A DNA stretch of 64,000 nt from Halochromatium roseum (GTDB lineage: Bacteria > Pseudomonadota > Gammaproteobacteria > Chromatiales > Chromatiaceae), in contig NZ_NHSH01000065.1 in NCBI RefSeq assembly GCF_016653315.1, forward strand, positions 248,001 to 312,000, in the 5' to 3' direction. The notes beneath the pieces were generated by a model, which saw only the letters and a program-made list of their open reading frames with translations, ran no database searches and had not been told where the DNA came from. Both the position numbers and the translations under genes were made by a program. Positions 1 through 64,000 of this stretch are shown one piece after another (the first letter of the stretch is position 1; each line of letters opens with the position of its first letter).

Positions 1-653
1 CGAAACCGGCCAACGCCTTCGCGCGCTACGCACCCAGCGCCGATGGCATTTCCCCCATGCCGTCACCCGGAATTCCAGGCTTCGAATACACCGCTGACGG
101 ACTCGCGCACAACGCGCAGGGCACACCGTCGAGCAGCGCCAGCGATCATCGCGAACAGCTAAGCAAGCTCATGCACAAGCTAACCGCACATGACTACGGC
201 GACGCCTGGGCTCGAATCGACCGCGGTCAGCTCGCTGATGAACCAGCTGACAGCATGATCAGCCTCCTGACCTGGGGCTCGAGCTGGGGCGCGGTCCAGG
301 AGGCAACGACGCGGTTGCGCGAGCAAGGCGCACAGGTGCAGAGCATTGGGCTGCGATTGCTGGCCCCGCTACAGCACGACCAGTTGAGCCGCGCGATCGC
401 CGGCACCCAAGTGCTGGTCGTCGAGATCAACGCCACCGGCCAGCTGTTCCGCTACCTCAACGCCGAGCGGGTGCTGCCGCCCAGTGCCCGCTCATTCGCG
501 AGACCCGGGCCGCTGCCGCTGCGCCCTGCCGAGGTCATCGCTCAGCTGCGGCTGCAACGGCCACAACCCGATGCCGACGAAAACCAAGCGGGCGGTGGCG
601 ATGAGCATGCCGGCGAGTCGCTCCAGGCTGCGGATGTTGGAGGAGGATACTGA
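1..653 (+). CDS. 2-oxoacid:ferredoxin oxidoreductase alpha subunit (KorA-like), 3' part
   Basis: C-terminal part of the alpha subunit of a 2-oxoacid (probably 2-oxoglutarate) ferredoxin oxidoreductase, which decarboxylates a 2-oxoacid to an acyl-CoA and reduces ferredoxin. The frame is open from base 3, so the gene starts outside the window. The visible protein opens with the RYAPSADGISPMPSPG stretch, which resembles the family's RY..T.DGISPR..PG segment, and ends in a Rossmann-like domain with TWGSSWG and VVEINATGQL, as in KorA. Its stop codon overlaps the ATG of the beta subunit (TGATG), so the two are translationally coupled. The fixed order alpha-beta supports the call; the exact oxoacid cannot be read from this part. 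Confidence 0.88.
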   Translation, partial: KPANAFARYAPSADGISPMPSPGIPGFEYTADGLAHNAQGTPSSSASDHREQLSKLMHKLTAHDYGDAWARIDRGQLADEPADSMISLLTWGSSWGAVQEATTRLREQGAQVQSIGLRLLAPLQHDQLSRAIAGTQVLVVEINATGQLFRYLNAERVLPPSARSFARPGPLPLRPAEVIAQLRLQRPQPDADENQAGGGDEHAGESLQAADVGGGY

Positions 654-1537
654 TGGCCCCGGCAATGATCCCCAGTCTGCGCGCGCGCGACTATCTCTCC
701 GACGTCAAGCCGATCTGGTGTCCGGGATGCGGCCATTTCGGCGTGCTCTCGGCGTTGACCAAGGCGCTTGCCTATCTCGAGCGCCCCAAGCATGAGATCG
801 CGGTGATCTCCGGCATCGGCTGCTCATCGCGTGTGCCCGCTTATCTCAACTGCTACGGTTTCCACGGCCTGCATGGGCGCGCACTGCCGTTGGCGACCGG
901 GCTGAAGGCCGCCCGACCCGACCTAACCGTGATCGCCACCGGTGGCGATGGCGATGGCTTCTCGATCGGTGGCAATCATTTCCTACACGCCTGCCGACGC
1001 GATATCGACCTCTGCTACATCGTCATGGACAACGCCGTCTACGGCATGACCAAGGGGCAGGCCTCGCCAACCACCCCTCCAGATTGGACCCAGAGCGCGC
1101 TGACACCCCATGGCACCGGCATCCCAGCCTTTCGACCAGCGGCCATCGCGCTGGCGTCCGGAGCCAGCTTTATTGCGCGCGGCTTCAGCGCTGATCCGCA
1201 CGGGCTGAGCGAACTCATCGCGCGCGCGATCCTTCATCCTGGCTTCGCCTTCGTCCATGTCTTGAGTCCCTGTCGCACCTACCGACCTGATGATCAGTCG
1301 AGCTGGAAGCAGGCCGTGCACCCCTTCGGTGAGCACATCCTGTCCACCGCAGAGACCGCTGTCGACACCCCGCCAGGGGCCAGCACCAGCACCAAGCTCC
1401 ATGTGCAGGACGACGGCCTTGGCCTCGGCGTCCTCCACGAGGTTGCCCGCAGCCAGGCCTCGACCAGCGCGACGGCTGGTGCCAACCCAGATCGCCAGGC
1501 TGCCCTCGATGCAATCGAAGCGGAGTTGGAGGCTTGA
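653..1537 (+). CDS. korB: 2-oxoacid:ferredoxin oxidoreductase beta subunit (KorB-like)
   Basis: Thiamine-diphosphate-binding beta subunit of the 2-oxoacid:ferredoxin oxidoreductase. The N-terminal WCPGCGHFG motif supplies cluster cysteines, GIGCSSR and NCYGFHGLHGRALPLATG follow, and GGDGDGFSIGGNHF is the ThDP/Mg site (GDG...N) of KorB proteins. At 294 residues it has the usual length. The ATG overlaps the alpha subunit stop by one base. In an autotrophic sulfur bacterium such an enzyme could run oxidatively to supply reduced ferredoxin or reductively in CO2 assimilation; direction cannot be deduced here. The reduced ferredoxin could feed the MBS-like complex at 14.9-25.8 kb, which is inference. 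Confidence 0.93.
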   Translation: MAPAMIPSLRARDYLSDVKPIWCPGCGHFGVLSALTKALAYLERPKHEIAVISGIGCSSRVPAYLNCYGFHGLHGRALPLATGLKAARPDLTVIATGGDGDGFSIGGNHFLHACRRDIDLCYIVMDNAVYGMTKGQASPTTPPDWTQSALTPHGTGIPAFRPAAIALASGASFIARGFSADPHGLSELIARAILHPGFAFVHVLSPCRTYRPDDQSSWKQAVHPFGEHILSTAETAVDTPPGASTSTKLHVQDDGLGLGVLHEVARSQASTSATAGANPDRQAALDAIEAELEA

Positions 1538-1542
1538 ATCTG

Positions 1543-2103
1543 ATGAGTGACCCCGCGAACGCACCCCGAGAGATCAACGCCATCAGCGCGGCCGAGGCGC
1601 TTGCCCACGCCTTGGAGCTGACCCACGATTCAGCCTCCCGCTATGCACAGCTCCAGGCTTGCCTCGAAGCACACCACAACCAGGCCGCGGCCGATATCTT
1701 GGGCCGCGTCGTCGAGCTGACGCTCGCCACAGCAAGCTCGATGCCAGGTCTCAAACCGCCCGAGCAGCTGCCACGCATCGCGCCTTGGGAGCTGATCTGG
1801 CGCTGCCCTGACCTGCTCGCGATGCGTCTCGGTGACAACGCGCCAACCGCCTGCAATCATCTGATCGGCGAGGCCGAGCTACTGCGACTGGTCCTCAGGC
1901 GTGAGCGCTGCGCGCACGAGTGCTATGCAAACGCCTGCGAGCAGGTCGCCTCGCCAGCAACGCAAAAGATGCTGAGCGCTATCGCGACGCGACAGCAGGA
2001 GCAGATCGCGCGTCTCGAGGCCCTGCTGGCCAGCAGCGAAGCCGCAGCGGGCGGTGGCACCCCGGCGCCCGGGGATCTCGACCCGCCCAACCGGCCCGAG
2101 TGA
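1543..2103 (+). CDS. ferritin-like/rubrerythrin-like helical protein
   Basis: A 186-residue all-helical protein, directly behind korB. A GGAGG ribosome-binding site at 1528-1532 lies ten bases before the ATG at 1543; a TTG at 1534 would also be in frame. The helices carry spaced Glu/His residues (for example ERCAHE) as in ferritin-like folds, but the full pair of ExxH diiron motifs is not evident, so metal binding is uncertain. The last 20 residues are Gly/Pro-rich and probably disordered. Proteins of this kind accompany KorAB in some sulfur-oxidising bacteria and may act in oxygen protection or iron handling; that role is inferred from position only. Confidence 0.55.
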   Translation: MSDPANAPREINAISAAEALAHALELTHDSASRYAQLQACLEAHHNQAAADILGRVVELTLATASSMPGLKPPEQLPRIAPWELIWRCPDLLAMRLGDNAPTACNHLIGEAELLRLVLRRERCAHECYANACEQVASPATQKMLSAIATRQQEQIARLEALLASSEAAAGGGTPAPGDLDPPNRPE

Positions 2104-2188
2104 CCCGCTACACCTATTGTCAAACGCGTGCGCCGTCACCACCAACCCAGTACAAACCCTCAACGAGCAGGCGCTCATCAAGCACCCA

Positions 2189-2821
2189 ATGAGTATCATT
2201 GTCGTCGTCGGCAACAAGGGCGGGACCGGCAAAACAACGCTCGCACTGAACCTGGCCGCCGGTCTATTAACTGATGGCAGTGTCGTGGTGATCGATGCTG
2301 ATCCGCAGCAGTCCGCCTATCAATGGCGCCTCATCGGCGGCGATCGGCCCGGGCTGCCGGCGGTCGTCGCCGCTGCACATGGGCTGGAACAAACCATCGC
2401 AGCCCTGCGCGAGACCCATCGCCATGTGATTGTCGACTGCCCGCCGTCGATCAAGGCGCCCCAAACCGAAGCTGCGCTGCGACTCGCCGAGCACGCCTTG
2501 ATCCCGGTACAGCCGTCGCCGATGGACCTCTGGGCAACCACCCATATCGCCCGCACGCTCGAGCGTGTGCGGCCAGAAAACCCGAGCCTGCAGGCGATGA
2601 TCGTGATGAGTCAGATCGAGCCGCGCACGACCCTGTCGCGGCTGATGCCTGAGGCCGTCGCGGAGCTGGACCTGCCGGTCGCGAGCACGGCGTTGCGGCG
2701 GCGCTCTATCCATCGCCACTGTGTGCTCGAAGGGCGAACCGTCTTCCAAGCCGGTCGGCGCGGCTCCGAGGCCGCTACCGAGATCCAATCCTTGATTGCT
2801 GAGATCTTTGCTGATGACTGA
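2189..2821 (+). CDS. ParA/MinD-family partitioning ATPase
   Basis: A small (210 residue) ParA-type ATPase. The deviant Walker A motif KGGTGKTT starts nine residues from the ATG, Walker A' is VVIDADPQQSA, and Walker B is VIVDCPPS. There is no N-terminal HTH, so it is the short class that positions plasmids, chemoreceptor arrays, carboxysomes or other cargo along the nucleoid. The start at 2189 puts MSIIVVVGNKGG at the N-terminus as in the family; the frame is open further upstream but lacks homology there. It overlaps by eight bases a gene for a disordered basic protein, the usual place for a cargo adaptor. No parS-like array or ParB is present. Confidence 0.9.
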   Translation: MSIIVVVGNKGGTGKTTLALNLAAGLLTDGSVVVIDADPQQSAYQWRLIGGDRPGLPAVVAAAHGLEQTIAALRETHRHVIVDCPPSIKAPQTEAALRLAEHALIPVQPSPMDLWATTHIARTLERVRPENPSLQAMIVMSQIEPRTTLSRLMPEAVAELDLPVASTALRRRSIHRHCVLEGRTVFQAGRRGSEAATEIQSLIAEIFADD

Positions 2822-3143
2822 CAAGACCCGCACCGAACGTCGCTTGCTCGCCTCCATCCGCCAAGTCAAAACCGGTGACGAGGCAACCGCCCCCGACGAC
2901 ACCACCAACAGCACGGCTGAGCAAGCCACCGCTGCCGCGAAGCCGGCGTCCCGAGCCAGGCCTAGAACAGCCACGGGTAAGGCATCACCCAGGTCGGCAC
3001 CGGCATCCAGATCAGCCAAGCCTGCGGCTTCAAAACCGCGCCAGTCGGCACCAGCATCACGCGCCAAGCCGTGGTCAACCGCGCCTAAGTCAACCGATCG
3101 CCAGGACGGTTATCAGAGTGCAAGGAGGGTCTGGCCAGACTAA
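2814..3143 (+). CDS. small disordered basic protein coupled to ParA (possible McdB-like adaptor)
   Basis: A 109-residue protein with a short charged N-terminus (MTDKTRTERRLLASIRQVK) followed by about 75 residues of Ala/Pro/Ser/Lys/Arg-rich sequence with no predicted fold, ending in ARRVWPD. Its ATG lies inside the parA 3' end (8-base overlap), so the pair is co-translated. Known ParA partners such as McdB of carboxysome positioning are likewise short and disordered, and proteobacterial McdB proteins have been described with a conserved C-terminal tryptophan; the single Trp cluster at the C-terminus here fits that pattern. No carboxysome genes are in the window, so the cargo is unknown. Homology is not established, only architecture. 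Confidence 0.6.
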   Translation: MTDKTRTERRLLASIRQVKTGDEATAPDDTTNSTAEQATAAAKPASRARPRTATGKASPRSAPASRSAKPAASKPRQSAPASRAKPWSTAPKSTDRQDGYQSARRVWPD

Positions 3144-3158
3144 CCATAGCAGACACCC

Positions 3159-3207
3159 GGGAAAACCCTAATCAGGGACTTCCCTTATTCGGGATTTCCC
3201 GTACAAT
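3159..3207 (+). promoter_or_regulatory. three 16-bp-phased GGGA..CCC boxes with a -10 hexamer
   Basis: GGGAAAACCC (3159-3168), GGGACTTCCC (3175-3184) and GGGATTTCCC (3191-3200) are spaced exactly 16 bases start to start and are followed by TACAAT (3202-3207), a good -10 box. The second copy covers the -35 position, which has no consensus of its own. The arrangement looks like a triplicated operator or activator site in front of rlpA. Confidence 0.55.
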
Positions 3208-3276
3208 GCCGTCATCGATTCGCAACAGGTGCCCGAGGCCCAGCGCCCCCCGCACCCTCAGACCAGCGGTTTAACG

Positions 3277-3675
3277 ATGACGAACACACGCAAGATCCTC
3301 CTCACCGGGCTTTTTTTGCTCATCGGCGTTACCAGCAGCCCACTGATGGCCGCCCAACCGGGCCAGGTCATGACCGGCGTTGCCTCCTATTACCACGACA
3401 GCCTGCATGGCAATAAGACTGCCAGCGGCAAGATTTACAACAAGAACAAGCTCAGCGCAGCCCATAAGACGTTGCCGCTCGGCACCCGTGTACGCGTGAC
3501 CGAACCGAAATCCGGGCGCAGCGTCGTCCTCGAGGTCAACGATCGAGGCCCGTTCGTTAAGGGCCGTATCATCGACCTCTCGCGTCGCGCTGCCACCGAA
3601 CTCGGCATGCTCAAGAAGGGCCTTGCCAAGGTCAAGGTCGAGATCCTGAGCGTTCCAGGCCGCAGCGGCGCCTAA
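3277..3675 (+). CDS. rlpA: RlpA-like double-psi beta-barrel septal/cell-wall protein
   Basis: A 132-residue exported protein of the RlpA family, which binds or cleaves glycan strands of peptidoglycan at division septa. The start at ATG 3277 gives a clean signal peptide (LLTGLFLLIGVTSSPLMAA), ahead of the barrel domain: GVASYYHDSLHGNKTASG, LPLGTRVRVT, and NDRGPFVKGRIIDLSRRAA with the conserved Asp of the family. No lipobox cysteine is seen, and there is no SPOR domain, so it is a minimal version. The boxes at 3159-3200 and the TACAAT hexamer give it its own promoter, separate from the ParA pair upstream. Confidence 0.88.
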   Translation: MTNTRKILLTGLFLLIGVTSSPLMAAQPGQVMTGVASYYHDSLHGNKTASGKIYNKNKLSAAHKTLPLGTRVRVTEPKSGRSVVLEVNDRGPFVKGRIIDLSRRAATELGMLKKGLAKVKVEILSVPGRSGA

Positions 3676-3684
3676 CGCGCATGA

Positions 3685-3799
3685 CGCGGCGCCACCCCGG
3701 AAAATGAATCGCGTGAGAGTCACGCTAACGCTGGTGGCGCCGCGCCTCTCTAGCGCCTCTCTAGCCCCTCTCTAGAAGATGAATCGCCTGAGATTCACG
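3685..3799. other. structured intergenic repeats behind rlpA
   Basis: A perfect 12-base inverted repeat (CGCGGCGCCACC at 3685-3696, its complement at 3733-3744) encloses a second hairpin, GCGTGA-GAG-TCACGC (3711-3725). Three 11-base units around GCCTCTCTAGC follow (3744-3775). A second near-copy of the inner segment, containing TGAATC..GATTCA, lies at 3779-3799 (first copy 3704-3724). It may end rlpA transcription, but has no U-run. Confidence 0.5.
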
Positions 3800-3946
3800 T
3801 TCAGTTTGTCGCAGACGTTGCGCTTTTCTATCGCATTGAACCAGCCTCCTGATCCATAGTCTGCTCTTGTACGTGGTTGGATACCGGCCACCCCGGCCAG
3901 ATCTAGATGCCACGAAACTTAGGATCTTCTTTGGGAGACTCATTCG

Positions 3947-4516
3947 ATGCTTAAGATGACACTCTACTCCGCCGCAGCCCTGATCATCGCGGCCCCGGCA
4001 CTCTCTGTCGCAGAGACCACATCCGGCGCCAACGACGAAGCCAAAGCGCTCATCCAGCAATACGCCTCTAGCCTGCAGGCTGAGCTGGTAAGCGCGATCA
4101 AAGCAGGCGGCCCAACCAACGCCATCGCGGTCTGCCAGGAAAAAGCGCCCGCGATCGAGGCCAGCCTCTCTGAATCGTCAGACTGGCAGATCGGCCGCAC
4201 CAGCCTCAAGACCCGCAACGCCAGCAACAAGCCGGACGCTTGGGAGACACGGGCACTTGAACAGTTCGAGTCCCGCAAAGCAGCTGGCCAACCGGTCAAA
4301 GGCATGAGCTACGCTGAAGTGGTCGAGACCGATGGCCAGAAGGCCTATCGATACATGATGGCGATCCCAACCCAAGAGGTCTGCCTGGTCTGCCACGGCA
4401 GCGATATCGATCCTGAGTTGGCCACCACGATCGACGCCGCCTATCCAGAGGATCAAGCGCGCGGCTATTCAGCTGGCGACATCCGCGGCGCCTTCACCCT
4501 CACCAAACCACTGTAG
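3947..4516 (+). CDS. DUF3365 (Tll0287-like) periplasmic c-type heme protein
   Basis: A 189-residue protein with a signal peptide (residues 1-22, cut after SVAE or nearby) and a DUF3365 domain. Mature helices contain the family pattern IAVCQEKAPAIEA and WQIGRTSLKTRNASNKPD, followed by KAYRYMMAIPTQEVCLVCHG with one heme-c motif (C146-H150). DUF3365 domains are heme-binding PAS-like sensors or small cytochromes; with no attached output domain this one is probably a soluble periplasmic redox protein or ligand sensor. A GGGAG ribosome-binding site lies ahead of the ATG. It stands alone, with a 400-base region on its left. Confidence 0.86.
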   Translation: MLKMTLYSAAALIIAAPALSVAETTSGANDEAKALIQQYASSLQAELVSAIKAGGPTNAIAVCQEKAPAIEASLSESSDWQIGRTSLKTRNASNKPDAWETRALEQFESRKAAGQPVKGMSYAEVVETDGQKAYRYMMAIPTQEVCLVCHGSDIDPELATTIDAAYPEDQARGYSAGDIRGAFTLTKPL

Positions 4517-4608
4517 TCGACTTGCAAAACCAGCCGCAGACGGCTTGAAGGCAGAAACCCGTTGCTGCCGAGTTGAGCGGATGCAGCATGGCCGGTATTG
4601 TTCGACCA

Positions 4609-5289
4609 ATGACCGAAACGCGCTATCAACTCATCTTCTCAGGCCGCCTGCTGGCTGGCGTCTTACCTGAACAGGCGCAGCAGGCGCTCAAGGAACGCTT
4701 CCGGCTCAGCAGCACACAGCTCGATCAGCTGTTCAGTGGCCAGCGGATCACAGTCAAGCGCGGCATCGATCAAAAGAACGCTGAGCGTTATCAACGCGCC
4801 TTCGCTGCCGCGGGCGCCCTGATCGATATCGAGCCGGCGCCGGCAGCCTCGAGCACAGCGCCAGAAGAGCGCGTGTCGCCACCGGTACAGCCTGAGCCGC
4901 CACCAGGGCAGCCCGGGCCGGCCAGCATGGACACTGCCACTGCGCCACCCTCCTCACTCGCAGATCAGGATGTTCGAGCATCCGCTGAGGGCAAAACTGC
5001 TGACCTGAAGACGACAGCCAATACGGCAATCGATCCGGCAACCGATCCGGCAATCGATCCGGCAACCGAGATCGTCGACAGTACAACCCTGCAAATCCTT
5101 CCCGCGGGCACCCCGATCGACGAGCAAGTGCCGCCGCCCCAGCCACCGCCAGATACCAGCCATCTGCGGCTTGCGCCGAGCGAGGCCACCAGCTTAGAGG
5201 ACTGCGCGCCACCACCACCGGCACCTCCCAAGTTCGATCTCAGCGCCTTGGAGCTGGCCCCGACCGATCCACCCCAACGGCAAGAATGA
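4609..5289 (+). CDS. conserved hypothetical protein with short N-terminal domain and proline-rich tail
   Basis: I do not recognise a named function. Residues 1-65 form a compact domain (YQLIFSGRLLAGVLPEQ, LDQLFSGQRITVKRGIDQ, AERYQRAFAAAGA) that recurs at the N-terminus of various gammaproteobacterial proteins of unknown role. The remaining 160 residues are Pro/Ala/Glu-rich and disordered, with a DPA(T/I) repeat encoded by 12-base tandem units (5025-5070). The start is uncertain: ATG at 4609 sits directly before the conserved domain, while 4588 and a TTG at 4573 are in frame upstream and none has a strong ribosome-binding site. Confidence 0.6.
   Translation: MTETRYQLIFSGRLLAGVLPEQAQQALKERFRLSSTQLDQLFSGQRITVKRGIDQKNAERYQRAFAAAGALIDIEPAPAASSTAPEERVSPPVQPEPPPGQPGPASMDTATAPPSSLADQDVRASAEGKTADLKTTANTAIDPATDPAIDPATEIVDSTTLQILPAGTPIDEQVPPPQPPPDTSHLRLAPSEATSLEDCAPPPPAPPKFDLSALELAPTDPPQRQE
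5025..5070 (+). repeat. 12-bp tandem repeat inside a coding region
   Basis: Three and a half copies of GGCAAYCGATCC encode AIDPATDPAIDPATE in the disordered tail of the protein at 4609-5289. A likely site of length variation. Confidence 0.8.
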
Positions 5290-5342
5290 CTCGCGTAAGA
5301 TAGGCGGCTGAATTGCACCGCTTCTAGAGAGAATCCTGACTC

Positions 5343-6566
5343 ATGGCCGACCACGCTCACATCGTCATCGGCGGCGGCATCAGCGGACTGGCGTCCGCGC
5401 ACTACTCACTGCATGCCGGCGTCGATACCCTCCTGCTCGAAGCCAGCGAACGTCCCGGTGGCTGCATCCACAGCAGCCGGTTCGACGCCCTCAACGGCTT
5501 CTGGGTCGAGGCCGGCGGACACACCTGTTTCAACAGCTACGGCAATCTGCTGGGCATCATGGAGCAGATCGACCTGCTCAAACTGACCACGGCAAAGGAA
5601 AAAAAGAGTTACAAGCTGTGGTCGAAGGGCAAACGCAGTGGCATCCTCTCCGCGCTCCACGTCTTCGAGCTCATCACCGCGCTACCGGGTCTGTTCCGGG
5701 TCAAGAAGGCGGGCAAGACCGTCGCCGAGTACTACGGCAAGGTCCTCGGCCAAAAGAATTATCAAGCATTATTCAGCCCAGCCTTCCGCTCCGTGGTCTG
5801 TCAAGATGCTGATGACTTCCCCGCTGAAGCCCTGTTCCGAAAAAAGCCTCGGCGCAAGGATGTGCTGCGCGCCTTCACCATGCCCAGCGGCCTCGCCGAT
5901 ATCCCAAGCGCGATTGCCACGCAGCCCGGTCTCAAGGTCCGTTATGGCGCGCAGGTCCAGCGCATCAGCGCGGCCAACGAGGGCGAGGACATTCGCATCG
6001 AGCTTCAGGACGGCACCCACCTCAGCTGCGAACGGGTCACGCTAGCGGTGCCGCCTGACGTGGCGCGAACACTGCTCAGCGAGGCCGCAGCAGACGCCGC
6101 CAAGGCCATCGCAGGCGTCGGCGTCGCCGAGATCGACACCCTGGTGTTGGTCTTTGAACGCTCGAAACTCAAGGTCGAAGAGATCGCCGGGCTGATCAGC
6201 GTCGATGGCGCCTTCCTCTCCGCGGTCTCGCGCGACTTCCTGCCCGACGATCGCTACCGCGGCTTCGCCTTTCACTTCCCCGGCGGCAAGCTCAGCGAGA
6301 CCGAGCGCAAGCAAGCCGCCTGCCGGGCCATTGATGCACGCGTCGACGACATCGTCGCCAAGGCCCAGGTCCGAAACCGCCTACCGTCCCTTCGCCGCGA
6401 CCACATGGAGCGGATTCAGGCACTCGACTCAGCGCTCGCCAGCGGACAGATCGCCGTCACCGGCAACTGGTTCCTCGGCGTCTCGATCGAGGACTGCGTC
6501 ACCCGCAGCCGCAGCGAGCACGAACGGCTGTTCGGCGCCTTACCGACGGCTCCAGCCGCTCAGTAG
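5343..6566 (+). CDS. FAD-dependent oxidoreductase, amine-oxidase/protoporphyrinogen-oxidase-like
   Basis: A 407-residue flavoprotein. The dinucleotide-binding motif IVIGGGISGLASAH lies at the N-terminus, followed by LLLEASERPGGCIHS, the second FAD contact of this superfamily. The middle (GGHTCFNSYGNLLGIMEQIDL) and the RVTLAVPPDVARTLL segment resemble protoporphyrinogen oxidases and phytoene-desaturase-like proteins, and the C-terminus has TGNWFLGVSIEDCV, the final FAD-binding segment. A role in porphyrin or carotenoid metabolism fits the family, but the substrate cannot be named from the sequence. It is preceded by a short gap and is not clearly in an operon. Confidence 0.8.
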   Translation: MADHAHIVIGGGISGLASAHYSLHAGVDTLLLEASERPGGCIHSSRFDALNGFWVEAGGHTCFNSYGNLLGIMEQIDLLKLTTAKEKKSYKLWSKGKRSGILSALHVFELITALPGLFRVKKAGKTVAEYYGKVLGQKNYQALFSPAFRSVVCQDADDFPAEALFRKKPRRKDVLRAFTMPSGLADIPSAIATQPGLKVRYGAQVQRISAANEGEDIRIELQDGTHLSCERVTLAVPPDVARTLLSEAAADAAKAIAGVGVAEIDTLVLVFERSKLKVEEIAGLISVDGAFLSAVSRDFLPDDRYRGFAFHFPGGKLSETERKQAACRAIDARVDDIVAKAQVRNRLPSLRRDHMERIQALDSALASGQIAVTGNWFLGVSIEDCVTRSRSEHERLFGALPTAPAAQ

Positions 6567-6808
6567 CCGCTGCTGCAGCCACAGCAACAGAGCCTTACCA
6601 TCAAAGGCGGTTCATCCTAGCAACGGCAGTTGACCGCCTCGTCACAGGTATCGGTATCTGAACACATCAGCACTCTGAGCTGGTCGCAAGCTGACCTTCT
6701 CGTGCGGAGCATAGGCTAGAGGTTATTCAACTGGCGTTTCTAGGCTCAGCCCCGGGGGGGAGCGATGCCGGGTGGCGGCAACGCCCTAGACGTGAGTATC
6801 AAACCGAC

Positions 6809-7357
6809 ATGCAAGCGAGCAGCCTCATCACCGCCTGCGACTATCCTCAGGCGGCAGCGATCAACGGCCCACTCGAGCGCGCCTTCACCGAACTAAGCGA
6901 CAGCGACTTTGAGCGCCGCTCGCATTTCATCGGCGGCCGTTTCGAGAACCTCTACCTCGAGGCCGAGCGCCTGCCCGGCCTATCGAACCTGCTCAGCTTC
7001 GGGCTCGAGCAAGCACGCGTCTTCTTGAGCAGCGGCCGCGCCGATTGGCTCGACGAGCCGATCACGGCCGATCAACCCCTCCGCACTGGCTTCTGGATCA
7101 ATGCCATGCCGCCGGGTCACAGCACCAGCCGCCACAGTCACGAAGAGCATGACGAGCTGTTATCCGGAGTCTATTACGTCAGCGCCCCGCTAGACTCAGG
7201 CGACATCCTCTTCCACGACGCCCCCTTCGAGATCCGCGTGCAGCCGCGACCTGGCCTCATGCTGCTGTTCTCACCCGCGCTGGAGCACTCCGTCGAGATC
7301 AACCGCAGCACGCATCAGCGGCTCTCGATCGCCTTCAACATCGGCCCAACGCCCTAG
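6809..7357 (+). CDS. putative 2-oxoglutarate/Fe(II)-dependent oxygenase (TIGR02466-like)
   Basis: A 182-residue protein of the family annotated as putative 2OG-Fe(II) oxygenase. The jelly-roll metal site is seen as HSHEEHDELLSGVYYV (first histidine and acid), then the distal histidine in FSPALEHSVEIN and an arginine in RLSIAFNIG for 2-oxoglutarate binding. The substrate is unknown; relatives hydroxylate proteins or small molecules. It has its own upstream region of about 240 bases, and the gene does not overlap neighbours. Confidence 0.75.
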   Translation: MQASSLITACDYPQAAAINGPLERAFTELSDSDFERRSHFIGGRFENLYLEAERLPGLSNLLSFGLEQARVFLSSGRADWLDEPITADQPLRTGFWINAMPPGHSTSRHSHEEHDELLSGVYYVSAPLDSGDILFHDAPFEIRVQPRPGLMLLFSPALEHSVEINRSTHQRLSIAFNIGPTP

Positions 7358-7683
7358 TATTGCCTGGCTTGTCTGTCTTGCCTGGCGTTGAAACGCAAGC
7401 GGATCGCATTGACGTCACCCACCCCAGCCTTTACGCATCAGATTCTCCACATCCCGACGCGCCAACACCCCCGCGCATGCGCGCGGAGAGCCAGGCATAG
7501 ACCAGATCAGCCACTGATAACAGGATGGTTTCAAATTTGGAATTGCTGCCAGCATGCATCTCCAACGATCTATAACGCGGCAAGGGGGTGGCGGTTTTCA
7601 AGGCGCGGCGAGACGCCTGTGCTAGCATCCGCCCTGCCCAAACTACACCAGAATTCACCCTGCCTGCCGCGCCTGTTTTACCT
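7358..7683 (+). other. intergenic region with a possible extended -10 promoter
   Basis: 326 bases without a gene. An extended -10 sequence, TGCTAGCAT (7620-7628), lies about 55 bases before the hydrolase ATG and could be its promoter; no matching -35 is seen at normal spacing. Nothing else is recognised. Confidence 0.3.
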
Positions 7684-8706
7684 ATGCGAACGCTATTGCG
7701 CATCCTGCTAAGTCTGCTGCTCCTGGTCGTCTTGCTAGGGCTGCTCGCGATCTTAGTCGGCCCCTTCATCGTCAGCCCGAGCCCGGCTCCAGGGGTCACC
7801 GATGCCGAGCTGGTCGCCGCACCGGAAAGCCGCTTCATTACCCTGCCGACCGGCACTGATGAGTCCCAAGAGTTTCACTTCATCACGAGGCTCGACGCAG
7901 AAACGCCGGGGCCGGCCTTCATGCTCTTGCACGGCTTTACCTTCAACCTCTTCACCTGGAGCCAGCTGTTCGATCTCTTCGCGCAATACGGACAGGTCGT
8001 CGCTTACGACCAGCTTCCCTATGGCCTCAGCGCAAAACCGACGCCAAACGGTGCACAGGCTTCGGACGTCTACAGCAAAGCCGCTGCACTGGAGCAGTTG
8101 TTCGCGCTCGCCGATGCGCTGGAACTCGAGCAGCTGATCCTGGTCGGCAATTCGTCGGGCGGCACCCTTGCGTTAGAGGCCGCACTCGCTCAACCCGAGC
8201 GCGTTGCAGGACTGATTCTGATCGCCCCTTGGGTGTACTCAAAGCGACCGATCATGCCAGATTGGCTGGTCGGTCTGCCGCAGATGCAACGCGTCTCGCT
8301 CGGGCTGGCACGCTACCTCGGCCGCAACAGCCCACTTCTGGACTACTCTTACGCCGACCCGACGAAGATCGATGAAGAACGGCGCGCGCTGACCGGCGCG
8401 CATCGACTGATGGCCGGCTGGGATCTCGCCTGGGGTGCCTTGCTGCAGCACTCGCTGACTGACCCAGTGACCATCGCTGAGCGGCTCGGGGAGATCGAGC
8501 AGCCGGTGCTGCTGCTGACCGGCGATGCCGATCAGATCGTCCCAGCGAGCGATACCCAAGCCACCGCCGACGCGCTGCCGAATGCCACCTTGGTCCAACT
8601 TACCGGCTGCGGCCACCTGCCACAGGAGGAATGCCCAGACCAGGTCAAGGAGGCCATCAGCAGTTGGCTTGACACACAAGGATCAAGTACCGGACCCGCA
8701 CTCTGA
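7684..8706 (+). CDS. membrane-anchored alpha/beta-hydrolase
   Basis: A 340-residue alpha/beta-hydrolase. I place the start at ATG 7684, which gives an N-terminal membrane anchor (LLRILLSLLLLVVLLGLLAILVGPFIV). The oxyanion segment LLHGFTFNLFTW, the nucleophile elbow GNSSGG, the acid LLTGDADQIVP and the histidine GCGHLPQEE make up a complete catalytic set. The substrate is unknown; similar enzymes are esterases, haloalkane dehalogenase-like hydrolases or lipid hydrolases facing the periplasm. It ends about 100 bases before the SDR gene. Confidence 0.85.
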   Translation: MRTLLRILLSLLLLVVLLGLLAILVGPFIVSPSPAPGVTDAELVAAPESRFITLPTGTDESQEFHFITRLDAETPGPAFMLLHGFTFNLFTWSQLFDLFAQYGQVVAYDQLPYGLSAKPTPNGAQASDVYSKAAALEQLFALADALELEQLILVGNSSGGTLALEAALAQPERVAGLILIAPWVYSKRPIMPDWLVGLPQMQRVSLGLARYLGRNSPLLDYSYADPTKIDEERRALTGAHRLMAGWDLAWGALLQHSLTDPVTIAERLGEIEQPVLLLTGDADQIVPASDTQATADALPNATLVQLTGCGHLPQEECPDQVKEAISSWLDTQGSSTGPAL

Positions 8707-8809
8707 GCGGCGGTACTCGGCTGCTTGACGGCCCCAAAGCCCTGTTGACCGCCGAGCGTACAGACTGATTCAAGATATCGCCGGAAGGTCCCTAAATCCG
8801 GAGGCACTG

Positions 8810-10462
8810 ATGACTGAAACGGCCGACCACCCCTCGCAGGCAACGCCACAGGTTGAGCGTGAACCACGCACAGCAGGTCGGCGCATTGAGCGCGAACGGA
8901 GCGAAGCGGGCCAGCAGTCTGAACCTGAGCAGGCTGAGCGCAAGCAAGCTGGGCGCGAGCAAGCTGGGCGCGAGCAGGCTGAGCGCAAGCGGCACGATGA
9001 TGCATCACCGCGCTGCCTGGTCTTTGGCGCCAGCGGCTACATCGGTAGTCATCTGGTGCCGCGGCTCTTGGATGAAGGCGTCAGAGTGCGCGCCAGCAGT
9101 CGCAACGCTGCCGTGCTCAAGGCACGCGGCTGGCCGGGGGTCGAGTGCATCGCCGCCGACGCGCTCGACCCGGCGAGTCTGGATCAGGCACTGACCGGTA
9201 TCGAGATCGCCTACTATTTGGTCCACTCGATGGCCGCGGGCAAAGACTTCGGTCGGCTCGACCTGGAGGCTGCGGCCAACTTCGCCGCCGCCGCCGAGTG
9301 TGCCGGGGTCAAGCGCATCGTCTACCTCGGTGGGCTGGTCCCGGACGACGCCGAGAGCGAGCACATCGTCTCACGCCGCGACACCGGCGAGGTGCTGCGC
9401 CGCGGCTCAGTGCCAGTCACCGAGCTGCGCGCCGGCATCATCGTCGGCCCCGGCTCGGCGGCGTTCGAGGTGATGCGCGATCTGGTCTACCACCTGCCGC
9501 TGATGATCACACCGCGCTGGGTGCAGTCCAAATCGCCGCCGCTGGCGCTCGACAACCTGCTGATGTACCTGGTGCGACTGCCGCAGATCGAGGCTGCCGA
9601 GGGGCGCATCTTCGATGCCGGCGGCCCAGAGACCCTGACCTACCAAGAGATGATGCGCATCCTGGCCGAGGTCGGTGGCCGTCGTCCGCCGCTGATCATC
9701 CCGGTGCCGGTGCTGAGCCCGAAACTTTCGGCCTATTGGCTGCGCTTCATCACCGCGGTGCCGACCAACATCGCCCGCGCCCTCATCGGCGGCCTCAAAC
9801 ACGACTTTTCCGCCGACGACGCCGAGCTGAAGCGCTTGGTCCCGCAACAGCTGCTCGGCTTCCGCGAGGCGGTCGAGGCGGTGTTCGCGGCCGAGCGTGA
9901 GAGCGCACCCGTCGTCGCCCGCTGGATCGAAGGAGCCTTTGCCGTGCGTCAACAACGCATCGATTACGCCTATTACGCCAAGCGCGCCGGTGGCAGCGCC
10001 GAGACCAAGGCGCCACCGAGCGCGGTCTGGGAGGTCGTCTCCCGGATCGGCGGCGACGATGGCTGGTACTACATGAACGGCCTCTGGCAGCTGCGCGACC
10101 TGCTCGATCGGCTCGCCGGCGGCCCGGGCGGGCAGCACGGTCGGCGCCATCCGACCGACCTTCGGGTCGGCGATCGCATCGGCTCCTGGAGCGTCATCGG
10201 CCTCGAGCCTGAACGGCGCCTGAGCTTGGCCTTTGGCATGCGCGCACCTGGCGCCGGGATGCTGGAGTTTGACCTGGAGCCGCGCGCCGATGGTGGCACC
10301 AAGCTCAGCATCACGGCTTATTGGCATCCAGCCGGGGTCTGGGGCCTGGCCTACTGGTACAGCTTCCAGCCGGCGCACCAGTTCATCTTTGGCGGCACTG
10401 CCAAGGCGATCTGCCAGCGTGCGCAGAGCCTAGGCGACCCTCGACCAGGCCCCAGTCTGTAG
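8810..10462 (+). CDS. NAD(P)-dependent SDR-family protein with C-terminal DUF2867
   Basis: A 550-residue protein in two parts. Residues about 67-370 are an atypical short-chain dehydrogenase/NmrA-like Rossmann domain beginning LVFGASGYIGSHLVPRLL and continuing with YYLVHSMAAGKDF and VKRIVYLGGL. Residues about 380-540 are a DUF2867 domain (DGWYYMNGLWQLRDLLDRL, LSITAYWHPAGVWGLAYWY). This fusion is widespread but its reaction is unknown. The first 66 residues are a hydrophilic E/Q/R/A-rich extension encoded partly by a 15-base tandem repeat, absent from typical homologues. A GGAGG ribosome-binding site lies before the ATG. Confidence 0.82.
   Translation: MTETADHPSQATPQVEREPRTAGRRIERERSEAGQQSEPEQAERKQAGREQAGREQAERKRHDDASPRCLVFGASGYIGSHLVPRLLDEGVRVRASSRNAAVLKARGWPGVECIAADALDPASLDQALTGIEIAYYLVHSMAAGKDFGRLDLEAAANFAAAAECAGVKRIVYLGGLVPDDAESEHIVSRRDTGEVLRRGSVPVTELRAGIIVGPGSAAFEVMRDLVYHLPLMITPRWVQSKSPPLALDNLLMYLVRLPQIEAAEGRIFDAGGPETLTYQEMMRILAEVGGRRPPLIIPVPVLSPKLSAYWLRFITAVPTNIARALIGGLKHDFSADDAELKRLVPQQLLGFREAVEAVFAAERESAPVVARWIEGAFAVRQQRIDYAYYAKRAGGSAETKAPPSAVWEVVSRIGGDDGWYYMNGLWQLRDLLDRLAGGPGGQHGRRHPTDLRVGDRIGSWSVIGLEPERRLSLAFGMRAPGAGMLEFDLEPRADGGTKLSITAYWHPAGVWGLAYWYSFQPAHQFIFGGTAKAICQRAQSLGDPRPGPSL
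8927..8986 (+). repeat. four 15-bp tandem units in the SDR gene
   Basis: Four units of the form (G/A)AGCA(G/A)GCTG(A/G)GCGC run in frame and encode the EQAERK/REQAGR repeats of the N-terminal extension. Confidence 0.85.
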
Positions 10463-10593
10463 ACTGTCTCGCTGTCAGCCTGATCGCCGTTTCACCACAC
10501 CGCTGAACTGATCCTGATCTTGCCTGATCCCGCGGCATCACTGGAGGCCGTTGACAGCATATTCTCCCCCTATGGCCTCAGCGACTTCGCTAA

Positions 10594-10648
10594 CATCAAG
10601 CGTCCATCAAGCGTCCATCAAGCGTCCATCAAGCGTCCATCACGCATC
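10594..10648 (+). repeat. 11-bp tandem repeat in the SDR-CBS intergenic region
   Basis: Four exact copies of CATCAAGCGTC and a degenerate fifth fill part of the 318-base gap (10463-10780), followed by three looser copies of a GGCAT/CAGCAG unit up to about 10680. The 11-base period is close to one DNA turn. No gene is seen in the gap. Confidence 0.8.
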
Positions 10649-10780
10649 CATTCAGCAGGCATCAGCAGGCATTCAGCAGATGCGCCACAATCAGTCACGC
10701 GCCTCTCTCGAGCATCGACGGCCCCTGCATCAACGACCTAGACTCGACATCACAACATCAACCCCCAGAGGAGACCCAGC

Positions 10781-11170
10781 ATGCACGTCAGCGACTATAT
10801 GACCGCAACCCCAATCACCATCCAGACCAGCGCCGACTACCAAGAGGCGTTCCAGATCATGGAGGAGCGCGATCTGCACCACCTCCCAGTGGTCGACGCC
10901 GAGGGTGCCGTCATCGGCATCCTGACCCGCCGCGATCTCCAGCTGGCCGCGCGCTGCTTCAAAGAGGCGCCGGCCGAGGTTGGCGAGGTGATGCACAGCC
11001 CAGTGACGACCATCACCCCCGATGCGGATCTAGCCGCAGCGGTGGAGCGCATGCGCCATGATCGGATCGGCTGCTTGCCCGTATCGACCGATGGCGGCCG
11101 CGATATCGTCGGCATCATCACCGAGACGGATCTGCTAAGGGCCTTGGCAACGCTACTTGCCCAATCTTGA
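10781..11170 (+). CDS. CBS-domain pair protein
   Basis: A 129-residue stand-alone Bateman module. The first CBS domain covers VSDYMTATPITIQ to GILTRRDLQLA, the second VGEVMHSPVTTITPD to GIITETDLLRAL. Such proteins bind adenine nucleotides and regulate partners by energy state; the partner is not indicated by its neighbours. A GAGGAGA ribosome-binding site is well placed before the ATG. The 11-base repeat array lies just upstream of its promoter region. Confidence 0.9.
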   Translation: MHVSDYMTATPITIQTSADYQEAFQIMEERDLHHLPVVDAEGAVIGILTRRDLQLAARCFKEAPAEVGEVMHSPVTTITPDADLAAAVERMRHDRIGCLPVSTDGGRDIVGIITETDLLRALATLLAQS

Positions 11171-11272
11171 GCGCGGGCTGCGAGCAGGCTGTCGATAGGT
11201 TCGCCCTGGCAATTCCCTTGATCGCTGCTCAGAGCGGGTCGCTCAGCGCTTATCAACGCCTCCCAACAGCTG

Positions 11273-11302
11273 CTTGAATTATCGTTAGTGCCGCCGCAAT
11301 TC
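11273..11302 (+). promoter_or_regulatory. possible sigma-32 heat-shock promoter of clpB
   Basis: CTTGAAT (11273-11279) resembles the sigma-32 -35 box and, 14 bases on, CCGCAATTC resembles the CCCCATNT -10 box. It lies 35-65 bases before the clpB ATG. A TATAAC hexamer at 11306-11311 is an alternative -10 for the housekeeping sigma factor. Confidence 0.4.
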
Positions 11303-11336
11303 GGCTATAACCCTAGTGTTTGTCGGAGATAAGCAA

Positions 11337-13937
<2,601 letters not shown>

Positions 13938-13982
13938 CACCTAGCGTGCCTGCGACGGAGCGCGGGCGCTGCTGGATCTCTC

Positions 13983-14258
13983 ATGCTGCACCTGCTCAAG
14001 CATCAGTTCCAGCCGGAACGTCGTGGCAAGCGCTGGATACTCAGGACCAACCATCAGCGCACAGCGATCGAACGCCTGCTCGAACAATCCCCAGGTCTCA
14101 ACAGATTCCTGAGCCCAGAACAGCTGGCCAAGGTCTACGTCAAGGCCACGCGCGATGTCCTGATCGAGACCGATCTCGATCGATACCTCTTCCCCATTGA
14201 CTGCCCGTACCAACTTGAGCAGATCCTCGACGACGACTGGCTGCCAGACTCAGGCTGA
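13983..14258 (+). pseudogene. DUF29 protein lacking its N-terminus
   Basis: 91 residues that match the second half of DUF29 proteins: HLLKHQFQPERRGKRW, the R..I..LLEQSPGLNRFL helix, YVKATRDVLIETDL, and LFPIDCPYQLEQILDDDWLP. The family normally has about 50 further residues in front (with the motif around LEEIE and SER). Here the 45 bases between the clpB stop and this frame do not encode them, so the gene has been cut off at its 5' end, apparently at the end of clpB. DUF29 genes are common accessory genes in purple sulfur bacteria and cyanobacteria. Confidence 0.7.
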
Positions 14259-14369
14259 GGCTGAGACCACATCAGCCCAGCTCAAACGAGAGCAGACCGA
14301 GTTCCATCTAAGTGGTTGTCCATGTTCTACTTCCCGATCATCGCCTAACCATGGCCCTCAAATCCGTCC

Positions 14370-14675
14370 ATGAAGCCCGACACCCGCACTGCGATGTATG
14401 CACTCATCGCACAGGTGCGCGAGACGCTCCCCTTCGACGCACCTGCAACGCAAGCCTGCAACGGCGACTGCCAAGGCTGCTCGCTGAAACTACTCGACTA
14501 CCTCGATGGCGAGCTGTGCGGCTGGGAGCAGCGCCTTGTGGCCGGCGAGACGCCGAATCTTGGCGACCTCTCGCGACTGGCGAAGACCAGCCGTAAAGTC
14601 TATGCGGTCTTGCAAAAGAACGGGCTGCTCACCGCCATCCCTCCGACTGGACGGACTGATCGCGCGCGTCCCTGA
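14370..14675 (+). CDS. conserved hypothetical protein with CNGDCQGC motif
   Basis: A 101-residue protein I cannot name. A cysteine motif CNGDCQGCSLKLLDYLD (three Cys) near residue 31 and the helix YAVLQKNGLL are the conserved elements of a small gammaproteobacterial family. The cysteines could bind a metal, but nothing shows this directly. It stands alone between the DUF29 remnant and the convergent minus-strand operon. Confidence 0.6.
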   Translation: MKPDTRTAMYALIAQVRETLPFDAPATQACNGDCQGCSLKLLDYLDGELCGWEQRLVAGETPNLGDLSRLAKTSRKVYAVLQKNGLLTAIPPTGRTDRARP

Positions 14676-14793
14676 GCAACCTGGATGGCGACGCCCTCTG
14701 CCTATAGAGGCGCAGGGGGCGCAGCGCCTGGTCGACGGTCAAACCGAGGCGCCCTCGCCGATGTAGAAAAAATTGAACCCAAGTACGACGATT

Positions 14794-14813
14794 TAACGCC
14801 AGTGGTGGCGTTA
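14794..14813. terminator. hairpin between convergent genes
   Basis: TAACGCCA-GTGG-TGGCGTTA is a perfect 8-base stem with a 4-base loop between the plus-strand gene ending at 14675 and the minus-strand operon ending at 14907. It has no adjacent T-run, so it may be a bidirectional or factor-aided terminator. Confidence 0.4.
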
Positions 14814-14906
14814 TTGCGTACCCCGATTCGTTAGGGCGGCCATATCTAGGAGCCAAACGAAGAGACAGACGGATAAAACAGATAAAACAACACGAGTTCA
14901 GCAAAC

Positions 14907-16715
14907 TCAATGGGTCTGGGCAGACGTGCCAGCAAAGGCCTCCATCATGCTCGCGGCGATCCGGTGTCCAGCGGCGACGGCGGTGATCACGTCCGGACCC
15001 TGGACCGCATCCCCCGCCGCCCAGAGCCAGGACTCGGAGGTGCGGCCGTCGGCGTCGATGCGGATGCGGTTGCGCTCCCACTCCAGGGCCTCGGTCAAGG
15101 ACTCGCCGAGCAAGGCGTGGTCGGCGGCCTGGCCGATGGCCTCGACGATCAGGCCCGCGTCGTGGATCTGGATGTCGCTGTCGTCGTAGTTCGGTGCGAA
15201 ACGCCCTTGGTCATCGAACACCGAGACGCAATGAACGGTCTCTAGCCCAGCGACGGCGTCGCGCTCGATCAGGCACCGACGCGGACCGCGACTGGGGAGG
15301 ATGACGACACCCTCCTCGCGCGCCTCGTCGATCTCCTCGCGGTCGGCAAGCATCAGGTCTTCGGCCTCGAGGGCGACCAGGGTGACGCCGACCTGGCCAT
15401 GTTGCTGGCGCTGCATGCGCGCCAGGCTGCGGGCGATGTCCATGGCGACGTTGCCGCCACCGATCACCGCGACCGTCGTGGGCACATCAAAGCGCTCGCC
15501 AAAGGTAATCCGGCGCAGCAGCTCCACGGCGGAGACGACATCCTGATGCTCACTACCGGGGATGCGCGTCGAGCGGCCTTGGTGCAGGCCGATGGCGAGC
15601 AGGACGGTGTCGTGCTGCTCGCGCAGCTGATCGATGCTGACGTCCTTGCCAACCTGGGTGTTGCAACGGATCTCGACGCCCATCGAGCGGATCACGTCGA
15701 CATCCTCGTCGAGCTTGTCGTAAGGCAGCCGGTATTCCGGGATGCCATAGCGCATCATGCCACCCGGGGCAGGCAGTGCCTCAAAGACCGTCACGCCATG
15801 ACCGGCCTTGGCCAGATCGAAGGCGGCGGTGAGCCCGGCGGGTCCGGCGCCAATGATCGCGACCTGATGCCTGCTGGGCTCGCTGACGCGGCCCTCGGCG
15901 GCAATCTGTTTGATGCGGTCGTGCGGGACCTGGTCGATGATGTGACGCTTGAGCCAACGGATGGCGATGGCGTCGCCCTCGTGCCGTGCTGCGCAGCTGG
16001 TCTCGCAGCGATGGGTGCAGACGCGCCCGCAGACATTGGAGAACGGATTGGTCTGATAGAGCAACCGCACGCCCTGCTCGTAGTCGCCGTCGCGGATGGT
16101 AGCGATGTACTCGGGCACCGCCATGTGCGTTGGGCAGGTCGCGACACAGAGGCCGCAGGAGACGCAGCGGTCGGCCTCGAGCTTGGCCTGCTCGATGTCG
16201 TAGCCGGCGACGATCTCGACGAAGGAATCGGCGCGCGCCTCTGGCTCGAGCTCACCCATGGGCACCCGTTCGGTCCCGGTCAGCCGATGGCCCTCGGGAC
16301 GCCGGTAGCCAAGCTCGGCGCTGTCCCAGTGCTTCAGATCGACACCAGGGATGAAGCAGAAGGCATCTGGATCATGGTCCACCCACTTGTACTCGTTCGA
16401 CATGCTCAGCGAGCTGGTCATGCAGACGTCGACACAGAGGGCGCACCAGCAGCAGCGTCCGTAGTCGATGCGCGGACGCAGACCGGAGTCGCCTTGCTTG
16501 GTCGCGATCTCGGCGACCGCGACCATGTCGATCGCCGCGTTCTGGCAGATCGCCTCGCAGGTGCCGCAGCCGATGCACTTGTCGACGTCGTTTTGGTGGA
16601 AACCACGATAGCGCGGCGCACCCGGTCGATCGTTGAGCGGATCAGGGATGGTGACCGGATCGCGGAAGAGGTTCTTCCAGGCGCTGAAGGGAGAAAGGAC
16701 GTCGCTCAGGCTCAT
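14907..16715 (-). CDS. NuoI-like ferredoxin fused to GltD/NfnB-like NAD(P)H flavoprotein (MBS-like complex, electron-input subunit)
   Basis: A 602-residue electron-transfer protein. Residues 47-57 and 88-98 hold two C-x2-C-x2-C-x3-C motifs, as in NuoI/MbhN. Then comes a GltD-type N-terminal iron-sulfur domain (C184, C187, C190, C194 and C229, C233, C237, C241). FAD- and NAD(P)-binding domains follow: GAGPAG at 289-294, PGGMMRYGIPEYRLP, VIGGGNVAMDIA, and WAAGDAVQGPDVITA near the C-terminus. In archaeal MBS the corresponding last gene is a simple two-cluster ferredoxin subunit, so the flavoprotein is an addition that would let the complex exchange electrons with NAD(P)H. It is the last gene of the operon, separated from nuoD by an inserted element. 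Confidence 0.87.
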   Translation of the reverse strand: MSLSDVLSPFSAWKNLFRDPVTIPDPLNDRPGAPRYRGFHQNDVDKCIGCGTCEAICQNAAIDMVAVAEIATKQGDSGLRPRIDYGRCCWCALCVDVCMTSSLSMSNEYKWVDHDPDAFCFIPGVDLKHWDSAELGYRRPEGHRLTGTERVPMGELEPEARADSFVEIVAGYDIEQAKLEADRCVSCGLCVATCPTHMAVPEYIATIRDGDYEQGVRLLYQTNPFSNVCGRVCTHRCETSCAARHEGDAIAIRWLKRHIIDQVPHDRIKQIAAEGRVSEPSRHQVAIIGAGPAGLTAAFDLAKAGHGVTVFEALPAPGGMMRYGIPEYRLPYDKLDEDVDVIRSMGVEIRCNTQVGKDVSIDQLREQHDTVLLAIGLHQGRSTRIPGSEHQDVVSAVELLRRITFGERFDVPTTVAVIGGGNVAMDIARSLARMQRQQHGQVGVTLVALEAEDLMLADREEIDEAREEGVVILPSRGPRRCLIERDAVAGLETVHCVSVFDDQGRFAPNYDDSDIQIHDAGLIVEAIGQAADHALLGESLTEALEWERNRIRIDADGRTSESWLWAAGDAVQGPDVITAVAAGHRIAASMMEAFAGTSAQTH

Positions 16716-16748
16716 CCGACTATCTCGATTATCATAGGGTTTGTTTGA

Positions 16749-16936
16749 ACCGCGGATGACGCAGATGAACGCAGATTGCTTATCAACGTCTCGGCTGGTC
16801 GCCGGAAAGAAACAACGATAGAAGCCCAGGAAATCATGAAGCCGCAGATCCTCGATTCGGAACGAACGGTTTTCGTTGGCTCATGACCGATGCGTCTCTT
16901 GGAATTCATCGGCGAAAATCCGCGTCATCCGCGGTT
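16749..16936. mobile_element. 188-bp MITE-like element with 15-bp terminal inverted repeats
   Basis: AACCGCGGATGACGC at 16749-16763 is repeated as an exact complement at 16922-16936. The interior contains further GACGCAGATGAACGCAGATT-type words known from dispersed intergenic repeats and no open frame of note. It occupies nearly all of the gap between the nuoD-like gene and the last gene of the operon. No target-site duplication is apparent. Confidence 0.7.
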
Positions 16937-16969
16937 AAACAGTGATTCACGAGCGCCATGTTGAGCAAT

Positions 16970-18145
16970 TTACCGCTCGATCTCAGGTGGATAGGTGTGC
17001 AGCGAGACCATCAGCGCGGCGACATCCGAGATGTTGCAATTGACGATCAAGCGCTCGAGCAAGGCCATCGCGTGCGTATAGGACGGCCCGCGCACATTGA
17101 CCCGGCGCGGATAGCCGCTGCCGTCGGTGACCAGGTAATAGCCATACTCGCCCCGCGAGCACTCGCCACGGATGTAGGTCTCGCCAAAGGGGATCTTCCA
17201 ATGCAAGACGTTCGGCAGCGGCGCCATCACCGCCCCTGAGCGCGGCATCCGGGCCAGGATCTGGCGGATCAGGTCGACGGACATCAGCAGATCGCGGCGG
17301 CGCACATCGGCACGCGTGAAGACATCCGAGTCCTGCCCGACCACCGGCTCGAAATCGAGCTCGGGATAGACCAGGTAGGGCTGATCCCGGCGCACGTCCT
17401 TGGCAATACCGGCGGCACGGGCGGTCGGGCCAGTGACGCCGTATTGATCGACGATCGCGGGATCGATATAGCCAAGCCCGACCGTGCGCTTCTTGAACAC
17501 CGCGTTGTTGAACATGACGTCCTTGACGTCGGCCAGCGTGGACTCGATCTCGCGCAGGGTCTCCTCCATGCGCTGGTCGAAGCCATCGGGCAGCCCGTCG
17601 CGCACCCCGCCGGGCATGATGAACATGTGATAGATGCGCGCCCCACTCAGCTCCTCGAAGCGGTCGAGCATCAGGTCGCGCACATAGGTGGTCCACTGGC
17701 CGATGACGCCTTGGCCCAGCGCACCGGCCTGGCCGCCGAGGTACATCAGATAGCTGTTGATGCGCCCCATCTCGAGGATCAGGGTCCGAATCCAATGCGC
17801 CCGTTCTGGGACCTCAAGCCCGGCAAGCTCCTCGACCGCGGCGGCGTAGCAGTACTCGTTGAAGTCGGGCTCGGGCACGCAGATCCGGCAGACGATCGGG
17901 AAGCACTGGATGAAGGTGCGCCGCTCCATCAGCTTCTCGAAGCCGCGGTGCAGATAGCCGACGTGGGTCTTGCCCTCGACCACCTCGTCGCCGCAGACGG
18001 TCAGCTCGACCGACATGTTGCCGGTGATGCCGGGATGCTGCGGCCCCTGCCAGAGCTTTAGATACTTGCCCGAGCTGAGATCGATGTCCAGGCTGCCGTC
18101 TGGCTTCCGGGATGGGTATTGACTGCGGTCCGGTTGATACAGCAT
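16970..18145 (-). CDS. NuoD-like (49 kDa/hydrogenase large subunit family) subunit without NiFe ligands
   Basis: A 391-residue homologue of NuoD/MbhL, the subunit that forms the quinone or NiFe cavity. Typical segments are GPQHPGITGNMSVELTV, VGYLHRGFEKLMERRT, MGRINSYLMYLGGQAGALG and PRSGAVMAPLPNVLHWKIP. Of the hydrogenase N-terminal CxxC pair only CRIC followed by VPEPDF remains (C86, C89), with the second pair member replaced, and the C-terminus (ISDVAALMVSLHTYPPEIER) has no CxxC. It therefore cannot hold a normal NiFe centre. Two bases separate it from nuoC. This matches the MBS/Ehr type rather than a hydrogenase. Confidence 0.88.
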   Translation of the reverse strand: MLYQPDRSQYPSRKPDGSLDIDLSSGKYLKLWQGPQHPGITGNMSVELTVCGDEVVEGKTHVGYLHRGFEKLMERRTFIQCFPIVCRICVPEPDFNEYCYAAAVEELAGLEVPERAHWIRTLILEMGRINSYLMYLGGQAGALGQGVIGQWTTYVRDLMLDRFEELSGARIYHMFIMPGGVRDGLPDGFDQRMEETLREIESTLADVKDVMFNNAVFKKRTVGLGYIDPAIVDQYGVTGPTARAAGIAKDVRRDQPYLVYPELDFEPVVGQDSDVFTRADVRRRDLLMSVDLIRQILARMPRSGAVMAPLPNVLHWKIPFGETYIRGECSRGEYGYYLVTDGSGYPRRVNVRGPSYTHAMALLERLIVNCNISDVAALMVSLHTYPPEIER

Positions 18146-18146
18146 C

Positions 18147-18677
18147 TCAGGTCTTGTCCGGATAGAGCTGTTGCTTCATGAACTCGGCGGGATCGCTCGA
18201 CGCGCGTCCCGGGCGTGGCGCGAAGACCTCATCGGAAAACTTCAGGGTGTCGAAATCGCGCCGGTACGGCGGGGTTCTGATCCAGCCTTCGAGGATGAAG
18301 TCTTCGTCGACACGCGGGCTGCCCGGGAAGTCGATACCGAACATCTCCCGCAGCTCACGCTGGTAGGTGGCGGCGGTCGGCCAAAGGTCATGGATGCTCT
18401 CCATCGACGCCGGGTCCCGCGCCAGCATCACCCGCACCCCCAGGTCGCGACAAGCCCGCCGGTTGTTCATCAGATAGGTGAGCTGGAAGTGGCCCTCCTC
18501 CAGCCAGTCGACCGCGGTCAGCAGCACCAGATGGGTGAAGCCCTCCTGGTCCCGCAGATGCAGCAACAGCGATCGGAGCTGTTCCCTGGGGACGGTGACG
18601 AACGCCAGGTCTGGCCGCTGTTCGGTCAGCTCCCCCAGCGGGAAGGCCATTGTCAGTCTGTCGTAGAGATCACGCAT
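18147..18677 (-). CDS. NuoC-like (30 kDa) subunit of the MBS-like complex
   Basis: A 176-residue NuoC/MbhK-type subunit of the peripheral arm. The family signature is seen as TYQRELREMFGIDFPGSPR and EGWIRTPPYRRDFDT. The first 60 residues contain LRDQEGFTHLVLLTAVDWLE, also typical. It follows nuoB by nine bases and precedes nuoD by one, in the order B-C-D shared by complex I and group 4 hydrogenases. Confidence 0.9.
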   Translation of the reverse strand: MRDLYDRLTMAFPLGELTEQRPDLAFVTVPREQLRSLLLHLRDQEGFTHLVLLTAVDWLEEGHFQLTYLMNNRRACRDLGVRVMLARDPASMESIHDLWPTAATYQRELREMFGIDFPGSPRVDEDFILEGWIRTPPYRRDFDTLKFSDEVFAPRPGRASSDPAEFMKQQLYPDKT

Positions 18678-18686
18678 CGCGGCCGT

Positions 18687-19355
18687 TCACCAGTTGTAGT
18701 CCGGCATATCCCAATCGTGGATCACCCGTTTCTGGTTGGCCTTGTACCAGTCGAACTGCTCGGCGTACTGGTTGGCACCTTCGGCCTTGCCCGCCCGGAT
18801 GATCCGCTTGAGTTCCTCGAAGCCGGCCAATAAGGCCTCCGGACGCGGCATGCAGCCGGCGATGTAGACGTCCACCGGCAGGTATTGATCCAGCCGGGTG
18901 ATGGTGTTGTAGGAGTCGAAGTACATGCCGCCGTTGATGGTGCAGGAGCCCAATCCGACGACATATTTCGGATTCGGCATCTGCTCATAGGAGCGGATGA
19001 CCCGCTTCAGCGTCTTCACCGACAGATAGCCCGAGATCACGAACAGGTTCGATTGCCTAGGCGTCGGTCGCCATTGAATGCCATAGCGATAGGCATCGAA
19101 GCGCGGCGTCATCAGCGGCCGCATCTCGATCGCCCCGCAGCCGGTGCCAAAACCGAGAATCCAGAGCGATTCGGCCCGAGCCCAGTTGAACAGGCCCTCG
19201 ACGATCTTGCTGTAGGCCGCCGGCATGACCGTGGGGGCGGACTGGCAGTAATAGTCCCGCAGCGGATCGATCTCGATCGTTTGGCCATCGGGCGTCTCGA
19301 CGACGCGCTTCTTCAGCTCATCGCGGACGGGCGGTGTTGGAAAATCGTCTTTCAT
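18687..19355 (-). CDS. NuoB-like subunit with altered cluster motif
   Basis: A 222-residue NuoB/MbhJ homologue carrying the proximal (N2-like) cluster. I start it at ATG 19355, five bases after the nuoH stop. The usual tandem Cys before AIEM reads TGCGAIEM (C73, G74), so one of the two adjacent cysteines of complex I is missing; the distal ligands GLGSCTINGG (C138) and YIAGCMPRPEALL (C168) are kept. It lacks the hydrogenase GCxGC arrangement as well. The cluster may be ligated differently or be modified. The rest, such as PTPRQSNLFVISGYLSVKT, is typical. Confidence 0.88.
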   Translation of the reverse strand: MKDDFPTPPVRDELKKRVVETPDGQTIEIDPLRDYYCQSAPTVMPAAYSKIVEGLFNWARAESLWILGFGTGCGAIEMRPLMTPRFDAYRYGIQWRPTPRQSNLFVISGYLSVKTLKRVIRSYEQMPNPKYVVGLGSCTINGGMYFDSYNTITRLDQYLPVDVYIAGCMPRPEALLAGFEELKRIIRAGKAEGANQYAEQFDWYKANQKRVIHDWDMPDYNW

Positions 19356-19359
19356 GGGC

Positions 19360-20265
19360 TTACACCAATAAGATCGCAGCGACGCCAAGCGGGACCGCCC
19401 AGATCAAGAACCAACGAATCGACTGCTCGACCCGGAACCGCGGGAAGACGACGCCGACGATGACCGAGACCAGATAGATCAGAAACACCTTGAGAAAGAA
19501 CACCGGCCAGCTCGCCGCGCCGCCGAAGAACAGGTTCATGTAGATCACGATCTTGGCGATCGGGAAGATCGCGCGATTGGTTTGCATCAGCGCCAGGTAG
19601 GACGAGTGGTACTCGGTCGGCGGCCCAATCGGGATCTCCTGCGGCGCCAGCACCACATCGAACGGCGGGCGCATCATCGAGCCGAGGAACGAGAGCATCG
19701 CCGCCGCCACCGCGAGCGGATTGGTGAACAGGGTCCAGTGCAGGATGCCGCCCTGCTGTGCGGCGACGATCTCGGTCACCGAGAGGGTCTGGTATTGCAC
19801 GGCGACCGCGTAGACGGCCAACGCGAATGGCAGCTCGGCCGCGGTCACCTGGGACAACCCGCGGGTGACGCCGATCGCCGAATGCGGATGACCGCTCTCG
19901 CCGGCACCCAACGCCATGCCTAAGGAGCCGAAGAAGACGAAATAGAGCGCCAGGATCAGGTCGCCGGCGAAGGACATGTTCGAGAACATCTCGCTGCCAT
20001 AGATGGTCGGCACGAACATCAGTAGACCAACGCCGCCCGTGAGCCGGAACACCGGGCCGAGGTAGAACATCACGCCATGAGTGATCGAGCTGCGCAGCCC
20101 GTAGTTCTTGATCAGGTCGACATAGTTCTGCCAGACCGGGATGCCGTGCCGGCGCCCGACGCGGGCCGCGATCTTGGCCATCACCGCGGTCAGCAGGAAG
20201 CCATAGTTGGCGACGATGAACAGGGTCAGCAGCGCATAGGGGATCTTGATCCATTCAAACGACAT
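19360..20265 (-). CDS. NuoH-like membrane subunit
   Basis: A 301-residue, roughly eight-helix membrane protein of the NuoH/MbhM family that links the redox arm to the ion-pumping arm. Typical segments: KIAARVGRRHGIPVWQNYVDLIKNYGLRSSITHG, FSGDLILALYFVFFGSLGMALGAGESGHPHSAIG, and the loop GPPTEYHSSYLALMQTNRAIFPIAK. The gene follows the double antiporter by two bases. Homologues in Mbh and MBS have the same position between MbhH and MbhJ. Confidence 0.9.
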   Translation of the reverse strand: MSFEWIKIPYALLTLFIVANYGFLLTAVMAKIAARVGRRHGIPVWQNYVDLIKNYGLRSSITHGVMFYLGPVFRLTGGVGLLMFVPTIYGSEMFSNMSFAGDLILALYFVFFGSLGMALGAGESGHPHSAIGVTRGLSQVTAAELPFALAVYAVAVQYQTLSVTEIVAAQQGGILHWTLFTNPLAVAAAMLSFLGSMMRPPFDVVLAPQEIPIGPPTEYHSSYLALMQTNRAIFPIAKIVIYMNLFFGGAASWPVFFLKVFLIYLVSVIVGVVFPRFRVEQSIRWFLIWAVPLGVAAILLV

Positions 20266-20267
20266 GC

Positions 20268-23200
20268 TTAGAGCCCCGTGCGCAGGAGGTAGACGACCAC
20301 GACGAAGGCCAGTAGTTGGATCGCATAGGTCTGGCCATTACCGGTGTAGAGCCGGCGCAGCAGATCGGCACTGGCGTGCAAGACATCGACAACCGCTGCC
20401 CAGAACCGCTCAACCAATGGCTCGGTCATGAAACCGAGCGCCTTGCGGTAGGGCGCGAAGAAGTTCCAGGCGAAGTGCGTGGTCTCCGGTCGGTACGGCC
20501 GCTCGCCAGCGAAGACGATATTGAACTGCTTGACCTTTTGTGCCTTGCGATTGACGAAGAGCAGCCAGGCGAACAGGCTCGCGAAGATCACGCCGACCAC
20601 GATCATGATCGAGATCGGGCTCCAGTAGCCGAAGGCGCTGGTGATGGTCAGCCCCTCCCAACCCAGGGCGCCCTCGGGATGGAACTGACTGATGTAGGCA
20701 TCGACCCGGCGCAGCGCGAGCCCCGGCACCAGCGCAAAAACCATCAGGAAGGCGACGAAGATCATCTGCGGTAGCACCAGCCAGAACGGCGCCTCCTTCA
20801 CGCGCCGGTGCTCGTCTTTGAGCTGGCCCAGGAAGATCGTGTGGATCAGTCGGAACAGATAGAGGAAGGCGATCGGCCCGGAAATAAAGATCAGAATCAT
20901 CGGCAGCCGGTAGTCGGCGGTCAGGATGGCGTTGTAGAAGATCCAGCGCCCGCCGAAGCCGGACAAGGGCGGCACCCCGGACATGGCGATGATGCCGATC
21001 AGCACCGCGATGAAGGACAGCGGCATCAGCGTAATCAGCCCCCCCATCCGATACATGTCGCGGGTACCAGTGCGCTTGGCGATGCCACCGACCGACAAGA
21101 ACAGCATCGATTTGTAGATGAAGTGGTTGATGACGAACATCAGCGCCATCAGCCAGCCGAGATGGTTCATCATCGCCAGGCCGAACAAGGCATAGCCCAT
21201 CTGGCCGATCGACGAATAGGCCAGCAGGCGCTTGGCGTCCTCTTGGAAGGCCGCCATCAGGTTGCCGATCAGCGCCGAGAGCGCGCCGATCCAGAGCAGG
21301 ATGTGGGTCAGCTCGATCCCATGAAGCTGCTGGCCGCCCATCGCCATCAACAGCACGAAGAGCCCGAACAGGCCGGCCTTGAGCAGGATGCCCGAGACCA
21401 TCGGCGAGACATCGGTCTCGGCCTCGGCATGGGCGCCCGGCAGCCAGATATGCAGGCCGACGGCGGCGGTCTTGGTCATGAAGCCGATCGCCAGGAGCAG
21501 GAAGACCCAGGGGGCGATCGGCGCGGCAACCTGCGCCAGACCGGCCAGCGAGAACAGCGGATCACCGCCGGCCGCGAGCGCGAAGCCGGCCAGGATCAGG
21601 AAGGCGCCGCCGAGCGAAAACACCATGTACGAGAGCGCATGCGGCTCCGAGCGCTGACCGCGCAGGATCAGGAAGTAAGAGCCGATGGTCAGCGACTCCC
21701 AGGCCGCGAAGAAGCTGAAGGCGTCCTCGGCGAGGATCAGCATCGCCAGGCCCGCGTACATCAGCATCGCCGAGGGGTAGAAACCGATGCGCCGCCCCTG
21801 GGTCTGATAGCTCGCCAGCAAGACCAAGGCGCCGCCGAGCAGCATCACCGCGGCAAAGATCAGCTGGAGCGGATCATAGCTGGGCAGCGTCAGCAGGAAC
21901 CAAGCGACCATGCCGACGATGGCGACACTGTTCTTGACCCGCACCGACAGCGGCTCAAGGGCCAGAAAGACGAGCGCGAACAGCAGCGGCACGGCCAGCA
22001 GCAGATTGCCATTGGGCGAGAGCGCACCCCAGATGTAGCCCAGGCCCCAGCCCGCGGCCACCGCGCTCAAGATCACCGCGCGCTTGAAGGACGAGGCCGC
22101 CACCGGTTCCAGCGAGCGCTCACGCTTAAGCGCCTGCCCGAACCATCGGAACAGATAGCCAGCCTCGAGCAAGGCGCCGAACAGGATCAACCCGAGCAGC
22201 GCCAACCGACCCTCGCCTGCCAGCGCGATCACCAGCTCCCACTTGGCGTAGAAGCCCGGGAACGGCGGCAGACCGACCAGCAAGGCGATAAAGCTGGCAA
22301 AGGCGAAGATCAGGATCGGATGGCCCTGCAGCGCGCTCCAAGCCTTGAGTTCACGCCCTTCGATCAGGCCAGACAGCCAATAGAGCCCGGCCTTGGCCAC
22401 CGCATGCGCCAGCAGGATACCGCCGGCGATGAACAGGTAGCGATCGCCCAGTAGGTCACGCTGGCCAAGGACCGCCAGCACCAGCCCCACCTGCGCCACT
22501 GAGGAGTAGCCCAGCAGGCGCCGGTCGTTGGTCTGCGCCAAGGCGAACAGATTGGCTCCGACGAAGCCGAAGATACCGATACCAGTCGCGACCGGCAGCC
22601 AGGTCGGGCCGCCGATCAGCAGCAGCTTATCGGCGGCGAACAGCGCGGCCGATGCCGAGGCCGCTGAGAGCATCGCCGAGAAGGCCGGATGCGCCGACTC
22701 GTAGATGTCCAGCGCCCAGCCATTGGCCGGGAACGGCTTCAGATCGAGCACGATGGCGATGAACATCAGGAAGAAGGCCAGCGCGCCGCCCTGGAGCACC
22801 CGCGCCGACAGCTCGGCCATGCCGTCGATATTGAGGGTACCGGTGGCGTGGTAGGCGAAGATGATGCCGACCAGCAGCAGCACGGTGATGACCTGGGAGG
22901 CGACCAGGTACTTGAAACCCGCCGCCAGGGCACGCTGATCGCGCGAGAGCAGCACCAGCCCACCGGTGGCGATGGCGACCAGCTCGAAGAACACGAACAG
23001 GTTGAACAGATCGCGGGTCAGGACGATGCCGCAGGCCGCCATGGTGAAGACCAGCAAGGTCGCCAGCGCCCGGCGCCCCTGCTTGAACAGGGTATCGCGC
23101 AGGTAGACCGCCGAGAGCAGGCCGGTCAGGTTGATCAACAGGGTCAGGACGGCCTCGGCCAGCCCCATGCGCAGATTGATCGCATAGGGCGGCAGGGTAC

Positions 23201-23393
23201 CGGCGGTCAGGATCTCCACCGCGCGGCCATCGCCAGCCGCCATCACCCAGACCCAGCCGGCGGAGATCAGGCTCATCAGGGCGAGCGCCGCCAGGCTGAC
23301 GCCATAGGCACCAGCGCGCCAGTCATCGCGCAGCAGACCGAGTAGAAACGCGGTCCCCAGCCCGACCGCGAGGATATAGATGGCGCTTACCAT
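20268..23393 (-). CDS. fused double antiporter-like subunit (MbsH-MbsH'/MrpD-like)
   Basis: A 1041-residue membrane protein containing two complete proton/sodium-antiporter modules. The first (about residues 60-430) has LFNLFVFFELVAIATGG with the conserved TM5 glutamate and GFKYLVASQV. The second (about 530-900) has FSFFAAWESLTIGSYFL, LHIWLPGAHAEAETDVSPMVSG with histidine, and LLKAGLFGLF. A long C-terminal extension with two more helices follows. Archaeal MBS encodes these as two adjacent genes, mbsH and mbsH'; here they are one polypeptide. The gene overlaps the mrpC-like gene by seven bases. There is no frameshift. Confidence 0.9.
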   Translation of the reverse strand: MVSAIYILAVGLGTAFLLGLLRDDWRAGAYGVSLAALALMSLISAGWVWVMAAGDGRAVEILTAGTLPPYAINLRMGLAEAVLTLLINLTGLLSAVYLRDTLFKQGRRALATLLVFTMAACGIVLTRDLFNLFVFFELVAIATGGLVLLSRDQRALAAGFKYLVASQVITVLLLVGIIFAYHATGTLNIDGMAELSARVLQGGALAFFLMFIAIVLDLKPFPANGWALDIYESAHPAFSAMLSAASASAALFAADKLLLIGGPTWLPVATGIGIFGFVGANLFALAQTNDRRLLGYSSVAQVGLVLAVLGQRDLLGDRYLFIAGGILLAHAVAKAGLYWLSGLIEGRELKAWSALQGHPILIFAFASFIALLVGLPPFPGFYAKWELVIALAGEGRLALLGLILFGALLEAGYLFRWFGQALKRERSLEPVAASSFKRAVILSAVAAGWGLGYIWGALSPNGNLLLAVPLLFALVFLALEPLSVRVKNSVAIVGMVAWFLLTLPSYDPLQLIFAAVMLLGGALVLLASYQTQGRRIGFYPSAMLMYAGLAMLILAEDAFSFFAAWESLTIGSYFLILRGQRSEPHALSYMVFSLGGAFLILAGFALAAGGDPLFSLAGLAQVAAPIAPWVFLLLAIGFMTKTAAVGLHIWLPGAHAEAETDVSPMVSGILLKAGLFGLFVLLMAMGGQQLHGIELTHILLWIGALSALIGNLMAAFQEDAKRLLAYSSIGQMGYALFGLAMMNHLGWLMALMFVINHFIYKSMLFLSVGGIAKRTGTRDMYRMGGLITLMPLSFIAVLIGIIAMSGVPPLSGFGGRWIFYNAILTADYRLPMILIFISGPIAFLYLFRLIHTIFLGQLKDEHRRVKEAPFWLVLPQMIFVAFLMVFALVPGLALRRVDAYISQFHPEGALGWEGLTITSAFGYWSPISIMIVVGVIFASLFAWLLFVNRKAQKVKQFNIVFAGERPYRPETTHFAWNFFAPYRKALGFMTEPLVERFWAAVVDVLHASADLLRRLYTGNGQTYAIQLLAFVVVVYLLRTGL

Positions 23394-23743
23394 TTCAGGT
23401 CCTTGAACGCGGAGATGTCGAGGGTGCGCTTGCTCTCATAGAGCTTGTACGCATAGGCGAGCATCAGGGCCGTTACGCCGACCCCGATCACGATCGCGGT
23501 CAGCACCAGGGCCTGCGGCACCGGATCGATGATGCGCTCAGCCGCCTCGGCCACCGGCACCGACGCATCAAGGATCGGCGCCGTGCGCCCGTGTAGGTAG
23601 CCGACGGCGACCATCACCAGGTTGACGCCGGTATTGGCGACCGTGAAGGCGACAATCATGCGCAGGATGTTGCGATTGGTCAGCGCCCCATAGAGCCCGA
23701 TCAGGATCAACACAAAGCCGGTAGCCATCGCGATATAGGCCAT
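23387..23743 (-). CDS. MrpC/NuoK-like membrane subunit
   Basis: A 118-residue, three-helix protein of the MnhC/MrpC/NuoK/MbhG group: GFVLILIGLYGALTNRNILRMIVAFTVANTGVNL and a last helix with DPVPQALVLTAIVIGVGVTALMLAYAYKLYE, the standard MnhC ending. It overlaps the genes on both sides, consistent with tight translational coupling within the operon. Confidence 0.9.
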   Translation of the reverse strand: MAYIAMATGFVLILIGLYGALTNRNILRMIVAFTVANTGVNLVMVAVGYLHGRTAPILDASVPVAEAAERIIDPVPQALVLTAIVIGVGVTALMLAYAYKLYESKRTLDISAFKDLKW

Positions 23744-24444
23744 CAGAGATCCTCCGTCTCGGACAGATGCGCCAGCATCGAGGAGAACTCGGCGCCGACC
23801 TTGAGGCCGATGAAGGAGTAGATGATCGGTATCGCCCCCGCCGAGAAGAGTTCGCCGAGGTTGCCGATTGGCAGGATGCGGTTGTCGAGGAAGCCGCCGG
23901 CGAGAACGATGCCGAGCACACCAATGCCGACGAAGACCAGACCCGCGGTGGACTCGATGGCGGTGATCAGCCGATGACTGATGCGCCGCAGTGGATCGGT
24001 CAACAGTAGCAACAGGATCGCCGAGGCGAGGATGGCACCGCCCTGGAAGCCGCCACCGGGGGTCAGATGGCCATTGACGAAGACATGGGCACCGAGCAGC
24101 AGGATCAGCGGCACCAACAGCCGGGTGCCGGTGCCGAGCAGCTCGCCGGCCGGTGGCAACTCACGCCCGGAGCCGCCGCCCTCGCGACGGCCGTGAGACA
24201 GCACCAAGCCAACGATGGCGGCGGTGAGGAACAGCACCGTCACCTCGCCAAGCGTATCGAGCCCGCGAAAGGTGACGATGATGGCGGTGACGATGTTGGC
24301 CGCGCCGATGTCTTGGGCCGTGTGCTCGGCGTAATAGCGGGCACTGAGATTCAGCGTCTCGTCGGGGCTATAGCTGACCACGAGACCAGCAAAGACGCCG
24401 GCGAGACCAAGCAACAGGAGGGTCACGAAGAGGCGCCTAATCAT
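23743..24444 (-). CDS. MbhE-MnhB-like membrane subunit
   Basis: A 233-residue protein joining two modules. Residues 1-85 match MbhE or the C-terminal domain of MrpA (IGAANIVTAIIVTFRGLDTLGEVTVLF). Residues about 105-225 match MnhB/MbhF (VNGHLTPGGGFQGGAILASAI and FSAGAIPIIYSFIGLKVGAEF). In Pyrococcus these are sometimes separate genes. It overlaps the DUF4040 gene by eight bases and shares a base with mrpC. Confidence 0.88.
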   Translation of the reverse strand: MIRRLFVTLLLLGLAGVFAGLVVSYSPDETLNLSARYYAEHTAQDIGAANIVTAIIVTFRGLDTLGEVTVLFLTAAIVGLVLSHGRREGGGSGRELPPAGELLGTGTRLLVPLILLLGAHVFVNGHLTPGGGFQGGAILASAILLLLLTDPLRRISHRLITAIESTAGLVFVGIGVLGIVLAGGFLDNRILPIGNLGELFSAGAIPIIYSFIGLKVGAEFSSMLAHLSETEDL

Positions 24445-24691
24445 GCTCGCCTCCGCGTACCCGCCCGAGGACGAAGAAGAACAGGAAGGTGGTCAGACCG
24501 CTGCCGATCGCCGCCTCGGTCATGGCCACATCCGGCGCCGCCAGCAGCAAGAACTGCACCGAGGCGAGCAGACTGACCAGACCCGCGGCAAGGATTGAGA
24601 TCGCCAGGCTTTGGCCTCCGCGTATCGCCAGGATCGCCGCCGCGACGATGGTGAGGCTCAGTAACAGACTCATCGCGATGAGCAGAATCAT
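24437..24691 (-). CDS. DUF4040/MbhD-like membrane subunit
   Basis: An 84-residue, three-helix protein. The sequence LSILAAGLVSLLAS-like core and FLLLAAPDVAMTEAAIGSGLTTFLFFF correspond to the MbhD or MrpA C-terminal DUF4040 domain, including the conserved APDVAMTEAAIG motif. It overlaps mrpG by four bases. Confidence 0.88.
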   Translation of the reverse strand: MILLIAMSLLLSLTIVAAAILAIRGGQSLAISILAAGLVSLLASVQFLLLAAPDVAMTEAAIGSGLTTFLFFFVLGRVRGGEHD

Positions 24692-25026
24692 GGCTTTTCC
24701 CCCAGATCTTGCTCGAGCCGGTCGATCACCGTCTGCGGCGCCTGCTTGACCCCGATCCGGTGTGCCGCGCGCGCCAGCACCTGCGACGACAGCGGATTGG
24801 TGAACAGCAGGAACAGGCCGATCAACAGCAGCTTCAGCGCCCAGTCCGGGCGCAGGCAGGCGATCCCGGCCAGGGTTAGCAAGGTGCCCAGGGTGGTGGC
24901 CTTGGTGCCGGCCTGGATGCGGTTATAGGCATCGGGCATGCGCACCAATCCGATCCCACCGGAGAGCAGGAAGGCGGCCCCGCCAACCAGCAGGATGGCG
25001 CCGAGCAGATACAGCAGCGAGAACAT
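24688..25026 (-). CDS. MrpG/MnhG-like antiporter subunit
   Basis: A 112-residue protein of the MnhG/MbhC family with GGAAFLLSGGIGLVRMPDAYNRIQAGTKATTLGTLL, the standard RMPD.Y.R.hA..K..tLG signature, and a second helix pair ending LFLLFTNPLSSQVLARAAHR. It shares one base with mrpF and four with the DUF4040 gene. Confidence 0.92.
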   Translation of the reverse strand: MFSLLYLLGAILLVGGAAFLLSGGIGLVRMPDAYNRIQAGTKATTLGTLLTLAGIACLRPDWALKLLLIGLFLLFTNPLSSQVLARAAHRIGVKQAPQTVIDRLEQDLGEKP

Positions 25027-25286
25027 CAGAAGCCCCTTTCGATATAGCGGGCGACGACGATCACCCCGAGAAACGACAGCAAGGCATAGACCAGGGCCAC
25101 GTCCAGATAGATGCCGCGGCCCTCGGCCAGCGCCGCGAGCGCGATCCCGGTGATGCTGACGATGGTCAGGCTATCGAAGGCGATGATGCGATCGACCGCC
25201 GTCGGCCCGGCCATGAAGCGCCAGAGCGCGAGCAGAAAGGCGACCCCAACGATGGTCGCGGCCAGATAGATCAGCGAATCAACCAT
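25026..25286 (-). CDS. MrpF/MnhF-like antiporter subunit
   Basis: An 86-residue, three-helix MnhF/MbhB protein: MAGPTAVDRIIAFDSLTI is the family's GP...DRv.a.D.. motif, and YLDVALVYALLSFLGVIVVARYIERG closes it. I start it at ATG 25286, which overlaps the mrpE 3' end by eight bases. Confidence 0.92.
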   Translation of the reverse strand: MVDSLIYLAATIVGVAFLLALWRFMAGPTAVDRIIAFDSLTIVSITGIALAALAEGRGIYLDVALVYALLSFLGVIVVARYIERGF

Positions 25287-25797
25287 AGATGACCTCGAGA
25301 TAGCGCTCGAAACCGGCGACGATCTCGGCGGTGGCGCCCTCGACGTCGGTCGAGCCAACGCTGACCCAGTGCACATACAGCCACTCGCCCTCCATCTCGA
25401 CGGTGAGGGTGCCTGGCGTCAGCGAGATCGAGTTGGCCAGCATCAGCCGCCCCATGCGACTCTTCAGCCGGGTGCGGACCTTCACGATACCGGGTTTGAT
25501 CGGTAACGATGGGGACAGGACGATGGCGGCGAGCCTGAGGTTGGACTTGACCAGTTCCTTGAAAAACAGGCCGTAGTAGCGAACCCCGGCAACGAACGCC
25601 GCCGGGGTGGCGCGAAATTCAGTGAAGAACGAGAGGCCGCTGGGGAACAGCAGCGCGATCGCCAGGGAGACGATGACCCCGACGATAAGCGCGTCGGCCG
25701 TCACCCGCCCCATGAGCATGAACCAGAAAAGCAGCAGGGTCGCGAACATCACGACGATGCGCCGTGTTCGCGTTAGGGTCTCGCTGTTCGCCGCCAT
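25279..25797 (-). CDS. MrpE/MnhE-like antiporter subunit, first gene of the operon
   Basis: A 172-residue MnhE/MbhA protein: two N-terminal helices (IVVMFATLLLFWFMLMGRV and ALIVGVIVSLAIALLF) and a cytoplasmic domain with ELVKSNLRLAAIVLSP, MGRLMLANSISLTPGTLTVEMEGEWLYVHWV. The ATG at 25797 has GAGG six bases ahead; an in-frame start 66 bases further upstream lacks homology. All twelve genes downstream run the same way with overlaps or gaps of a few bases, except before the last. Confidence 0.9.
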   Translation of the reverse strand: MAANSETLTRTRRIVVMFATLLLFWFMLMGRVTADALIVGVIVSLAIALLFPSGLSFFTEFRATPAAFVAGVRYYGLFFKELVKSNLRLAAIVLSPSLPIKPGIVKVRTRLKSRMGRLMLANSISLTPGTLTVEMEGEWLYVHWVSVGSTDVEGATAEIVAGFERYLEVIYG

Positions 25798-26095
25798 CTT
25801 GAGCCTCGGAGGGAAAACGCCTGCTGTTACAAGGCGCATCCAGCTCGCACTCTTGGAGCGCAAGGCAGGCTCACCCTAACATCAGCAACAGGGGGCTGCC
25901 GCGAGAGTCCCTCCGTCGGTCGACGCCCAGAGGCCGGTTTCGAGCATCGCTCGTCCTGCAACCAGCGATGCTCATCTTGCATCCGCCGCGCGCCGATTTC
26001 GATGCCTTGGGTCAAGATGTCATTGACTTTGTCTCCGTTGATCAGGTCGGGGGGTTCCTGGCTGCCTGGCATCCTTGGCATCAGGCTAGGGTGGC

Positions 26096-26620
26096 TCAGA
26101 CGCCGCCGCTGTGGACCGTCTCGTAGTAGAGCTTTTCTAGTTCTTCCTTGTGCTTGGCCTCTTCGTTGGCGAGATACTCGAACAACTCTTTGAAGGGACC
26201 TGCTGGCGAACTATCCGCGAGTGAGCGGTAGTGCGTCATCGCCAGATGCTCGCGGCTCATGGCGTACTGCAGCACCGCTTGATCATCGGGCCTCTCGCCG
26301 AGTTCGGGCGTCATCACTGCTTCGGCAAACTGACCGTCCGTCGCCGGACGCTCCACCTCAGCCTTGATCTGGTCTTGGATGTCATCGCGCGCCGCCAGCG
26401 CAGTAAACAGCTCGTAGTGTCCCTGTTCCTCTTGCGCCAATTCCTCTGCAAGCCAGCGAAAGTTCTTGCTGATCTTCGGGATCAGGTCGGTATAGAAGTT
26501 GCGCGCGCTCTCCTCGAAAGAGGTCGCAACCCTGAGCACATCCTCCAAGGTGGTCATGGAACGGATGCGCTCGTAGCTGGACTGCTGGCCCTCCAGCGGG
26601 CCGGTGGATTCTGTGCTCAT
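26096..26620 (-). CDS. ferritin-like (rubrerythrin-type) diiron protein
   Basis: A 174-residue four-helix protein. Diiron ligands are visible as EESARNFY (helix 1), AQEEQGHYELF (helix 2), SREHLAMTHY (helix 3) and NEEAKHKEELEKLY (helix 4), the rubrerythrin ExxH pattern. There is no rubredoxin domain. The start at ATG 26620 (MSTESTGPLEG) is preferred to one 57 bases upstream. It probably reduces peroxide or stores iron. It stands alone, about 300 bases beyond the start of the MBS-like operon; the interval (25798-26095) holds nothing recognisable. Confidence 0.82.
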   Translation of the reverse strand: MSTESTGPLEGQQSSYERIRSMTTLEDVLRVATSFEESARNFYTDLIPKISKNFRWLAEELAQEEQGHYELFTALAARDDIQDQIKAEVERPATDGQFAEAVMTPELGERPDDQAVLQYAMSREHLAMTHYRSLADSSPAGPFKELFEYLANEEAKHKEELEKLYYETVHSGGV

Positions 26621-26811
26621 AGGCTTTGCTCGTTGTTGCAAGAGGACGGAGGCTCGATTGCGAGAAGGATGATCCATCGGCCACAGCTATGACGGCCTTG
26701 GACATGATGACCAGATCGCCAGCCACACTGAGCTAGTCGCACGAAGGATGCAACTCATCCTGGCGACTTAGGGCTCGAAATTGGTCAGATCAACCGATCC
26801 CACACCCTGCG

Positions 26812-26847
26812 AGACCGGAAACCCTTCGCCGGCGGCCACGGTGCCCA
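26812..26847 (-). pseudogene. fragment of a Phd/YefM-type antitoxin gene
   Basis: The minus strand encodes LGTVAAGEGFPV, the same peptide as residues 21-32 (MGTVAAGEGFPV) of the intact antitoxin at 40420-40674, then loses similarity. Only this segment remains, abutting the uvrA fragment on the other strand. Confidence 0.5.
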
Positions 26848-27055
26848 GGGCACCGCCGAGGCGATCGCCGCCGAGCCGGCCTCACTCACCGGCCAGTACC
26901 TCAGCGGCACGCGACGCATCGAGATCCCGAGCGAGCGCCGGCCCGGACGCTCCGACCAGCCGCTGATCATCCGCGGCACCAGCGGCACCCTAGAGCAGAT
27001 CGCCGCTTGTCCGGCATCCTGGACCGGGCAGTTCCTGAAGCCGTTGCTGGCTTGA
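26846..27055 (+). pseudogene. chimeric uvrA remnant
   Basis: The frame reads QGTAEAIAAEPASLTGQYLSG, then RRIEIPSERRPG, which is the mid-protein segment of UvrA after its first ATPase half, and then jumps to LEQIAACPASWTGQFLKPLL, the UvrA C-terminus, ending at the TGA at 27053-27055. About half of UvrA is missing between the two pieces and everything before the first. It is a decayed copy, since no other part is nearby. The following 228 bases up to the HAO-like gene hold no recognised gene. Confidence 0.6.
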
Positions 27056-27283
27056 ATTGGACTGCCCTACTGGCTCTGCCGCCATTCATGAGGCGAATCA
27101 AGGTTTGTTCGGCCGCGTCGGTCCAGCATGAGGCTAGGACCGACCCCGTCGACCTCTTCGCCGCACGAAGACTGTCGCCTGGCAAGGACCTCGAACAGCC
27201 CGCCCACGGCATCGCCAGCATCGGCGAGGGGCGCGCTATCCAGCTGCTCATGACCGCCAGATAAGCTTGAGGAGTGCACCACC

Positions 27284-28789
27284 ATGTCGAGAATCCGCTC
27301 AGGCCCGCGCATGGGCCTACTCAGCCCGCTGTTACTCGCGATCGTCGGCCTCTTGGTCGCCACCAACGCCAATGCCGTGCGTCCCGCCGGACAGCCCGGC
27401 GTTGACTGGGGCGACCCCAAGGGGCAGGCCTGTGTCGACTGCCACATGGGCGAGAACCCCGGCCTCTACTGGGAGTGGAACCACAGCCAGCACGGGCAGA
27501 ACGGCGTCACCTGCCTCGACTGTCACCAAGCCGAGGAAGGCGATGTCGATGCCTGGCGCCATGAAGACACCTACGTCTCCATCGTCGTCACCCCCAAGGA
27601 CTGCTCCAAGTGTCATCAGAAGGAATTCGAGGAGATGGACGGTTCGCATCACGCCAAGGCCGGACAGATCCTCGGCTCGCTCGACAACCTGCTCGGCGAG
27701 GTGGTGGGCGGCCCGGCGGCGGTCAATGCCGGCTGCAAGCAATGCCATGGCGGCGAACTGGAGTTCATTACCAACGGCCGGGACAAGGGTCGCCCGCTGG
27801 CCGGCAGCTGGCCCAACACCGGCATCGGCCGCATCAATCCCGATGGCAGCCTCGGCGCCTGCACCGCCTGCCATGGCCGGCACCGCTTCAGCAAGGCCCA
27901 GGCCCGCACGCCGGACACCTGCGGCAAATGCCATGTCGGCCCCGACCATCCGCAGATCGAGGTCTACAACGAGTCCAAGCACGGGATCATCTACCGCGCC
28001 AAGGTCGACGAGATGAACCTGGAGTCGGACAAGTGGGTCGCCGGCATCGACTACAGCGCCGCCCCGACCTGCGCCACCTGCCACATGAGCGCGGCGCCAA
28101 ATGAGGCCTCGACGCATAACGTCGGCGAGCGCATCTCCTGGACCCTGCGGCCGCCGATCTCGACCAAGATCAACCTGGTCAAGCTCGAGAATGGGCAGGA
28201 GTTCGACGTCCCTGAAGGCCAGCCGATCCCGGCGGTCGGCGATGCCGCGAAGGACTCAACGGTGGTCGAGGTGCTGACCTGGAAGGACCGACGCGGCAAG
28301 ATGGAAGACGTTTGCGTCGCCTGTCACGAGCGCAGCGTGATCGACGGCCACTATGAGCAGTTCGACAACGTCGTCGACCTCTACAACGAAAAGTTCGCCA
28401 AGCCGATCGCCGCGGCCATGGTCGATCTTAAGGAGAACGGCTACATCACCCCGGCGCCATTCGACGAAAAGATCGAGTGGACCTGGTGGGAGATCTGGCA
28501 TCACGAGGGCCGTCGCGCCCGTCACGGCGCCTCGATGAGTGGCCCGGACTATACCTGGTGGCACGGCATGTACGAGGTCGCCCAGCACGCCTACTTCAAG
28601 TGGATTCCGGAGCTGAAGGAGGTGGTGATGAAGAAGGACGGTAACGATGAATATGCCGTCGCGTTGCTGGAAGAGCACTTCAAGCCGATCGACGGCCACG
28701 ACTGGTACTTCAACGGCATGAACAAGGAACAGCTCGAGACCGTGCGCAAGGGCTTTGAGGCGCGTTACGGCAAGGGCTCGCTGAAGTAA
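27284..28789 (+). CDS. octaheme hydroxylamine-oxidoreductase-like cytochrome c
   Basis: A 501-residue periplasmic multiheme cytochrome with a signal peptide (cut near residue 31, NANA-V). Eight CxxCH motifs begin at C50, C77, C107, C151, C193, C213, C263 and C344, the number and spacing of the HAO family. Family segments include NAGCKQCHGGE, CTACHGRHRFS, CGKCHVGPDHPQIEVY and PTCATCHMS. After heme 8 comes ARHGASMSGPDYTWWHGMYE; Y423 lies where true HAO has the tyrosine cross-linked to the catalytic heme, but an alignment is needed. HAO oxidises hydroxylamine, while relatives reduce nitrite or NO. A GGAG site precedes the ATG. No membrane-anchored quinol-dehydrogenase partner is adjacent. Confidence 0.9.
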   Translation: MSRIRSGPRMGLLSPLLLAIVGLLVATNANAVRPAGQPGVDWGDPKGQACVDCHMGENPGLYWEWNHSQHGQNGVTCLDCHQAEEGDVDAWRHEDTYVSIVVTPKDCSKCHQKEFEEMDGSHHAKAGQILGSLDNLLGEVVGGPAAVNAGCKQCHGGELEFITNGRDKGRPLAGSWPNTGIGRINPDGSLGACTACHGRHRFSKAQARTPDTCGKCHVGPDHPQIEVYNESKHGIIYRAKVDEMNLESDKWVAGIDYSAAPTCATCHMSAAPNEASTHNVGERISWTLRPPISTKINLVKLENGQEFDVPEGQPIPAVGDAAKDSTVVEVLTWKDRRGKMEDVCVACHERSVIDGHYEQFDNVVDLYNEKFAKPIAAAMVDLKENGYITPAPFDEKIEWTWWEIWHHEGRRARHGASMSGPDYTWWHGMYEVAQHAYFKWIPELKEVVMKKDGNDEYAVALLEEHFKPIDGHDWYFNGMNKEQLETVRKGFEARYGKGSLK

Positions 28790-28919
28790 TCGGTCGGCAG
28801 TCACCCGTGACCGACCGGGTTTGCCCAGAAGGCCAGCGCGACTGGCCAATCAGAAGAGACTCCGCTGTGTCTGCGCAAGAAGCTCGGCGCAGCGGAGCAC
28901 TCTCTGTTCAGCGAGACCG

Positions 28920-28976
28920 CCCAGCGACCCCGGCAGCCCAGCGACCCCGGCAGCCCAGCGACCCCGGCAGCCCAGC
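28920..28976 (+). repeat. 17-bp tandem repeat in a 396-base intergenic region
   Basis: Three exact units of CCCAGCGACCCCGGCAG and a partial fourth. The gap 28790-29185 between the HAO-like and TPR genes also holds the seven-base array at 29100-29127; no gene is seen in it. Confidence 0.85.
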
Positions 28977-29099
28977 GACACGGAAAGCCAAGCCCCTCAG
29001 CGAAAGCCCCCAAAAGCCCTAGTCCTTAACCTGGATCACGCGCGATTCATCTTGCCCGGGTGGCGCGATGCCATGCGCGTTAGGCCCAAGGCTCAGATT

Positions 29100-29127
29100 C
29101 AGGCTTCAGGCTTCAGGCTTCAGGCTT
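29100..29127 (+). repeat. seven-base tandem array (CAGGCTT)
   Basis: Four consecutive CAGGCTT units. The same unit and its CAGGATT variant recur at 49244-49310. Confidence 0.85.
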
Positions 29128-29185
29128 CAGGCAACAGACCGCCCTCAATAACGTTCAACAATTTTGGTCATAGTCATAGAACGCC

Positions 29186-29833
29186 ATGCACAACGCACTG
29201 CGACTGATCACCACCGGCACCGTCCTCACCCTGACCATTGCGCTGGCGACGGAACAAGGCATCGCCGAATCGACCAGCATCGGCACTGCCAGCTCAACCA
29301 GCACAGCAACCCCAGCAAGCACAGCAGCAACAGCAGCAACAGCAGCCCCAGCAAGCCCTGCAAGCCCTGCAAGCCAGGCCATCACAGCAAGCTCGAACAC
29401 GACCGAGCACGCGACCAGCCCAGCAGCATCGTCTAACGCAACCGACAGCGCGACTCAACACTTGATCGAACAGGCCGAGACGCAACTCCAGCGCGGCGAG
29501 ACGCAGACCGCGATCAGCACCCTGAACCAAGCGGTCACAGCCGATCCCGCCTCAAGCCTCGCGCGCACCCGGCTCGGCGGCGCCTATCTGCTCAGCCAGG
29601 ACTACCCCAGCGCCGTCGAGCAATTCCAGCAGGCCATCAGCCTCGACACCCAAAACGCCGGCGCCTTCATCGGCCTCGGCATGGCCTACGTCCATCTCAA
29701 ACAGGCCGGCCCCGCCAAGGCCGCCCTCAGCGAAGCCAAGCGCCTGAACCCCGCCAAAAGCACCGACATCGACGCCCTCCTCGCCCGCATTGAGCAGACC
29801 GCGTCGGCACATCCGCCGATCCCGATGAAATAG
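29186..29833 (+). CDS. exported TPR-repeat protein with Ala/Ser/Thr-rich linker
   Basis: A 215-residue protein with a hydrophobic N-terminal signal, then about 60 residues of Ala/Ser/Thr/Pro low-complexity sequence encoded by CAG/AGC-rich DNA, and from residue 90 three TPR motifs (QLIEQAETQLQRGETQTAISTL-like, ARTRLGGAYLLSQDYPSAVEQF, AGAFIGLGMAYVHLKQAGPAK). TPRs bind partner proteins; no partner is indicated, though the gene lies behind the HAO-like cytochrome. Confidence 0.7.
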   Translation: MHNALRLITTGTVLTLTIALATEQGIAESTSIGTASSTSTATPASTAATAATAAPASPASPASQAITASSNTTEHATSPAASSNATDSATQHLIEQAETQLQRGETQTAISTLNQAVTADPASSLARTRLGGAYLLSQDYPSAVEQFQQAISLDTQNAGAFIGLGMAYVHLKQAGPAKAALSEAKRLNPAKSTDIDALLARIEQTASAHPPIPMK

Positions 29834-29851
29834 CCAAGTGCAGCCGGTGGG

Positions 29852-30196
29852 TCATGCGGCAATCTCGCCAGCCTGATCTCCAGACCGCGTGAAGAATGCT
29901 CGTCCGTCACGCAGGATCTTCGCTTTCAGCCGCTGGTTCGCAAGGCGGTCCCAATGCAGCAGATCCACCTTGAACACCAACGGCAAGTCATCGACCTCAT
30001 TCCACAGACGCGCAAAGTCCTGATCCGTCATCTCGGGCGCGAACACGGCAAGGTCGATGTCGGAGCCACCGTGCGCGCTCCCATCGGCTCGAGAACCAAA
30101 GATCAGCACCCGATCGATCGTCCTGTAGCGGGCAAACAGATCGCGAAAGTCGCTATGGATGCGCGCGGATAAGCCAAAGATCAGCGGATCAGCCAT
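29852..30196 (-). CDS. MNT-type nucleotidyltransferase (MntA-like antitoxin)
   Basis: A 114-residue minimal nucleotidyltransferase: VLIFGSRADGSAHGGSDIDLAVF is the pol-beta motif with both catalytic aspartates (GSDID). Such proteins pair with HEPN toxins and inactivate them by adenylylation, or pair with HI0074-type partners. Its partner gene directly upstream is broken (see 30181-30405) and overlaps by 16 bases. Confidence 0.85.
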   Translation of the reverse strand: MADPLIFGLSARIHSDFRDLFARYRTIDRVLIFGSRADGSAHGGSDIDLAVFAPEMTDQDFARLWNEVDDLPLVFKVDLLHWDRLANQRLKAKILRDGRAFFTRSGDQAGEIAA

Positions 30197-30405
30197 GACT
30201 CTGCCTCCCGCGCCAGCGCTTGGAAGCGCGACAGCGCAACATCGACGATGAAGCGATAGACGGCATCGGCGAGCGCTTCGTCATCACTCAAAGCACTGGA
30301 TCGTCGCATCACGCATGAATTCATCCAGTGGTTGAGCGACTGCACTTTCAAGCTGATGCACGCCCTTGAGGAAATCTGTCGTTCGTTCAGACGTTCAGAA
30401 CTCAT
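30181..30405 (-). pseudogene. broken HI0074/HEPN-type partner of the MNT protein
   Basis: Two reading frames carry parts of one family. The +1-shifted frame reads GVHQLESAVAQPLDEFMRDATIQCFE and then a stop, matching the N-terminal part of HI0074 proteins (..RDAVIQ.FE). The annotated frame continues with DDEALADAVYRFIVDVALSRFQALAREAESW, matching the C-terminal helix. About 50 central residues are missing at the junction. The toxin is therefore probably inactive, leaving the MNT gene an orphan. Confidence 0.6.
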
Positions 30406-30419
30406 GTTGTTGTCACCGA

Positions 30420-30986
30420 TCAGACAGCCGCACCAAACAGCAAACCGAGATCGATCGCGATCTCGGTAAAGGGTGGAATCCGCACCTCAGCCCTAGCCTC
30501 ATCCAACCCCTCCGCCGTGAACACCGCGCGATAGCTACCGGCATCCAAGGCATAGGCAATCAAGGCGTGATCCTGGGGCGAAACGATCCAATAAAAGGGG
30601 ACGCCGGCCCGTTGCAAGCGGAGGAAATGCGTCACCGTATCCTTGCGCTCGTGGCCCGGCGAGAGGATCTCGCAAACCCAGTCCGGCAGGATCGTCATGA
30701 TGCCAGCAGGCCGCTGCGGCAGCCGCTCCTTGCGCCAACCGGCTAGATCGTGACTGGGGCAATGGTGGGCGTTATAGCGAACACTGATCTCGGGAACGAT
30801 CCACCAGCCACCGGGTTGACGTTGCATGACCAGTGGGAAGGCTTGACCAATCAACGCGGTCTGCACCTGCCCATGCTCAAATCTGCTCATCGGCCGCTGG
30901 ACGATGTCGCCATCGATCAACTCGACGGGCTCAGTCCCAGGCCAGGCAAGGAGGTCATCGATCGTACTGTAGCGTTCTGCTTCCAT
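30420..30986 (-). CDS. Uma2-family (DUF820) putative endonuclease
   Basis: A 188-residue Uma2 protein with a PD-(D/E)XK-like fold. Visible are YSTIDDLLAWPGTEPVELIDGDIVQRP, ISVRYNAHHCPSHDLAGW and PDWVCEILSPGHERKDTVTHFLRLQRAGVPFYWIV, including the EIlSP...D segment conserved in the family. Function is unproven; these genes are highly multiplied in phototrophs and cyanobacteria and behave as accessory genes. A second copy is at 59565-60179. Confidence 0.85.
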   Translation of the reverse strand: MEAERYSTIDDLLAWPGTEPVELIDGDIVQRPMSRFEHGQVQTALIGQAFPLVMQRQPGGWWIVPEISVRYNAHHCPSHDLAGWRKERLPQRPAGIMTILPDWVCEILSPGHERKDTVTHFLRLQRAGVPFYWIVSPQDHALIAYALDAGSYRAVFTAEGLDEARAEVRIPPFTEIAIDLGLLFGAAV

Positions 30987-31059
30987 TTGATGGTGCTCTC
31001 AGATGTGTCTCTTGGGCTTATGCGTAGGCGATGCACGACTCGAACAGCGACCACTACCC

Positions 31060-31743
31060 TCATCCCCCGCGCGCATTCAAGCTCCAGACCGCTGCCTCGA
31101 CGCGGCTGTGCAGCCCGAGCTTCTTCAGCAGGTGCTTGACGTGGACCTTGACGGTGCCGACCGCGAGATCCAGCTCGCGGGCGATGAGCTTATTACTGTA
31201 GCCCTTTGCGAGCAGTTCGAGCACCTCCTGTTCGCGTTGGGTGAGGCCGGCCTCGCTGAGATGCAGTGGCCCCTGATGGCTGCGCAGCGCACGGGCGATC
31301 AGGTCAGTGAGCTGCGGGCTGATCACCAGGCGCCCGCGCATCGCCTCGCGCAACTGCTCGAGGATGTCTTCGGGCTCCATGTCCTTGAGCAGATAGCCAT
31401 CGGCTCCGGCGCGCAGGGCGCCAACCACGTCGCTCTCCTGATCGGAGACGGTCAGCATCAGGATGCGCGCCTCGTGCGTGAGGGACGGCGCCCCTGGCTC
31501 GGCCACTGAGGCTGAGCGAATTCGGCGTAAGGTCTCGATGCCATCCCAGCCCTTCATGTTGAGGTCGAGCAGGATCAGGTCTGGCCGCAATAGGGCGGCG
31601 AGTCGCACACCCTCCTGGCCATCGGCGGCCTCTCCGACCAGCTGGAGGTTGGGCTCCAGCGCCAGCAGGTCAGCGACGCCTTTGCGAAACAGCGGATGAT
31701 CGTCGATGACCAGGACCCGCGTGGGCAGCTGCTCGGTGGCCAT
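31060..31743 (-). CDS. NarL-type response regulator
   Basis: A 227-residue regulator: receiver domain with VIDDHPLFRKGV and LILLDLNMKGWDGIETL (phospho-acceptor Asp), and a LuxR-type HTH (LTQREQEVLELLAKGYSNKLIARELDLAVGTVKVHVKHLLKKLGLHSR). The gene follows the NarX-like kinase by seven bases, so the two form a pair. With the kinase carrying a NarX P-box it probably responds to nitrate or nitrite. Confidence 0.9.
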   Translation of the reverse strand: MATEQLPTRVLVIDDHPLFRKGVADLLALEPNLQLVGEAADGQEGVRLAALLRPDLILLDLNMKGWDGIETLRRIRSASVAEPGAPSLTHEARILMLTVSDQESDVVGALRAGADGYLLKDMEPEDILEQLREAMRGRLVISPQLTDLIARALRSHQGPLHLSEAGLTQREQEVLELLAKGYSNKLIARELDLAVGTVKVHVKHLLKKLGLHSRVEAAVWSLNARGG

Positions 31744-31749
31744 AACGCC

Positions 31750-33819
31750 CTAGACCTGTGCCCGCGAGCGGGAACGAAAGCGCAACAACACCCGAGCGCC
31801 CTTCCCGGCCTCGGAATCCAGGCTCAGCTCGCCACCCAGACTGCAGGCGCGCTCGCGCATGATGCTCAGCCCATAGTGCCCACGCTGGGGCGCGGTTGAG
31901 CGGATACCGCAGCCGTCATCGCAAATCTCGACCTGCACCAACTCGGAGTCGGCATCTGCGTCTAAATGCACCTTCAGGTGACGAGCCCGCGCATGACGGG
32001 TGGCATTGGAGAGGGCCTCGCGAACGATCTGTAACACATGCACCTCCTCATTCGGTGACAGCAGGCCGGGCGGCAGTTGATCCTCGAGGGTGATGATGAG
32101 ATCACCACGGTCGCGGAACTCATCGATGGTCTGCGCCAGTGCCGCCCTTAGCCCCTGGCCGTCGATCTTGAGCCGAAAGGTGGTCAGCAGCTGGCGCAGT
32201 TGCCGGTAGGCGCTATTGATGCCTTCGCGCAGTTCACCCAGGATGGCCTCTGGCGACGACTGACCGTTCGCGGCCGGCGCTTTGGCAGTGCCATTGGCCT
32301 TGATCGCCGCATCGCCCTTGATCGCCGCATCGAGCCGCATCGCCTGGATCTTCAGATAGGACAGCGACTGCGCCAGCGAGTCGTGCAGCTCGCGGGCGAG
32401 GATACTGCGCTCCTCGTGCAGCACCAGGCGACGGCTCTCGCGGATGCGGCCCTGCAGGTTCAGGGCGGTGGCGAGCTGCGCGGCAAGCGCCTCGAGGAGC
32501 GGCTGCTGCCAGGACTCGAGCGTCAGACCATCGCGGCAGACGACGCGCAGCGTGCCATAGCGTCGGTCTTGATCGGCCACCGCGACCGCGATGCTCGGGC
32601 CGTTGCGCGCGGTCGAGGCCGCACAGAGGGCGCAGGGGCTCCCCGGGGGTTCGGCGCTGATCGGCGCGCCTTCGGCATCCAGCCGCTGGCCGGTGCCAAT
32701 GCAGAGCCCGGACTGACTCGGCGAATCGCCGGAGGCGTCGCTTCTGGTCGCGTTTCGGGCACGGCATCCGGCATCGCCAAGCGCATCCCCGATCAGATTG
32801 CCGACCGGCTCGCCCACCAGGTCGCCCTTGGCGTCGCCGGCGGCATCACCACTCGGCTGACCGCCTGTAGCGTTGTCCCTCGCAGCACCGGTCAGGCTGC
32901 ACCGATCCCGCAGGCAGAGGATCACCGAGGCGAGCTTCAACTCGCGCTCTAGGTCCAGCAACACCGCGCGCAGGCTCTGATCCGAGATCATCGCACCATC
33001 CAGGGCACGGCTGGTCCGGTAGAGCAACTGCAGCGAATGGTTGCTGCGCGCCAGATCGCGCGTCTTCTCGGCGACCCGCTCTTCAAGCTCGTTGTAGATG
33101 TTCCACAGGCCGCGCGTCATCAGGTTCATCGCCGCGCCGAGTCGCCCCAGTTCATCGTCGCCAACGAAGGCGGTTCGCGCCGAGAAGTCGCCCTGCCGCA
33201 CCTGATCGGCGCACTGCAACAGCGCGTCGAGCGGTCGCACCACGCGCCGCTGCAAGAGTAAGAGCGTGACCAGCACCGCGAGCAGGGTCAGCCCCAGGGC
33301 GCCGGCTTGCATCCAGGCCAGTGCATCGATGCGCTGCTCGGCACGGTCCTCCAGCCGGCGCACCAGGGTATGAATCTGTTCGACGAAGTCATCGACCTCG
33401 GCACGAAAGTCGAGTCCTCCGCTAGCGATCGCCTCGGCGTTGAGCGCCGGGCGCATCACTTGGCGCCAGCGCTCGGCGACCTGTTCATAGCCGATACGTA
33501 ACGGATCGGTGATCGCCGTTGGGATCGCTTCGGTCAGCCTCGGGCTCGCCAGGCGTTGCTCAAGCTCGTCGGCAAGCTGCCGCACGCGCTCGGCGCGCGC
33601 CTCGGTGGGCATCGCCGAATCCGCCAGCACCTCCGCGATGCGGTACGACTGCATGCGCAGCGTGCCGGACTGATTCACCGCCGAGGCCATGCCCTGGTTC
33701 AGTTGCGCGACCAGCATCGCGCTGACCATCGCCGCCACCCCAACGGCGAGGATGAAGCCCATCAGCAGGCCGATGGTCAGCAGCAGCGAATAGCGTCGAT
33801 CAGCCAAGGGTAGCGGCAT
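31750..33819 (-). CDS. NarX-type nitrate/nitrite sensor histidine kinase with an acidic insertion
   Basis: A 689-residue sensor kinase. TM1 lies at residues 10-40, followed by NQSGTLRMQSYRIAEVL, the P-box-like nitrate-binding helix of NarX, a second TM near 165-190, a HAMP domain, a GAF-like central module and a HisKA_3 domain with the H-box RSILARELHDSLAQSLSYLK and an HATPase_c domain (NATRHARARH, DDGCGI). Roughly residues 310-400 contain a Gly/Asp-rich insertion (repeated GD, VGEPVG, LIGD) in place of a short loop. It is the first gene of the kinase-regulator pair. Confidence 0.88.
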   Translation of the reverse strand: MPLPLADRRYSLLLTIGLLMGFILAVGVAAMVSAMLVAQLNQGMASAVNQSGTLRMQSYRIAEVLADSAMPTEARAERVRQLADELEQRLASPRLTEAIPTAITDPLRIGYEQVAERWRQVMRPALNAEAIASGGLDFRAEVDDFVEQIHTLVRRLEDRAEQRIDALAWMQAGALGLTLLAVLVTLLLLQRRVVRPLDALLQCADQVRQGDFSARTAFVGDDELGRLGAAMNLMTRGLWNIYNELEERVAEKTRDLARSNHSLQLLYRTSRALDGAMISDQSLRAVLLDLERELKLASVILCLRDRCSLTGAARDNATGGQPSGDAAGDAKGDLVGEPVGNLIGDALGDAGCRARNATRSDASGDSPSQSGLCIGTGQRLDAEGAPISAEPPGSPCALCAASTARNGPSIAVAVADQDRRYGTLRVVCRDGLTLESWQQPLLEALAAQLATALNLQGRIRESRRLVLHEERSILARELHDSLAQSLSYLKIQAMRLDAAIKGDAAIKANGTAKAPAANGQSSPEAILGELREGINSAYRQLRQLLTTFRLKIDGQGLRAALAQTIDEFRDRGDLIITLEDQLPPGLLSPNEEVHVLQIVREALSNATRHARARHLKVHLDADADSELVQVEICDDGCGIRSTAPQRGHYGLSIMRERACSLGGELSLDSEAGKGARVLLRFRSRSRAQV

Positions 33820-34035
33820 GGATTGAGGTTCTACGCCAAGCCGGCGGGGAGCGAAAGAGAACTACCTCCAAAAAGCGCGAGGGCCCGACTCGAACGGGGT
33901 CAAGCCTGCAAGCGACCGAGGCATCATCAACAAAAACAGACCTCTAGCCAAGACCCAGGCTACCCAAAAGGAGGTAACCCGCAACGCTTTGGTCGGATTT
34001 TCAATGGCTTGCGCCCTAACCCCAAGCGGTTAGGC

Positions 34036-34049
34036 TTGAGCTGAATCAA
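34036..34049 (+). promoter_or_regulatory. FNR/DNR-type box upstream of the Crp/Fnr gene
   Basis: TTGAGCTGAATCAA matches TTGAT-N4-ATCAA in nine of ten positions and ends 18 bases before the ATG. It suggests autoregulation by the Crp/Fnr protein it precedes. A hairpin CCTAACC-CCAAGC-GGTTAGG (34015-34034) lies directly in front. Confidence 0.6.
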
Positions 34050-34067
34050 GCTTGACCGGCCATCGCC

Positions 34068-34826
34068 ATGAACCACGCCGACCGCGAGAAGACCTGCCTA
34101 CCGCTGCTGGAGATCACCCCCGGCTTCGCCTCACTGCCGGAGGAAGGCTTGCGTTATCTCGCCGCGGGCTGTTTTCAGCGCACCGCGAGCCGTGGGCAGG
34201 TGCTCTGTGAGCGTGGTCAGCCGCTGGATGGCTTTCATCTGCTGCTGCGCGGCCGCGTTAAGCTCTCGCTGTTGTCTGCGGAAGGCGCCGAGCGGGTGCT
34301 CGACATCGTGCTGCCCGGTCGCACCTTCGGCGAGTCAGCCGCCTTTCTGGCCCGGCCCTGCGCCCTGCATGCCGAGGCCTTGATGGATTCGCGACTGCTG
34401 TTCGTCGATCTCAAGCGGGTGCGCAGCGCCATCGAGCGCTGGCCCGAGGTGGCGCATCTGATGCTGGCCTTGGTGGCCGAACGCGCGCAGCGGCTGATCG
34501 CGGACGTTGAGGCCTGCTGCCTGCATTCCGCCGCGCAACGGGTCGCGGCGATGCTGCTGCGCGATGCCCAGAGCGACCCGGATGAGCCGGACCGCGCGAC
34601 CCTCGAATTGCCCGCGGCCAAGATCGTGGTCGCCTCCAGCCTGAATCTTTCTGCGGAAACCTTCTCGCGCGAGCTACATGGGCTGGCGCGGCGCGGGCTG
34701 ATCGAGATCGAGCGCCGCAGGATTCGGATTCCCTCCCTAGAGCAATTGCGTCGGCTCGGAGGGCTGGAAGGCGCCGAGATCCCGGCAGCCGAGAGCAATG
34801 CGCAGACCTCGTTAGCGCTGGCCTGA
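34068..34826 (+). CDS. Crp/Fnr-family regulator, DNR/NnrR-like
   Basis: A 252-residue regulator: cyclic-nucleotide-type beta-roll (GCFQRTASRGQVLCERGQPLDGFHLLLRGRVKLSLL, LPGRTFGESAAFL), a dimerisation helix, and an HTH_Crp domain with KIVVASSLNLSAETFSRELHGLARRGLIEI. It lacks the four-cysteine N-terminal cluster motif of FNR, so it belongs with DNR/NnrR/CRP-like groups. The FNR-like boxes nearby (34036, 35795, 35835, 45945, 48077) are candidate targets, and its neighbours (NarXL, NnrS remnants, HAO-like cytochrome) favour a nitrogen-oxide response. Confidence 0.88.
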   Translation: MNHADREKTCLPLLEITPGFASLPEEGLRYLAAGCFQRTASRGQVLCERGQPLDGFHLLLRGRVKLSLLSAEGAERVLDIVLPGRTFGESAAFLARPCALHAEALMDSRLLFVDLKRVRSAIERWPEVAHLMLALVAERAQRLIADVEACCLHSAAQRVAAMLLRDAQSDPDEPDRATLELPAAKIVVASSLNLSAETFSRELHGLARRGLIEIERRRIRIPSLEQLRRLGGLEGAEIPAAESNAQTSLALA

Positions 34827-34926
34827 TGCTTGAGCTAGCCTGATGCTGGAACCGCGATCATCGGCCCTAGTGCATCACTTCAGACAAGCCGAGACCGTTC
34901 TCACCGTCGTCTTGCTGGCAGCGCTG

Positions 34927-34994
34927 TAGGAGCCCGCTTGCGGGCGATGTTCGCAGCCAGGACCCCGGCGAGATCGCCCGCAAGCGGGCTCCTA
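34927..34994. repeat. REP-like inverted pair
   Basis: A 22-base sequence beginning TAGGAGCCCGC at 34927-34948 is repeated as its exact complement at 34973-34994. This is the well-known TAGGAGCCCGCTTGCGGGCGA class of gammaproteobacterial REP sequence, here as a doublet in the gap behind the Crp/Fnr gene. Confidence 0.85.
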
Positions 34995-35093
34995 CCGCGC
35001 AACGACGGGGGGCAGCAGCGACCCGATTTCGGGATTTCCGCGTTCTTGCACTAGCGATGCTCAAGTGCCCCCTTGCACAGTCCGAACGGCCCC

Positions 35094-35672
35094 CTAGCGT
35101 CGCTCAATCACCCCCAAGCGCAGCTCGAGCACCCGCGCGCGATCCGCGATTTGCTCGGAGAACTCAGTGCCAAGATGCAGATAGGCGCCGGGCTCCTGAC
35201 TCGGACCCCGCATCAGGGTCATCGGCTGCTCGGCGGCGACCTCGCCGCTGCTGTCCCTAGCGACCAAGATGACCGGCACCTCCAGCCCCGGCTGCTGCGG
35301 CCAAGCAGCCGCATCCGCCAGCGGGCTCTTGATCTCGAGCAACAGCTCGACCCGCCCGCGACGCTGATCAAAGGTCTGCGCAGCGACCCGCAGCGGCTCG
35401 CCTTGCAGCCCAACGCCGAGCCGCCAATCAACCGCTGAATCCTTGCTCCCTACCGTCGTGAACGGCGTTGCGGCGGCGGGCTGACCCGTTAGAGGGACAG
35501 CCTGCGCCGCCTGCTCGATGCGCGCCAGGCGTTGTGTCAGCAGCTCGGTGCGTGCCTCGAGCTGTGCCAGGCGGGCTGCCACATTGGGGTCGGGGGCATC
35601 GCTGGTGCGCGACACCGACTGGATCAGGATCAGCGCAAACAGCAGGGCTGCGAACAGGATGACAGGCTTCAT
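35094..35672 (-). CDS. hypothetical protein with N-terminal membrane helix and coiled coil
   Basis: A 192-residue protein of unknown function. Residues 3-19 form a membrane anchor or signal (VILFAALLFALILIQSV), residues 30-58 a coiled coil (VAARLAQLEARTELLTQRLARIEQ), and the rest a probable beta-rich domain. It is divergent from the napD remnant and fccAB, with two FNR-like boxes in the shared upstream region. Confidence 0.55.
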   Translation of the reverse strand: MKPVILFAALLFALILIQSVSRTSDAPDPNVAARLAQLEARTELLTQRLARIEQAAQAVPLTGQPAAATPFTTVGSKDSAVDWRLGVGLQGEPLRVAAQTFDQRRGRVELLLEIKSPLADAAAWPQQPGLEVPVILVARDSSGEVAAEQPMTLMRGPSQEPGAYLHLGTEFSEQIADRARVLELRLGVIERR

Positions 35673-35686
35673 GGTCGGCTCCGAGG

Positions 35687-35728
35687 GGATGGGTGATCAG
35701 GGATGGGTGATCAGGGATGGGTGATCAG
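35687..35728 (+). repeat. three 14-bp tandem units
   Basis: GGGATGGGTGATCA three times in direct succession, just upstream of the divergent minus-strand gene, with a degenerate fourth unit. Confidence 0.85.
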
Positions 35729-35794
35729 GGAGGCGTAATCAGGCTCGAACAGACGGTTGAACAGGTCTTCAAACAGGCCTGAACCTCGCTCGAA

Positions 35795-35808
35795 TTGACA
35801 CTTGTCAA
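35795..35808 (+). promoter_or_regulatory. FNR/CRP-type palindrome
   Basis: TTGACACTTGTCAA is a perfect palindrome of the FNR/CRP family type, 40 bases upstream of a second box (35835-35848). Confidence 0.55.
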
Positions 35809-35834
35809 TCTAAAGCAGCGACCAGGGGCCAGGC

Positions 35835-35848
35835 TTGAGTCATATCAA
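35835..35848 (+). promoter_or_regulatory. FNR/DNR-type box
   Basis: TTGAGTCATATCAA matches TTGAT-N4-ATCAA in nine of ten positions. It lies 67 bases before the NapD-like frame, which leads into fccAB. Confidence 0.6.
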
Positions 35849-35915
35849 GAACCCACCCGAGCCGAGCCGAGCCGTTATCACTCTCGCGCAACGAGACTGA
35901 TGCGGATTCGACGCG

Positions 35916-36116
35916 ATGCACAACGAGATCATCGGCGACATCCTGAGCTGCGTGGTCTACACCCAGCCGGGCTGCGGAGCCGAAGTCGCCGCGCTGATCG
36001 GCGCGCAACCGGGCGCCGAGGTCCTTGCCGGCGTTGCTGAGCGCAAGCAACACTCGCACTCAAAGCCAATCTTGAGGGCCATCAAGGTTAGCCGACGCCG
36101 GCAGCGGCAGAGTTGA
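35916..36116 (+). pseudogene. NapD-like fragment
   Basis: A 66-codon frame. Residues 8-42 (ILSCVVYTQPGCGAEVAALIG and PGAEVLAG) resemble the first half of NapD, the chaperone of periplasmic nitrate reductase; the second half is replaced by unrelated basic sequence ending SRRRQRQS. No napA is present. It may be a truncated remnant or, less likely, a short functional protein. Two FNR-like boxes precede it. Confidence 0.4.
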
Positions 36117-36176
36117 GATTGACCGCGACAACGAGCGGCGGCCGACCGACCGTCGCCGAATCCCAAAGGAGGCCCC

Positions 36177-36803
36177 ATGCTCAAGACCTGTTGCCGATCA
36201 TTCACAGCCAGATTGATCTGCCTGCGCTCCCTGCGCTTGCTGCTGTTGCCGGTATGCGTCATTTGCCTGATACCGGTCGCGCAAGCCGAGGGCGTGCGCT
36301 CGGCGGCCATGCTCTCCCACACCTGCGCTGGCTGCCACGGCACCGATGGTGCCAGCGCCGGCGAGGCGATGCCGACCATCGCCGGCATGGACAAGGGCTA
36401 CCTGGTCAAGGTCCTCGAAGACTACAAACAGGATCTGCGCCCCTCAACCATCATGGGCCGCATCATGCGCGGCTACAGCGATCAGGAGATCGCCGCCATC
36501 GCCAGCTTCTTCGCTGAGCGGCCCTGGGTCTCGACCGAGCGGCCGATCGACGGCGAACTCGCCTACCAGGGCGAGCTGATCCACCAGGAGCGCTGCGAGA
36601 GCTGCCATGCCGATGGGGGTCGCGGCCAGGACATCCGCTCGCCGCGGCTCGCCGGCCAATGGGGGCCGTACATCCAGTATGCGTTGGAGACCTGTCGTGC
36701 CCGTGGTGAGAGCTGCAAGAAGCGCCAGGGCGCCGAGCGCGTGATGGTGCTCGAGGACGCCGAGATCCAAGCCCTCGCCCACTACTACGAGAGCCAAAAA
36801 TGA
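36177..36803 (+). CDS. fccA: flavocytochrome c sulfide dehydrogenase, diheme cytochrome subunit
   Basis: A 208-residue diheme cytochrome of the c4/FccA type that takes electrons from the FccB flavin during sulfide oxidation in the periplasm. The signal peptide ends near residue 37 (VAQA-EG). Heme motifs are CAGCH (C50) and CESCH (C140), each at the start of a cytochrome c domain, with KGYLVKVLEDYKQDLRPSTIMGR and AGQWGPYIQYALETCRAR as in c4-type proteins. An AAGGAGG ribosome-binding site lies before the ATG, and its stop overlaps the fccB start (ATGA). Confidence 0.92.
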   Translation: MLKTCCRSFTARLICLRSLRLLLLPVCVICLIPVAQAEGVRSAAMLSHTCAGCHGTDGASAGEAMPTIAGMDKGYLVKVLEDYKQDLRPSTIMGRIMRGYSDQEIAAIASFFAERPWVSTERPIDGELAYQGELIHQERCESCHADGGRGQDIRSPRLAGQWGPYIQYALETCRARGESCKKRQGAERVMVLEDAEIQALAHYYESQK

Positions 36804-38107
36804 GCACACAGCCGATGAATCCCTCGCGTCGCCGGTTCCTGGGCTCGCTTGGCCGCGCGGCGGCGGGCAGTGCCGCCGTGGGTCTGCTCGGCGCCCCGGC
36901 CATCCTCCGTGCTGAAACCCCCAAGGCCCGCGTGGTCGTGGTCGGTGGTGGTTACGGCGGCGCCATCGCTGCCAAGTATCTGAAGATGGCCGATCCCGCG
37001 CTGCGCGTGACCCTGATCGAACGCAATCCGGTCTATGTCTCCTGCCCGCTGAGCAACGAGGTGCTCTCGGGCGAGCGCGAGATGGAGAGCCTGACCTTCG
37101 ATTACCGGGGCTTGAGCCGTCGCGGCATCGCGGTGATGGGCGATGAGATCGTCGAGATCGACCCTGAGAAGCGCCTCGTGCGCGGCAAGGGTGGCGCGGT
37201 CTACAACTACGACAAGCTGATCCTCTCGCCGGGTATCTCCTTCGACTTCAGCACCATCGACGGCATGAGCACCGAGCTGGCGGACTCAACATTTCCGCAC
37301 GCCTGGAAGGCTGGCCCGCAGACCCTGCTGCTGCGCCGGCAGTTGGAAGCCATGCCCGATGGTGGCGTCTGCGCCATCGTCGCGCCGCCGAATCCGTTCC
37401 GCTGCCCGCCTGGCCCCTATGAACGGGCGGCGCAGATCGCGCTCTATCTCAGCCATCACAAGCCGAAGTCCAAGGTGATGATCTATGACGCCAAGGACGC
37501 CTTCTCCAAACAGGGGCTGTTCCAAGCCGCTTGGAAGGAGCACTACGGGGACATGATCGAATGGATTCCGGCAGCGGCGGGCGGCAACATCGAGGCCATC
37601 GATCCCAACAGCATGACGCTGGTCGGCGCGGTCGAGGACTTCCAGGCCGATGTGATCAATCTGATCCCACCGCAACGCGCCGCCGAGCTGGCGGTGAACA
37701 ACGGCCTGGTCGACGCCAGCGGCTGGTGCCCGGTCAATCAACAGACCTTCGAGTCGACCCTGCATCCGGATATCTACATCATCGGTGATGCGGCCTTGGC
37801 CGGGGCGATGCCCAAGTCCGGCTATTCCGCCAACTCACAGGGCAAGGTCTGCGCCATGGCTGTGGCCGCCGCGATCAACGGCCAGCCGGCGCCGGTACCC
37901 TCTTATGTGAATACCTGCTACAGCATCCTGGCGCCCGATCATGGCATCTCGGTGGCCGGTGTCTATGAGCTGAAGGGCGGCGAGATCGTCTCGGTGCCCG
38001 GTGCCGGTGGTCTCTCCGCCGCCGATGCCGATGCGCACACGCGGGCGATTGAGGTGCAGTTCGCGATCGGTTGGTATCGCAATATTACGGCGGATATGTT
38101 TACCTGA
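36800..38107 (+). CDS. fccB: flavocytochrome c sulfide dehydrogenase, flavoprotein subunit
   Basis: A 435-residue FAD subunit of sulfide dehydrogenase, oxidising sulfide to sulfur in the periplasm. A Tat signal (SRRRFLGSLGRAAAG) is followed by VVVVGGGYGGAIAAKYLK for FAD, PVYVSCPLSNEVLSG, APPNPFRCPPGPYERA with the redox cysteine, GWCPVNQQTFES with its partner and IYIIGDAALAGAMPKSGYSANSQG. The C-terminal FCSD domain ends IEVQFAIGWYRNITADMF. It is complete. Together with fccA it is the clearest lithotrophy marker in the window. Confidence 0.95.
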   Translation: MSTQPMNPSRRRFLGSLGRAAAGSAAVGLLGAPAILRAETPKARVVVVGGGYGGAIAAKYLKMADPALRVTLIERNPVYVSCPLSNEVLSGEREMESLTFDYRGLSRRGIAVMGDEIVEIDPEKRLVRGKGGAVYNYDKLILSPGISFDFSTIDGMSTELADSTFPHAWKAGPQTLLLRRQLEAMPDGGVCAIVAPPNPFRCPPGPYERAAQIALYLSHHKPKSKVMIYDAKDAFSKQGLFQAAWKEHYGDMIEWIPAAAGGNIEAIDPNSMTLVGAVEDFQADVINLIPPQRAAELAVNNGLVDASGWCPVNQQTFESTLHPDIYIIGDAALAGAMPKSGYSANSQGKVCAMAVAAAINGQPAPVPSYVNTCYSILAPDHGISVAGVYELKGGEIVSVPGAGGLSAADADAHTRAIEVQFAIGWYRNITADMFT

Positions 38108-38243
38108 TGGACGAGCAGGTGCCTGCTGGCCAGGCACCTGACATGACCTAAGGCGAGCGGGCTTGCCACCTGCGCGCTGCGCTCAGAGCAGACGCCTGGT
38201 TCTCTTGTCTCGTTCCCCCGTATTCGCAGCCGACCTGGACTCG

Positions 38244-38345
38244 ATGCCAAACACGACCCCCTTGCTAGCGCTCGGCTTCCGCCCCTTCTTCCTCGTCGCT
38301 GGCGCGATCAGCTCCAGCGCTCCTCGGGTGCGCAGCAAAGGATAA
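38244..38345 (+). pseudogene. N-terminal remnant of nnrS
   Basis: From the ATG at 38244 the frame reads PLLALGFRPFFLVAG, the highly conserved N-terminus of NnrS, a heme- and copper-containing membrane protein of nitric-oxide tolerance. Similarity stops after about 25 codons and the frame closes at 38345. The C-terminal end of an nnrS lies at 39915-40025 in the same orientation. The flanking 38108-38452 holds nothing else recognised. Confidence 0.6.
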
Positions 38346-38452
38346 CTCCTTCGGGGGATATGATCACCCGGGACTAAACACATAAGCCGACACTCAGCAG
38401 TGATGATCACGCAGGGCTTTCTGCTCAAAACCATTGCGCATAGCGCATGACA

Positions 38453-39139
38453 TCAATACTGGCTCGCAACGGACCATGCTTGCGGTGATTGCACGCGCAG
38501 TGCGCAACGCACCTGACTGATCGCGATCAAACCCGAGGCCTGGTGCCAACCTGCCTCACAGACCTGCCGGTCGGCCTCTGTAAAAAGCCGTTGTAGCACC
38601 AGCCCAAGGTCACCCCGGCGCTCGTACTCAAGCCCCCGCGCACGATAGGCCGCTTCGGCTTTTGCAGCGCCTGCGACACCGATCTCGAACAGGTGCTGGG
38701 TCAAGCGTGATCGCACAACCTCAGGGCCCAGCCGATCGATCAGAGGCTGAATGACCGCCCGGCCGCTGTATGGCCTGTCCAATCGCTGGGGCTTGAGATC
38801 CTCCGGCAGCAGGCTGTCCAGCGGCTCGCCATTGGCCTGGCCCTGCAGCAGATCTTCATCGACCATCTGCGCCAGATCCGGGCGCGGATCAGCGCCGGTG
38901 CGCGCAGCGAGTTGCAGCAACGCGATCGATTCAGCCCGATGGCCACTCGGCGGTAGCCCACAGAGAGCGTGATCAAGGATGTCGTGGATGAACACCGCAG
39001 TAGGTATCTGATCGCCGGTGGCTGGTGTCGAGGCGATGATGTTCGGATCATCGATCGCCGAGGCGAGCTTCCAGCCGCGGGCGCCAAAACCGTTCGGCCA
39101 GTCGCATCGATAACACCAGTCAAGCTGCACCTCAATCAC
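38453..39139 (-). CDS. hypothetical protein co-transcribed with a MerR regulator
   Basis: A 228-residue protein I do not recognise. I start it at GTG 39139, overlapping the merR stop; the frame continues upstream only as antisense to merR. It contains a WCYRCDWPNGFGARGWKL segment and HDILDHALCGLPPSGHRAESIALLQLAARTGADP, which could be a metal-binding helical domain. Together with merR and the small gene at 39628 it forms an inserted cassette between the two nnrS ends. Confidence 0.55.
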   Translation of the reverse strand: MIEVQLDWCYRCDWPNGFGARGWKLASAIDDPNIIASTPATGDQIPTAVFIHDILDHALCGLPPSGHRAESIALLQLAARTGADPRPDLAQMVDEDLLQGQANGEPLDSLLPEDLKPQRLDRPYSGRAVIQPLIDRLGPEVVRSRLTQHLFEIGVAGAAKAEAAYRARGLEYERRGDLGLVLQRLFTEADRQVCEAGWHQASGLIAISQVRCALRVQSPQAWSVASQY

Positions 39140-39602
39140 GGACCGGGGCCTCCCAAACCAGCTGCAGGATCTGGCTGTCGCTGACGCCACGACTGACCTC
39201 ACATTGATCGCAGACTGCGCGCAGCGGACGCTGGGTGCAGCCCTGGCAGCGGCGCACCAGCGCTTGGGCTTGGGCCAGATCGCGCCGTTGTGTCTTAATG
39301 GCGGCCGCTTGCGCGGCGAGGCTTTGATCCATGGCGGCAAGACGGGCCAGGACATCACGGCTCGCCGCATCCCCGGTCTCGTTCTGCGAACGCACAGCGG
39401 CCAGCGCCGCCAGCTCTTGCAGCGAGAAGCCGAGACGGGCCAGCGCCAGCACGGCGGCAAAACGGGCCACATCCGCCTCATCGTACAGCCGGGTTCCACC
39501 CGGCGTGCGCTGCGGCTGCACTAGCCCCTGCGCTTCGTAGAAGCGCAGGGTGCGCACCGTGGTACCAAGCTGCTCGGCGATGGCGCCGATCTTCATGATC
39601 AT
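39132..39602 (-). CDS. MerR-family transcriptional regulator
   Basis: A 156-residue regulator: MerR HTH (MKIGAIAEQLGTTVRTLRFYEAQGLVQPQRTPGGTRLY split as usual into helix-turn-helix and wing), a long coiled coil, and a C-terminal cysteine group CQGC..RPLRAVCDQC, which may bind a metal ion. Starts at 39605 (GTG), 39602 or 39596 are all possible. A MerR-like spaced dyad lies at 39866-39893 in front of the divergent-looking small gene. Confidence 0.85.
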   Translation of the reverse strand: MIMKIGAIAEQLGTTVRTLRFYEAQGLVQPQRTPGGTRLYDEADVARFAAVLALARLGFSLQELAALAAVRSQNETGDAASRDVLARLAAMDQSLAAQAAAIKTQRRDLAQAQALVRRCQGCTQRPLRAVCDQCEVSRGVSDSQILQLVWEAPVRD

Positions 39603-39627
39603 CACACCCCGCTACAGCCAGCGCGAT

Positions 39628-39852
39628 TCACAGGTCAACGAAGCGTGCTGACAGGCCCCGCTTCTGCACCACGGCTAGGAGCTGCTGTGAGGTGGCTCGC
39701 GCGGGATCATACAAGGCAAACAACAGGTGTGGTTTGGTCGAGGGCTCCAAGCGCGTTTCGCCTGCCAGCTCAGCTTGAAGGTGATCCTTCAACGCAGCCC
39801 GCACATTGTTGTCTAAGGCTTGTTTAGTGTGCAGCAGAAGTTTCGTCGACAT
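39628..39852 (-). CDS. small conserved protein under a MerR-type promoter
   Basis: A 74-residue protein starting at ATG 39852 (GGAGGT ribosome-binding site seven bases ahead). The sequence STKLLLHTKQALDNNVRAALKDHLQAE and ATSQQLLAVVQKRGLSARFVDL suggests a beta-alpha-beta fold like heavy-metal-associated domains but without a CxxC motif. Function unknown; it is the first gene of the cassette and probably regulated by the MerR protein downstream. Confidence 0.55.
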   Translation of the reverse strand: MSTKLLLHTKQALDNNVRAALKDHLQAELAGETRLEPSTKPHLLFALYDPARATSQQLLAVVQKRGLSARFVDL

Positions 39853-39865
39853 GGTTGACCTCCGA

Positions 39866-39893
39866 TTGGCGTGGAGCACTAATCTAACGCCAA
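39866..39893 (-). promoter_or_regulatory. dyad operator, MerR-type candidate
   Basis: TTGGCGT and its complement ACGCCAA are separated by 14 bases directly upstream of the small gene's ribosome-binding site. Dyads of this kind between -35 and -10 boxes are MerR targets. Confidence 0.45.
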
Positions 39894-39914
39894 CGTCAGA
39901 TAAAAGGCAACCAT

Positions 39915-40025
39915 GGGAGCTGGATGCTGCTCTCGGGCCTATTCTGGAGCGGCGCCTTCGCTGCCTTCCTGGTCGTTATCGGGCCGATACTGCTGGCGCC
40001 GCGCATCGATGGTCAGTCGATCTGA
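39915..40025 (+). pseudogene. C-terminal remnant of nnrS
   Basis: The frame reads WMLLSGLFWSGAFAAFLVVI then GPILLAPRIDGQSI and stops at 40023-40025. This is the last transmembrane helix and the PRxDG tail of NnrS. Nothing N-terminal to it is preserved in the frame; the matching N-terminus is at 38244-38345. Confidence 0.6.
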
Positions 40026-40148
40026 AGCCTGGTCTCCAGTCGGCGCGATGCCTTAATAAGGTCGCCGCCCCTGCTTCCAGGTACCCGCCGGAATCATCGA
40101 TCAGTCACTGTTGGCCTGGCTCGCGCTGTCGCAAGAGCCCGCTGCCGA

Positions 40149-40430
40149 TCAACGGTTTCTCGCAAGCCGATCGATCTCAGTGTTGTCGTGCTTACCGACT
40201 GCCACGACAAGGACGAGCAGCTCAGTCTCCTGAACCTCGTAGACCAGCCGGTAGCCAATCGCCCGCAGCTTGAGCTTGTAGCGGTTCGAGCGCCCCGAGA
40301 GCTGGGCCGCAGGCACCTGTGGATTTTCCAGTCGCTCGGTGAGCTTCTTCTTGAACTGACTGCGGACGGTTGCATCCAATCGGCGCCATTCCTTCAACGC
40401 CAGCGGATGAAAGGCCAGTTCATAGCTCAT
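40149..40430 (-). CDS. RelE/StbE-type toxin
   Basis: A 93-residue RelE-fold toxin: MSYELAFHPLALKEWRRLD, FKKKLTERLENPQV, SNRYKLKLRAIGYRLVYEV and LVLVVAVGKHDNTEID are all family segments. I start it at 40430 rather than at the longer frame start 51 bases upstream, because this overlaps the antitoxin 3' end by 11 bases as is usual. It would cleave mRNA at the ribosome. Confidence 0.88.
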   Translation of the reverse strand: MSYELAFHPLALKEWRRLDATVRSQFKKKLTERLENPQVPAAQLSGRSNRYKLKLRAIGYRLVYEVQETELLVLVVAVGKHDNTEIDRLARNR

Positions 40431-40674
40431 CCAGCGCAACCTTGACCGCGGCCTGCCCATCGGCCAGGCGGGCATCGGCAAGCGCGTTCAGCTCCAAGTC
40501 TTCGAGGCGATTCATCAAGGCTTCGTAGGCTTGCGCTGGGACACAGTAGAACGCGGGTTCGTTGCGATTGAGGATGGCGACCGGAAAGCCTTCGCCAGCG
40601 GCCACAGTGCCCATTGGATTTCGCTTCAGCTCGGTGACGCTCGCGGTCATCTCGGCCAGGATTGGATGTGCCAT
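40420..40674 (-). CDS. Phd/YefM (StbD)-type antitoxin
   Basis: An 84-residue antitoxin with the Phd/YefM N-terminal DNA-binding fold (ILAEMTASVTELKRNPMGTVAAGEGFPVAILNRNEPAFYCVPAQAYE) and a C-terminal toxin-binding helix. It precedes and overlaps relE. A fragment of a similar gene is present at 26812-26847. The 294 bases between it and the efflux gene at 40969 contain nothing recognisable. Confidence 0.88.
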   Translation of the reverse strand: MAHPILAEMTASVTELKRNPMGTVAAGEGFPVAILNRNEPAFYCVPAQAYEALMNRLEDLELNALADARLADGQAAVKVALDEL

Positions 40675-40968
40675 TATGCGCTCCAGCTATCCAAAACAGA
40701 CTCGGAAAAGGGCTTAGGATAGCACCGCTAAGCGGTCTTCGATGCCCTTTCCTCGCAGAGACGATCCATCCGAAGCGGTTCGATACTGCCCGATGCGACT
40801 TGCCCCGCCATCAATGACTGGCCGAGCGAACGGCCCCCGACCAAACGCTGCTTGACTCCGATCAAGGAGCGGACAGGCGGCTGCAGGCTCAATGAACGCT
40901 TTAGGGATCACGACGCCGCTCCTTCCCTGTCACCTGATCTTCGATGAACAAGTCCTCAGCGAGTCACC

Positions 40969-42531
40969 ATGAAGCCCATCCTGACCTCACTCAGCCGTGG
41001 ACTGCTGATCCTACTCGGGCTGGGCGGCGGCATCGCCCTGGCCGCGTTCTTGATCAGCCATGCCCGGGCACCGCAACACAGCGACAGCCAGGCACCGGCG
41101 CCGACGCTGACCGTCATCGAGCTGCAACCTGTCGCCCTGCGAATCGAGGCGCGCGGCCTCGGCACCGCGCGCGCGGCCGAACGCTGGCAAGCGGTGGCCA
41201 ATGTCGCCGGGCGCGTGGTCGAGCGCCATCCGGATTTGGAAAGCGGCAACCTGCTGCCGGCCGGCACCCTGTTGCTCGTGCTCGACCCGAGCCGCTATCA
41301 GTTGGCCATCGCCGAGGCCGAGGCCGAACGCGAACGTCTGAGCGCCGAGCAGGCCCAGCTCGAGGTCGAGGCCGAGAGCACGCGCCGCCTGCTTGCCCTC
41401 GAGCAGGAACGCCTGGACCTGACCGAACAGGAACTCGCGCGTATCGAACAGCTCGCCAAGAACGGCTCGGCCTCGCGCTCGCAGCTCGACGAGCAGCGTC
41501 GCGCCAGCGCCGCCCAACGCCGCGCCGTGGCGACCTTGGAGAACGAACTCTCGCTCATCCCCTCCCGTCGTCAGCAACTGGCCGCGCAACAGGCGCGCGC
41601 CGTCGTGCTGCTGGCGCAGGCCGAGCAGGACCTCGCCGACACCCGTTTCGAGGCGCCCTATGCGCTGCGCCTGTCCGAGGTCGAGGTTGAGTTGCATCAG
41701 TACATCGCGCCGGGCCAACAGCTGTTCAGCGCCGACAGCCTTGCGGCGGCCGAGGTCGAGGCGCAGATCCCGCTTGGCATGCTGCGCCGACTGCTCGGCA
41801 GTGTCGCGACGGTCGCTGCCACGCCTAATGGACCGAACGCATCGAACGCGCCGATTCCCGAGACGCGGCGTCTTGATGAGCGCATGGACTTCAGCGCCGT
41901 CAACGCCGAGGTGCGCCTGGTCGGCGACGAACAGGTGCGCTGGCCCGCTGAACTGACCCGGGTCGCCAGCGGCCTCGACCCGGTGACCCGCAGCGCGCGG
42001 GTGGTGGTTCGGGTCGCGCATCCCTATCGCGATGCCAGCCCGCCCGATCGCCCGCCGTTGCAGCCCGGCATGCTGACCCAGGTCACCCTGTCCGCGGCCA
42101 GTCCTGAGCCGCGATTGGTGGTGCCGACGGCGGCCTTGCACCCCGCAGCGGCAGCCGTGCATCCCGCCGTGGGCGTCGACGGTGCAGTCAACAACGCAGT
42201 CGATGGGGAAGCCGGCAGGCAGGCAGAAGCCGATAGCAAGCAGACCCTATCAGGCTCAGACTCTGGCGCTGGCTCTAGAGCTGGCGCCGGTCATCGAACG
42301 CGCCTGGTCTATCGACTCGACGCCGAGGATCGACTTCGCCACACCCCGGTCGAGATCGCCTTCGAGCAGGGCGGCCTTGCCGTGATCGCCGCTGGCCTCG
42401 CGCCCGGCGATCGCGTCATCGTCGATGACCCCTTGCCGGCGATCGATGGCATGCTGATCAACCCTCGCCCTGCTCCTCCAACTCACCCCCCGCAACCAGC
42501 ACAAACGCCCTCGGCGGGAGCCATCCCATGA
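40969..42531 (+). CDS. RND efflux periplasmic adaptor (HlyD/MFP family)
   Basis: A 520-residue adaptor with an N-terminal membrane anchor (LLILLGLGGGIALAAFLI), lipoyl-like halves (AVANVAGRVVERHPDLESGNLL) flanking a long coiled-coil hairpin (AEAERERLSAEQAQLEVEAESTRRLL onwards), and a beta-barrel domain. A 50-residue Ala/Gly/Ser-rich insertion (about residues 395-445) interrupts the membrane-proximal domain. It overlaps the RND pump by four bases (ATGA). No outer-membrane TolC-type gene is next to it. Confidence 0.88.
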   Translation: MKPILTSLSRGLLILLGLGGGIALAAFLISHARAPQHSDSQAPAPTLTVIELQPVALRIEARGLGTARAAERWQAVANVAGRVVERHPDLESGNLLPAGTLLLVLDPSRYQLAIAEAEAERERLSAEQAQLEVEAESTRRLLALEQERLDLTEQELARIEQLAKNGSASRSQLDEQRRASAAQRRAVATLENELSLIPSRRQQLAAQQARAVVLLAQAEQDLADTRFEAPYALRLSEVEVELHQYIAPGQQLFSADSLAAAEVEAQIPLGMLRRLLGSVATVAATPNGPNASNAPIPETRRLDERMDFSAVNAEVRLVGDEQVRWPAELTRVASGLDPVTRSARVVVRVAHPYRDASPPDRPPLQPGMLTQVTLSAASPEPRLVVPTAALHPAAAAVHPAVGVDGAVNNAVDGEAGRQAEADSKQTLSGSDSGAGSRAGAGHRTRLVYRLDAEDRLRHTPVEIAFEQGGLAVIAAGLAPGDRVIVDDPLPAIDGMLINPRPAPPTHPPQPAQTPSAGAIP

Positions 42532-45500
42532 TCCGCTGGTTCGCGGCCCACCCGACCGCGGCCAACCTGCTGCTGCTCCTGTTGCTGGCCGCGGGTCTGT
42601 TCGCCGCGCCGACCCTGCAGCGCGAGACCTTCCCCGACTACCGCCCGACCGAAGTCAGCATCGAGGTCGAATACCGCGGTGCCAGCGCCGCCGATGTCGA
42701 GGAGGCGATCTGCCGACGGCTGCGCGATGCGCTCAAGGCAGTCGACGATCTCGATGAGCTGAGCTGCATCGCTCAGGACAACCTCGCCAACGCCACCGCG
42801 ACCATGGAACCCGGCGGCGACGCGCTGCGCTTTCGCAGCGACATCGAGACCGCCGTGCGCGCCATCCGCCATCTGCCGGCTCGCGCCGAGACGCCGATCG
42901 TGCGCTCGCTGCATCAGAGCGATCTGGTCGCGGCGGTTGCGATCAGCGGCGCGTTGCCGCTGGCGCAGCTCGAGGAGATCGCGCGCCGTCTCGAAGATCG
43001 TATCCTGCGCCTGCCCGGTGTCGCCGAGGTGCAGATCCAAGGCCTGTCGCAACGCCAGTGGCTGGTGGAGGTACCGCGCGACGTGCTCGCCCAGCACGGA
43101 CTCTCGGCGCGTGCACTGGCGCAACTGATCGCCCGCCAGAACATCGACCTGCCGCTCGGCGTCCTGGAGGGCGACGACCGCGAGCTGTTGCTACGCTTTA
43201 CCGATCAACGTCGCTCGCTGCGTGCGCTGGCCGATCTGGTGGTGGTGTCCGATGCTGAGGGCGGCGAGCTGACCCTGGGCCAGCTCGCCAAGCTGTCGCA
43301 GGTCGGCGAGCGCACCGAGGAGCAGATCCACTTCAACGGCGAGCGCGCCTTGGTGCTCGAGGTCAGCAAGGGCCTGCGCGACGATGCACTGCGGGTGTTC
43401 GCGGCGCTCGAGGCCCTGGTCGCCGAGGAGCAGGCGCGGCTCAGCACCGGCATGCAGCTGACCCTGACCCAGGACATGACCAGCATCGTGCGCGATCGGT
43501 TGCGGATGCTGGTCAATAACGGCCTGATGGGGCTGCTGTTGGTGGTCTTGGTGATGAGCCTGTTCTTCCGCCCGCGCCTGGCGCTCTGGGCGGTGCTCGG
43601 ACTGCCGGCGGCCTTCGCCGGAGCCTTTGTGGTCATGGCCCTGACCGCGCTGTCGCTAAACATGATCACCCTGGTGGCGCTGCTGATGGCGATCGGTATC
43701 GTGATGGATGACGCCATCGTCATCACCGACAACATTGCCGCGCGGGCGAGCGCTCGACTCGGTGCTCGAGCAAGTCACGGCGCTCGAGATGCGGTCAGCC
43801 ATCCGTCCGATGGCGGGGTTGGTCAAGGGACCAGCAACGACAATAAGGACGCGTGCAACGCGGAGGCGTGCAACGCGGAGGCAAACGGCAGTGCCGCTGC
43901 TCAACCGAGCTCCGCGACCAACGCTTCTTCAGAGAGCTCGGCTGCCAGCAGGATTGCACCCTCTCCACTCGACACCGTCGTCACCGGCACCCGCGAAGTG
44001 CTGCCCGGCGTGCTGTCCTCCTTCCTGACCACGGTCTCGGTGTTCCTGCCGCTGTCGTTCCTCGCCGGCGAGCTGGGCGCGGTGCTCCAGGTGCTGCCGA
44101 TCGTGCTGATCGCTGCGCTGGCGGCGAGCCTGATCGAGGCCTTCCTGATCCTGCCGCATCATCTCAAGGGCAGCGTCAACAGCCTGCGGGAGGCGCCCGA
44201 GTCGCGGCTGCGGCAGGCCTTCGAGCGCGGCTTCGCGGCCTTGCGCGAGCGCGTCGGTCGCGTCGCCGATGCGGCGATCCGCGCCCGCCATGCGGTGCTC
44301 GGCCTGGTGCTGCTGGTGCTGATCGGCTCGGTCGGCTTCGTCGCCGGTGGCCACATCGGCAGCGAGGCGATGCCTTCGATCGACGGTGATGTGCTGGAGG
44401 CGCGCATCCTGATGCCGCAGGGCACGCCGCTGGCGCGCACCGAGGCGGTCGCGGCACAGGTCGAGGCGGCGATGCGCCAACTCGATGCGGAGCTGACACC
44501 GCAGCAGCCCGACGGCGCCGCGCTGGTCGAGGCGATCCAGACCCGCTTCAATCACAACCCGAGCGCGCAGGAGGCCGGCCCCCATGTCGCGACGGTGATC
44601 GTCGATCTGCTCGCCGCCGAACGTCGCACGCTGAGCCTGGATCGGCTGACCGAGGCCTGGCGCGCGGCCATTGGCCCGATCGCCGGCCTCCACAGTCTGC
44701 TGATCCAGGAGCCTGGCTTCGGCCCGGCCGGTATCCCGGTCGAGATCCGCCTGCAGGGCGAGGATCTGGACGCGCTCAAGGCCGCCGCGCTCGAGGCCAG
44801 TGCGCAGCTGGCCGGCTATCAGGCGGTGTTCAACGTCATCGACGATCTGCGCCCCGGCAAGCCGCAGCGCCGCTATCGGCTCGCCGAGGGTGCCCATGGG
44901 CTGGGGCTGACCGCCGAGGAGGTCGCCGCGCAACTGCGCGCGGCCTGGCTCGGCGAGATCGCCGACAGCCAGCGCATCGGCGCCTGGGACATCGAGATCC
45001 TGGTGCGCCAGGCCGAGGACGACCGCGATGGGCTCGATGATCTGGCCGATCAGACCATCCAGCTCGCCGACGGCCAGCGCGCGCCGCTCAGCGCGGTGGC
45101 CAGGGTCAGCGAGCAGCGCGACTGGGCGCGGATCACCCGCATCGATGGCCGTCGTACGGTGACGGTCGCTGCCGATGTCGATGCCCGGCTGGCCAGCGGT
45201 CAGGCCATCGTCAGCGATCTGCGCGGGCGTTGGTTGGATGACTTCCAGGCGCGTCATCCTGGGGTTGAGGTGCAGTTCGAGGGCCAGGTCGCCAACGCCG
45301 CCGAGACCGGTGGTTCGATTCGCCGTGGGCTACTGATCGGCCTGCTCGGGATCTTCGTCATCCTCTCGTTCCAGTTCCGTGGCTACGTCGAGCCGCTGAT
45401 CGTGATGCTGGCGATCCCGCTCGCCTTCATCGGCGCCATCTGGGGCCATGTGCTGATGGGCTATTACCTGTCGATGCCGTCGCTGATCGGCGCCGCCTCG

Positions 45501-45827
45501 CTGGCCGGCATCGTCGTCAACAACGCCATCCTGCTGATCCAGTTCATCAACGCCAACCGCGCCCAGGGACTCTCTGCCGCGGCCGCTGCCGGCCAGGCCA
45601 GCCGTCAGCGGCTGCGCGCGATCCTGATCTCCTCGCTGACCACCATGGCCGGTCTGGCGCCGCTGCTCGCCGAGACCAGCACCCAGGCCGATGCGATCAA
45701 GCCGCTGGTGATCTCGGTGGTGTTCGGGCTGCTCAGTGCGACGCTGTTGGTGTTGCTGGTGATTCCCGCGCTCTATGTGCTACTTGATGATCTGGGGTTG
45801 GCGCGGCCGAGGGCTGAGGCTGACTGA
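42528..45827 (+). CDS. RND-family efflux pump inner-membrane subunit
   Basis: A 1099-residue AcrB-type transporter. The N-terminus FAAHPTAANLLLLLLLAAG and LQRETFPDYRPTEVSIEVEYRGASAADVEEAI are typical; proton-relay aspartates in TM4 are seen in GIVMDDAIVITDNIA. Between TM4 and TM5 (about residues 405-480) about 70 extra hydrophilic residues replace a normally short loop, with a duplicated ACNAE element. The rest, including SMPSLIGAASLAGIVVNNAIL, is normal. Substrate unknown; together with the adaptor it exports toxic compounds or drugs. Confidence 0.93.
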   Translation: MIRWFAAHPTAANLLLLLLLAAGLFAAPTLQRETFPDYRPTEVSIEVEYRGASAADVEEAICRRLRDALKAVDDLDELSCIAQDNLANATATMEPGGDALRFRSDIETAVRAIRHLPARAETPIVRSLHQSDLVAAVAISGALPLAQLEEIARRLEDRILRLPGVAEVQIQGLSQRQWLVEVPRDVLAQHGLSARALAQLIARQNIDLPLGVLEGDDRELLLRFTDQRRSLRALADLVVVSDAEGGELTLGQLAKLSQVGERTEEQIHFNGERALVLEVSKGLRDDALRVFAALEALVAEEQARLSTGMQLTLTQDMTSIVRDRLRMLVNNGLMGLLLVVLVMSLFFRPRLALWAVLGLPAAFAGAFVVMALTALSLNMITLVALLMAIGIVMDDAIVITDNIAARASARLGARASHGARDAVSHPSDGGVGQGTSNDNKDACNAEACNAEANGSAAAQPSSATNASSESSAASRIAPSPLDTVVTGTREVLPGVLSSFLTTVSVFLPLSFLAGELGAVLQVLPIVLIAALAASLIEAFLILPHHLKGSVNSLREAPESRLRQAFERGFAALRERVGRVADAAIRARHAVLGLVLLVLIGSVGFVAGGHIGSEAMPSIDGDVLEARILMPQGTPLARTEAVAAQVEAAMRQLDAELTPQQPDGAALVEAIQTRFNHNPSAQEAGPHVATVIVDLLAAERRTLSLDRLTEAWRAAIGPIAGLHSLLIQEPGFGPAGIPVEIRLQGEDLDALKAAALEASAQLAGYQAVFNVIDDLRPGKPQRRYRLAEGAHGLGLTAEEVAAQLRAAWLGEIADSQRIGAWDIEILVRQAEDDRDGLDDLADQTIQLADGQRAPLSAVARVSEQRDWARITRIDGRRTVTVAADVDARLASGQAIVSDLRGRWLDDFQARHPGVEVQFEGQVANAAETGGSIRRGLLIGLLGIFVILSFQFRGYVEPLIVMLAIPLAFIGAIWGHVLMGYYLSMPSLIGAASLAGIVVNNAILLIQFINANRAQGLSAAAAAGQASRQRLRAILISSLTTMAGLAPLLAETSTQADAIKPLVISVVFGLLSATLLVLLVIPALYVLLDDLGLARPRAEAD

Positions 45828-45944
45828 TCGAGCCCATGCGTTGGGCGAAACACAGGGCAGAAGCCAGTCGAGCACCGAGTTGAGCCGCTGCGCTTCCGAT
45901 GTTCGAGTCGCTTCCGAGAACAGCTGCAAGGCAGAAGAGGGGGC

Positions 45945-45958
45945 TTGATACGCATCAA
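45945..45958. promoter_or_regulatory. FNR-type box, perfect consensus
   Basis: TTGATACGCATCAA is an exact TTGAT-N4-ATCAA palindrome in the 596-base gap behind the RND gene. Only gene remnants follow it, so it may be a leftover promoter element. Confidence 0.55.
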
Positions 45959-46059
45959 GGGCCGTCCTGTCGGCCTGGCGCGCACAGGCCTGGCAAGCGC
46001 GCCTGCGACGCGCTGCACCAGGCTCGCCAACGCGCCAGGCCTTACAAGCAGCTCGCGAC

Positions 46060-46206
46060 GGCAACCGGCTGGTCAACGACAGCGGTGAGTGTCCGGTCGA
46101 TAGCAGACCTCGGCCGCAAGGCCGCAGCACGAGCGATCGAGATGCAGTTCGCGGTCGTCGGGTATTGCAACATCGAGGCAGATCGGTTGACTGAAGGTGC
46201 GAGCCG
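46060..46206 (+). pseudogene. possible fccB 3' remnant
   Basis: The frame encodes AARAIEMQFAVVGYCNIEAD, which parallels the FccB ending TRAIEVQFAIGWYRNITAD encoded at 38040-38097, with similarity at DNA level as well. Upstream residues (TAVSVRSIADL) align only weakly. It is a decayed fragment if the match holds; 45828-46059 contains otherwise only the FNR-type box. Confidence 0.4.
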
Positions 46207-46210
46207 ATGT

Positions 46211-46239
46211 CGGAATAAGGTGCTACAGAGGCTGTGCTC
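46211..46239. repeat. 29-bp dispersed repeat, copy 1
   Basis: A 29-base segment beginning CGGAATAAGGTGCTACA matches 50523-50551 at all but three positions. Origin unknown. Confidence 0.7.
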
Positions 46240-46422
46240 GGGTAGCGCCCCGGCCTTGGCGAGCGCTTGCAGGCTCAGCACGGCTTCTGTACGGATGGCC
46301 TAAGGCAGTGGGACAATCAACCTGGGCTGTGGACTCACCGCCCGCCACCCGATGAAAGCCGTCACCCTGTTTCCTGCGCCGGCACCGGCTCGCGCGAAAC
46401 CTCCGCTGACCCGAGCCTCACC

Positions 46423-46659
46423 ATGCCGGAACTGTTGCACCTGTGGCTGATCTATGAGCCCGATCTGACCTTTCTGCAATCGCGCGACGCGGCGCTGACC
46501 CTGAGCCGGGCGCGCGCCCTCGCCGCAGCGAAGCCGGACAAGCCGAATCTGGTGTTCGCCGCCGCGCGCTTCGTCTCCCAGCGCATCCTAAACGAGGAAC
46601 GGTTGAACGTGGAGTTCGCCCCATTGCCGTTCGCCCTGTACCGAGTCGAGCGGACCTAA
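46423..46659 (+). pseudogene. C-terminal fragment of a type III-like DNA methyltransferase
   Basis: The 78-codon frame reads HLWLIYEPDLTFLQSRDAAL, KPNLVFAAARFVSQRIL and VEFAPLPFALYRVERT, which resembles the C-terminus of Mod-type adenine methylases of type III-like systems; no methylase motifs remain upstream. Its place directly ahead of a TA pair and a res remnant supports this reading, but family membership is an inference. Confidence 0.45.
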
Positions 46660-46682
46660 CCCACCTGTTGGAGCAAACGCCG

Positions 46683-46898
46683 ATGCCCGCGATGACTGTC
46701 AAGGCCCATTACGATGGCCGCACCATCCAACTGGACGAGCCCATCAAGCTGGTGCCGAATGCCCGACTACTGGTGACTGTGTTGGAGCCAGCGGACGAGA
46801 TTGACACCGATTGGCCAGACCTCGCCGCCAACGCGCTTGCCAATGCCTTCGGCGACAACGAGCCGGAGTATGGCCCGGCCCATGTGCTGCCTCGATGA
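46683..46898 (+). CDS. antitoxin of a MazF-type module
   Basis: A 71-residue protein; GGAG lies nine bases before ATG 46683. The N-terminal half (MTVKAHYDGRTIQLDEPIKLVPNARLLVTVLEP) is a short beta-strand domain as in AF2212/DUF104-like antitoxins; the C-terminal half is acidic (DWPDLAANALANAFGDNEPEYG), suitable for wrapping a toxin. Its stop overlaps the toxin start (ATGA). Confidence 0.72.
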   Translation: MPAMTVKAHYDGRTIQLDEPIKLVPNARLLVTVLEPADEIDTDWPDLAANALANAFGDNEPEYGPAHVLPR

Positions 46899-47266
46899 AC
46901 GAGGGCGATCTTGTGATAACTCCCCTACCGCAGGCAGACGGGGTGGTGAAGAATCGGCCTTGTATCGCCTTACTGCGAATGCCGGGTTTCGGCGATTGGC
47001 TCTTATGTGGGGTCAGCACCCAACTGCGGCAGGTTGTACCGGGCTTCGATGAAATCATCGGACCAGAAGACGCGGACTTTGGGGGCAGCGGGCTGAAGGC
47101 GCCGTCGCTGATTCGCTTTGGATTCCTGGCAGTGCTCCCCGAAGCGCGGTTACTCGGAGCCATCGGAACCTTGGCCCCTGAACGGCATCGCCGGCTGCTA
47201 GCGCGGCTCGCTGCCTACTTACACTCGCAGGGGCATCCAAGAGGGAAAACCCATGCCTCTTCGTGA
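46895..47266 (+). CDS. MazF/PemK-type toxin
   Basis: A 123-residue MazF-fold protein: NEGDLVITPLPQADGVVKNRPCIALLRMPGFGDWLLCGVSTQL and LKAPSLIRFGFLAVLPEARLLGAIGTL are the family's strands, including the KNRP motif. The start at 46895 uses the ATGA overlap with the antitoxin. It is a predicted mRNA endonuclease. The pair appears intact although both R-M genes around it are broken. Confidence 0.82.
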   Translation: MNEGDLVITPLPQADGVVKNRPCIALLRMPGFGDWLLCGVSTQLRQVVPGFDEIIGPEDADFGGSGLKAPSLIRFGFLAVLPEARLLGAIGTLAPERHRRLLARLAAYLHSQGHPRGKTHASS

Positions 47267-47605
47267 CTTGGAATACCAAGCCCGCGTGCTGGCGCGGCTT
47301 GATGACTATTTCATCGAGCTATCAGCGCAGAAGGCCAAGGCGGACAAGATCATCGCCGCCAATACCACGGAGACGGACCCGGACCTGATCCGGAGGGTGA
47401 GCACCTATCCGGCAATCCGGATACCGAGTACAAGCAGGCCCTGCTGCAGCTGATGAACGAGACATTCCAGGCCGGTCAGATCGATCGCATCGGCGAGCTG
47501 GAGCTGGTCGGCGGCGACGGCACGCAGGTGGAGTGCGATCTGGTGCTGGCAACCGAGTGGCCGGCACGGCTCGCGGAGCGGCTTAATCGGTCGCATCCAG
47601 GATGA
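47253..47605 (+). pseudogene. type III restriction (Res/DEAD helicase) gene with internal deletion
   Basis: Codons from 47253 read LRDLEYQARVLARLDDYFIELSAQKAKADKI, the N-terminus of Res-type helicases. At about 47395 the frame shifts and continues in +2 as GEHLSGNPDTEYKQALLQLMNETFQAG and ELELVGGDGTQVECDLVLA to a stop at 47603-47605, the C-terminal part of Res (GEHL.GN.DTEYK). All motor motifs are deleted. The start overlaps the MazF gene. Confidence 0.68.
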
Positions 47606-47607
47606 GG

Positions 47608-47751
47608 TCAGGCCCGCGCCAGGTTGAACCAAGAGTCCGATCTGTTCAGCAGCACACCGGAGAGGCTCATCCAGATCAGGAACAGGATCAGGATCAGGGC
47701 CAGCCCGAGCACCTTGTGCAGCCATTTGGAGACACGGTGGATGACGTTCAT
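47608..47751 (-). CDS. short PepSY-TM-like membrane protein, possibly truncated
   Basis: A 47-residue frame: VSKWLHKVLGLALILILFLIWMSLSGVLLN is the N-terminal helix of PepSY-associated membrane proteins, after which the frame soon stops. It may be a stub. A C-terminal PepSY fragment lies at 49457-49750 in the same orientation but on the upstream side. Confidence 0.4.
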   Translation of the reverse strand: MNVIHRVSKWLHKVLGLALILILFLIWMSLSGVLLNRSDSWFNLARA

Positions 47752-47764
47752 CTCACAGCCAGAG

Positions 47765-48034
47765 CTAGCCGTGACTGCCCGCCACGGCGCCGGCAACCGT
47801 CACCAGGCTCAGCGTCAGCAGCAGCCAGTGCATGCGCTCCATCCAGCCGAAGACTCGGCGTGGATGCTTGGCCGCATGGCGCAGGAACAGCTTCCACAGC
47901 ACCAAGGGCTCCAGCACGAATAGCATGAGCGTGAACAACACCCACACGAGCACCATGGCGTGCATCCACCAGAACGACAGCTGGGTAAAACGCTCCCAGC
48001 CGGTCGGGTCTGTGCGCGCGCACAGCGCCGTCAT
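47765..48034 (-). CDS. two-helix membrane protein behind an FNR-type box
   Basis: An 89-residue protein with two helices: FTQLSFWWMHAMVLVWVLFTLMLFVLEPL and MHWLLLTLSLVTVAGAVAGSHG. It resembles part of small cytochrome b/CopD-like membrane proteins with conserved histidines (WWMH, ERMHW). It starts 43 bases from the FNR-type box at 48077-48090, a normal position for an FNR-activated promoter. Function unknown. Confidence 0.5.
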   Translation of the reverse strand: MTALCARTDPTGWERFTQLSFWWMHAMVLVWVLFTLMLFVLEPLVLWKLFLRHAAKHPRRVFGWMERMHWLLLTLSLVTVAGAVAGSHG

Positions 48035-48076
48035 GACCCTGAGGTGTCGACTTTACCCAGGCCCCTTCTGCCGGCC

Positions 48077-48090
48077 TTGACCCATGTCAA
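48077..48090 (-). promoter_or_regulatory. FNR/CRP-type palindrome
   Basis: TTGACCCATGTCAA, same half-sites as the box at 35795. The 337 bases to its right (48091-48427) hold no recognised gene. Confidence 0.55.
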
Positions 48091-48427
48091 GTTGGCCTCC
48101 CGGTGGCGAACCCGAGTCGACCGGCGGCGACCATCGATCGCGAACAGCCCGATGAGCGAGGTTGCGATCAAGACCTCCTATAGCTGCCTTGGCGGGTGCT
48201 GTGGACCGCCAATGGCAAGCGAATTATCGTCATGGGCTTGCGCTACACTTTCAGCACGTTAACGTGGATCGAAAGCTTCGGCATGCGATGGAATAGCTCC
48301 ACGGTATGGATTGGAGCAAAGCCAGCTGCGCTGATCAAACGGGTCGCCGATCAGCAGATCAAACACGCCTACCCTCTGTCCATGATCCGCACGATCATGG
48401 CCCCATCACCGCCCTGAGCGCCTTGGG

Positions 48428-48883
48428 ATGACCGTCAAACAGACGCTTGCGACAGTTGAGTCCGGCCGCCCGGGCGAGGTCTTCGTCGCCTTTCTCAAGC
48501 TCGGCCTGATCTCGTTCGGCGGTCCGATCGCGCATCTTGGCTATTTCCGCGATGAACTGGTGCTGCGCCGGCGCTGGCTGAGCGAAGCGAGCTATGCCGA
48601 TCTGGTGGCGCTCTGTCAGTTCCTGCCGGGACCGGCGAGTAGTCAGGTCGGCTTCGCGCTCGGCTATCTGCGCGGCGGACTGCGCGGCGCCCTGCTCGCC
48701 TGGGCCGCCTTCACCCTGCCCTCGGCGCTCTTGCTGCTGGCCTTCGCGCTCGGCGCCGAGGCGGTTGGCGGCGAACTTGGGCAAGACCTGCTCCGGGGGC
48801 TCAAGCTGGTGGCGGGTGCCAATGCCGCCGTGGTCGGCATCTTGGGGGCGGCGCTCTATCAGCCGCTGTGGACCAGCTTCATC
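48428..48883 (+). pseudogene. chromate transporter (chrA) N-terminal half
   Basis: Residues 1-152 match ChrA: VFVAFLKLGLISFGGPIAHLGYFRDELVLRRRWLSE, LPGPASSQVGFALGYLRGG, WAAFTLPSALLLLAFALG. After LYQPLW the homology ends and the strand runs antisense into a PIN-domain fragment. ChrA needs about 400 residues, or a second half-size partner, so this is a broken copy. Confidence 0.78.
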
Positions 48884-48985
48884 GGGGGCGACAAACACCA
48901 GATCCAACTGGGCCGCGACCTCCAACGCCTCCATCCGCATCAGGGCAATCAAAGGCCCCGTATTGATCACGATCCGCTTATCCAT
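48884..48985 (-). pseudogene. PIN-domain toxin N-terminal fragment
   Basis: From ATG 48985 the frame reads DKRIVINTGPLIALMRMEALEVAAQ and then LVFVAP, the first third of a PIN ribonuclease domain with its first acidic position replaced by the common NTGP variant. Homology stops exactly at the junction with chrA at about 48884. Its start overlaps the antitoxin stop. Confidence 0.65.
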
Positions 48986-49244
48986 GTCGGGCGAAGTCGA
49001 TCTCCAGATCCGCATCGTCTGGACGCATATTGCTGATCGGAAACCCGATCCGAGGCAGCGCGTAGAGAAAATCAACGCGGCCCTTGCCGCACAATTTGGC
49101 TGCCTGTCCCGAAGACAGCTTGCCCTGCTCGTACAGCTGCGTGGCCAACAGGAGACGGGCCTCCAGCGCAAACTCATCGGGCGATAAGCCGACGTTGATC
49201 AGGAGGTCGTCGTCGTAATCGATATGACTTGATGGGTCATATTC
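48978..49244 (-). pseudogene. UPF0175-type antitoxin lacking a clear start
   Basis: The frame encodes SHIDYDDDLLINVGLSPDEFALEARLLLATQLYEQGKLSSGQAAKLCG and RVDFLYALPRIGFPISN, a UPF0175 antitoxin, ending in TAA at 48978. No ATG, GTG or TTG lies at the expected N-terminus: the reading frame runs into the CAGGATT array at 49244, which seems to have replaced the start. Confidence 0.6.
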
Positions 49245-49310
49245 AGCCTTCAGGCTTCAGGATTCAGGATTCAGGATTCAGGATTCAGGATTCAGGATTC
49301 AGGATTCAGG
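49244..49310 (+). repeat. seven-base tandem array (CAGGATT/CAGGCTT)
   Basis: CAGCCTT, CAGGCTT and seven exact CAGGATT units in direct succession, followed by a partial unit. The array abuts the UPF0175 frame. Between 49311 and 49456 nothing is recognised. Confidence 0.9.
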
Positions 49311-49456
49311 AGATGATAACGAATGCCGCGACCGGCACCGAACTTGGTGACCGCCCCTCGGCGAGCAGCGCGGCAATCGCGCCATTCCACTGGGCGTCGC
49401 TGAGGCCTGTGGCGGCGAGGACGTCGGCCTCACTCGCGCCGGCGGAAGACGCTTGT

Positions 49457-49750
49457 TCAGTACGTCTCACGAGCGACGCGGTTCGGCGTCAGTCGATGCT
49501 GGCGCCGCCGACGCCCAAGCCAGTTGCGCAGCCAATCGTAGACGCCGGTCAGCGTGATCAGCACTAGCAGCAAGGCGCCGAGCGGCACGATCAGGATGGA
49601 GCCGCCGCCGAGCCACGCTTGGAAGAACCGCCCATTGTGGACCTCGAACAATTAGTTCCAGAGCGGCATCCGATACTGATCGCGCACCTGCGCGGGCATC
49701 TCAAAGGCATCGGCGGCTTCTCCGCTGTTGGCCACCAAGCCCTGATTCAT
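49457..49750 (-). pseudogene. PepSY-type membrane protein C-terminus with a nonsense codon
   Basis: The frame from ATG 49750 reads NQGLVANSGEAADAFEMPAQ and QYRMPLWN, then TAA (49652-49654), then in the same frame LFEVHNGRFFQAWLGGGSI and a helix LIVPLGALLLVLITLTGVYDWL. This is the C-terminal part of a PepSY-associated TM protein interrupted by one stop. The region 49751-49975 before the rhodanese gene holds no gene. Confidence 0.55.
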
Positions 49751-49975
49751 GAATGGATGTCTCGGTGCTACTTGGACGATATTGATGGCCGCAAAGATTG
49801 ACAGATCTCAACCGCATGATCAACGATTGGGTTGAAGGTTATTGCACACAGCCCGCTCAACCTGACAATGGGCGCGTAGATGACCTGAGCCCTGCCTCGG
49901 TGCGATCGCGGCTCTGATGCCTCGACTCGATGCCACCGCAGCGCCGCCATCCTCACCACTGGAGTCACAAACAGC

Positions 49976-50446
49976 ATGATGAACAAATCGCTCCTCGCCG
50001 CCTGCGCGGCCCTCTCCCTGCTGGCCGCCCCGCTCCAAGCCGATGATCAATCGGCCCTGGCCGAGGCCATGGAGGAATACCTGGAGTTCACCGAATACGG
50101 CTCGAGCGTGATGCTGCCCGAGCAGATCCCGGCCGAGGACTGGCCCAACATCCTGATCATCGATACCCGCGATGCGGCGCAGTTCGAGGCCGATCACATC
50201 CCTGGAGCCACCAACATCGAGTGGCGCAAGGTGGTGGCACGACGCAACGAGATCCCGCGCGAACAGCCTGTGATCATCTACTGCAACACCGGCTCGCTGT
50301 CGGCCCAGGCCGGCTTCGCCCTGCGCCTGCTGGGCTGGAACAATGTCCGCATCCTGCAAGATGGCTTGGTCGGCTGGAAGGCCAAGGGCGGCTTCGAGGC
50401 CAATCAGCGGGCCATTGAGGCGGCTGAGGAGGCGAGTGCATCCTGA
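49976..50446 (+). CDS. periplasmic rhodanese-domain protein
   Basis: A 156-residue single-domain rhodanese with a signal peptide (LLAACAALSLLAAPLQA). Key elements are NILIIDTRDAAQFEADHIPGATNIEW and the active-site loop IIYCNTGSLSAQAGFALRLLGW with the catalytic cysteine. It could transfer sulfane sulfur in the periplasm, which fits a sulfur-oxidising host. ATG codons at 49976 and 49979 are both possible. Confidence 0.88.
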   Translation: MMNKSLLAACAALSLLAAPLQADDQSALAEAMEEYLEFTEYGSSVMLPEQIPAEDWPNILIIDTRDAAQFEADHIPGATNIEWRKVVARRNEIPREQPVIIYCNTGSLSAQAGFALRLLGWNNVRILQDGLVGWKAKGGFEANQRAIEAAEEASAS

Positions 50447-50522
50447 TGACACTTTCCTGCGTTGAGGCAGCTCGCGGTTAACAAAGGGCTGGGCTTCATC
50501 GGCACCGCGACTAGCCTCGAGC

Positions 50523-50551
50523 CGGAATAATGCGCTACAAAGGCTGTGCTC
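50523..50551. repeat. 29-bp dispersed repeat, copy 2
   Basis: Near-identical to 46211-46239. It lies in the 357-base region between the two rhodanese genes, which otherwise holds only the dsrE-like fragment. Confidence 0.7.
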
Positions 50552-50619
50552 AGACCTCCCGGAATCGCAGAAAAACCACCCAAATTTTTGGACAGTTTCC
50601 TCCTGAGCTGCGCCTCTAA

Positions 50620-50718
50620 AATGGTGCTGCGGCACGCACCCTCGACCAGCTCGTCATCGGCGATACCTCGCGCGTCCATGCAGGTGCCGCAGAGCAGCAT
50701 CTCGCCTTTGCGGGCGCA
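50620..50718 (-). pseudogene. DsrE-family fragment
   Basis: The minus strand reads SACARKGEMLLCGTCMDARGI and DDELVEGACRST, matching the central CGxCMDARG motif region of DsrE/TusD-like sulfur-relay proteins, then loses similarity. Only about 33 codons survive. Confidence 0.55.
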
Positions 50719-50803
50719 GGCTGAGTGCCAGCGGATAGCAGCGAGCGGGCTCTGAGGCGTGGGACGTTATACTGTGGCGCCCTGTCCTTACCAGCCGCTC
50801 ATC

Positions 50804-51475
50804 GTGACCCAGTCACAGTCTGCATCACCCAAACAACAGCTGTTCGAGCATCTCGCCGTGATCGCGCGCGCCCTGGGGCATTCGGCACGCTTGGAGCTGC
50901 TCGACTACCTGGCCCAAGGCGAGCGCAGCGTTGAGGAACTGGTGCGGCTCAGCGGGCTGTCGGTGGCCAACACCTCCAAGCATCTGCAGCAGCTCAAGGC
51001 CGCAGGCCTTGTCAATGCGCGGCGCGATGGCAAGTATGTGCGCTATTCGCTCGGCGATGAGCGGGCGCTGGATGCCCTCGCCGCGCTGCGCGGCATCGCC
51101 CAGGATCGCAGCGATGCGGTCGCTGAGCTGATGGCGCAGTATCTGCTGCAGCGTGATGCGCTCGAGCCGATGCCGGCGGCGGAGCTGTTGGAACAGGCGC
51201 AGGATGGGCTGGTGACGGCGCTCGATGTGCGCCCGTCCGAGGAGTTCGGCCAGGGCCATCTGCCAGGCGCCCTGAATATCCCGCTCGAGCAGATCAAGAC
51301 CCGACTGGCGGAGCTGCCGCCAGAGCGACAGGTCGTCGCCTACTGCCGTGGTCCTTGGTGCGCGCTCTCATTCGAGGCGGTCGCGGCGCTGCGCGAGGCC
51401 GGTTTCGAGGCTCGACGCCTGGCCGATGGCCTGCCCGAGTGGCGCCATGCCGGGCTGCCGCTGGCGCGGGATTAG
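50804..51475 (+). CDS. ArsR-type regulator fused to a rhodanese domain
   Basis: A protein of about 223 residues: an ArsR winged helix (ALGHSARLELLDYLAQGERSVEELVRLSGLSVANTSKHLQQLKAAGLVNARRDGKYVRYSL in family order) and a C-terminal rhodanese domain with TALDVRPSEEFGQGHLPGALNIP and the active site AYCRGPWCALS. Such fusions regulate sulfur or redox genes using persulfide sensing. A TATACT -10 box at 50768-50773 argues for the GTG at 50804 over an in-frame GTG at 50759, which lies ahead of it. Confidence 0.85.
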   Translation: MTQSQSASPKQQLFEHLAVIARALGHSARLELLDYLAQGERSVEELVRLSGLSVANTSKHLQQLKAAGLVNARRDGKYVRYSLGDERALDALAALRGIAQDRSDAVAELMAQYLLQRDALEPMPAAELLEQAQDGLVTALDVRPSEEFGQGHLPGALNIPLEQIKTRLAELPPERQVVAYCRGPWCALSFEAVAALREAGFEARRLADGLPEWRHAGLPLARD

Positions 51476-51507
51476 GACGGTGAGCCGGTCTCCGCCTTAT
51501 CGCTTCT

Positions 51508-51595
51508 GAAGCTGTCTGGAAATGCTGCGGTGGCCATCCTAGAAGTCTCTCGAGCACGGAACGTTGCCGCCGCGATTGGGATTTCAGACAGCTTC
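51508..51595. mobile_element. 88-bp inverted-repeat element resembling IS5-type ends
   Basis: GAAGCTGTCTGGAAAT (51508-51523) and the near-exact complement ATTTCAGACAGCTTC (51581-51595) flank 57 bases without coding capacity. The GTCTGGAAA core is shared with the end of the IS5-family remnant at 58936. It lies between convergent genes and may also act as a terminator. Confidence 0.55.
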
Positions 51596-51601
51596 TCAGC
51601 T

Positions 51602-52465
51602 TCAGCCCGACTCAGTTTCACCATGCTCAGCGCGGATCAGGGCGCGGAGCGTCTCTAGAGCTGCGTCAACGACGCCCCTGCTGCCCGCAGTCGGATAGAC
51701 CACATAGGTCGGCAGGCGCAGGCTCGGGCTGTCGTGGATGCGGTGCAGGCAACCACCCTCAAGATAAGAGGCCGCGACCCGCTCCGGCACGAAGCAGGTG
51801 CCACCGTTAGCGAGGATCAGCTGTAGCCCAAGCCAGCCAATGTTGGCGGTCTGCGCCGGGCGCTCCAGCTCCGGATAGGCCTGGCGATGCTGGGCGAAGA
51901 AGGTCGGCCCCCAGTTGACGTAGACATAGCTGTCGTCGAGCGCGCGCCGCTCCGGGTCCGGGCCGACCAGGATCAGGGTCTCGTCGAACAGGTACTCGAC
52001 CTGGATGCCAGCGGCCTGGCGCGGGCTGTACATCAGTGCCAGGTCCATGGTGCCAGCGATCACCCGGCGCATCAGGTCTTCCTCGAAGCCGATCTCGGTG
52101 TTGAGCGAGATATCCGGCATGCTCTCGCGCAGGCGACCGATCCAGCGCGGCAGCAGGCTGTCCCAGAGTGCGATGCGCGCACCCAGGGTGAGGCTGGCGC
52201 GAAAGCGGCTCGGCAGGCCGACCTCGTGGCGCGCCTGCTCGTAGGTCAGTAGCAGCGTCTTGGCGTGTCGCAGAAAACGCTCCCCGGCATGGGTCAGGCT
52301 GGCGCCCGCGCGATTGCGCACGAACAGGCGGGCGCCGAACTGCTGCTCAAGGCTCTGGATGCGCGCGCTCACCGTCGACTGGGTGACATGCACCTGCGCG
52401 GCCGCTTCGAGGAAGCTGCCATGGGCGGCGACCGCGAGGAAGGTCTTGACCTGGTCGATGTCCAT
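51602..52465 (-). CDS. LysR-family transcriptional regulator
   Basis: A 287-residue LTTR: N-terminal HTH MDIDQVKTFLAVAAHGSFLEAAAQVHVTQSTVSARIQSLEQQFG-type sequence, then a substrate-binding domain with PDISLNTEIGFEEDLMRRV and GWLGLQLILANGGTCFVPERVA. No target operon is divergent from it; its 5' neighbour on the same strand is the DUF4338-CcbP fusion, 56 bases upstream. Confidence 0.9.
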   Translation of the reverse strand: MDIDQVKTFLAVAAHGSFLEAAAQVHVTQSTVSARIQSLEQQFGARLFVRNRAGASLTHAGERFLRHAKTLLLTYEQARHEVGLPSRFRASLTLGARIALWDSLLPRWIGRLRESMPDISLNTEIGFEEDLMRRVIAGTMDLALMYSPRQAAGIQVEYLFDETLILVGPDPERRALDDSYVYVNWGPTFFAQHRQAYPELERPAQTANIGWLGLQLILANGGTCFVPERVAASYLEGGCLHRIHDSPSLRLPTYVVYPTAGSRGVVDAALETLRALIRAEHGETESG

Positions 52466-52521
52466 CCGTGTTTGCGGAAGCAGTCAGAGACGCTCGCGCA
52501 AGCCTTCAGTATCAAAAAGCG

Positions 52522-53133
52522 TTAGAGCCGATTGCCGGTGGCCAGCCAGTAGTGCCAATCGGCGATGGCCTCCGCCGTGTCTTCGTCCACATCGATGCCT
52601 TGCAGATGCGAGAGCGGAACGCCGCAGGTGCTCCCGGCCCACTCGACTTCGACCGCCATATCGGTCAGGCACTCATCGTCGTTGATCATCGCCAGCACCT
52701 GCACGGGCTCTCCGAGCTTGAGGGGGGAGCGCTGACTTTCCTTGATACAGCGGGCCTGGAATGGAAAGGACAGCTTGTCGTCGAGATAACAGGACCAACC
52801 CGCAATCGCCTCCTGATCGTCATAGGTATCCACCAGCACTTTCATCGCAATCCGCTCTTCGCGCTCTTCGTCAATTTGATGCTCAGACATGCTGTGTCGC
52901 GGGGGCGGCAGCGCGATCAGCCCGTCGCGATAGAGCCCCAGCAGCGCAACCCGACAGCACATGTCCTTGAGGCTGCCATCGGGCTTGCGCCAGTCTAGCG
53001 CTTCGCACACCCGGTAGTTCAGCTGCTGGCGGCTGGCCCCAGCATGTGTACGCAGGATGTCGCGCACCTGCTCGAGCGCGGCGGCGTCGAAGACGCGCCC
53101 GCTGTAGCGTTTTTTGCTCAATCTAGCTTCCAT
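52522..53133 (-). CDS. DUF4338 N-terminal-like domain fused to a CcbP-type calcium-binding domain
   Basis: A 203-residue protein. Residues 14-82 (DAAALEQVRDILRTHAGASRQQL, VCEALDWRKPDGSLKDMCCRVALLGLYRDGLIALPPPRH) match the N-terminal winged-helix-like part of DUF4338/DruA proteins, whose catalytic remainder is absent. Residues about 95-200 match the CcbP calcium-binding family (VDTYDDQEAIAGWSCYLDDKL, DDECLTDMAVEVEW and GVPLSHLQGIDVDEDTAEAIADWHYW), rich in acidic residues. The frame is uninterrupted, so it is a real fusion rather than two fragments. Function unknown; DruA belongs to the Druantia antiphage system and to transposon-related genes. Confidence 0.65.
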   Translation of the reverse strand: MEARLSKKRYSGRVFDAAALEQVRDILRTHAGASRQQLNYRVCEALDWRKPDGSLKDMCCRVALLGLYRDGLIALPPPRHSMSEHQIDEEREERIAMKVLVDTYDDQEAIAGWSCYLDDKLSFPFQARCIKESQRSPLKLGEPVQVLAMINDDECLTDMAVEVEWAGSTCGVPLSHLQGIDVDEDTAEAIADWHYWLATGNRL

Positions 53134-53233
53134 GCGCGACGTTATACCGGAAATAAGGCGCCGTGTTCCACAGAAAATGCTCGCAGATTCATCGGTATCA
53201 CTGATCCGCGGACAGCGCTCCTATCGTTAAGCG

Positions 53234-53473
53234 ATGCCCGTTGATGCGCCAGTGGCACGCACCATTGCCGGAACTACACTGTATCTCGGGAGCCTGAATC
53301 GCAGCCCGGATGCCGCTGGCTACGCCTGGTGGCAGGAACAGCTCGCCCTCGGCCAACCACCAAGCGCGGTGATCGAGGGCTTCCTCGCCAGCAGCGAGTA
53401 TCACGACCGCTTCTTGCCGCCAGCGGGGGAGGGCGCAGCGGACGCGCTCGCCTTGGCGGAAACCCCAGGTTAG
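53234..53473 (+). pseudogene. DUF4214-domain fragment
   Basis: A 79-codon frame with one DUF4214 unit: TLYLGSLNRSPDAAGYAWWQEQLALGQPPSAVIEGFLASSEYHDRF, as found repeated in adhesins and S-layer-linked proteins. The parent protein is missing on both sides. Confidence 0.55.
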
Positions 53474-53650
53474 ACGCCTGGCGCGCCACCGAGGCGCTGT
53501 GGTCGCGGGAACAGAATCTGATCGGCTTCGAGGTCATCCACGCCCATGCCGTTGAGTTAAGCAACCTCTTGCGCTAACGAGATGATCAACAATGTGGTGC
53601 GCCTTCTCGCCTTGGACTCACCACCCGGGCTTAACTCCATGGCATTGCCC

Positions 53651-55225
53651 TCAAGCCCGCACCACGACCAGGCTCCGCCCCTGCGGACTGCGCGCCTCGG
53701 TATAGGTGGTGCGCGCCTCGATCGGCGGCTGATCGGTGCGGCGGTCGAAGATTACCAGCCAGCCCGTGTCCAGGCCTAGCCCGTCGAGATAGCCATCGAA
53801 CTGTGCCAGGCCCTCGTCCAGCGGATCGGGACGCCCGTCGCGCCAGACCTTGAGTTCCATGCCCAGGGTGACCGCGCCATAGCGCAGGCACAGATCCATG
53901 CGCCCCATGCCGATGGCATACTCGCGCTCCAGTGTTCCGCCGCCGTTGATCACCCGGTGCAGAAAGGCCATCAGCACCAACTGCGGGGCAATCTCGTGAT
54001 AGGGCGCACTGCCGAGCATGGCCTGGCCGTGCTGACGCCAGAAGGCGAGAAAGGCGGTGAGCAGGCGCTCGGGGTTGAGGCTGCCGTCGTCATTGAGCCA
54101 ACTGGGGAAGATCTGGGGCAGGGAATCCTGGGGACCGCTGGCGAGCATCCGCGGGAGGACCTCGCGATAGATCGGGTTGGCCACCACCAGGCCGCCACCG
54201 TGGGCGCGCTTGAGCAGGCCGAGATCGAGCAGATAGTCGCGATCCATCTCCGGTACCTCGCCGAGCGCGGTGCCGGCTAGCATCGGCTCGATCACCCGCC
54301 GCACCCGTGGCTCGCGCAGCTTGTCGGCCAGTTGATCGAGATGGGTGACTCGATTGAGGATCAGTGTCTCCTTGGCCTGGTCGATCATGGCGCGATCAAT
54401 TGCACGACTGCGGTCGCGTCCCGCGCGCCTCTCGAAACAGGTCTCGTAGGCCAGGGCATTGACCAGCCAGGGCTGGCCTTGGGTGAGGGTCCAGACCTGC
54501 TCGATGGCCTCGGAGGTGAAGACCTGGCCGGTCTCCTCGGTGTGCTGGTGCAGCAGCGCGCGCACGTCGGCGGCCTCGAAATCGCCTAGGCGCAGCGATT
54601 TGGCCTTGATGTTGAAGGCGCTGCCGCCGGTGATGACTTCGCGCTCGGAGCTGGCCTGGATGCGATAGTCGCGCAGATCGCGGACCCCGCACAGCACCAC
54701 CGTCTGCGGGAAGCGCTCGGGGCGCTGGGGGTAGCCGGCGCGCAGTTGGCGCAGCAGCGAGATCAGGGTGTCGCCAATCAAGGCGTCGACTTCGTCGAGC
54801 AGCAAGACCAGTGGTTGCGGGGCGGCGGCGCACCAGCGTTCGAGGAACTGCCCCAGCGCGACCGTGGCGGCACGATCGCGCAAGATGGATGTCGCCGTCG
54901 ACTCGACGCCGGTGTCACCGAGTTGTCTGGTCGCTGCCGCGGCAATGGTCTGCACGATCCCCGTCATCGCGAGCGCGACATCCTCGCGCGCCGCTTGTGC
55001 GGTCTCGAGGTTGGCATAAACCGCTTGATAAACGCCGCCGCGATTCAACTGCTCGGCCAACGCCAAGAGACAACTGGTCTTGCCAGTCTGGCGCGGAGCG
55101 TGGAGCAGGAAATATTTCTTGCGCCCGATCAGGGTCAGAATCTCCTCCAGATCCCAACGCAGCAAGGGCGGCACGCTGTAATGCTCGTCGGGCCGCACCG
55201 GTCCCTCGGTGTTGAAAAAGCGCAT
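53651..55225 (-). CDS. AAA-ATPase with C-terminal PD-(D/E)XK nuclease-like domain (AAA-like family)
   Basis: A 524-residue protein starting at ATG 55225 (MRFFNTEGPVRPDEHYSVPP). Walker A is HAPRQTGKTS (residues 42-51), Walker B PLVLLLDEVDAL. The C-terminal 110 residues contain GRMDLCLRYGAVTLGMELKVW, the D..(E)xK core of PD-(D/E)XK nucleases. Families of this kind are multiplied in bacteria with many accessory genes and are suspected, not proven, to act in defence or DNA metabolism. A copy of its first 13 codons lies at 59395-59441. Confidence 0.82.
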   Translation of the reverse strand: MRFFNTEGPVRPDEHYSVPPLLRWDLEEILTLIGRKKYFLLHAPRQTGKTSCLLALAEQLNRGGVYQAVYANLETAQAAREDVALAMTGIVQTIAAAATRQLGDTGVESTATSILRDRAATVALGQFLERWCAAAPQPLVLLLDEVDALIGDTLISLLRQLRAGYPQRPERFPQTVVLCGVRDLRDYRIQASSEREVITGGSAFNIKAKSLRLGDFEAADVRALLHQHTEETGQVFTSEAIEQVWTLTQGQPWLVNALAYETCFERRAGRDRSRAIDRAMIDQAKETLILNRVTHLDQLADKLREPRVRRVIEPMLAGTALGEVPEMDRDYLLDLGLLKRAHGGGLVVANPIYREVLPRMLASGPQDSLPQIFPSWLNDDGSLNPERLLTAFLAFWRQHGQAMLGSAPYHEIAPQLVLMAFLHRVINGGGTLEREYAIGMGRMDLCLRYGAVTLGMELKVWRDGRPDPLDEGLAQFDGYLDGLGLDTGWLVIFDRRTDQPPIEARTTYTEARSPQGRSLVVVRA

Positions 55226-55498
55226 GGCCTGACTCCAATGGTGATGATGAACCTTAATATCGCTCCCCAGTGCTGAAAGCCACCGGAGAATAGCGGATCT
55301 TCCTGCGCCCGCATCGCTTTGAACATGGCCTGTGACTGTCCAGGCGAGCGTTACGATGAGGATGATGACCATCTTAACCGGGCTGCCCCGTTCGAAACTC
55401 CCAGGACTGACGCATTGACACATCACACCCGTGCTCGCGAAATTCCCGTGCTGCCTCAGCAGCCACTCGACCCCACGCCTGCGCAGCAGGCTCTCACG

Positions 55499-56036
55499 CA
55501 CGACCACCTTGAGCCACATGAAGACGCCGTTCTTCAGTTGTGGCAGCACGCCCGGTCAAGCGTCGACCCACCACTGGCCGCCGCCAAGCCGGTGAAGGGC
55601 GGCAAGCCTTATCCGCTCGGGCAGTGTCTGGAACTCTCCCAGGCCGTGCTGCGCCAACTGCGCCTCTGGCTTGAGTCAGGCGTGGTGCCGGGGCTGCCCG
55701 CCGGCGTGGCGGATGGATGTGATCGGCTGCGCGCGTTCCTGACCACAGGCGGGCAGTTGCGTCTGGTGTGGGGCGTGTTGCGCGGGTGCTATTTCCAAAA
55801 ATGCCTTCCAGCTTGGCGCCTGGTATGTCGATGTCGCCAACGATACGGTCGATCCGGCCAAGCCGCCGGTGGAAATCCTCCCCTTTGCCGACAGCGCTCT
55901 GGTGGCGGTCACCGAATCGGCGCTGCGCCTGGCGGCGACGCTACCCTGGCCGCCCACCGCCACCCCGCCCACAGGCGCCGGGGAGCCACCTCCCCTCGAT
56001 CCTTTCGATCCGGGTCCGGGTGATGCGCCTTTCTGA
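55499..56036 (+). pseudogene. frameshifted gene of unknown family
   Basis: Two frames join across an A5 run near 55800: the first reads LGQCLELSQAVLRQLRLWLESG and LRLVWGVLRGCYFQ, the second FQLGAWYVDVANDTVDPAKP and LALAATLPWPP-like Pro-rich tail ending GDAPF at 56036. The join restores a continuous protein, so a one-base change broke the gene. I do not recognise the family. The true start is unclear. It runs opposite to the two AAA genes around it. Confidence 0.45.
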
Positions 56037-56061
56037 GGTCTGGTGCATAGATAATCGATAC

Positions 56062-57855
56062 TCAGACGGGCGCTCCGGGAGTACTGCGCCACAGCAGCCG
56101 TTCGAAGCCCAAGGCCACCACTGCATGGGTATGCAAACGCAGGTGCTCGCCATAGGCCTGTTCCAGTCCCTGGCGATAGTCGGCCAGCTGGGCTTCGGCG
56201 GCGTCCAGGCTGGCGGCAACCAGGGGCAGACGGGCCAGTTCTTCGCGTGACTGGGTGCGCAGAGCCTGGCCGGTTTGCCCGATGTCTTGCAGGCTCAGGT
56301 ACTTGAACTCCAGCAGATGATCCAGAAGCGCGAAGCGGCGCATGTCCTCACGCACCATCAGCGACAGGTCGGCATAGCCGCGATCAATCGCCGTCTCGGA
56401 GTCCATCACGTAGAAAATGTCGGCAAAGAGCGCGACCAGAAAGACGGTCTTGACCGTCAGTTCGTTGGACCAGCGATAGTCGCGGTTGTCGAAGACGCAG
56501 AGATGATTGGTTTCCAGCACCTCGATTAGGGGCGCAAGGTTACCACTGGTGTAGAAGGCTTCAGCCGCAGCGCGCAGGCTTTCGCGCGCGGGGTAGTCCG
56601 GAAAGAGCTGATCGCGAAACTTCTCGACATAGAGTTTGCGGATCACCAGGTTGGGCACCCCCAGCACCAGCCGTCCCATGACATCCAAATCCTTGAGCGT
56701 CAGAGCGCCGAAAAAATACAGCAGAGAGCCGAGAAAGGGGGCGTCCTTGGGCGCGCGGTGCATGTCCTCAACGCCGAAACGATGCGCCAGGCTGGCGATG
56801 AGCGGTGGATGTTCGGGATCCAGTGCCGCACTGATCAGCTCGGCCCCATGCGGTTGGCGGACGACGAAGTCGATGCGGTTGCGATCCATGGCCAGGTTGC
56901 TGTCGAGCATCTCGCGCGGGGGTGCTCCGGTGGTGGCCAGAGCATCGAAGAAATACAGCGCCAGCGTGGGATTATAGAGACCAGGCCCCGGCTCGTAGCC
57001 GAAGCGATAGCCGTTGTACCAGGTGCGCATAGTCTCCAGCATGCGTGCTGACCAGCCCGGATCGCCTGAGTCGCGGCCTTGCTCAGCGGCCAATTGATCC
57101 AGCACGGCGGCCACTTCCGCTTCAGTAAAACCGCACAGATCGACAAAGCGGGCATCCAGACTGATGTCTTTGGATACATTGTAACCACTGGAAATGTCCG
57201 CCAGTACCACCGGTGACACCCCGGTGATGAACACCCGGTCAATCCCGGCACCCGAGGCCAGGGATTTCACCGCCTTGAACACCGTCTTCAGCAGCCCTTC
57301 CCCGGAGACCAAGGCGTCATAATCAGCCTGGCGGCCCTGCATGAGTTCGTTGGCGAAGTTGTCGTATTCATCAATCAGCAAGTAGAGATCATGGCTCTGG
57401 GCGCGGGCGGCGCTGACGGCGGAACGCAAGGCGACCAGGCCATCGTTGGGGTGAGAGCGCAAGTCGCCGCCGAGCCTGTCGGCATAACGCACGCCAAAAT
57501 CGGCCACCTGGGCATTGAGGTGATTGTGCAAGGCTTGGCGGATCTCCGCCAGACGGCCACTGGCATCGACCATGGAGAAATCCCAGCGCAGCACAAAGTA
57601 ACTGTTGCGCCGGGCGGTCGGGTTCTGACCAATCGCCAGCGCTCCAAACAGGGCATCAAATTCCCCGGCCCGCGCAAGGTCGTAGTAATTCTCCAGCGTG
57701 GTGAGCCAGGCGGTTTTGCCAAAACGCCGGGGGCGCAGGAACAGCAGTTGCTTGCCGGCCTCTTCCAGCGCACGAAGGCGCGCGGTGCGATCCGCGTAGT
57801 AGTAGCCTTCGGTGCGGATGGCGTGAAAATCAGCGGTGCCGTAGGGGAACTTCAT
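56062..57855 (-). CDS. AAA-ATPase-like protein with DUF1703 PD-(D/E)XK domain
   Basis: A 597-residue protein starting at ATG 57855 (MKFPYGTADFHAIRTEGYYYADRT), the canonical N-terminus of this family. Walker A-like LFLRPRRFGKTAWL, Walker B LYLLIDEYDNFANELM, GVSPVVLADISSGYNVSKDISL, and near the C-terminus DHLLEFKYLSLQD, the ExK part of the nuclease fold, are visible. Such proteins are common accessory genes with unproven function; a role in defence or recombination is a guess. Confidence 0.85.
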   Translation of the reverse strand: MKFPYGTADFHAIRTEGYYYADRTARLRALEEAGKQLLFLRPRRFGKTAWLTTLENYYDLARAGEFDALFGALAIGQNPTARRNSYFVLRWDFSMVDASGRLAEIRQALHNHLNAQVADFGVRYADRLGGDLRSHPNDGLVALRSAVSAARAQSHDLYLLIDEYDNFANELMQGRQADYDALVSGEGLLKTVFKAVKSLASGAGIDRVFITGVSPVVLADISSGYNVSKDISLDARFVDLCGFTEAEVAAVLDQLAAEQGRDSGDPGWSARMLETMRTWYNGYRFGYEPGPGLYNPTLALYFFDALATTGAPPREMLDSNLAMDRNRIDFVVRQPHGAELISAALDPEHPPLIASLAHRFGVEDMHRAPKDAPFLGSLLYFFGALTLKDLDVMGRLVLGVPNLVIRKLYVEKFRDQLFPDYPARESLRAAAEAFYTSGNLAPLIEVLETNHLCVFDNRDYRWSNELTVKTVFLVALFADIFYVMDSETAIDRGYADLSLMVREDMRRFALLDHLLEFKYLSLQDIGQTGQALRTQSREELARLPLVAASLDAAEAQLADYRQGLEQAYGEHLRLHTHAVVALGFERLLWRSTPGAPV

Positions 57856-57905
57856 GACAAATCCTGCAACCCGAACAATCGGGACATCAGTATAAACAGG
57901 CCTGC

Positions 57906-58937
57906 AATCCGAGGGGACAAACCGCCAGCCCCATCGAGCTTGATGCCTGCCAGTTCCTCGCCGACCAGGGCTTTGAGATCTGGCGCGAAAGTCTGCGGCC
58001 ACTGTTCGACTTGGAGCCGGTCGCCGGGGAGCGCCTGCACAACTTCGCCGCCCAAACGCGCGCGTTCAGCCTCGGAGACCTGCTGATCGCCGACAGTTGC
58101 TCACGCGGCCATTTCATCTGGCGCGGAGGTGAGTGCCCCGGCACCGCCGGCACTGATCTGCTGCTATTGCAGATTCAGGGCGAGGGACAGGCCATCAACG
58201 GCGTTCGCACCATGGCGCTGGTGCCGGGTGCGATCCGCGTCATCGACCTCGCCGACCCCTACCTGGCCGAAGACCGTGGTTTTCGCTGTCTGACTCTGGC
58301 CATCCCCCGCGCCCGCCTGGGTGCAGCCGCCGCTGGCCGTCCCGGAGGATTGGTGCTGCCGCTCACATAGCCGCTCGCGCGCATCCTCACCGCCCATCTG
58401 CTCGCTATTTGGGACAGTCTTTCCGACCTGAGCCCCGGCGAGACGCCCGCCGTGGTGAACGGCCTGCTGTATGCGCTGACCGAGGCCATCGCCTGCCAGG
58501 GCCAGACGCTTCGGCGGGCACCGCCATCGCCGTCGTCGGCCGATGCCGCCTTCGCCGCCGGACGCGCCGCGTGCCGTCAGGGCGACCACCAAGCCGCCAT
58601 CACCCATTTTCGCGAGACGCTGCGCCACGCCCCAGAGCATCTTCCCGCCCACAACAATTTCGCCATGGCGCTGCAGGCGGTCGGCGAGATCGACGAAACC
58701 CTGCGGATCGCGCAGCAGGCCGTGGTGCTGGCCCCGGACAAGGCCGTGCTGCATTCCAACCTGGGCGCGCTGTGGCAGCTCCAGGGTGACCATGACCAGG
58801 CCATCGCCGCCTACGAGCAGGCGCTCGCCCTGCAACCGGATCTGTTCCTTGCGCATGACAACCTCGCCAAGGCGCTGGCGGCGCAAGGCCACTTCCACCG
58901 AGCCGAGGCGGCCTACCAAGAGGCCCGACGGCTGAGA
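57906..58937 (+). pseudogene. AraC-binding-like domain plus TPR gene with a TAG stop and IS insertion
   Basis: One continuous frame carries an AraC_binding_2-like sensor domain (FEIWRESLRPLFDLEPV, FSLGDLLIADSC, LVPGAIRVIDLADPYL, LTLAIPRARLG), then a TAG at 58368-58370, then in frame ARILTAHLLAIWDSLSDLSPG of the same domain, then TPR repeats (AFAAGRAACRQGDHQAAITHF, NNFAMALQAVGEIDETL, LHSNLGALWQLQGDHDQAIAAY). It has no HTH. Its 3' end is cut by the IS5-type remnant at about 58936. The start lies unseen near 57906 without an ATG. Confidence 0.55.
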
Positions 58938-59395
58938 GTCTGTCTGGAAAAAATTCAGACACAATTTGCAAGCGTTTTCTTCAGCATGGCGATGCGAATC
59001 ATGTTCTCGGCCGTGGCGGTGAGCATTTCGACATCCTTGCTCAGGCGCCGAAACAGACCGAGCCAGGCGAAGGTCCTCTCAACCACCCAACGCTTGGGCA
59101 GTACGGCCCATTGGTCCTTGATTTTCTGGGAAATGTGCAGTTCAAGCCCGAGGGTCTCATCGACATACTTCACCGCCGTGCCACGGTAGCCGGCATCACC
59201 GGAAAACGCCTTGATCGTGGGGTGTTTCTCCGCCGCACGCTCTAGCACCGGACACGCCGCGACCGTGCCGCTGTGGTTAGCGGCATGCACCGAGACGTGT
59301 AGGAGATGACCCTGAATATCGACCACAATGTGGCGCTTGCGCCCTTTGACCTTCTTGCCCCCATCGATACCACGCTCCTCGCTGGCGTACATGGA
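58936..59395 (-). mobile_element. IS5-family remnant, transposase-end half
   Basis: The transposase C-terminal half (frame 59392 to stop at 58955) reads GGKKVKGRKRHIVVDIQGHLL, AFSGDAGYRG with a DDE aspartate and RWVVERTFAWLGLFRRLSKD with the glutamate. The end GAGAGTCTGTCTGGAAAA at 58936 looks like the terminal inverted repeat. The N-terminal half and the other end are missing: at 59395 the sequence switches to a copy of the AAA-gene 5' end. It interrupts the TPR gene. Confidence 0.75.
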
Positions 59396-59441
59396 TGTCG
59401 GGCCGCACCGGCCCCTCGGTGTTGAAAAAGCGCGTGGCCTC
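59395..59441 (-). repeat. duplicated 5' end of the AAA gene
   Basis: The minus strand encodes RFFNTEGPVRPD as at the start of the AAA protein (55187-55225), with three mismatches over about 45 bases, directly fused to the transposase remnant. Confidence 0.65.
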
Positions 59442-59564
59442 ACTCTGGTGATCGCTGTTCAGTTCACTTGCTGGGTGGTGTGCCCCCTGATGAGCCTGAA
59501 CCTGCTCCTCCCAACACTGAACCGCAGCCGACTGCGGCTCCAGCGACGCTCAGCCCGGGCCTAT

Positions 59565-60179
59565 TCAATCCACTTGGACTGATTCAATTGGCGCATCTGG
59601 CGCAAACTGAATCTTGTCGTAGACCTCGGCTAAGTCTAGCGTACAGCCGATACTCTCGAGCACGACCTGATCGGCGAGGTCCTCGAAACTGCTCAGTATC
59701 CAGCGCCCGTCGGTGCCGCGACTGTAGTGTTCGACCAACACGCGGTGCTGTGAGACCAGCAGGTATTCTTGTAAGGATGGGATACGTCGATAGAGCGCGA
59801 ACTTCTCGCCGCGATCGTAGCCCTCGGTCGAGGAGGAGAGCACCTCGCCGATCAGGCTTGGGTTGAGTAGCAGATCTCGGCGGCCATCCTGAAACGCCTG
59901 CTCGCCGCAGAGCGCCATCAGATCCGGATACTTGCCGGCATCCGCATGCAGGATGCGCAGTTTCATGCCACTGGCGTAGACCCAGCAGGGACGGCCCTTC
60001 ATTTGCGTCCAGAGCTGACCGCTGATATTGCTGAGAATCGCGTGATGCTCGGCGGTGCCGCCGCTCATCGCAAAGACCTCGCCACCAACGTACTCTGTGC
60101 GCTCATCAAGGCTGGCACGCTCAGCCTCGAGCCAGTCTTCAAAGCTGATCCGAGGTTTTAGTGCTGTTTGAGCTGTCAT
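59565..60179 (-). CDS. Uma2-family (DUF820) putative endonuclease
   Basis: A 204-residue Uma2 protein from ATG 60179 (MTAQTALKPRISFEDWLEAE). Family segments: TEYVGGEVFAMSGGTAEHHAILSNISGQL, GMKLRILHADAGKYPDLMALC, LIGEVLSSSTEGYDRGEKFALYRRIPSLQEYLLV. The E..vlS.sTe..Dr..K core of the nuclease fold is intact. The upstream 180 bases contain loose CAGCCCTGCCATAG repeats. Confidence 0.88.
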   Translation of the reverse strand: MTAQTALKPRISFEDWLEAERASLDERTEYVGGEVFAMSGGTAEHHAILSNISGQLWTQMKGRPCWVYASGMKLRILHADAGKYPDLMALCGEQAFQDGRRDLLLNPSLIGEVLSSSTEGYDRGEKFALYRRIPSLQEYLLVSQHRVLVEHYSRGTDGRWILSSFEDLADQVVLESIGCTLDLAEVYDKIQFAPDAPIESVQVD

Positions 60180-60359
60180 CTGCCGGTCTCCGTATGAGGA
60201 AGTGCATTGAGCATACAGGCAACAGTCCAACTCGACACATAATGGTATGGTTCCCAGTATCGAGCCGGTATGGTTTCCAGCATCGAGCCAGCCCTGCCAT
60301 AGCAGCCCTGCCATAGCATCCCTGCCCTAGCAGCCCTCCGACAGCAGCCCACCGACCGC

Positions 60360-61949
60360 ATGAACGACACCACCGACCGCCTCGCCCAACTGCATCTGCG
60401 CAACGCCACGCCCGCGGACGTTCCAGCAATCCGCGCGCTGTTCGAGCGCGCCTATGCCGGCAGCGGTGTCAGCAGCTATAGCGCGGCGATGCTGCGGGGT
60501 CAGATCAACAAGTTCCCAGAAGGCCAGTTCGTCGCCGAGTATCAGGAAGACGCGGGCAGGCGCCTGATCGGCTTCTGCTCCAGCTTCCTCGTCAGCGGCG
60601 AGATCGCCCTGAAACCACATGGCTGGAACTGGATCACCGGCAGCGGCTATGCCTCGCGCCATGATCCCGATGGCGACTATCTCTATGGCATGGAGGTCTG
60701 CGTCGACCCCGAGTTCCGCGGCCTGCGGATCGGCCAGCGGCTTTATGACGAGCGCAAGAAGCTGGTCCAGTCGCAGGCGCTCAAGGGCATCATCTATGGC
60801 GGACGCCTGCCAACGCTCGATGCGGCGCTCACGCGCGCGCAAGACGCCTACGCGAGCCCCCAGGCCTATGTCGATGCCGTGGTCGAAGGCCGCGAGCGCG
60901 ATCCGGTGTTGACCTTCCAACTGCGCAACGACTTTCAGGTCATTGGCCTGCTGCCTGGCTACTGGCCCGAAGACAGGCAGTCGCGTGGCTACGGCGTGCA
61001 TCTGCTCTGGCGCAATCCGAATGCCCCGGATGAAAAAGAGGAGGCGCGCGCCAAGCACTATGGCGGCCGTCTGATGGATACGGTGCGCGTGGCGACCGTC
61101 CAGTACCAGCAGCGACGGGTCAAGTCCTTCGACGAGTTCCTCGACATGCTGCGCTACTTCGTCGATGTCACCTCCGACTATCGCGCCGACTTCTGCGTCT
61201 TCCCCGAGCTGTTCTCGCTGCAACTGCTGTCGATGGAGGATCAGGAACTGTCACCGGCCGAGGCCATCGACGCCCTCACCCGCTACACCGCGCCGATCAA
61301 GGAGGCGCTGCGCGAGATGGCGATGCGCTACAACATCAACATCATCGGCGGCTCGCATCCGACCAAGATGGCCAATGGTCGGGTCGAGAACATCTGCTAT
61401 ATCTGCCTGCGCGGTGGCGAGGTGTACGAGCAGGCGAAGATCCATCCGACGCCGAACGAGGTCTATTGGTGGAACATCGAGGGCGGCAACGAGCTGGCCG
61501 CGATCAATACCGACTGTGGCCCGATCGGGGTGCTGATCTGCTACGACGCCGAATTCCCCGAATTGGCCCGGCATCTGGTCGACCAAGGCGCCAATATCAT
61601 CTTCGTGCCCTTCTGCACCGATGAGCGCCAGTCCTATCTGCGGGTGCGCTACTGTTGCCAGGCGCGCGCGGTCGAGAACCAGTGCTATGTCGTCATGTCC
61701 GGCAACTGCGGCAATCTGCCGAACGTCGCCAACATGGATATCCAGTACGCGCAGAGCTGCATCCTAACGCCTTGCGACTTTCCGTTCGCACGCGATGGCA
61801 TTGCCGCCGATACGACACCGAACGTCGAGACCGTCGCCTTCGCTGATCTCGGGCTCAAGGCGCTGCGTGAAGCGCGCAACTCCGGCACCGTGCAGAACCT
61901 CAAGGATCGCCGCCATGATCTCTACACCACGGTTTGGCGTGAGCGCTGA
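60360..61949 (+). CDS. bifunctional GNAT acetyltransferase/carbon-nitrogen hydrolase
   Basis: A 529-residue protein: residues 1-200 are a GNAT domain (LRNATPADVPAIRALFERAY, YGMEVCVDPEFRGLRIGQRLYDERKKLV with the R-x-x-G-x-G/R acetyl-CoA loop), and 230-510 a nitrilase-superfamily amidohydrolase with the complete E-K-C set (E283 in FPELF, K360 in QAKIHPTPNE, C394 in ICYDAEFPE). This two-domain family is widespread; its substrate is not known, though an amidase-transferase role on small amides is plausible. It precedes the Mla genes by 15 bases or more and may be in their operon. Confidence 0.9.
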   Translation: MNDTTDRLAQLHLRNATPADVPAIRALFERAYAGSGVSSYSAAMLRGQINKFPEGQFVAEYQEDAGRRLIGFCSSFLVSGEIALKPHGWNWITGSGYASRHDPDGDYLYGMEVCVDPEFRGLRIGQRLYDERKKLVQSQALKGIIYGGRLPTLDAALTRAQDAYASPQAYVDAVVEGRERDPVLTFQLRNDFQVIGLLPGYWPEDRQSRGYGVHLLWRNPNAPDEKEEARAKHYGGRLMDTVRVATVQYQQRRVKSFDEFLDMLRYFVDVTSDYRADFCVFPELFSLQLLSMEDQELSPAEAIDALTRYTAPIKEALREMAMRYNINIIGGSHPTKMANGRVENICYICLRGGEVYEQAKIHPTPNEVYWWNIEGGNELAAINTDCGPIGVLICYDAEFPELARHLVDQGANIIFVPFCTDERQSYLRVRYCCQARAVENQCYVVMSGNCGNLPNVANMDIQYAQSCILTPCDFPFARDGIAADTTPNVETVAFADLGLKALREARNSGTVQNLKDRRHDLYTTVWRER

Positions 61950-61964
61950 GCGCCGCGGTCACTG

Positions 61965-62783
61965 ATGCCCCTGAGCCGACGCTTGCCCGGCCGCGGCACC
62001 CTGGAGCCGCGCCATCAGCCCGCGCGGCACAACCGATTGCGCGCGCTCGAGCGGATCGGCCTCGGCGCCCTGACGCTCAAGCTCTGTCTGCAGCTCTACC
62101 TGGATATCCTGTTCGGACGCGCGCAGTTCGATCTACCGGCATTTGCGCTGGCGCTGCGCCAGGCCGGGCTCACGGTGTTCCCGGCGCTGACGCTGGTCGC
62201 CGCCACCGCCGGCGTCATCCTCGGCCAGTTGGCCGCGCGCCTGCTCGCCGAGATCAACCTGCCCGGCTTGATCCTGGTGCCGGTGATCTACGCGGTGACC
62301 ATGGAGCTGATCCCGCTGCTGGTCGGGATTCTGGTCGCCGGCCGCGCCGGTGTCGCGCTGGCCGCGCGGCAAGCGACGCTGGTCGCTAGCGGCCAGGTCG
62401 ACGGGCTCTTGGTCAGCGGCATCAACCCGATTCAGTTCACCACCGGGCCGGTGCTGCCGGCGATGCTCGCCATGTCCTTCGCGCTCAGCGTTTGGGGCAG
62501 CCTGGTCGCCCTGGGTGCCGCCCTGCTCTGGCTGGTGGTGATGGCCGATGTGCCGAGCTACCTGTTCAACGACGCCCTGCGCCAGGCCTTGACCCCGGCC
62601 GATCTGCTCGAGGCGCTGAGCAAACCCTTGATCTTCTCGCTGCTGATCGCCCTGATCGCCACCGCCAACGGCATCGCCGCCGGGCGCGATGTCGCCGGGG
62701 TCAGCCGCGCCGCCACCGACACCATGATCGGCGCGGTGACGGCGATCCTGCTGATCGATCTCGGTTACGCGCTGGCGCCTTGA
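61965..62783 (+). CDS. mlaE: MlaE-type ABC transporter permease
   Basis: A 272-residue permease of the Mla phospholipid transport system: FARAQFDLPAFALALRQAG-like N-terminus, ATAGVILGQLAARLL, YAVTMELIPLLVGILVAGRAGVALAARQ with the family's EL.P.l.gll.aGR.g..iaa pattern, and GLLVSGINPIQFTTGPVLPAMLA. It begins 15 bases after the hydrolase gene. It transfers lipids between MlaD-bound complexes and the inner membrane. Confidence 0.85.
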   Translation: MPLSRRLPGRGTLEPRHQPARHNRLRALERIGLGALTLKLCLQLYLDILFGRAQFDLPAFALALRQAGLTVFPALTLVAATAGVILGQLAARLLAEINLPGLILVPVIYAVTMELIPLLVGILVAGRAGVALAARQATLVASGQVDGLLVSGINPIQFTTGPVLPAMLAMSFALSVWGSLVALGAALLWLVVMADVPSYLFNDALRQALTPADLLEALSKPLIFSLLIALIATANGIAAGRDVAGVSRAATDTMIGAVTAILLIDLGYALAP

Positions 62784-62791
62784 GCACGACC

Positions 62792-63655
62792 ATGCTGCAA
62801 CAGTGGCAAGACAGCTTACCCGCCTGGATGCGCAACGCTTGGCGTCGCCATCCAGGCATGCCGGCATCCTCAGACGCCGAGACGGTCACGCAAGCGGCAA
62901 CAGAGACCTGGGAGACCTCAGCCCCCTTAGTCGAACTCGAGCGGGTGTTTCAGCACGTCAACGGACGCTGCGCGCTGAACGCCCTCTCGCTGTCGGTGCG
63001 ACGCGGCGATGCGCTGTTGTTGATCGGCCCCAATGGCGCTGGCAAGAGTCTGACGCTACGGCTGATGCTCGGGCTCGATCAGCCTTCCTCGGGCGCGATC
63101 AGGCTGTTTGGCCAAGACCTGGCCAGCCTGACCGATACGCAGATGAATCGGTTGCGCGGCCGCCTCGGCGTCGTGCTCCAAGGCGGCTCGCTGCTCGATG
63201 AGCTGACCCTGCTGGAGAACCTGCTGCTGCCGATGCGCGCGCGGCCCCGGGATCGCTCGGCACTGGCGCGCGCGGCGCGCCTGGTGATCACCCAGCTTCA
63301 GCTCGACGGCATGACCCATCATTACCCCCGCGCCCTGTCGCTCGGACAACGACGCAGCGCCGAGCTGGCCCGCGCGCTGATCAACCAGCCTGAACTACTG
63401 ATCTGCGATGGCCTCAGCGATGGGCTCGATCGGCCGGCGTTACGCGATATCCTCGGCATCCTGAAGGTACAGCGCGAGACCAGAGGCCTGACCATGGTCG
63501 CCACCGATAATGCGATGCTCGATGTCATCGGCCCCGAGGATCGGGTGCTGGTCATGGATCGCGGTCGCCTGCTTTTTGATGGCACCCGCGCTGGTTTGGA
63601 GCGCGGCAGCAGCGACGATCTCGAGCTGCGCACTATCCTTGAAGGACATCCCTGA
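62792..63655 (+). CDS. MlaF-like ABC ATPase with degenerate catalytic residues
   Basis: A 287-residue ATPase with a 45-residue N-terminal extension. Walker A is intact (GPNGAGKS, 79-86), as is the Q-loop (Q130). The signature reads LSLGQ (182-186) instead of LSGGQ, the Walker B aspartate is followed by glycine (D206-G207) where the catalytic glutamate should be, and the switch histidine is T238 (VATDNAM). Such changes are expected to slow or abolish hydrolysis. It lies in the mlaE-mlaF-mlaD order. The ATG at 62792 is eight bases after the mlaE stop. Confidence 0.85.
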   Translation: MLQQWQDSLPAWMRNAWRRHPGMPASSDAETVTQAATETWETSAPLVELERVFQHVNGRCALNALSLSVRRGDALLLIGPNGAGKSLTLRLMLGLDQPSSGAIRLFGQDLASLTDTQMNRLRGRLGVVLQGGSLLDELTLLENLLLPMRARPRDRSALARAARLVITQLQLDGMTHHYPRALSLGQRRSAELARALINQPELLICDGLSDGLDRPALRDILGILKVQRETRGLTMVATDNAMLDVIGPEDRVLVMDRGRLLFDGTRAGLERGSSDDLELRTILEGHP

Positions 63656-63679
63656 GGAAGCAGGAGTGAGTCATGAGAA

Positions 63680-63721
63680 GTGAGTGGTGAGTGGTGAGTG
63701 GTGAGTGGTGCGTGGTGCGTG
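63680..63721 (+). repeat. seven-base tandem array (GTGAGTG)
   Basis: Four GTGAGTG and two GTGCGTG units in direct succession in the gap between mlaF and mlaD. Confidence 0.9.
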
Positions 63722-63765
63722 GTTAGCGGATAGTTGATCGTGGTGGATCGTCAATCGTAGATAGC

Positions 63766-64000
63766 ATGAGCAGGTTAAATCGTCTCTACTCCCCGCCCGA
63801 GTTGGGGGCGCCCGGTAAGCGCCAGGCCCATGGCCGCCAGCGTGATCTGGCGCTCTCGGGCCTGTTCGTGTTGGCGATGCTGGGTCTGGTGCTCGGCGTG
63901 CTGCTGTTGCTGGCGCCGGGTCTGTTTAGCGGCTATAGCCTGCGTGCCTATTTCCTCGACGCCAATGGTCTCGATAGTGGCATCGATGTGATTCAGGAGG
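63766..64000 (+). CDS. MlaD-type MCE protein, 5' part
   Basis: The first 78 residues of an MCE-domain protein: a basic cytoplasmic N-terminus, a membrane helix (LALSGLFVLAMLGLVLGVLLLL) and the start of the MCE domain (YSLRAYFLDANGLDSGIDV). The ATG at 63766 begins MSRLNRLYSPPE. The gene runs off the window. It would be the substrate-binding periplasmic hexamer subunit of the Mla transporter. Confidence 0.8.
   Translation, partial: MSRLNRLYSPPELGAPGKRQAHGRQRDLALSGLFVLAMLGLVLGVLLLLAPGLFSGYSLRAYFLDANGLDSGIDVIQE

Follow-up and report, generated by a model that had tools for sequence, protein, structure and literature searches.

The operon described here, at positions 14907-25797 of a 64,000-nucleotide stretch of Halochromatium roseum DNA (the window), may encode an ion-translocating NADH:sulfane-sulfur oxidoreductase. 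The complex would be a bacterial enzyme of the sulfane reductase type (MBS, formerly Mbx) whose electron-input end has been rebuilt. Judging from the comparisons below, we give this assignment an even chance of being correct. The initial annotation had proposed a ferredoxin:NAD(P)+ oxidoreductase. From that proposal the nicotinamide partner is retained, since the last subunit carries a GltD/NfnL-type module, and the reaction is not. NADH:sulfane-sulfur oxidoreductase is the better reading, given catalytic residues that match those of MBS and a nicotinamide partner predicted to be NAD(H).

All twelve genes lie on the minus strand in the order first annotated, as judged from open reading frames and Pfam and NCBIfam matches. 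They are listed here from first to last, preceded by a same-strand neighbor located 298 bp upstream.

26096..26620 (ORF open to 26677), minus strand, rubrerythrin-family protein, beside the operon (PF02915)
25279..25797, minus strand, MrpE/MbsA (Pfam/NCBIfam profile match)
25026..25286, minus strand, MrpF/MbsB (Pfam/NCBIfam profile match)
24688..25026, minus strand, MrpG/MbsC, with a proline equivalent to MbsC P83 (sequence comparison with MbsC)
24437..24691, minus strand, MbhD (DUF4040)/MbsD (PF13244)
23743..24444, minus strand, MbhE + MnhB/MbsE (PF20501 + PF04039)
23387..23743, minus strand, MrpC/NuoK/MbsG (PF00420)
20268..23393, minus strand, double antiporter of fused MbsH+MbsH' type, 1041 aa (two Proton_antipo_M stretches)
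19360..20265, minus strand, NuoH/MbsM membrane anchor (6u8y_M, 141 bits; next best 52)
18687..19355 (ORF open to 19388 from TTG), minus strand, NuoB/MbsJ with three-cysteine proximal cluster (6u8y_J, 221 bits)
18147..18677, minus strand, NuoC/MbsK (PF00329)
16970..18145, minus strand, NuoD/MbsL (alignment, site survey, tree)
14907..16715, minus strand, fused electron-input subunit, 602 aa: NuoI/MbsN-like part + GltD/NfnL-type part (profile matches, alignment)

With the start codons of mrpF and nuoB picked by hand, 10 of the 11 junctions show the overlaps or tiny gaps originally described (overlaps of 1-8 bp or spacings of 1-9 bp), and the exception is the junction of nuoD with the last gene, where the gap is 254 bp. 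NuoEFG were not found among the twelve genes with Pfam and NCBIfam.

MBS is known mainly as an archaeal enzyme on the path to complex I. The MBS/Mbx architecture assigned at the outset is borne out by all five subunits compared, each of which is closest to Pyrococcus furiosus MBS (6u8y). The scores are 319 bits for NuoD (211 for Thermus complex I, 152 for MBH), 221 for NuoB (136 for the top-scoring complex I chain, 95 for MBH), 141 for NuoH (52 for the next best), 197 for the double antiporter (144 for MBH) and 75 for MrpG (54 for an Mrp antiporter). A NuoD phylogeny, one of the checks that had been suggested, concurs: bacterial Mbx and P. furiosus MbsL form a clade (99/99) separate from complex I, and forcing complex I together with subtypes 1 and 3 gives an AU p value of 0.015. 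Placement within ordinary complex I, one of the results named in advance as a refutation, is therefore not what NuoD shows. MbsL may sit inside or beside the bacterial group: support at this point is 89/52, bacterial monophyly is not rejected (p = 0.345), and the placement shifts when hydrogenases are removed.

The window operon and P. furiosus MBS share their subunit set, module order, Mrp-type distal module and the MbsC P83 equivalent. Both H and H' pumps are represented, but their two domains are fused in one gene, unlike in P. furiosus, and residues 454-1033 of this protein match positions 23-612 (of 618) of 6u8y_X. Whereas P. furiosus MbsN is a stand-alone NuoI-like protein of 208 aa, its counterpart in the window is joined to a GltD/NfnL NAD(H) module. 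We take this fusion to mark a variant and do not count it among the features that define the catalytic core. The rubrerythrin-family neighbor is a further addition relative to P. furiosus MBS.

The residues of the proximal cluster, the quinone site and the NiFe site match those of MBS. Three cluster ligands were located in NuoB by alignment and survey:

19137..19139, minus strand, NuoB cluster ligand Cys, equivalent to MbsJ C28
18942..18944, minus strand, NuoB cluster ligand Cys, equivalent to MbsJ C93
18852..18854, minus strand, NuoB cluster ligand Cys, equivalent to MbsJ C123

Glycine is found three residues before the C28 equivalent, at the MbsJ C25 position, and again directly after it, where complex I has the second cysteine of its adjacent-Cys motif. 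In a survey that includes the window and from which 6 duplicate contigs were removed, the C28, C93 and C123 positions are all Cys in 94/94 rows and Gly occupies the second complex I Cys position in 94/94, although C28 and the following Gly were partly built in by the peptide patterns used to retrieve most loci ([GC]TGCGAIE or YEQM[QGP][NSG]PK). The C93, C123 and NuoD positions are independent of these patterns, and the 19 NuoB proteins of loci L035-L053, retrieved through the fused gene, show the same site residues.

The NuoD of the window has T at the equivalent of the quinone-binding His38 and V at that of Tyr87. Both quinone residues are absent in 90/90 rows, with T (83) or E (7) and never H at the first position and V in all 90 at the second. 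A point against the NADH:sulfane-sulfur reading is the loop at the quinone-His position, which reads GPQHPGITG, compared with GPQHMA-TE in MbsL. A NiFe site had been named as a possible refutation of the MBS/Mbx assignment, and the ligand set proved incomplete: only the first of four Cys positions in the window NuoD is Cys, and the second and fourth are never Cys across the rows with letters there. No NiFe large-subunit match was found on the operon's contig. P. furiosus MBS likewise combines a three-Cys proximal cluster with the lack of quinone His/Tyr and an incomplete NiFe site, from which two of the four cysteines are gone rather than three. According to PMC7684303, polysulfide is reduced at this cluster in MBS, residues C25, C85 and C385 are dispensable, and converting the open-iron cluster to [3Fe-4S] with ferricyanide costs MBS about 98% of its activity. 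The equivalents of MbsJ C25 and MbsL C385 in the window are Gly and Tyr.

The description of the last gene as NuoI-like holds for its two-cluster domain and not for the whole protein. A NuoI/MbsN-like domain with two [4Fe-4S] clusters is followed by a GltD/NfnL-type domain with two more, an FAD and an NAD(P) site (Pfam: NuoI-like Fer4_7, 46-100; Fer4_20, 162-263; Pyr_redox_2, 284-578). The 16 cluster cysteines are invariant in 22 aligned sequences. The top NCBIfam model, PRK13984, scores 866 bits, under its cut-off of 946 bits. One of 14 control genomes passes that cut-off; this is probably Thermotoga maritima, which would then have the same fusion. An AlphaFold model (mean pLDDT 77.5, low in the NuoI part) is closest in fold to the NfnI large subunit, 5jca_L. 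A homolog of the fused gene follows NuoD in 69/69 relatives with room for it, and is at least 580 aa long in 59 of those. The C-terminal ~450 residues share fold and motifs with the Nfn, Stn, GltD and DsrL flavoproteins. Those proteins are not part of a complex-I-like membrane complex, whereas the window domain would be the input end of one.

The nicotinamide partner is predicted to be NAD(H) rather than NADP(H) because the NADP-binding YRR motif is replaced, as located by alignment to NfnI:

15366..15374, minus strand, codons A448-L449-E450 in place of the YRR of NfnB

According to PMC7596348, the YRR of NfnB binds the 2'-phosphate of NADP, and DsrL enzymes that have YRR show kinetics with NADP(H) only, whereas those without it use or strongly prefer NAD(H). 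DsrL-1, as described there, is of the NAD type, as predicted for the fused subunit. Among the surveyed relatives (window included, 6 duplicate contigs removed), the position reads xLE or xME in 74 of the 78 rows with letters there and YRR in 4.

A mechanism consistent with these features would begin at the FAD bound by the GltD/NfnL-like half, where NADH would be oxidized (or NAD+ reduced). Electrons would pass through the four [4Fe-4S] clusters of the fused subunit to the NuoB proximal cluster, where the presence of only three Cys ligands would leave an open iron. From there, we infer, a sulfane sulfur such as polysulfide or a persulfide carrier would be reduced to sulfide in the NuoB/NuoD/NuoH chamber, and this redox step would drive ions through the double antiporter and Mrp-like module. 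Against this scheme, the potential gap from NADH to sulfane sulfur is small, at roughly 60 mV, and would provide little energy for each ion. Running forward in the dark, the enzyme may dispose of NADH onto the stored sulfur of this sulfur-storing phototroph and conserve energy; running backward on an ion gradient, it may use sulfide to reduce NAD+. Expression data in the relevant section of PMC9431562 show T. maritima mbxA up 4.36-fold with S0, and a passage of PMC6374484 proposes stored sulfur as an electron sink, reduced to H2S, in C. okenii.

The gene arrangement is not due to chance, because the order is kept among the best 80 relatives: all twelve genes occur in this order on one strand in 51, and the set is partial but in order in 28. 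The remaining locus, L125, is cut by the contig start and has a mrpE-like match after the last gene. Record titles place carriers in Alpha-, Beta- and Gammaproteobacteria, Bacteroidota, Chlorobiota, Spirochaetota and Marinimicrobia. Culturable, non-pathogenic species among them include Rhodobacter aestuarii (DSM 19945), Celeribacter litoreus, Magnetovibrio blakemorei, Thiothrix caldifontis and Prolixibacter bellariivorans. Four loci, L038 (= L085), L046, L052 and L054, have the nuoB/C/D-fusion block without recognized membrane genes beside it. NuoH and MbhE homologs are on another contig in G055 and G056 (MbhE below cut-off in G056), NuoH lies ~7 kb away in G059, and NuoH was not found in G017 (84% complete), though MbhE-like matches are present. 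No plasmid-borne copy matched at E<=1e-100.

The rubrerythrin-family gene is a frequent neighbor, next to the fused gene in relatives. The Bacteroidota/Chlorobiota loci add a DHOD-like gene and a gene for a CBS-domain protein; other recurrent neighbors are a regulator on the upstream side, judged Crp/Fnr-like on inspection, and genes of general function. Among the 12 recurrent neighbor clusters listed, inspected by eye with two scanned by profile, no enzyme of sulfur or ferredoxin metabolism was recognized, and the lack of a sulfur enzyme weighs against the NADH:sulfane-sulfur reading. Co-occurrence with dsrA is uninformative on sulfur oxidation, since dsrA is near universal (over cut-off in 121/146 family genomes). 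The complex I NuoD of the host genome itself is located elsewhere.

An ion-coupled ferredoxin:NAD(P)+ oxidoreductase, in which ferredoxin would dock on the NuoI half and NAD(H) on the GltD half with ion flow coupling the two, is unlikely but deserves serious consideration. The nicotinamide module is fused to the last subunit, the NuoI-like MbsN conveys electrons from ferredoxin in MBS as outlined in PMC7684303, and Mbx is named a ferredoxin:NADP oxidoreductase in portions of the literature that predates the MBS structure (PMC6349859, PMC4596419). However, this scheme places both partners on one peripheral subunit and leaves the conserved open-iron cluster and chamber jobless, and the loss of YRR argues against NADP. 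The suggested feeding or draining of KorAB also found no backing: a search of 102 related loci (L035-L053 plus L055-L137, with six contigs counted twice) detected no korA, korB, clpB or cbs homolog at E<=1e-15. Only L135-L137 reach 18-20 kb past the fused gene, as far as KorAB in the window, the other 99 being shorter. The host genome has two rnfC genes over cut-off, that is, it apparently already has Rnf-type pumps.

We consider it quite improbable that the open-iron cluster acts on another small oxidized acceptor (a disulfide, a CoA persulfide or another), with the rubrerythrin-family protein as an accessory. This scheme would suit the gene adjoining the fused gene and the broad occurrence of the operon, which includes bacteria not known as sulfur respirers; many carriers (Celeribacter, Rhodobacter aestuarii, Prolixibacter, Magnetospirillum) are not among the known sulfur reducers, which also speaks against the NADH:sulfane-sulfur reading. 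The cluster-ligand, quinone and second and fourth NiFe positions nevertheless agree with MBS.

Flavin bifurcation by the NfnL-like part is more doubtful still. NADH electrons would go to ferredoxin (low potential) and to the MBS-type cluster and sulfane sulfur (high potential), with ion pumping on one arm. The bifurcating NfnI, NfnABC and Stn are among the closest folds, and the NfnI large subunit aligns over the entire GltD half, but ordinary GltD has the same fold. No NfnS/NfnB-type partner was found among the operon genes with Pfam and NCBIfam. The fused subunit has an invariant lysine (K256) where the NfnI motif LERF has glutamate, although Stn and NfnA also have K there. An Nfn-type bifurcating transhydrogenase as such does not fit: the NfnL domain is present, but YRR is absent and there is no NfnS-like gene in the operon.

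An Ech-type hydrogenase or ordinary complex I was rejected as extremely improbable, being favored by automatic annotation only (text in PMC10892978 indicates that KEGG labels an Allochromatium vinosum cluster, perhaps of the same kind and likened here by description only, as an Ech-type hydrogenase) and opposed by the incomplete set of four NiFe-ligand cysteines and the NuoD tree in the case of Ech/Mbh, and by the missing NuoB adjacent-Cys motif, His/Tyr quinone site and NuoEFG, the same tree and the separate complex I NuoD in the case of complex I.

Enzymes of this kind are already known. Bacterial Mbx-type operons, likened here by description, occur in T. maritima (13 subunits) and in Caldanaerobacter/Thermoanaerobacter; the MbxL of Caldanaerobacter lacks CxxC Ni motifs according to PMC4596419. 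The 'Mrp-Mbx' of the Riftia symbiont Endoriftia is another example, again likened by description only; the passages on it in PMC11636981 do not go into subunit anatomy and name neither an NADH module nor site residues. What is new is the apparent combination of an NADH-type input module with an MBS site, which, judging from record titles, is conserved in different classes of proteobacteria and in four further phyla.

The NADH:sulfane-sulfur reading makes predictions at the level of residues: NADH and not NADPH, an open-iron cluster, and no quinone. More broadly, we tentatively propose, at somewhat less than an even chance, a widespread and overlooked complex I relative that acquired its NADH module independently (GltD/NfnL-type, not NuoEFG) and in which electron transfer between NADH and sulfane sulfur, in either direction, is coupled to ion translocation. 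This would be a second, unrelated way of plugging NADH into a complex-I-like pump, here with an MBS catalytic signature, and would offer a case in which convergent evolution of the NADH-input module can be tested. For sulfur-storing bacteria, the operon is a candidate for dark electron disposal onto stored sulfur. If the proposal is true, it may supply the missing enzyme for energy-conserving dark reduction of stored sulfur, or for gradient-driven reduction of NAD+ by sulfide.

The twelve genes all lie on the − strand, running from 25797 down to 14907, and open reading frames and domain models bear out the set and order given in the initial annotation. Ten of the 11 junctions are overlaps of 1–8 bp or gaps of 1–9 bp; the exception is the 254 bp between nuoD and the last gene. 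Among the matches listed, the nearest named relatives by NuoB are Lamprobacter modestohalophilus, at 100% identity, and a Halochromatium MAG, at 92%; on this basis the host is taken to be a purple sulfur bacterium within the Chromatiaceae. The 5.17 Mb genome holding the window also encodes a complex I NuoD on the operon's contig, at a distance of ∼68 kb, two rnfC genes, and NiFe hydrogenases on other contigs.

In a search against all solved chains, the membrane-bound sulfane reductase (MBS) of Pyrococcus furiosus is the best solved relative for all five subunits compared: NuoD (319 bits versus 211 for Thermus complex I and 152 for MBH), NuoB (221 versus at most 136 for complex I and 95 for MBH), NuoH (141 versus 52 for the next match), the double antiporter (6u8y_X, 197 versus 144 for MBH), and MrpG (75 versus 54 for the next). 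A NuoD tree built from 41 rows, of which 35 are bacterial Mbx (the window's among them) and the rest MbsL, two complex I, and three hydrogenases, agrees with the proposed MBS/Mbx membership, since Mbx and MbsL are joined at 99/99 with complex I outside. A tree forced to group complex I with subtypes 1 and 3 (see below) was rejected (AU p=0.015, with long branches as a caveat). MbsL may fall either inside the bacterial group or beside it, as bacterial monophyly is not rejected (p=0.345).

PMC7684303 describes an MBS site whose proximal cluster has three Cys ligands (MbsJ C28, C93, and C123; C25 is not a ligand) and which lacks the quinone residues H38/Y87 and two of the four NiFe cysteines. C25, C85, and C385 are dispensable there, and ∼98% of activity is gone once the open iron is removed. 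The window NuoB retains C28, C93, and C123, and has Gly at both the C25 place and the complex I second-cysteine place. All three ligands are Cys in 94 of 94 nonduplicate NuoB rows, where the C25 place is G in 87, C in six, and A in one. Among 90 NuoD rows, the H38 place is T (83) or E (7) and the Y87 place is always V. The four NiFe cysteine places are, in order, C 75, A 14, S 1; E 83, D 7; Y 62, C 23, missing 5; and E 85, missing 5. Because 80 of these loci were brought in via the peptide patterns [GC]TGCGAIE and YEQM[QGP][NSG]PK, the search itself partly dictates C28 and the following Gly; no such bias touches C93, C123, or the NuoD places. The 19 NuoB rows of loci L035–L053, found via the fused gene, carry the same residues. 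Judged by these NuoB and NuoD residues, the reaction site is of the sulfane-reductase kind, neither quinone- nor H2-reactive.

The last gene had been called NuoI-like, a description that fits only its first part, since most of the protein is a flavoprotein:

Residues 1–∼120: NuoI/MbsN-like part with two four-Cys cluster motifs
Residues ∼150–600: GltD/NfnL-type flavoprotein part (Fer4_20, Pyr_redox_2)

The cluster cysteines are invariant (16/16) in an alignment of 22 members. An AlphaFold model, with a mean pLDDT of 77.5 and low values across the NuoI part, matches the NfnI large subunit of P. furiosus best among solved structures. In NfnB, Y310-R311-R312 holds the NADP phosphate, and in the DsrL family YRR accompanies NADP(H)-only kinetics, whereas proteins without YRR either use NAD(H) or show a strong preference for it (PMC7596348). 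The corresponding place in the window protein is A448-L449-E450. Among 84 rows surveyed, including the window and with six duplicate contigs taken out, 74 have xLE/xME, four have YRR (L052, L053, L108, and L117), and six have no letters there. NAD(H) is thus the predicted nicotinamide of the window enzyme and most relatives. One family member (G144) has two different Mbx operons, L041 and L053, with one NAD-type and one NADP-type (YRR) input module.

A pattern scan gave at least 590 matches, at least 562 of them confirmed, and the best 80 of 562 were kept. By record title, these 80 come from Gamma-, Beta-, and Alphaproteobacteria (including Thiothrix, Sedimenticola, Thiosymbion, Gallionellaceae, Rhodobacterales, and Magnetospirillum), Bacteroidota, Chlorobiota, Spirochaetota, and Marinimicrobia. 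All twelve genes are present, ordered, on one strand in 51; 28 are partial and ordered, and L125 is the exception. In 69 of these loci the sequence continues for 300 bp or more past NuoD, and in all 69 a fused-gene homolog comes next. Fifty-nine homologs reach 580 aa or more; of the other 10, nine are cut off by the contig end, and in L088 the frame stops 421 bp short of it.

The full-length fused protein (at least 683 bits, 50 places) is encoded by 49 of the 146 genomes in the window's family, its own among them; four more have fragments above 400 bits, and the next score is 300. Twenty of the 50 places were fetched for subtyping: 11 are window-like (subtype 1), seven are subtype 2 (NuoD 46–49%; C385 retained in 7/7, C25 in all six with NuoB found), and two are subtype 3 (NuoD 65–66%, YRR). 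Across the class, 17 genomes out of 369, spread over 15 families, have a NuoB of at least 319 bits, and scores from the next, 153 bits, downward are read as complex I. The class-wide picture is one of a clean score gap and patchy spread.

The following features flank the operon:

57–1537, + strand: 2-oxoacid:ferredoxin oxidoreductase alpha (C-terminal part only, ORF at window start) and beta
26096–26620, − strand: rubrerythrin-family gene (PF02915), 298 bp upstream of the operon, same strand
27284–28789, + strand: 501-aa protein with heme-binding CxxCH motifs, probably a multiheme cytochrome c (NF052343, hydrazine dehydrogenase, 66 bits, far below cut-off)

The suggested connection to KorAB found no echo elsewhere: a kor homolog occurs in 0 of 102 related loci, only three of which span the window's KorAB distance. 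Rubrerythrin-family genes were surveyed in 100 loci (L035–L134, six contigs twice), nine too short and 11 without the fused gene. In 47 of the 80 loci with enough sequence, such a gene starts on the same strand within 600 bp past the fused gene, directly after it in many proteobacterial relatives. It is absent there in 33, of which L041, L044, L047, L066, and L078 have one nearby outside the 600-bp rule. The Lamprobacter locus (L039/L055) has it upstream (5′ side), like the window; none was found at the Halochromatium locus (L042/L056). In Bacteroidota/Chlorobiota, the gene after the fused gene is often DHOD-like or CBS-domain. DHOD-like genes occur there in 12 loci (L100–L127 range), and one member scanned is PRK07565. 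We take this GltD–DHOD pairing to be reminiscent of PreT–PreA. An upstream regulator, Crp/Fnr-like by eye, is present in 16 loci. Peripheral-arm genes are separate from membrane-arm genes in four family members; nuoB-C-D plus the fusion stand apart in L038/L085, L046, L052, and L054, and genomes G055, G056, and G059 have membrane-arm genes elsewhere.

The window operon is not the first sighting of bacterial Mbx. Such operons are known in Caldanaerobacter and Thermoanaerobacter (PMC4596419, in part), and likewise in T. maritima and Endoriftia. No description of the NuoI–GltD fusion, its NAD motif, or the bacterial three-Cys site was found in the literature searched, mostly without subscription papers. 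T. maritima probably carries the fusion too, because one control genome, inferred to be T. maritima, exceeds the cut-off. Alvin_0328-0338 of Allochromatium vinosum, labeled "Ech hydrogenase" by KEGG (PMC10892978, accessible part), may be a mislabeled Mbx-like cluster, judging by label rather than sequence.

From the subunit anatomy, electrons would pass from NADH to FAD, then through four [4Fe-4S] clusters to the open-iron cluster, with the ion-pumping arm above. The simplest reading is an NADH:sulfane-sulfur oxidoreductase coupled to ion transport, which would be reversible in principle. Against this reading, NADH as donor offers only a small energy span, and many carriers are not known to be sulfur reducers; ferredoxin may be a second electron donor. 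As for NADH:sulfane-sulfur oxidoreduction, S0 induces mbxA 4.36-fold in T. maritima (PMC9431562, in part), and "Mrp-Mbx" of the Riftia symbiont has been tied to S0 reduction by analogy (PMC11636981, in part). In a sulfur-storing phototroph, such a role would fit the proposal, in the available text on C. okenii (PMC6374484), that stored sulfur serves as electron sink for glycogen.
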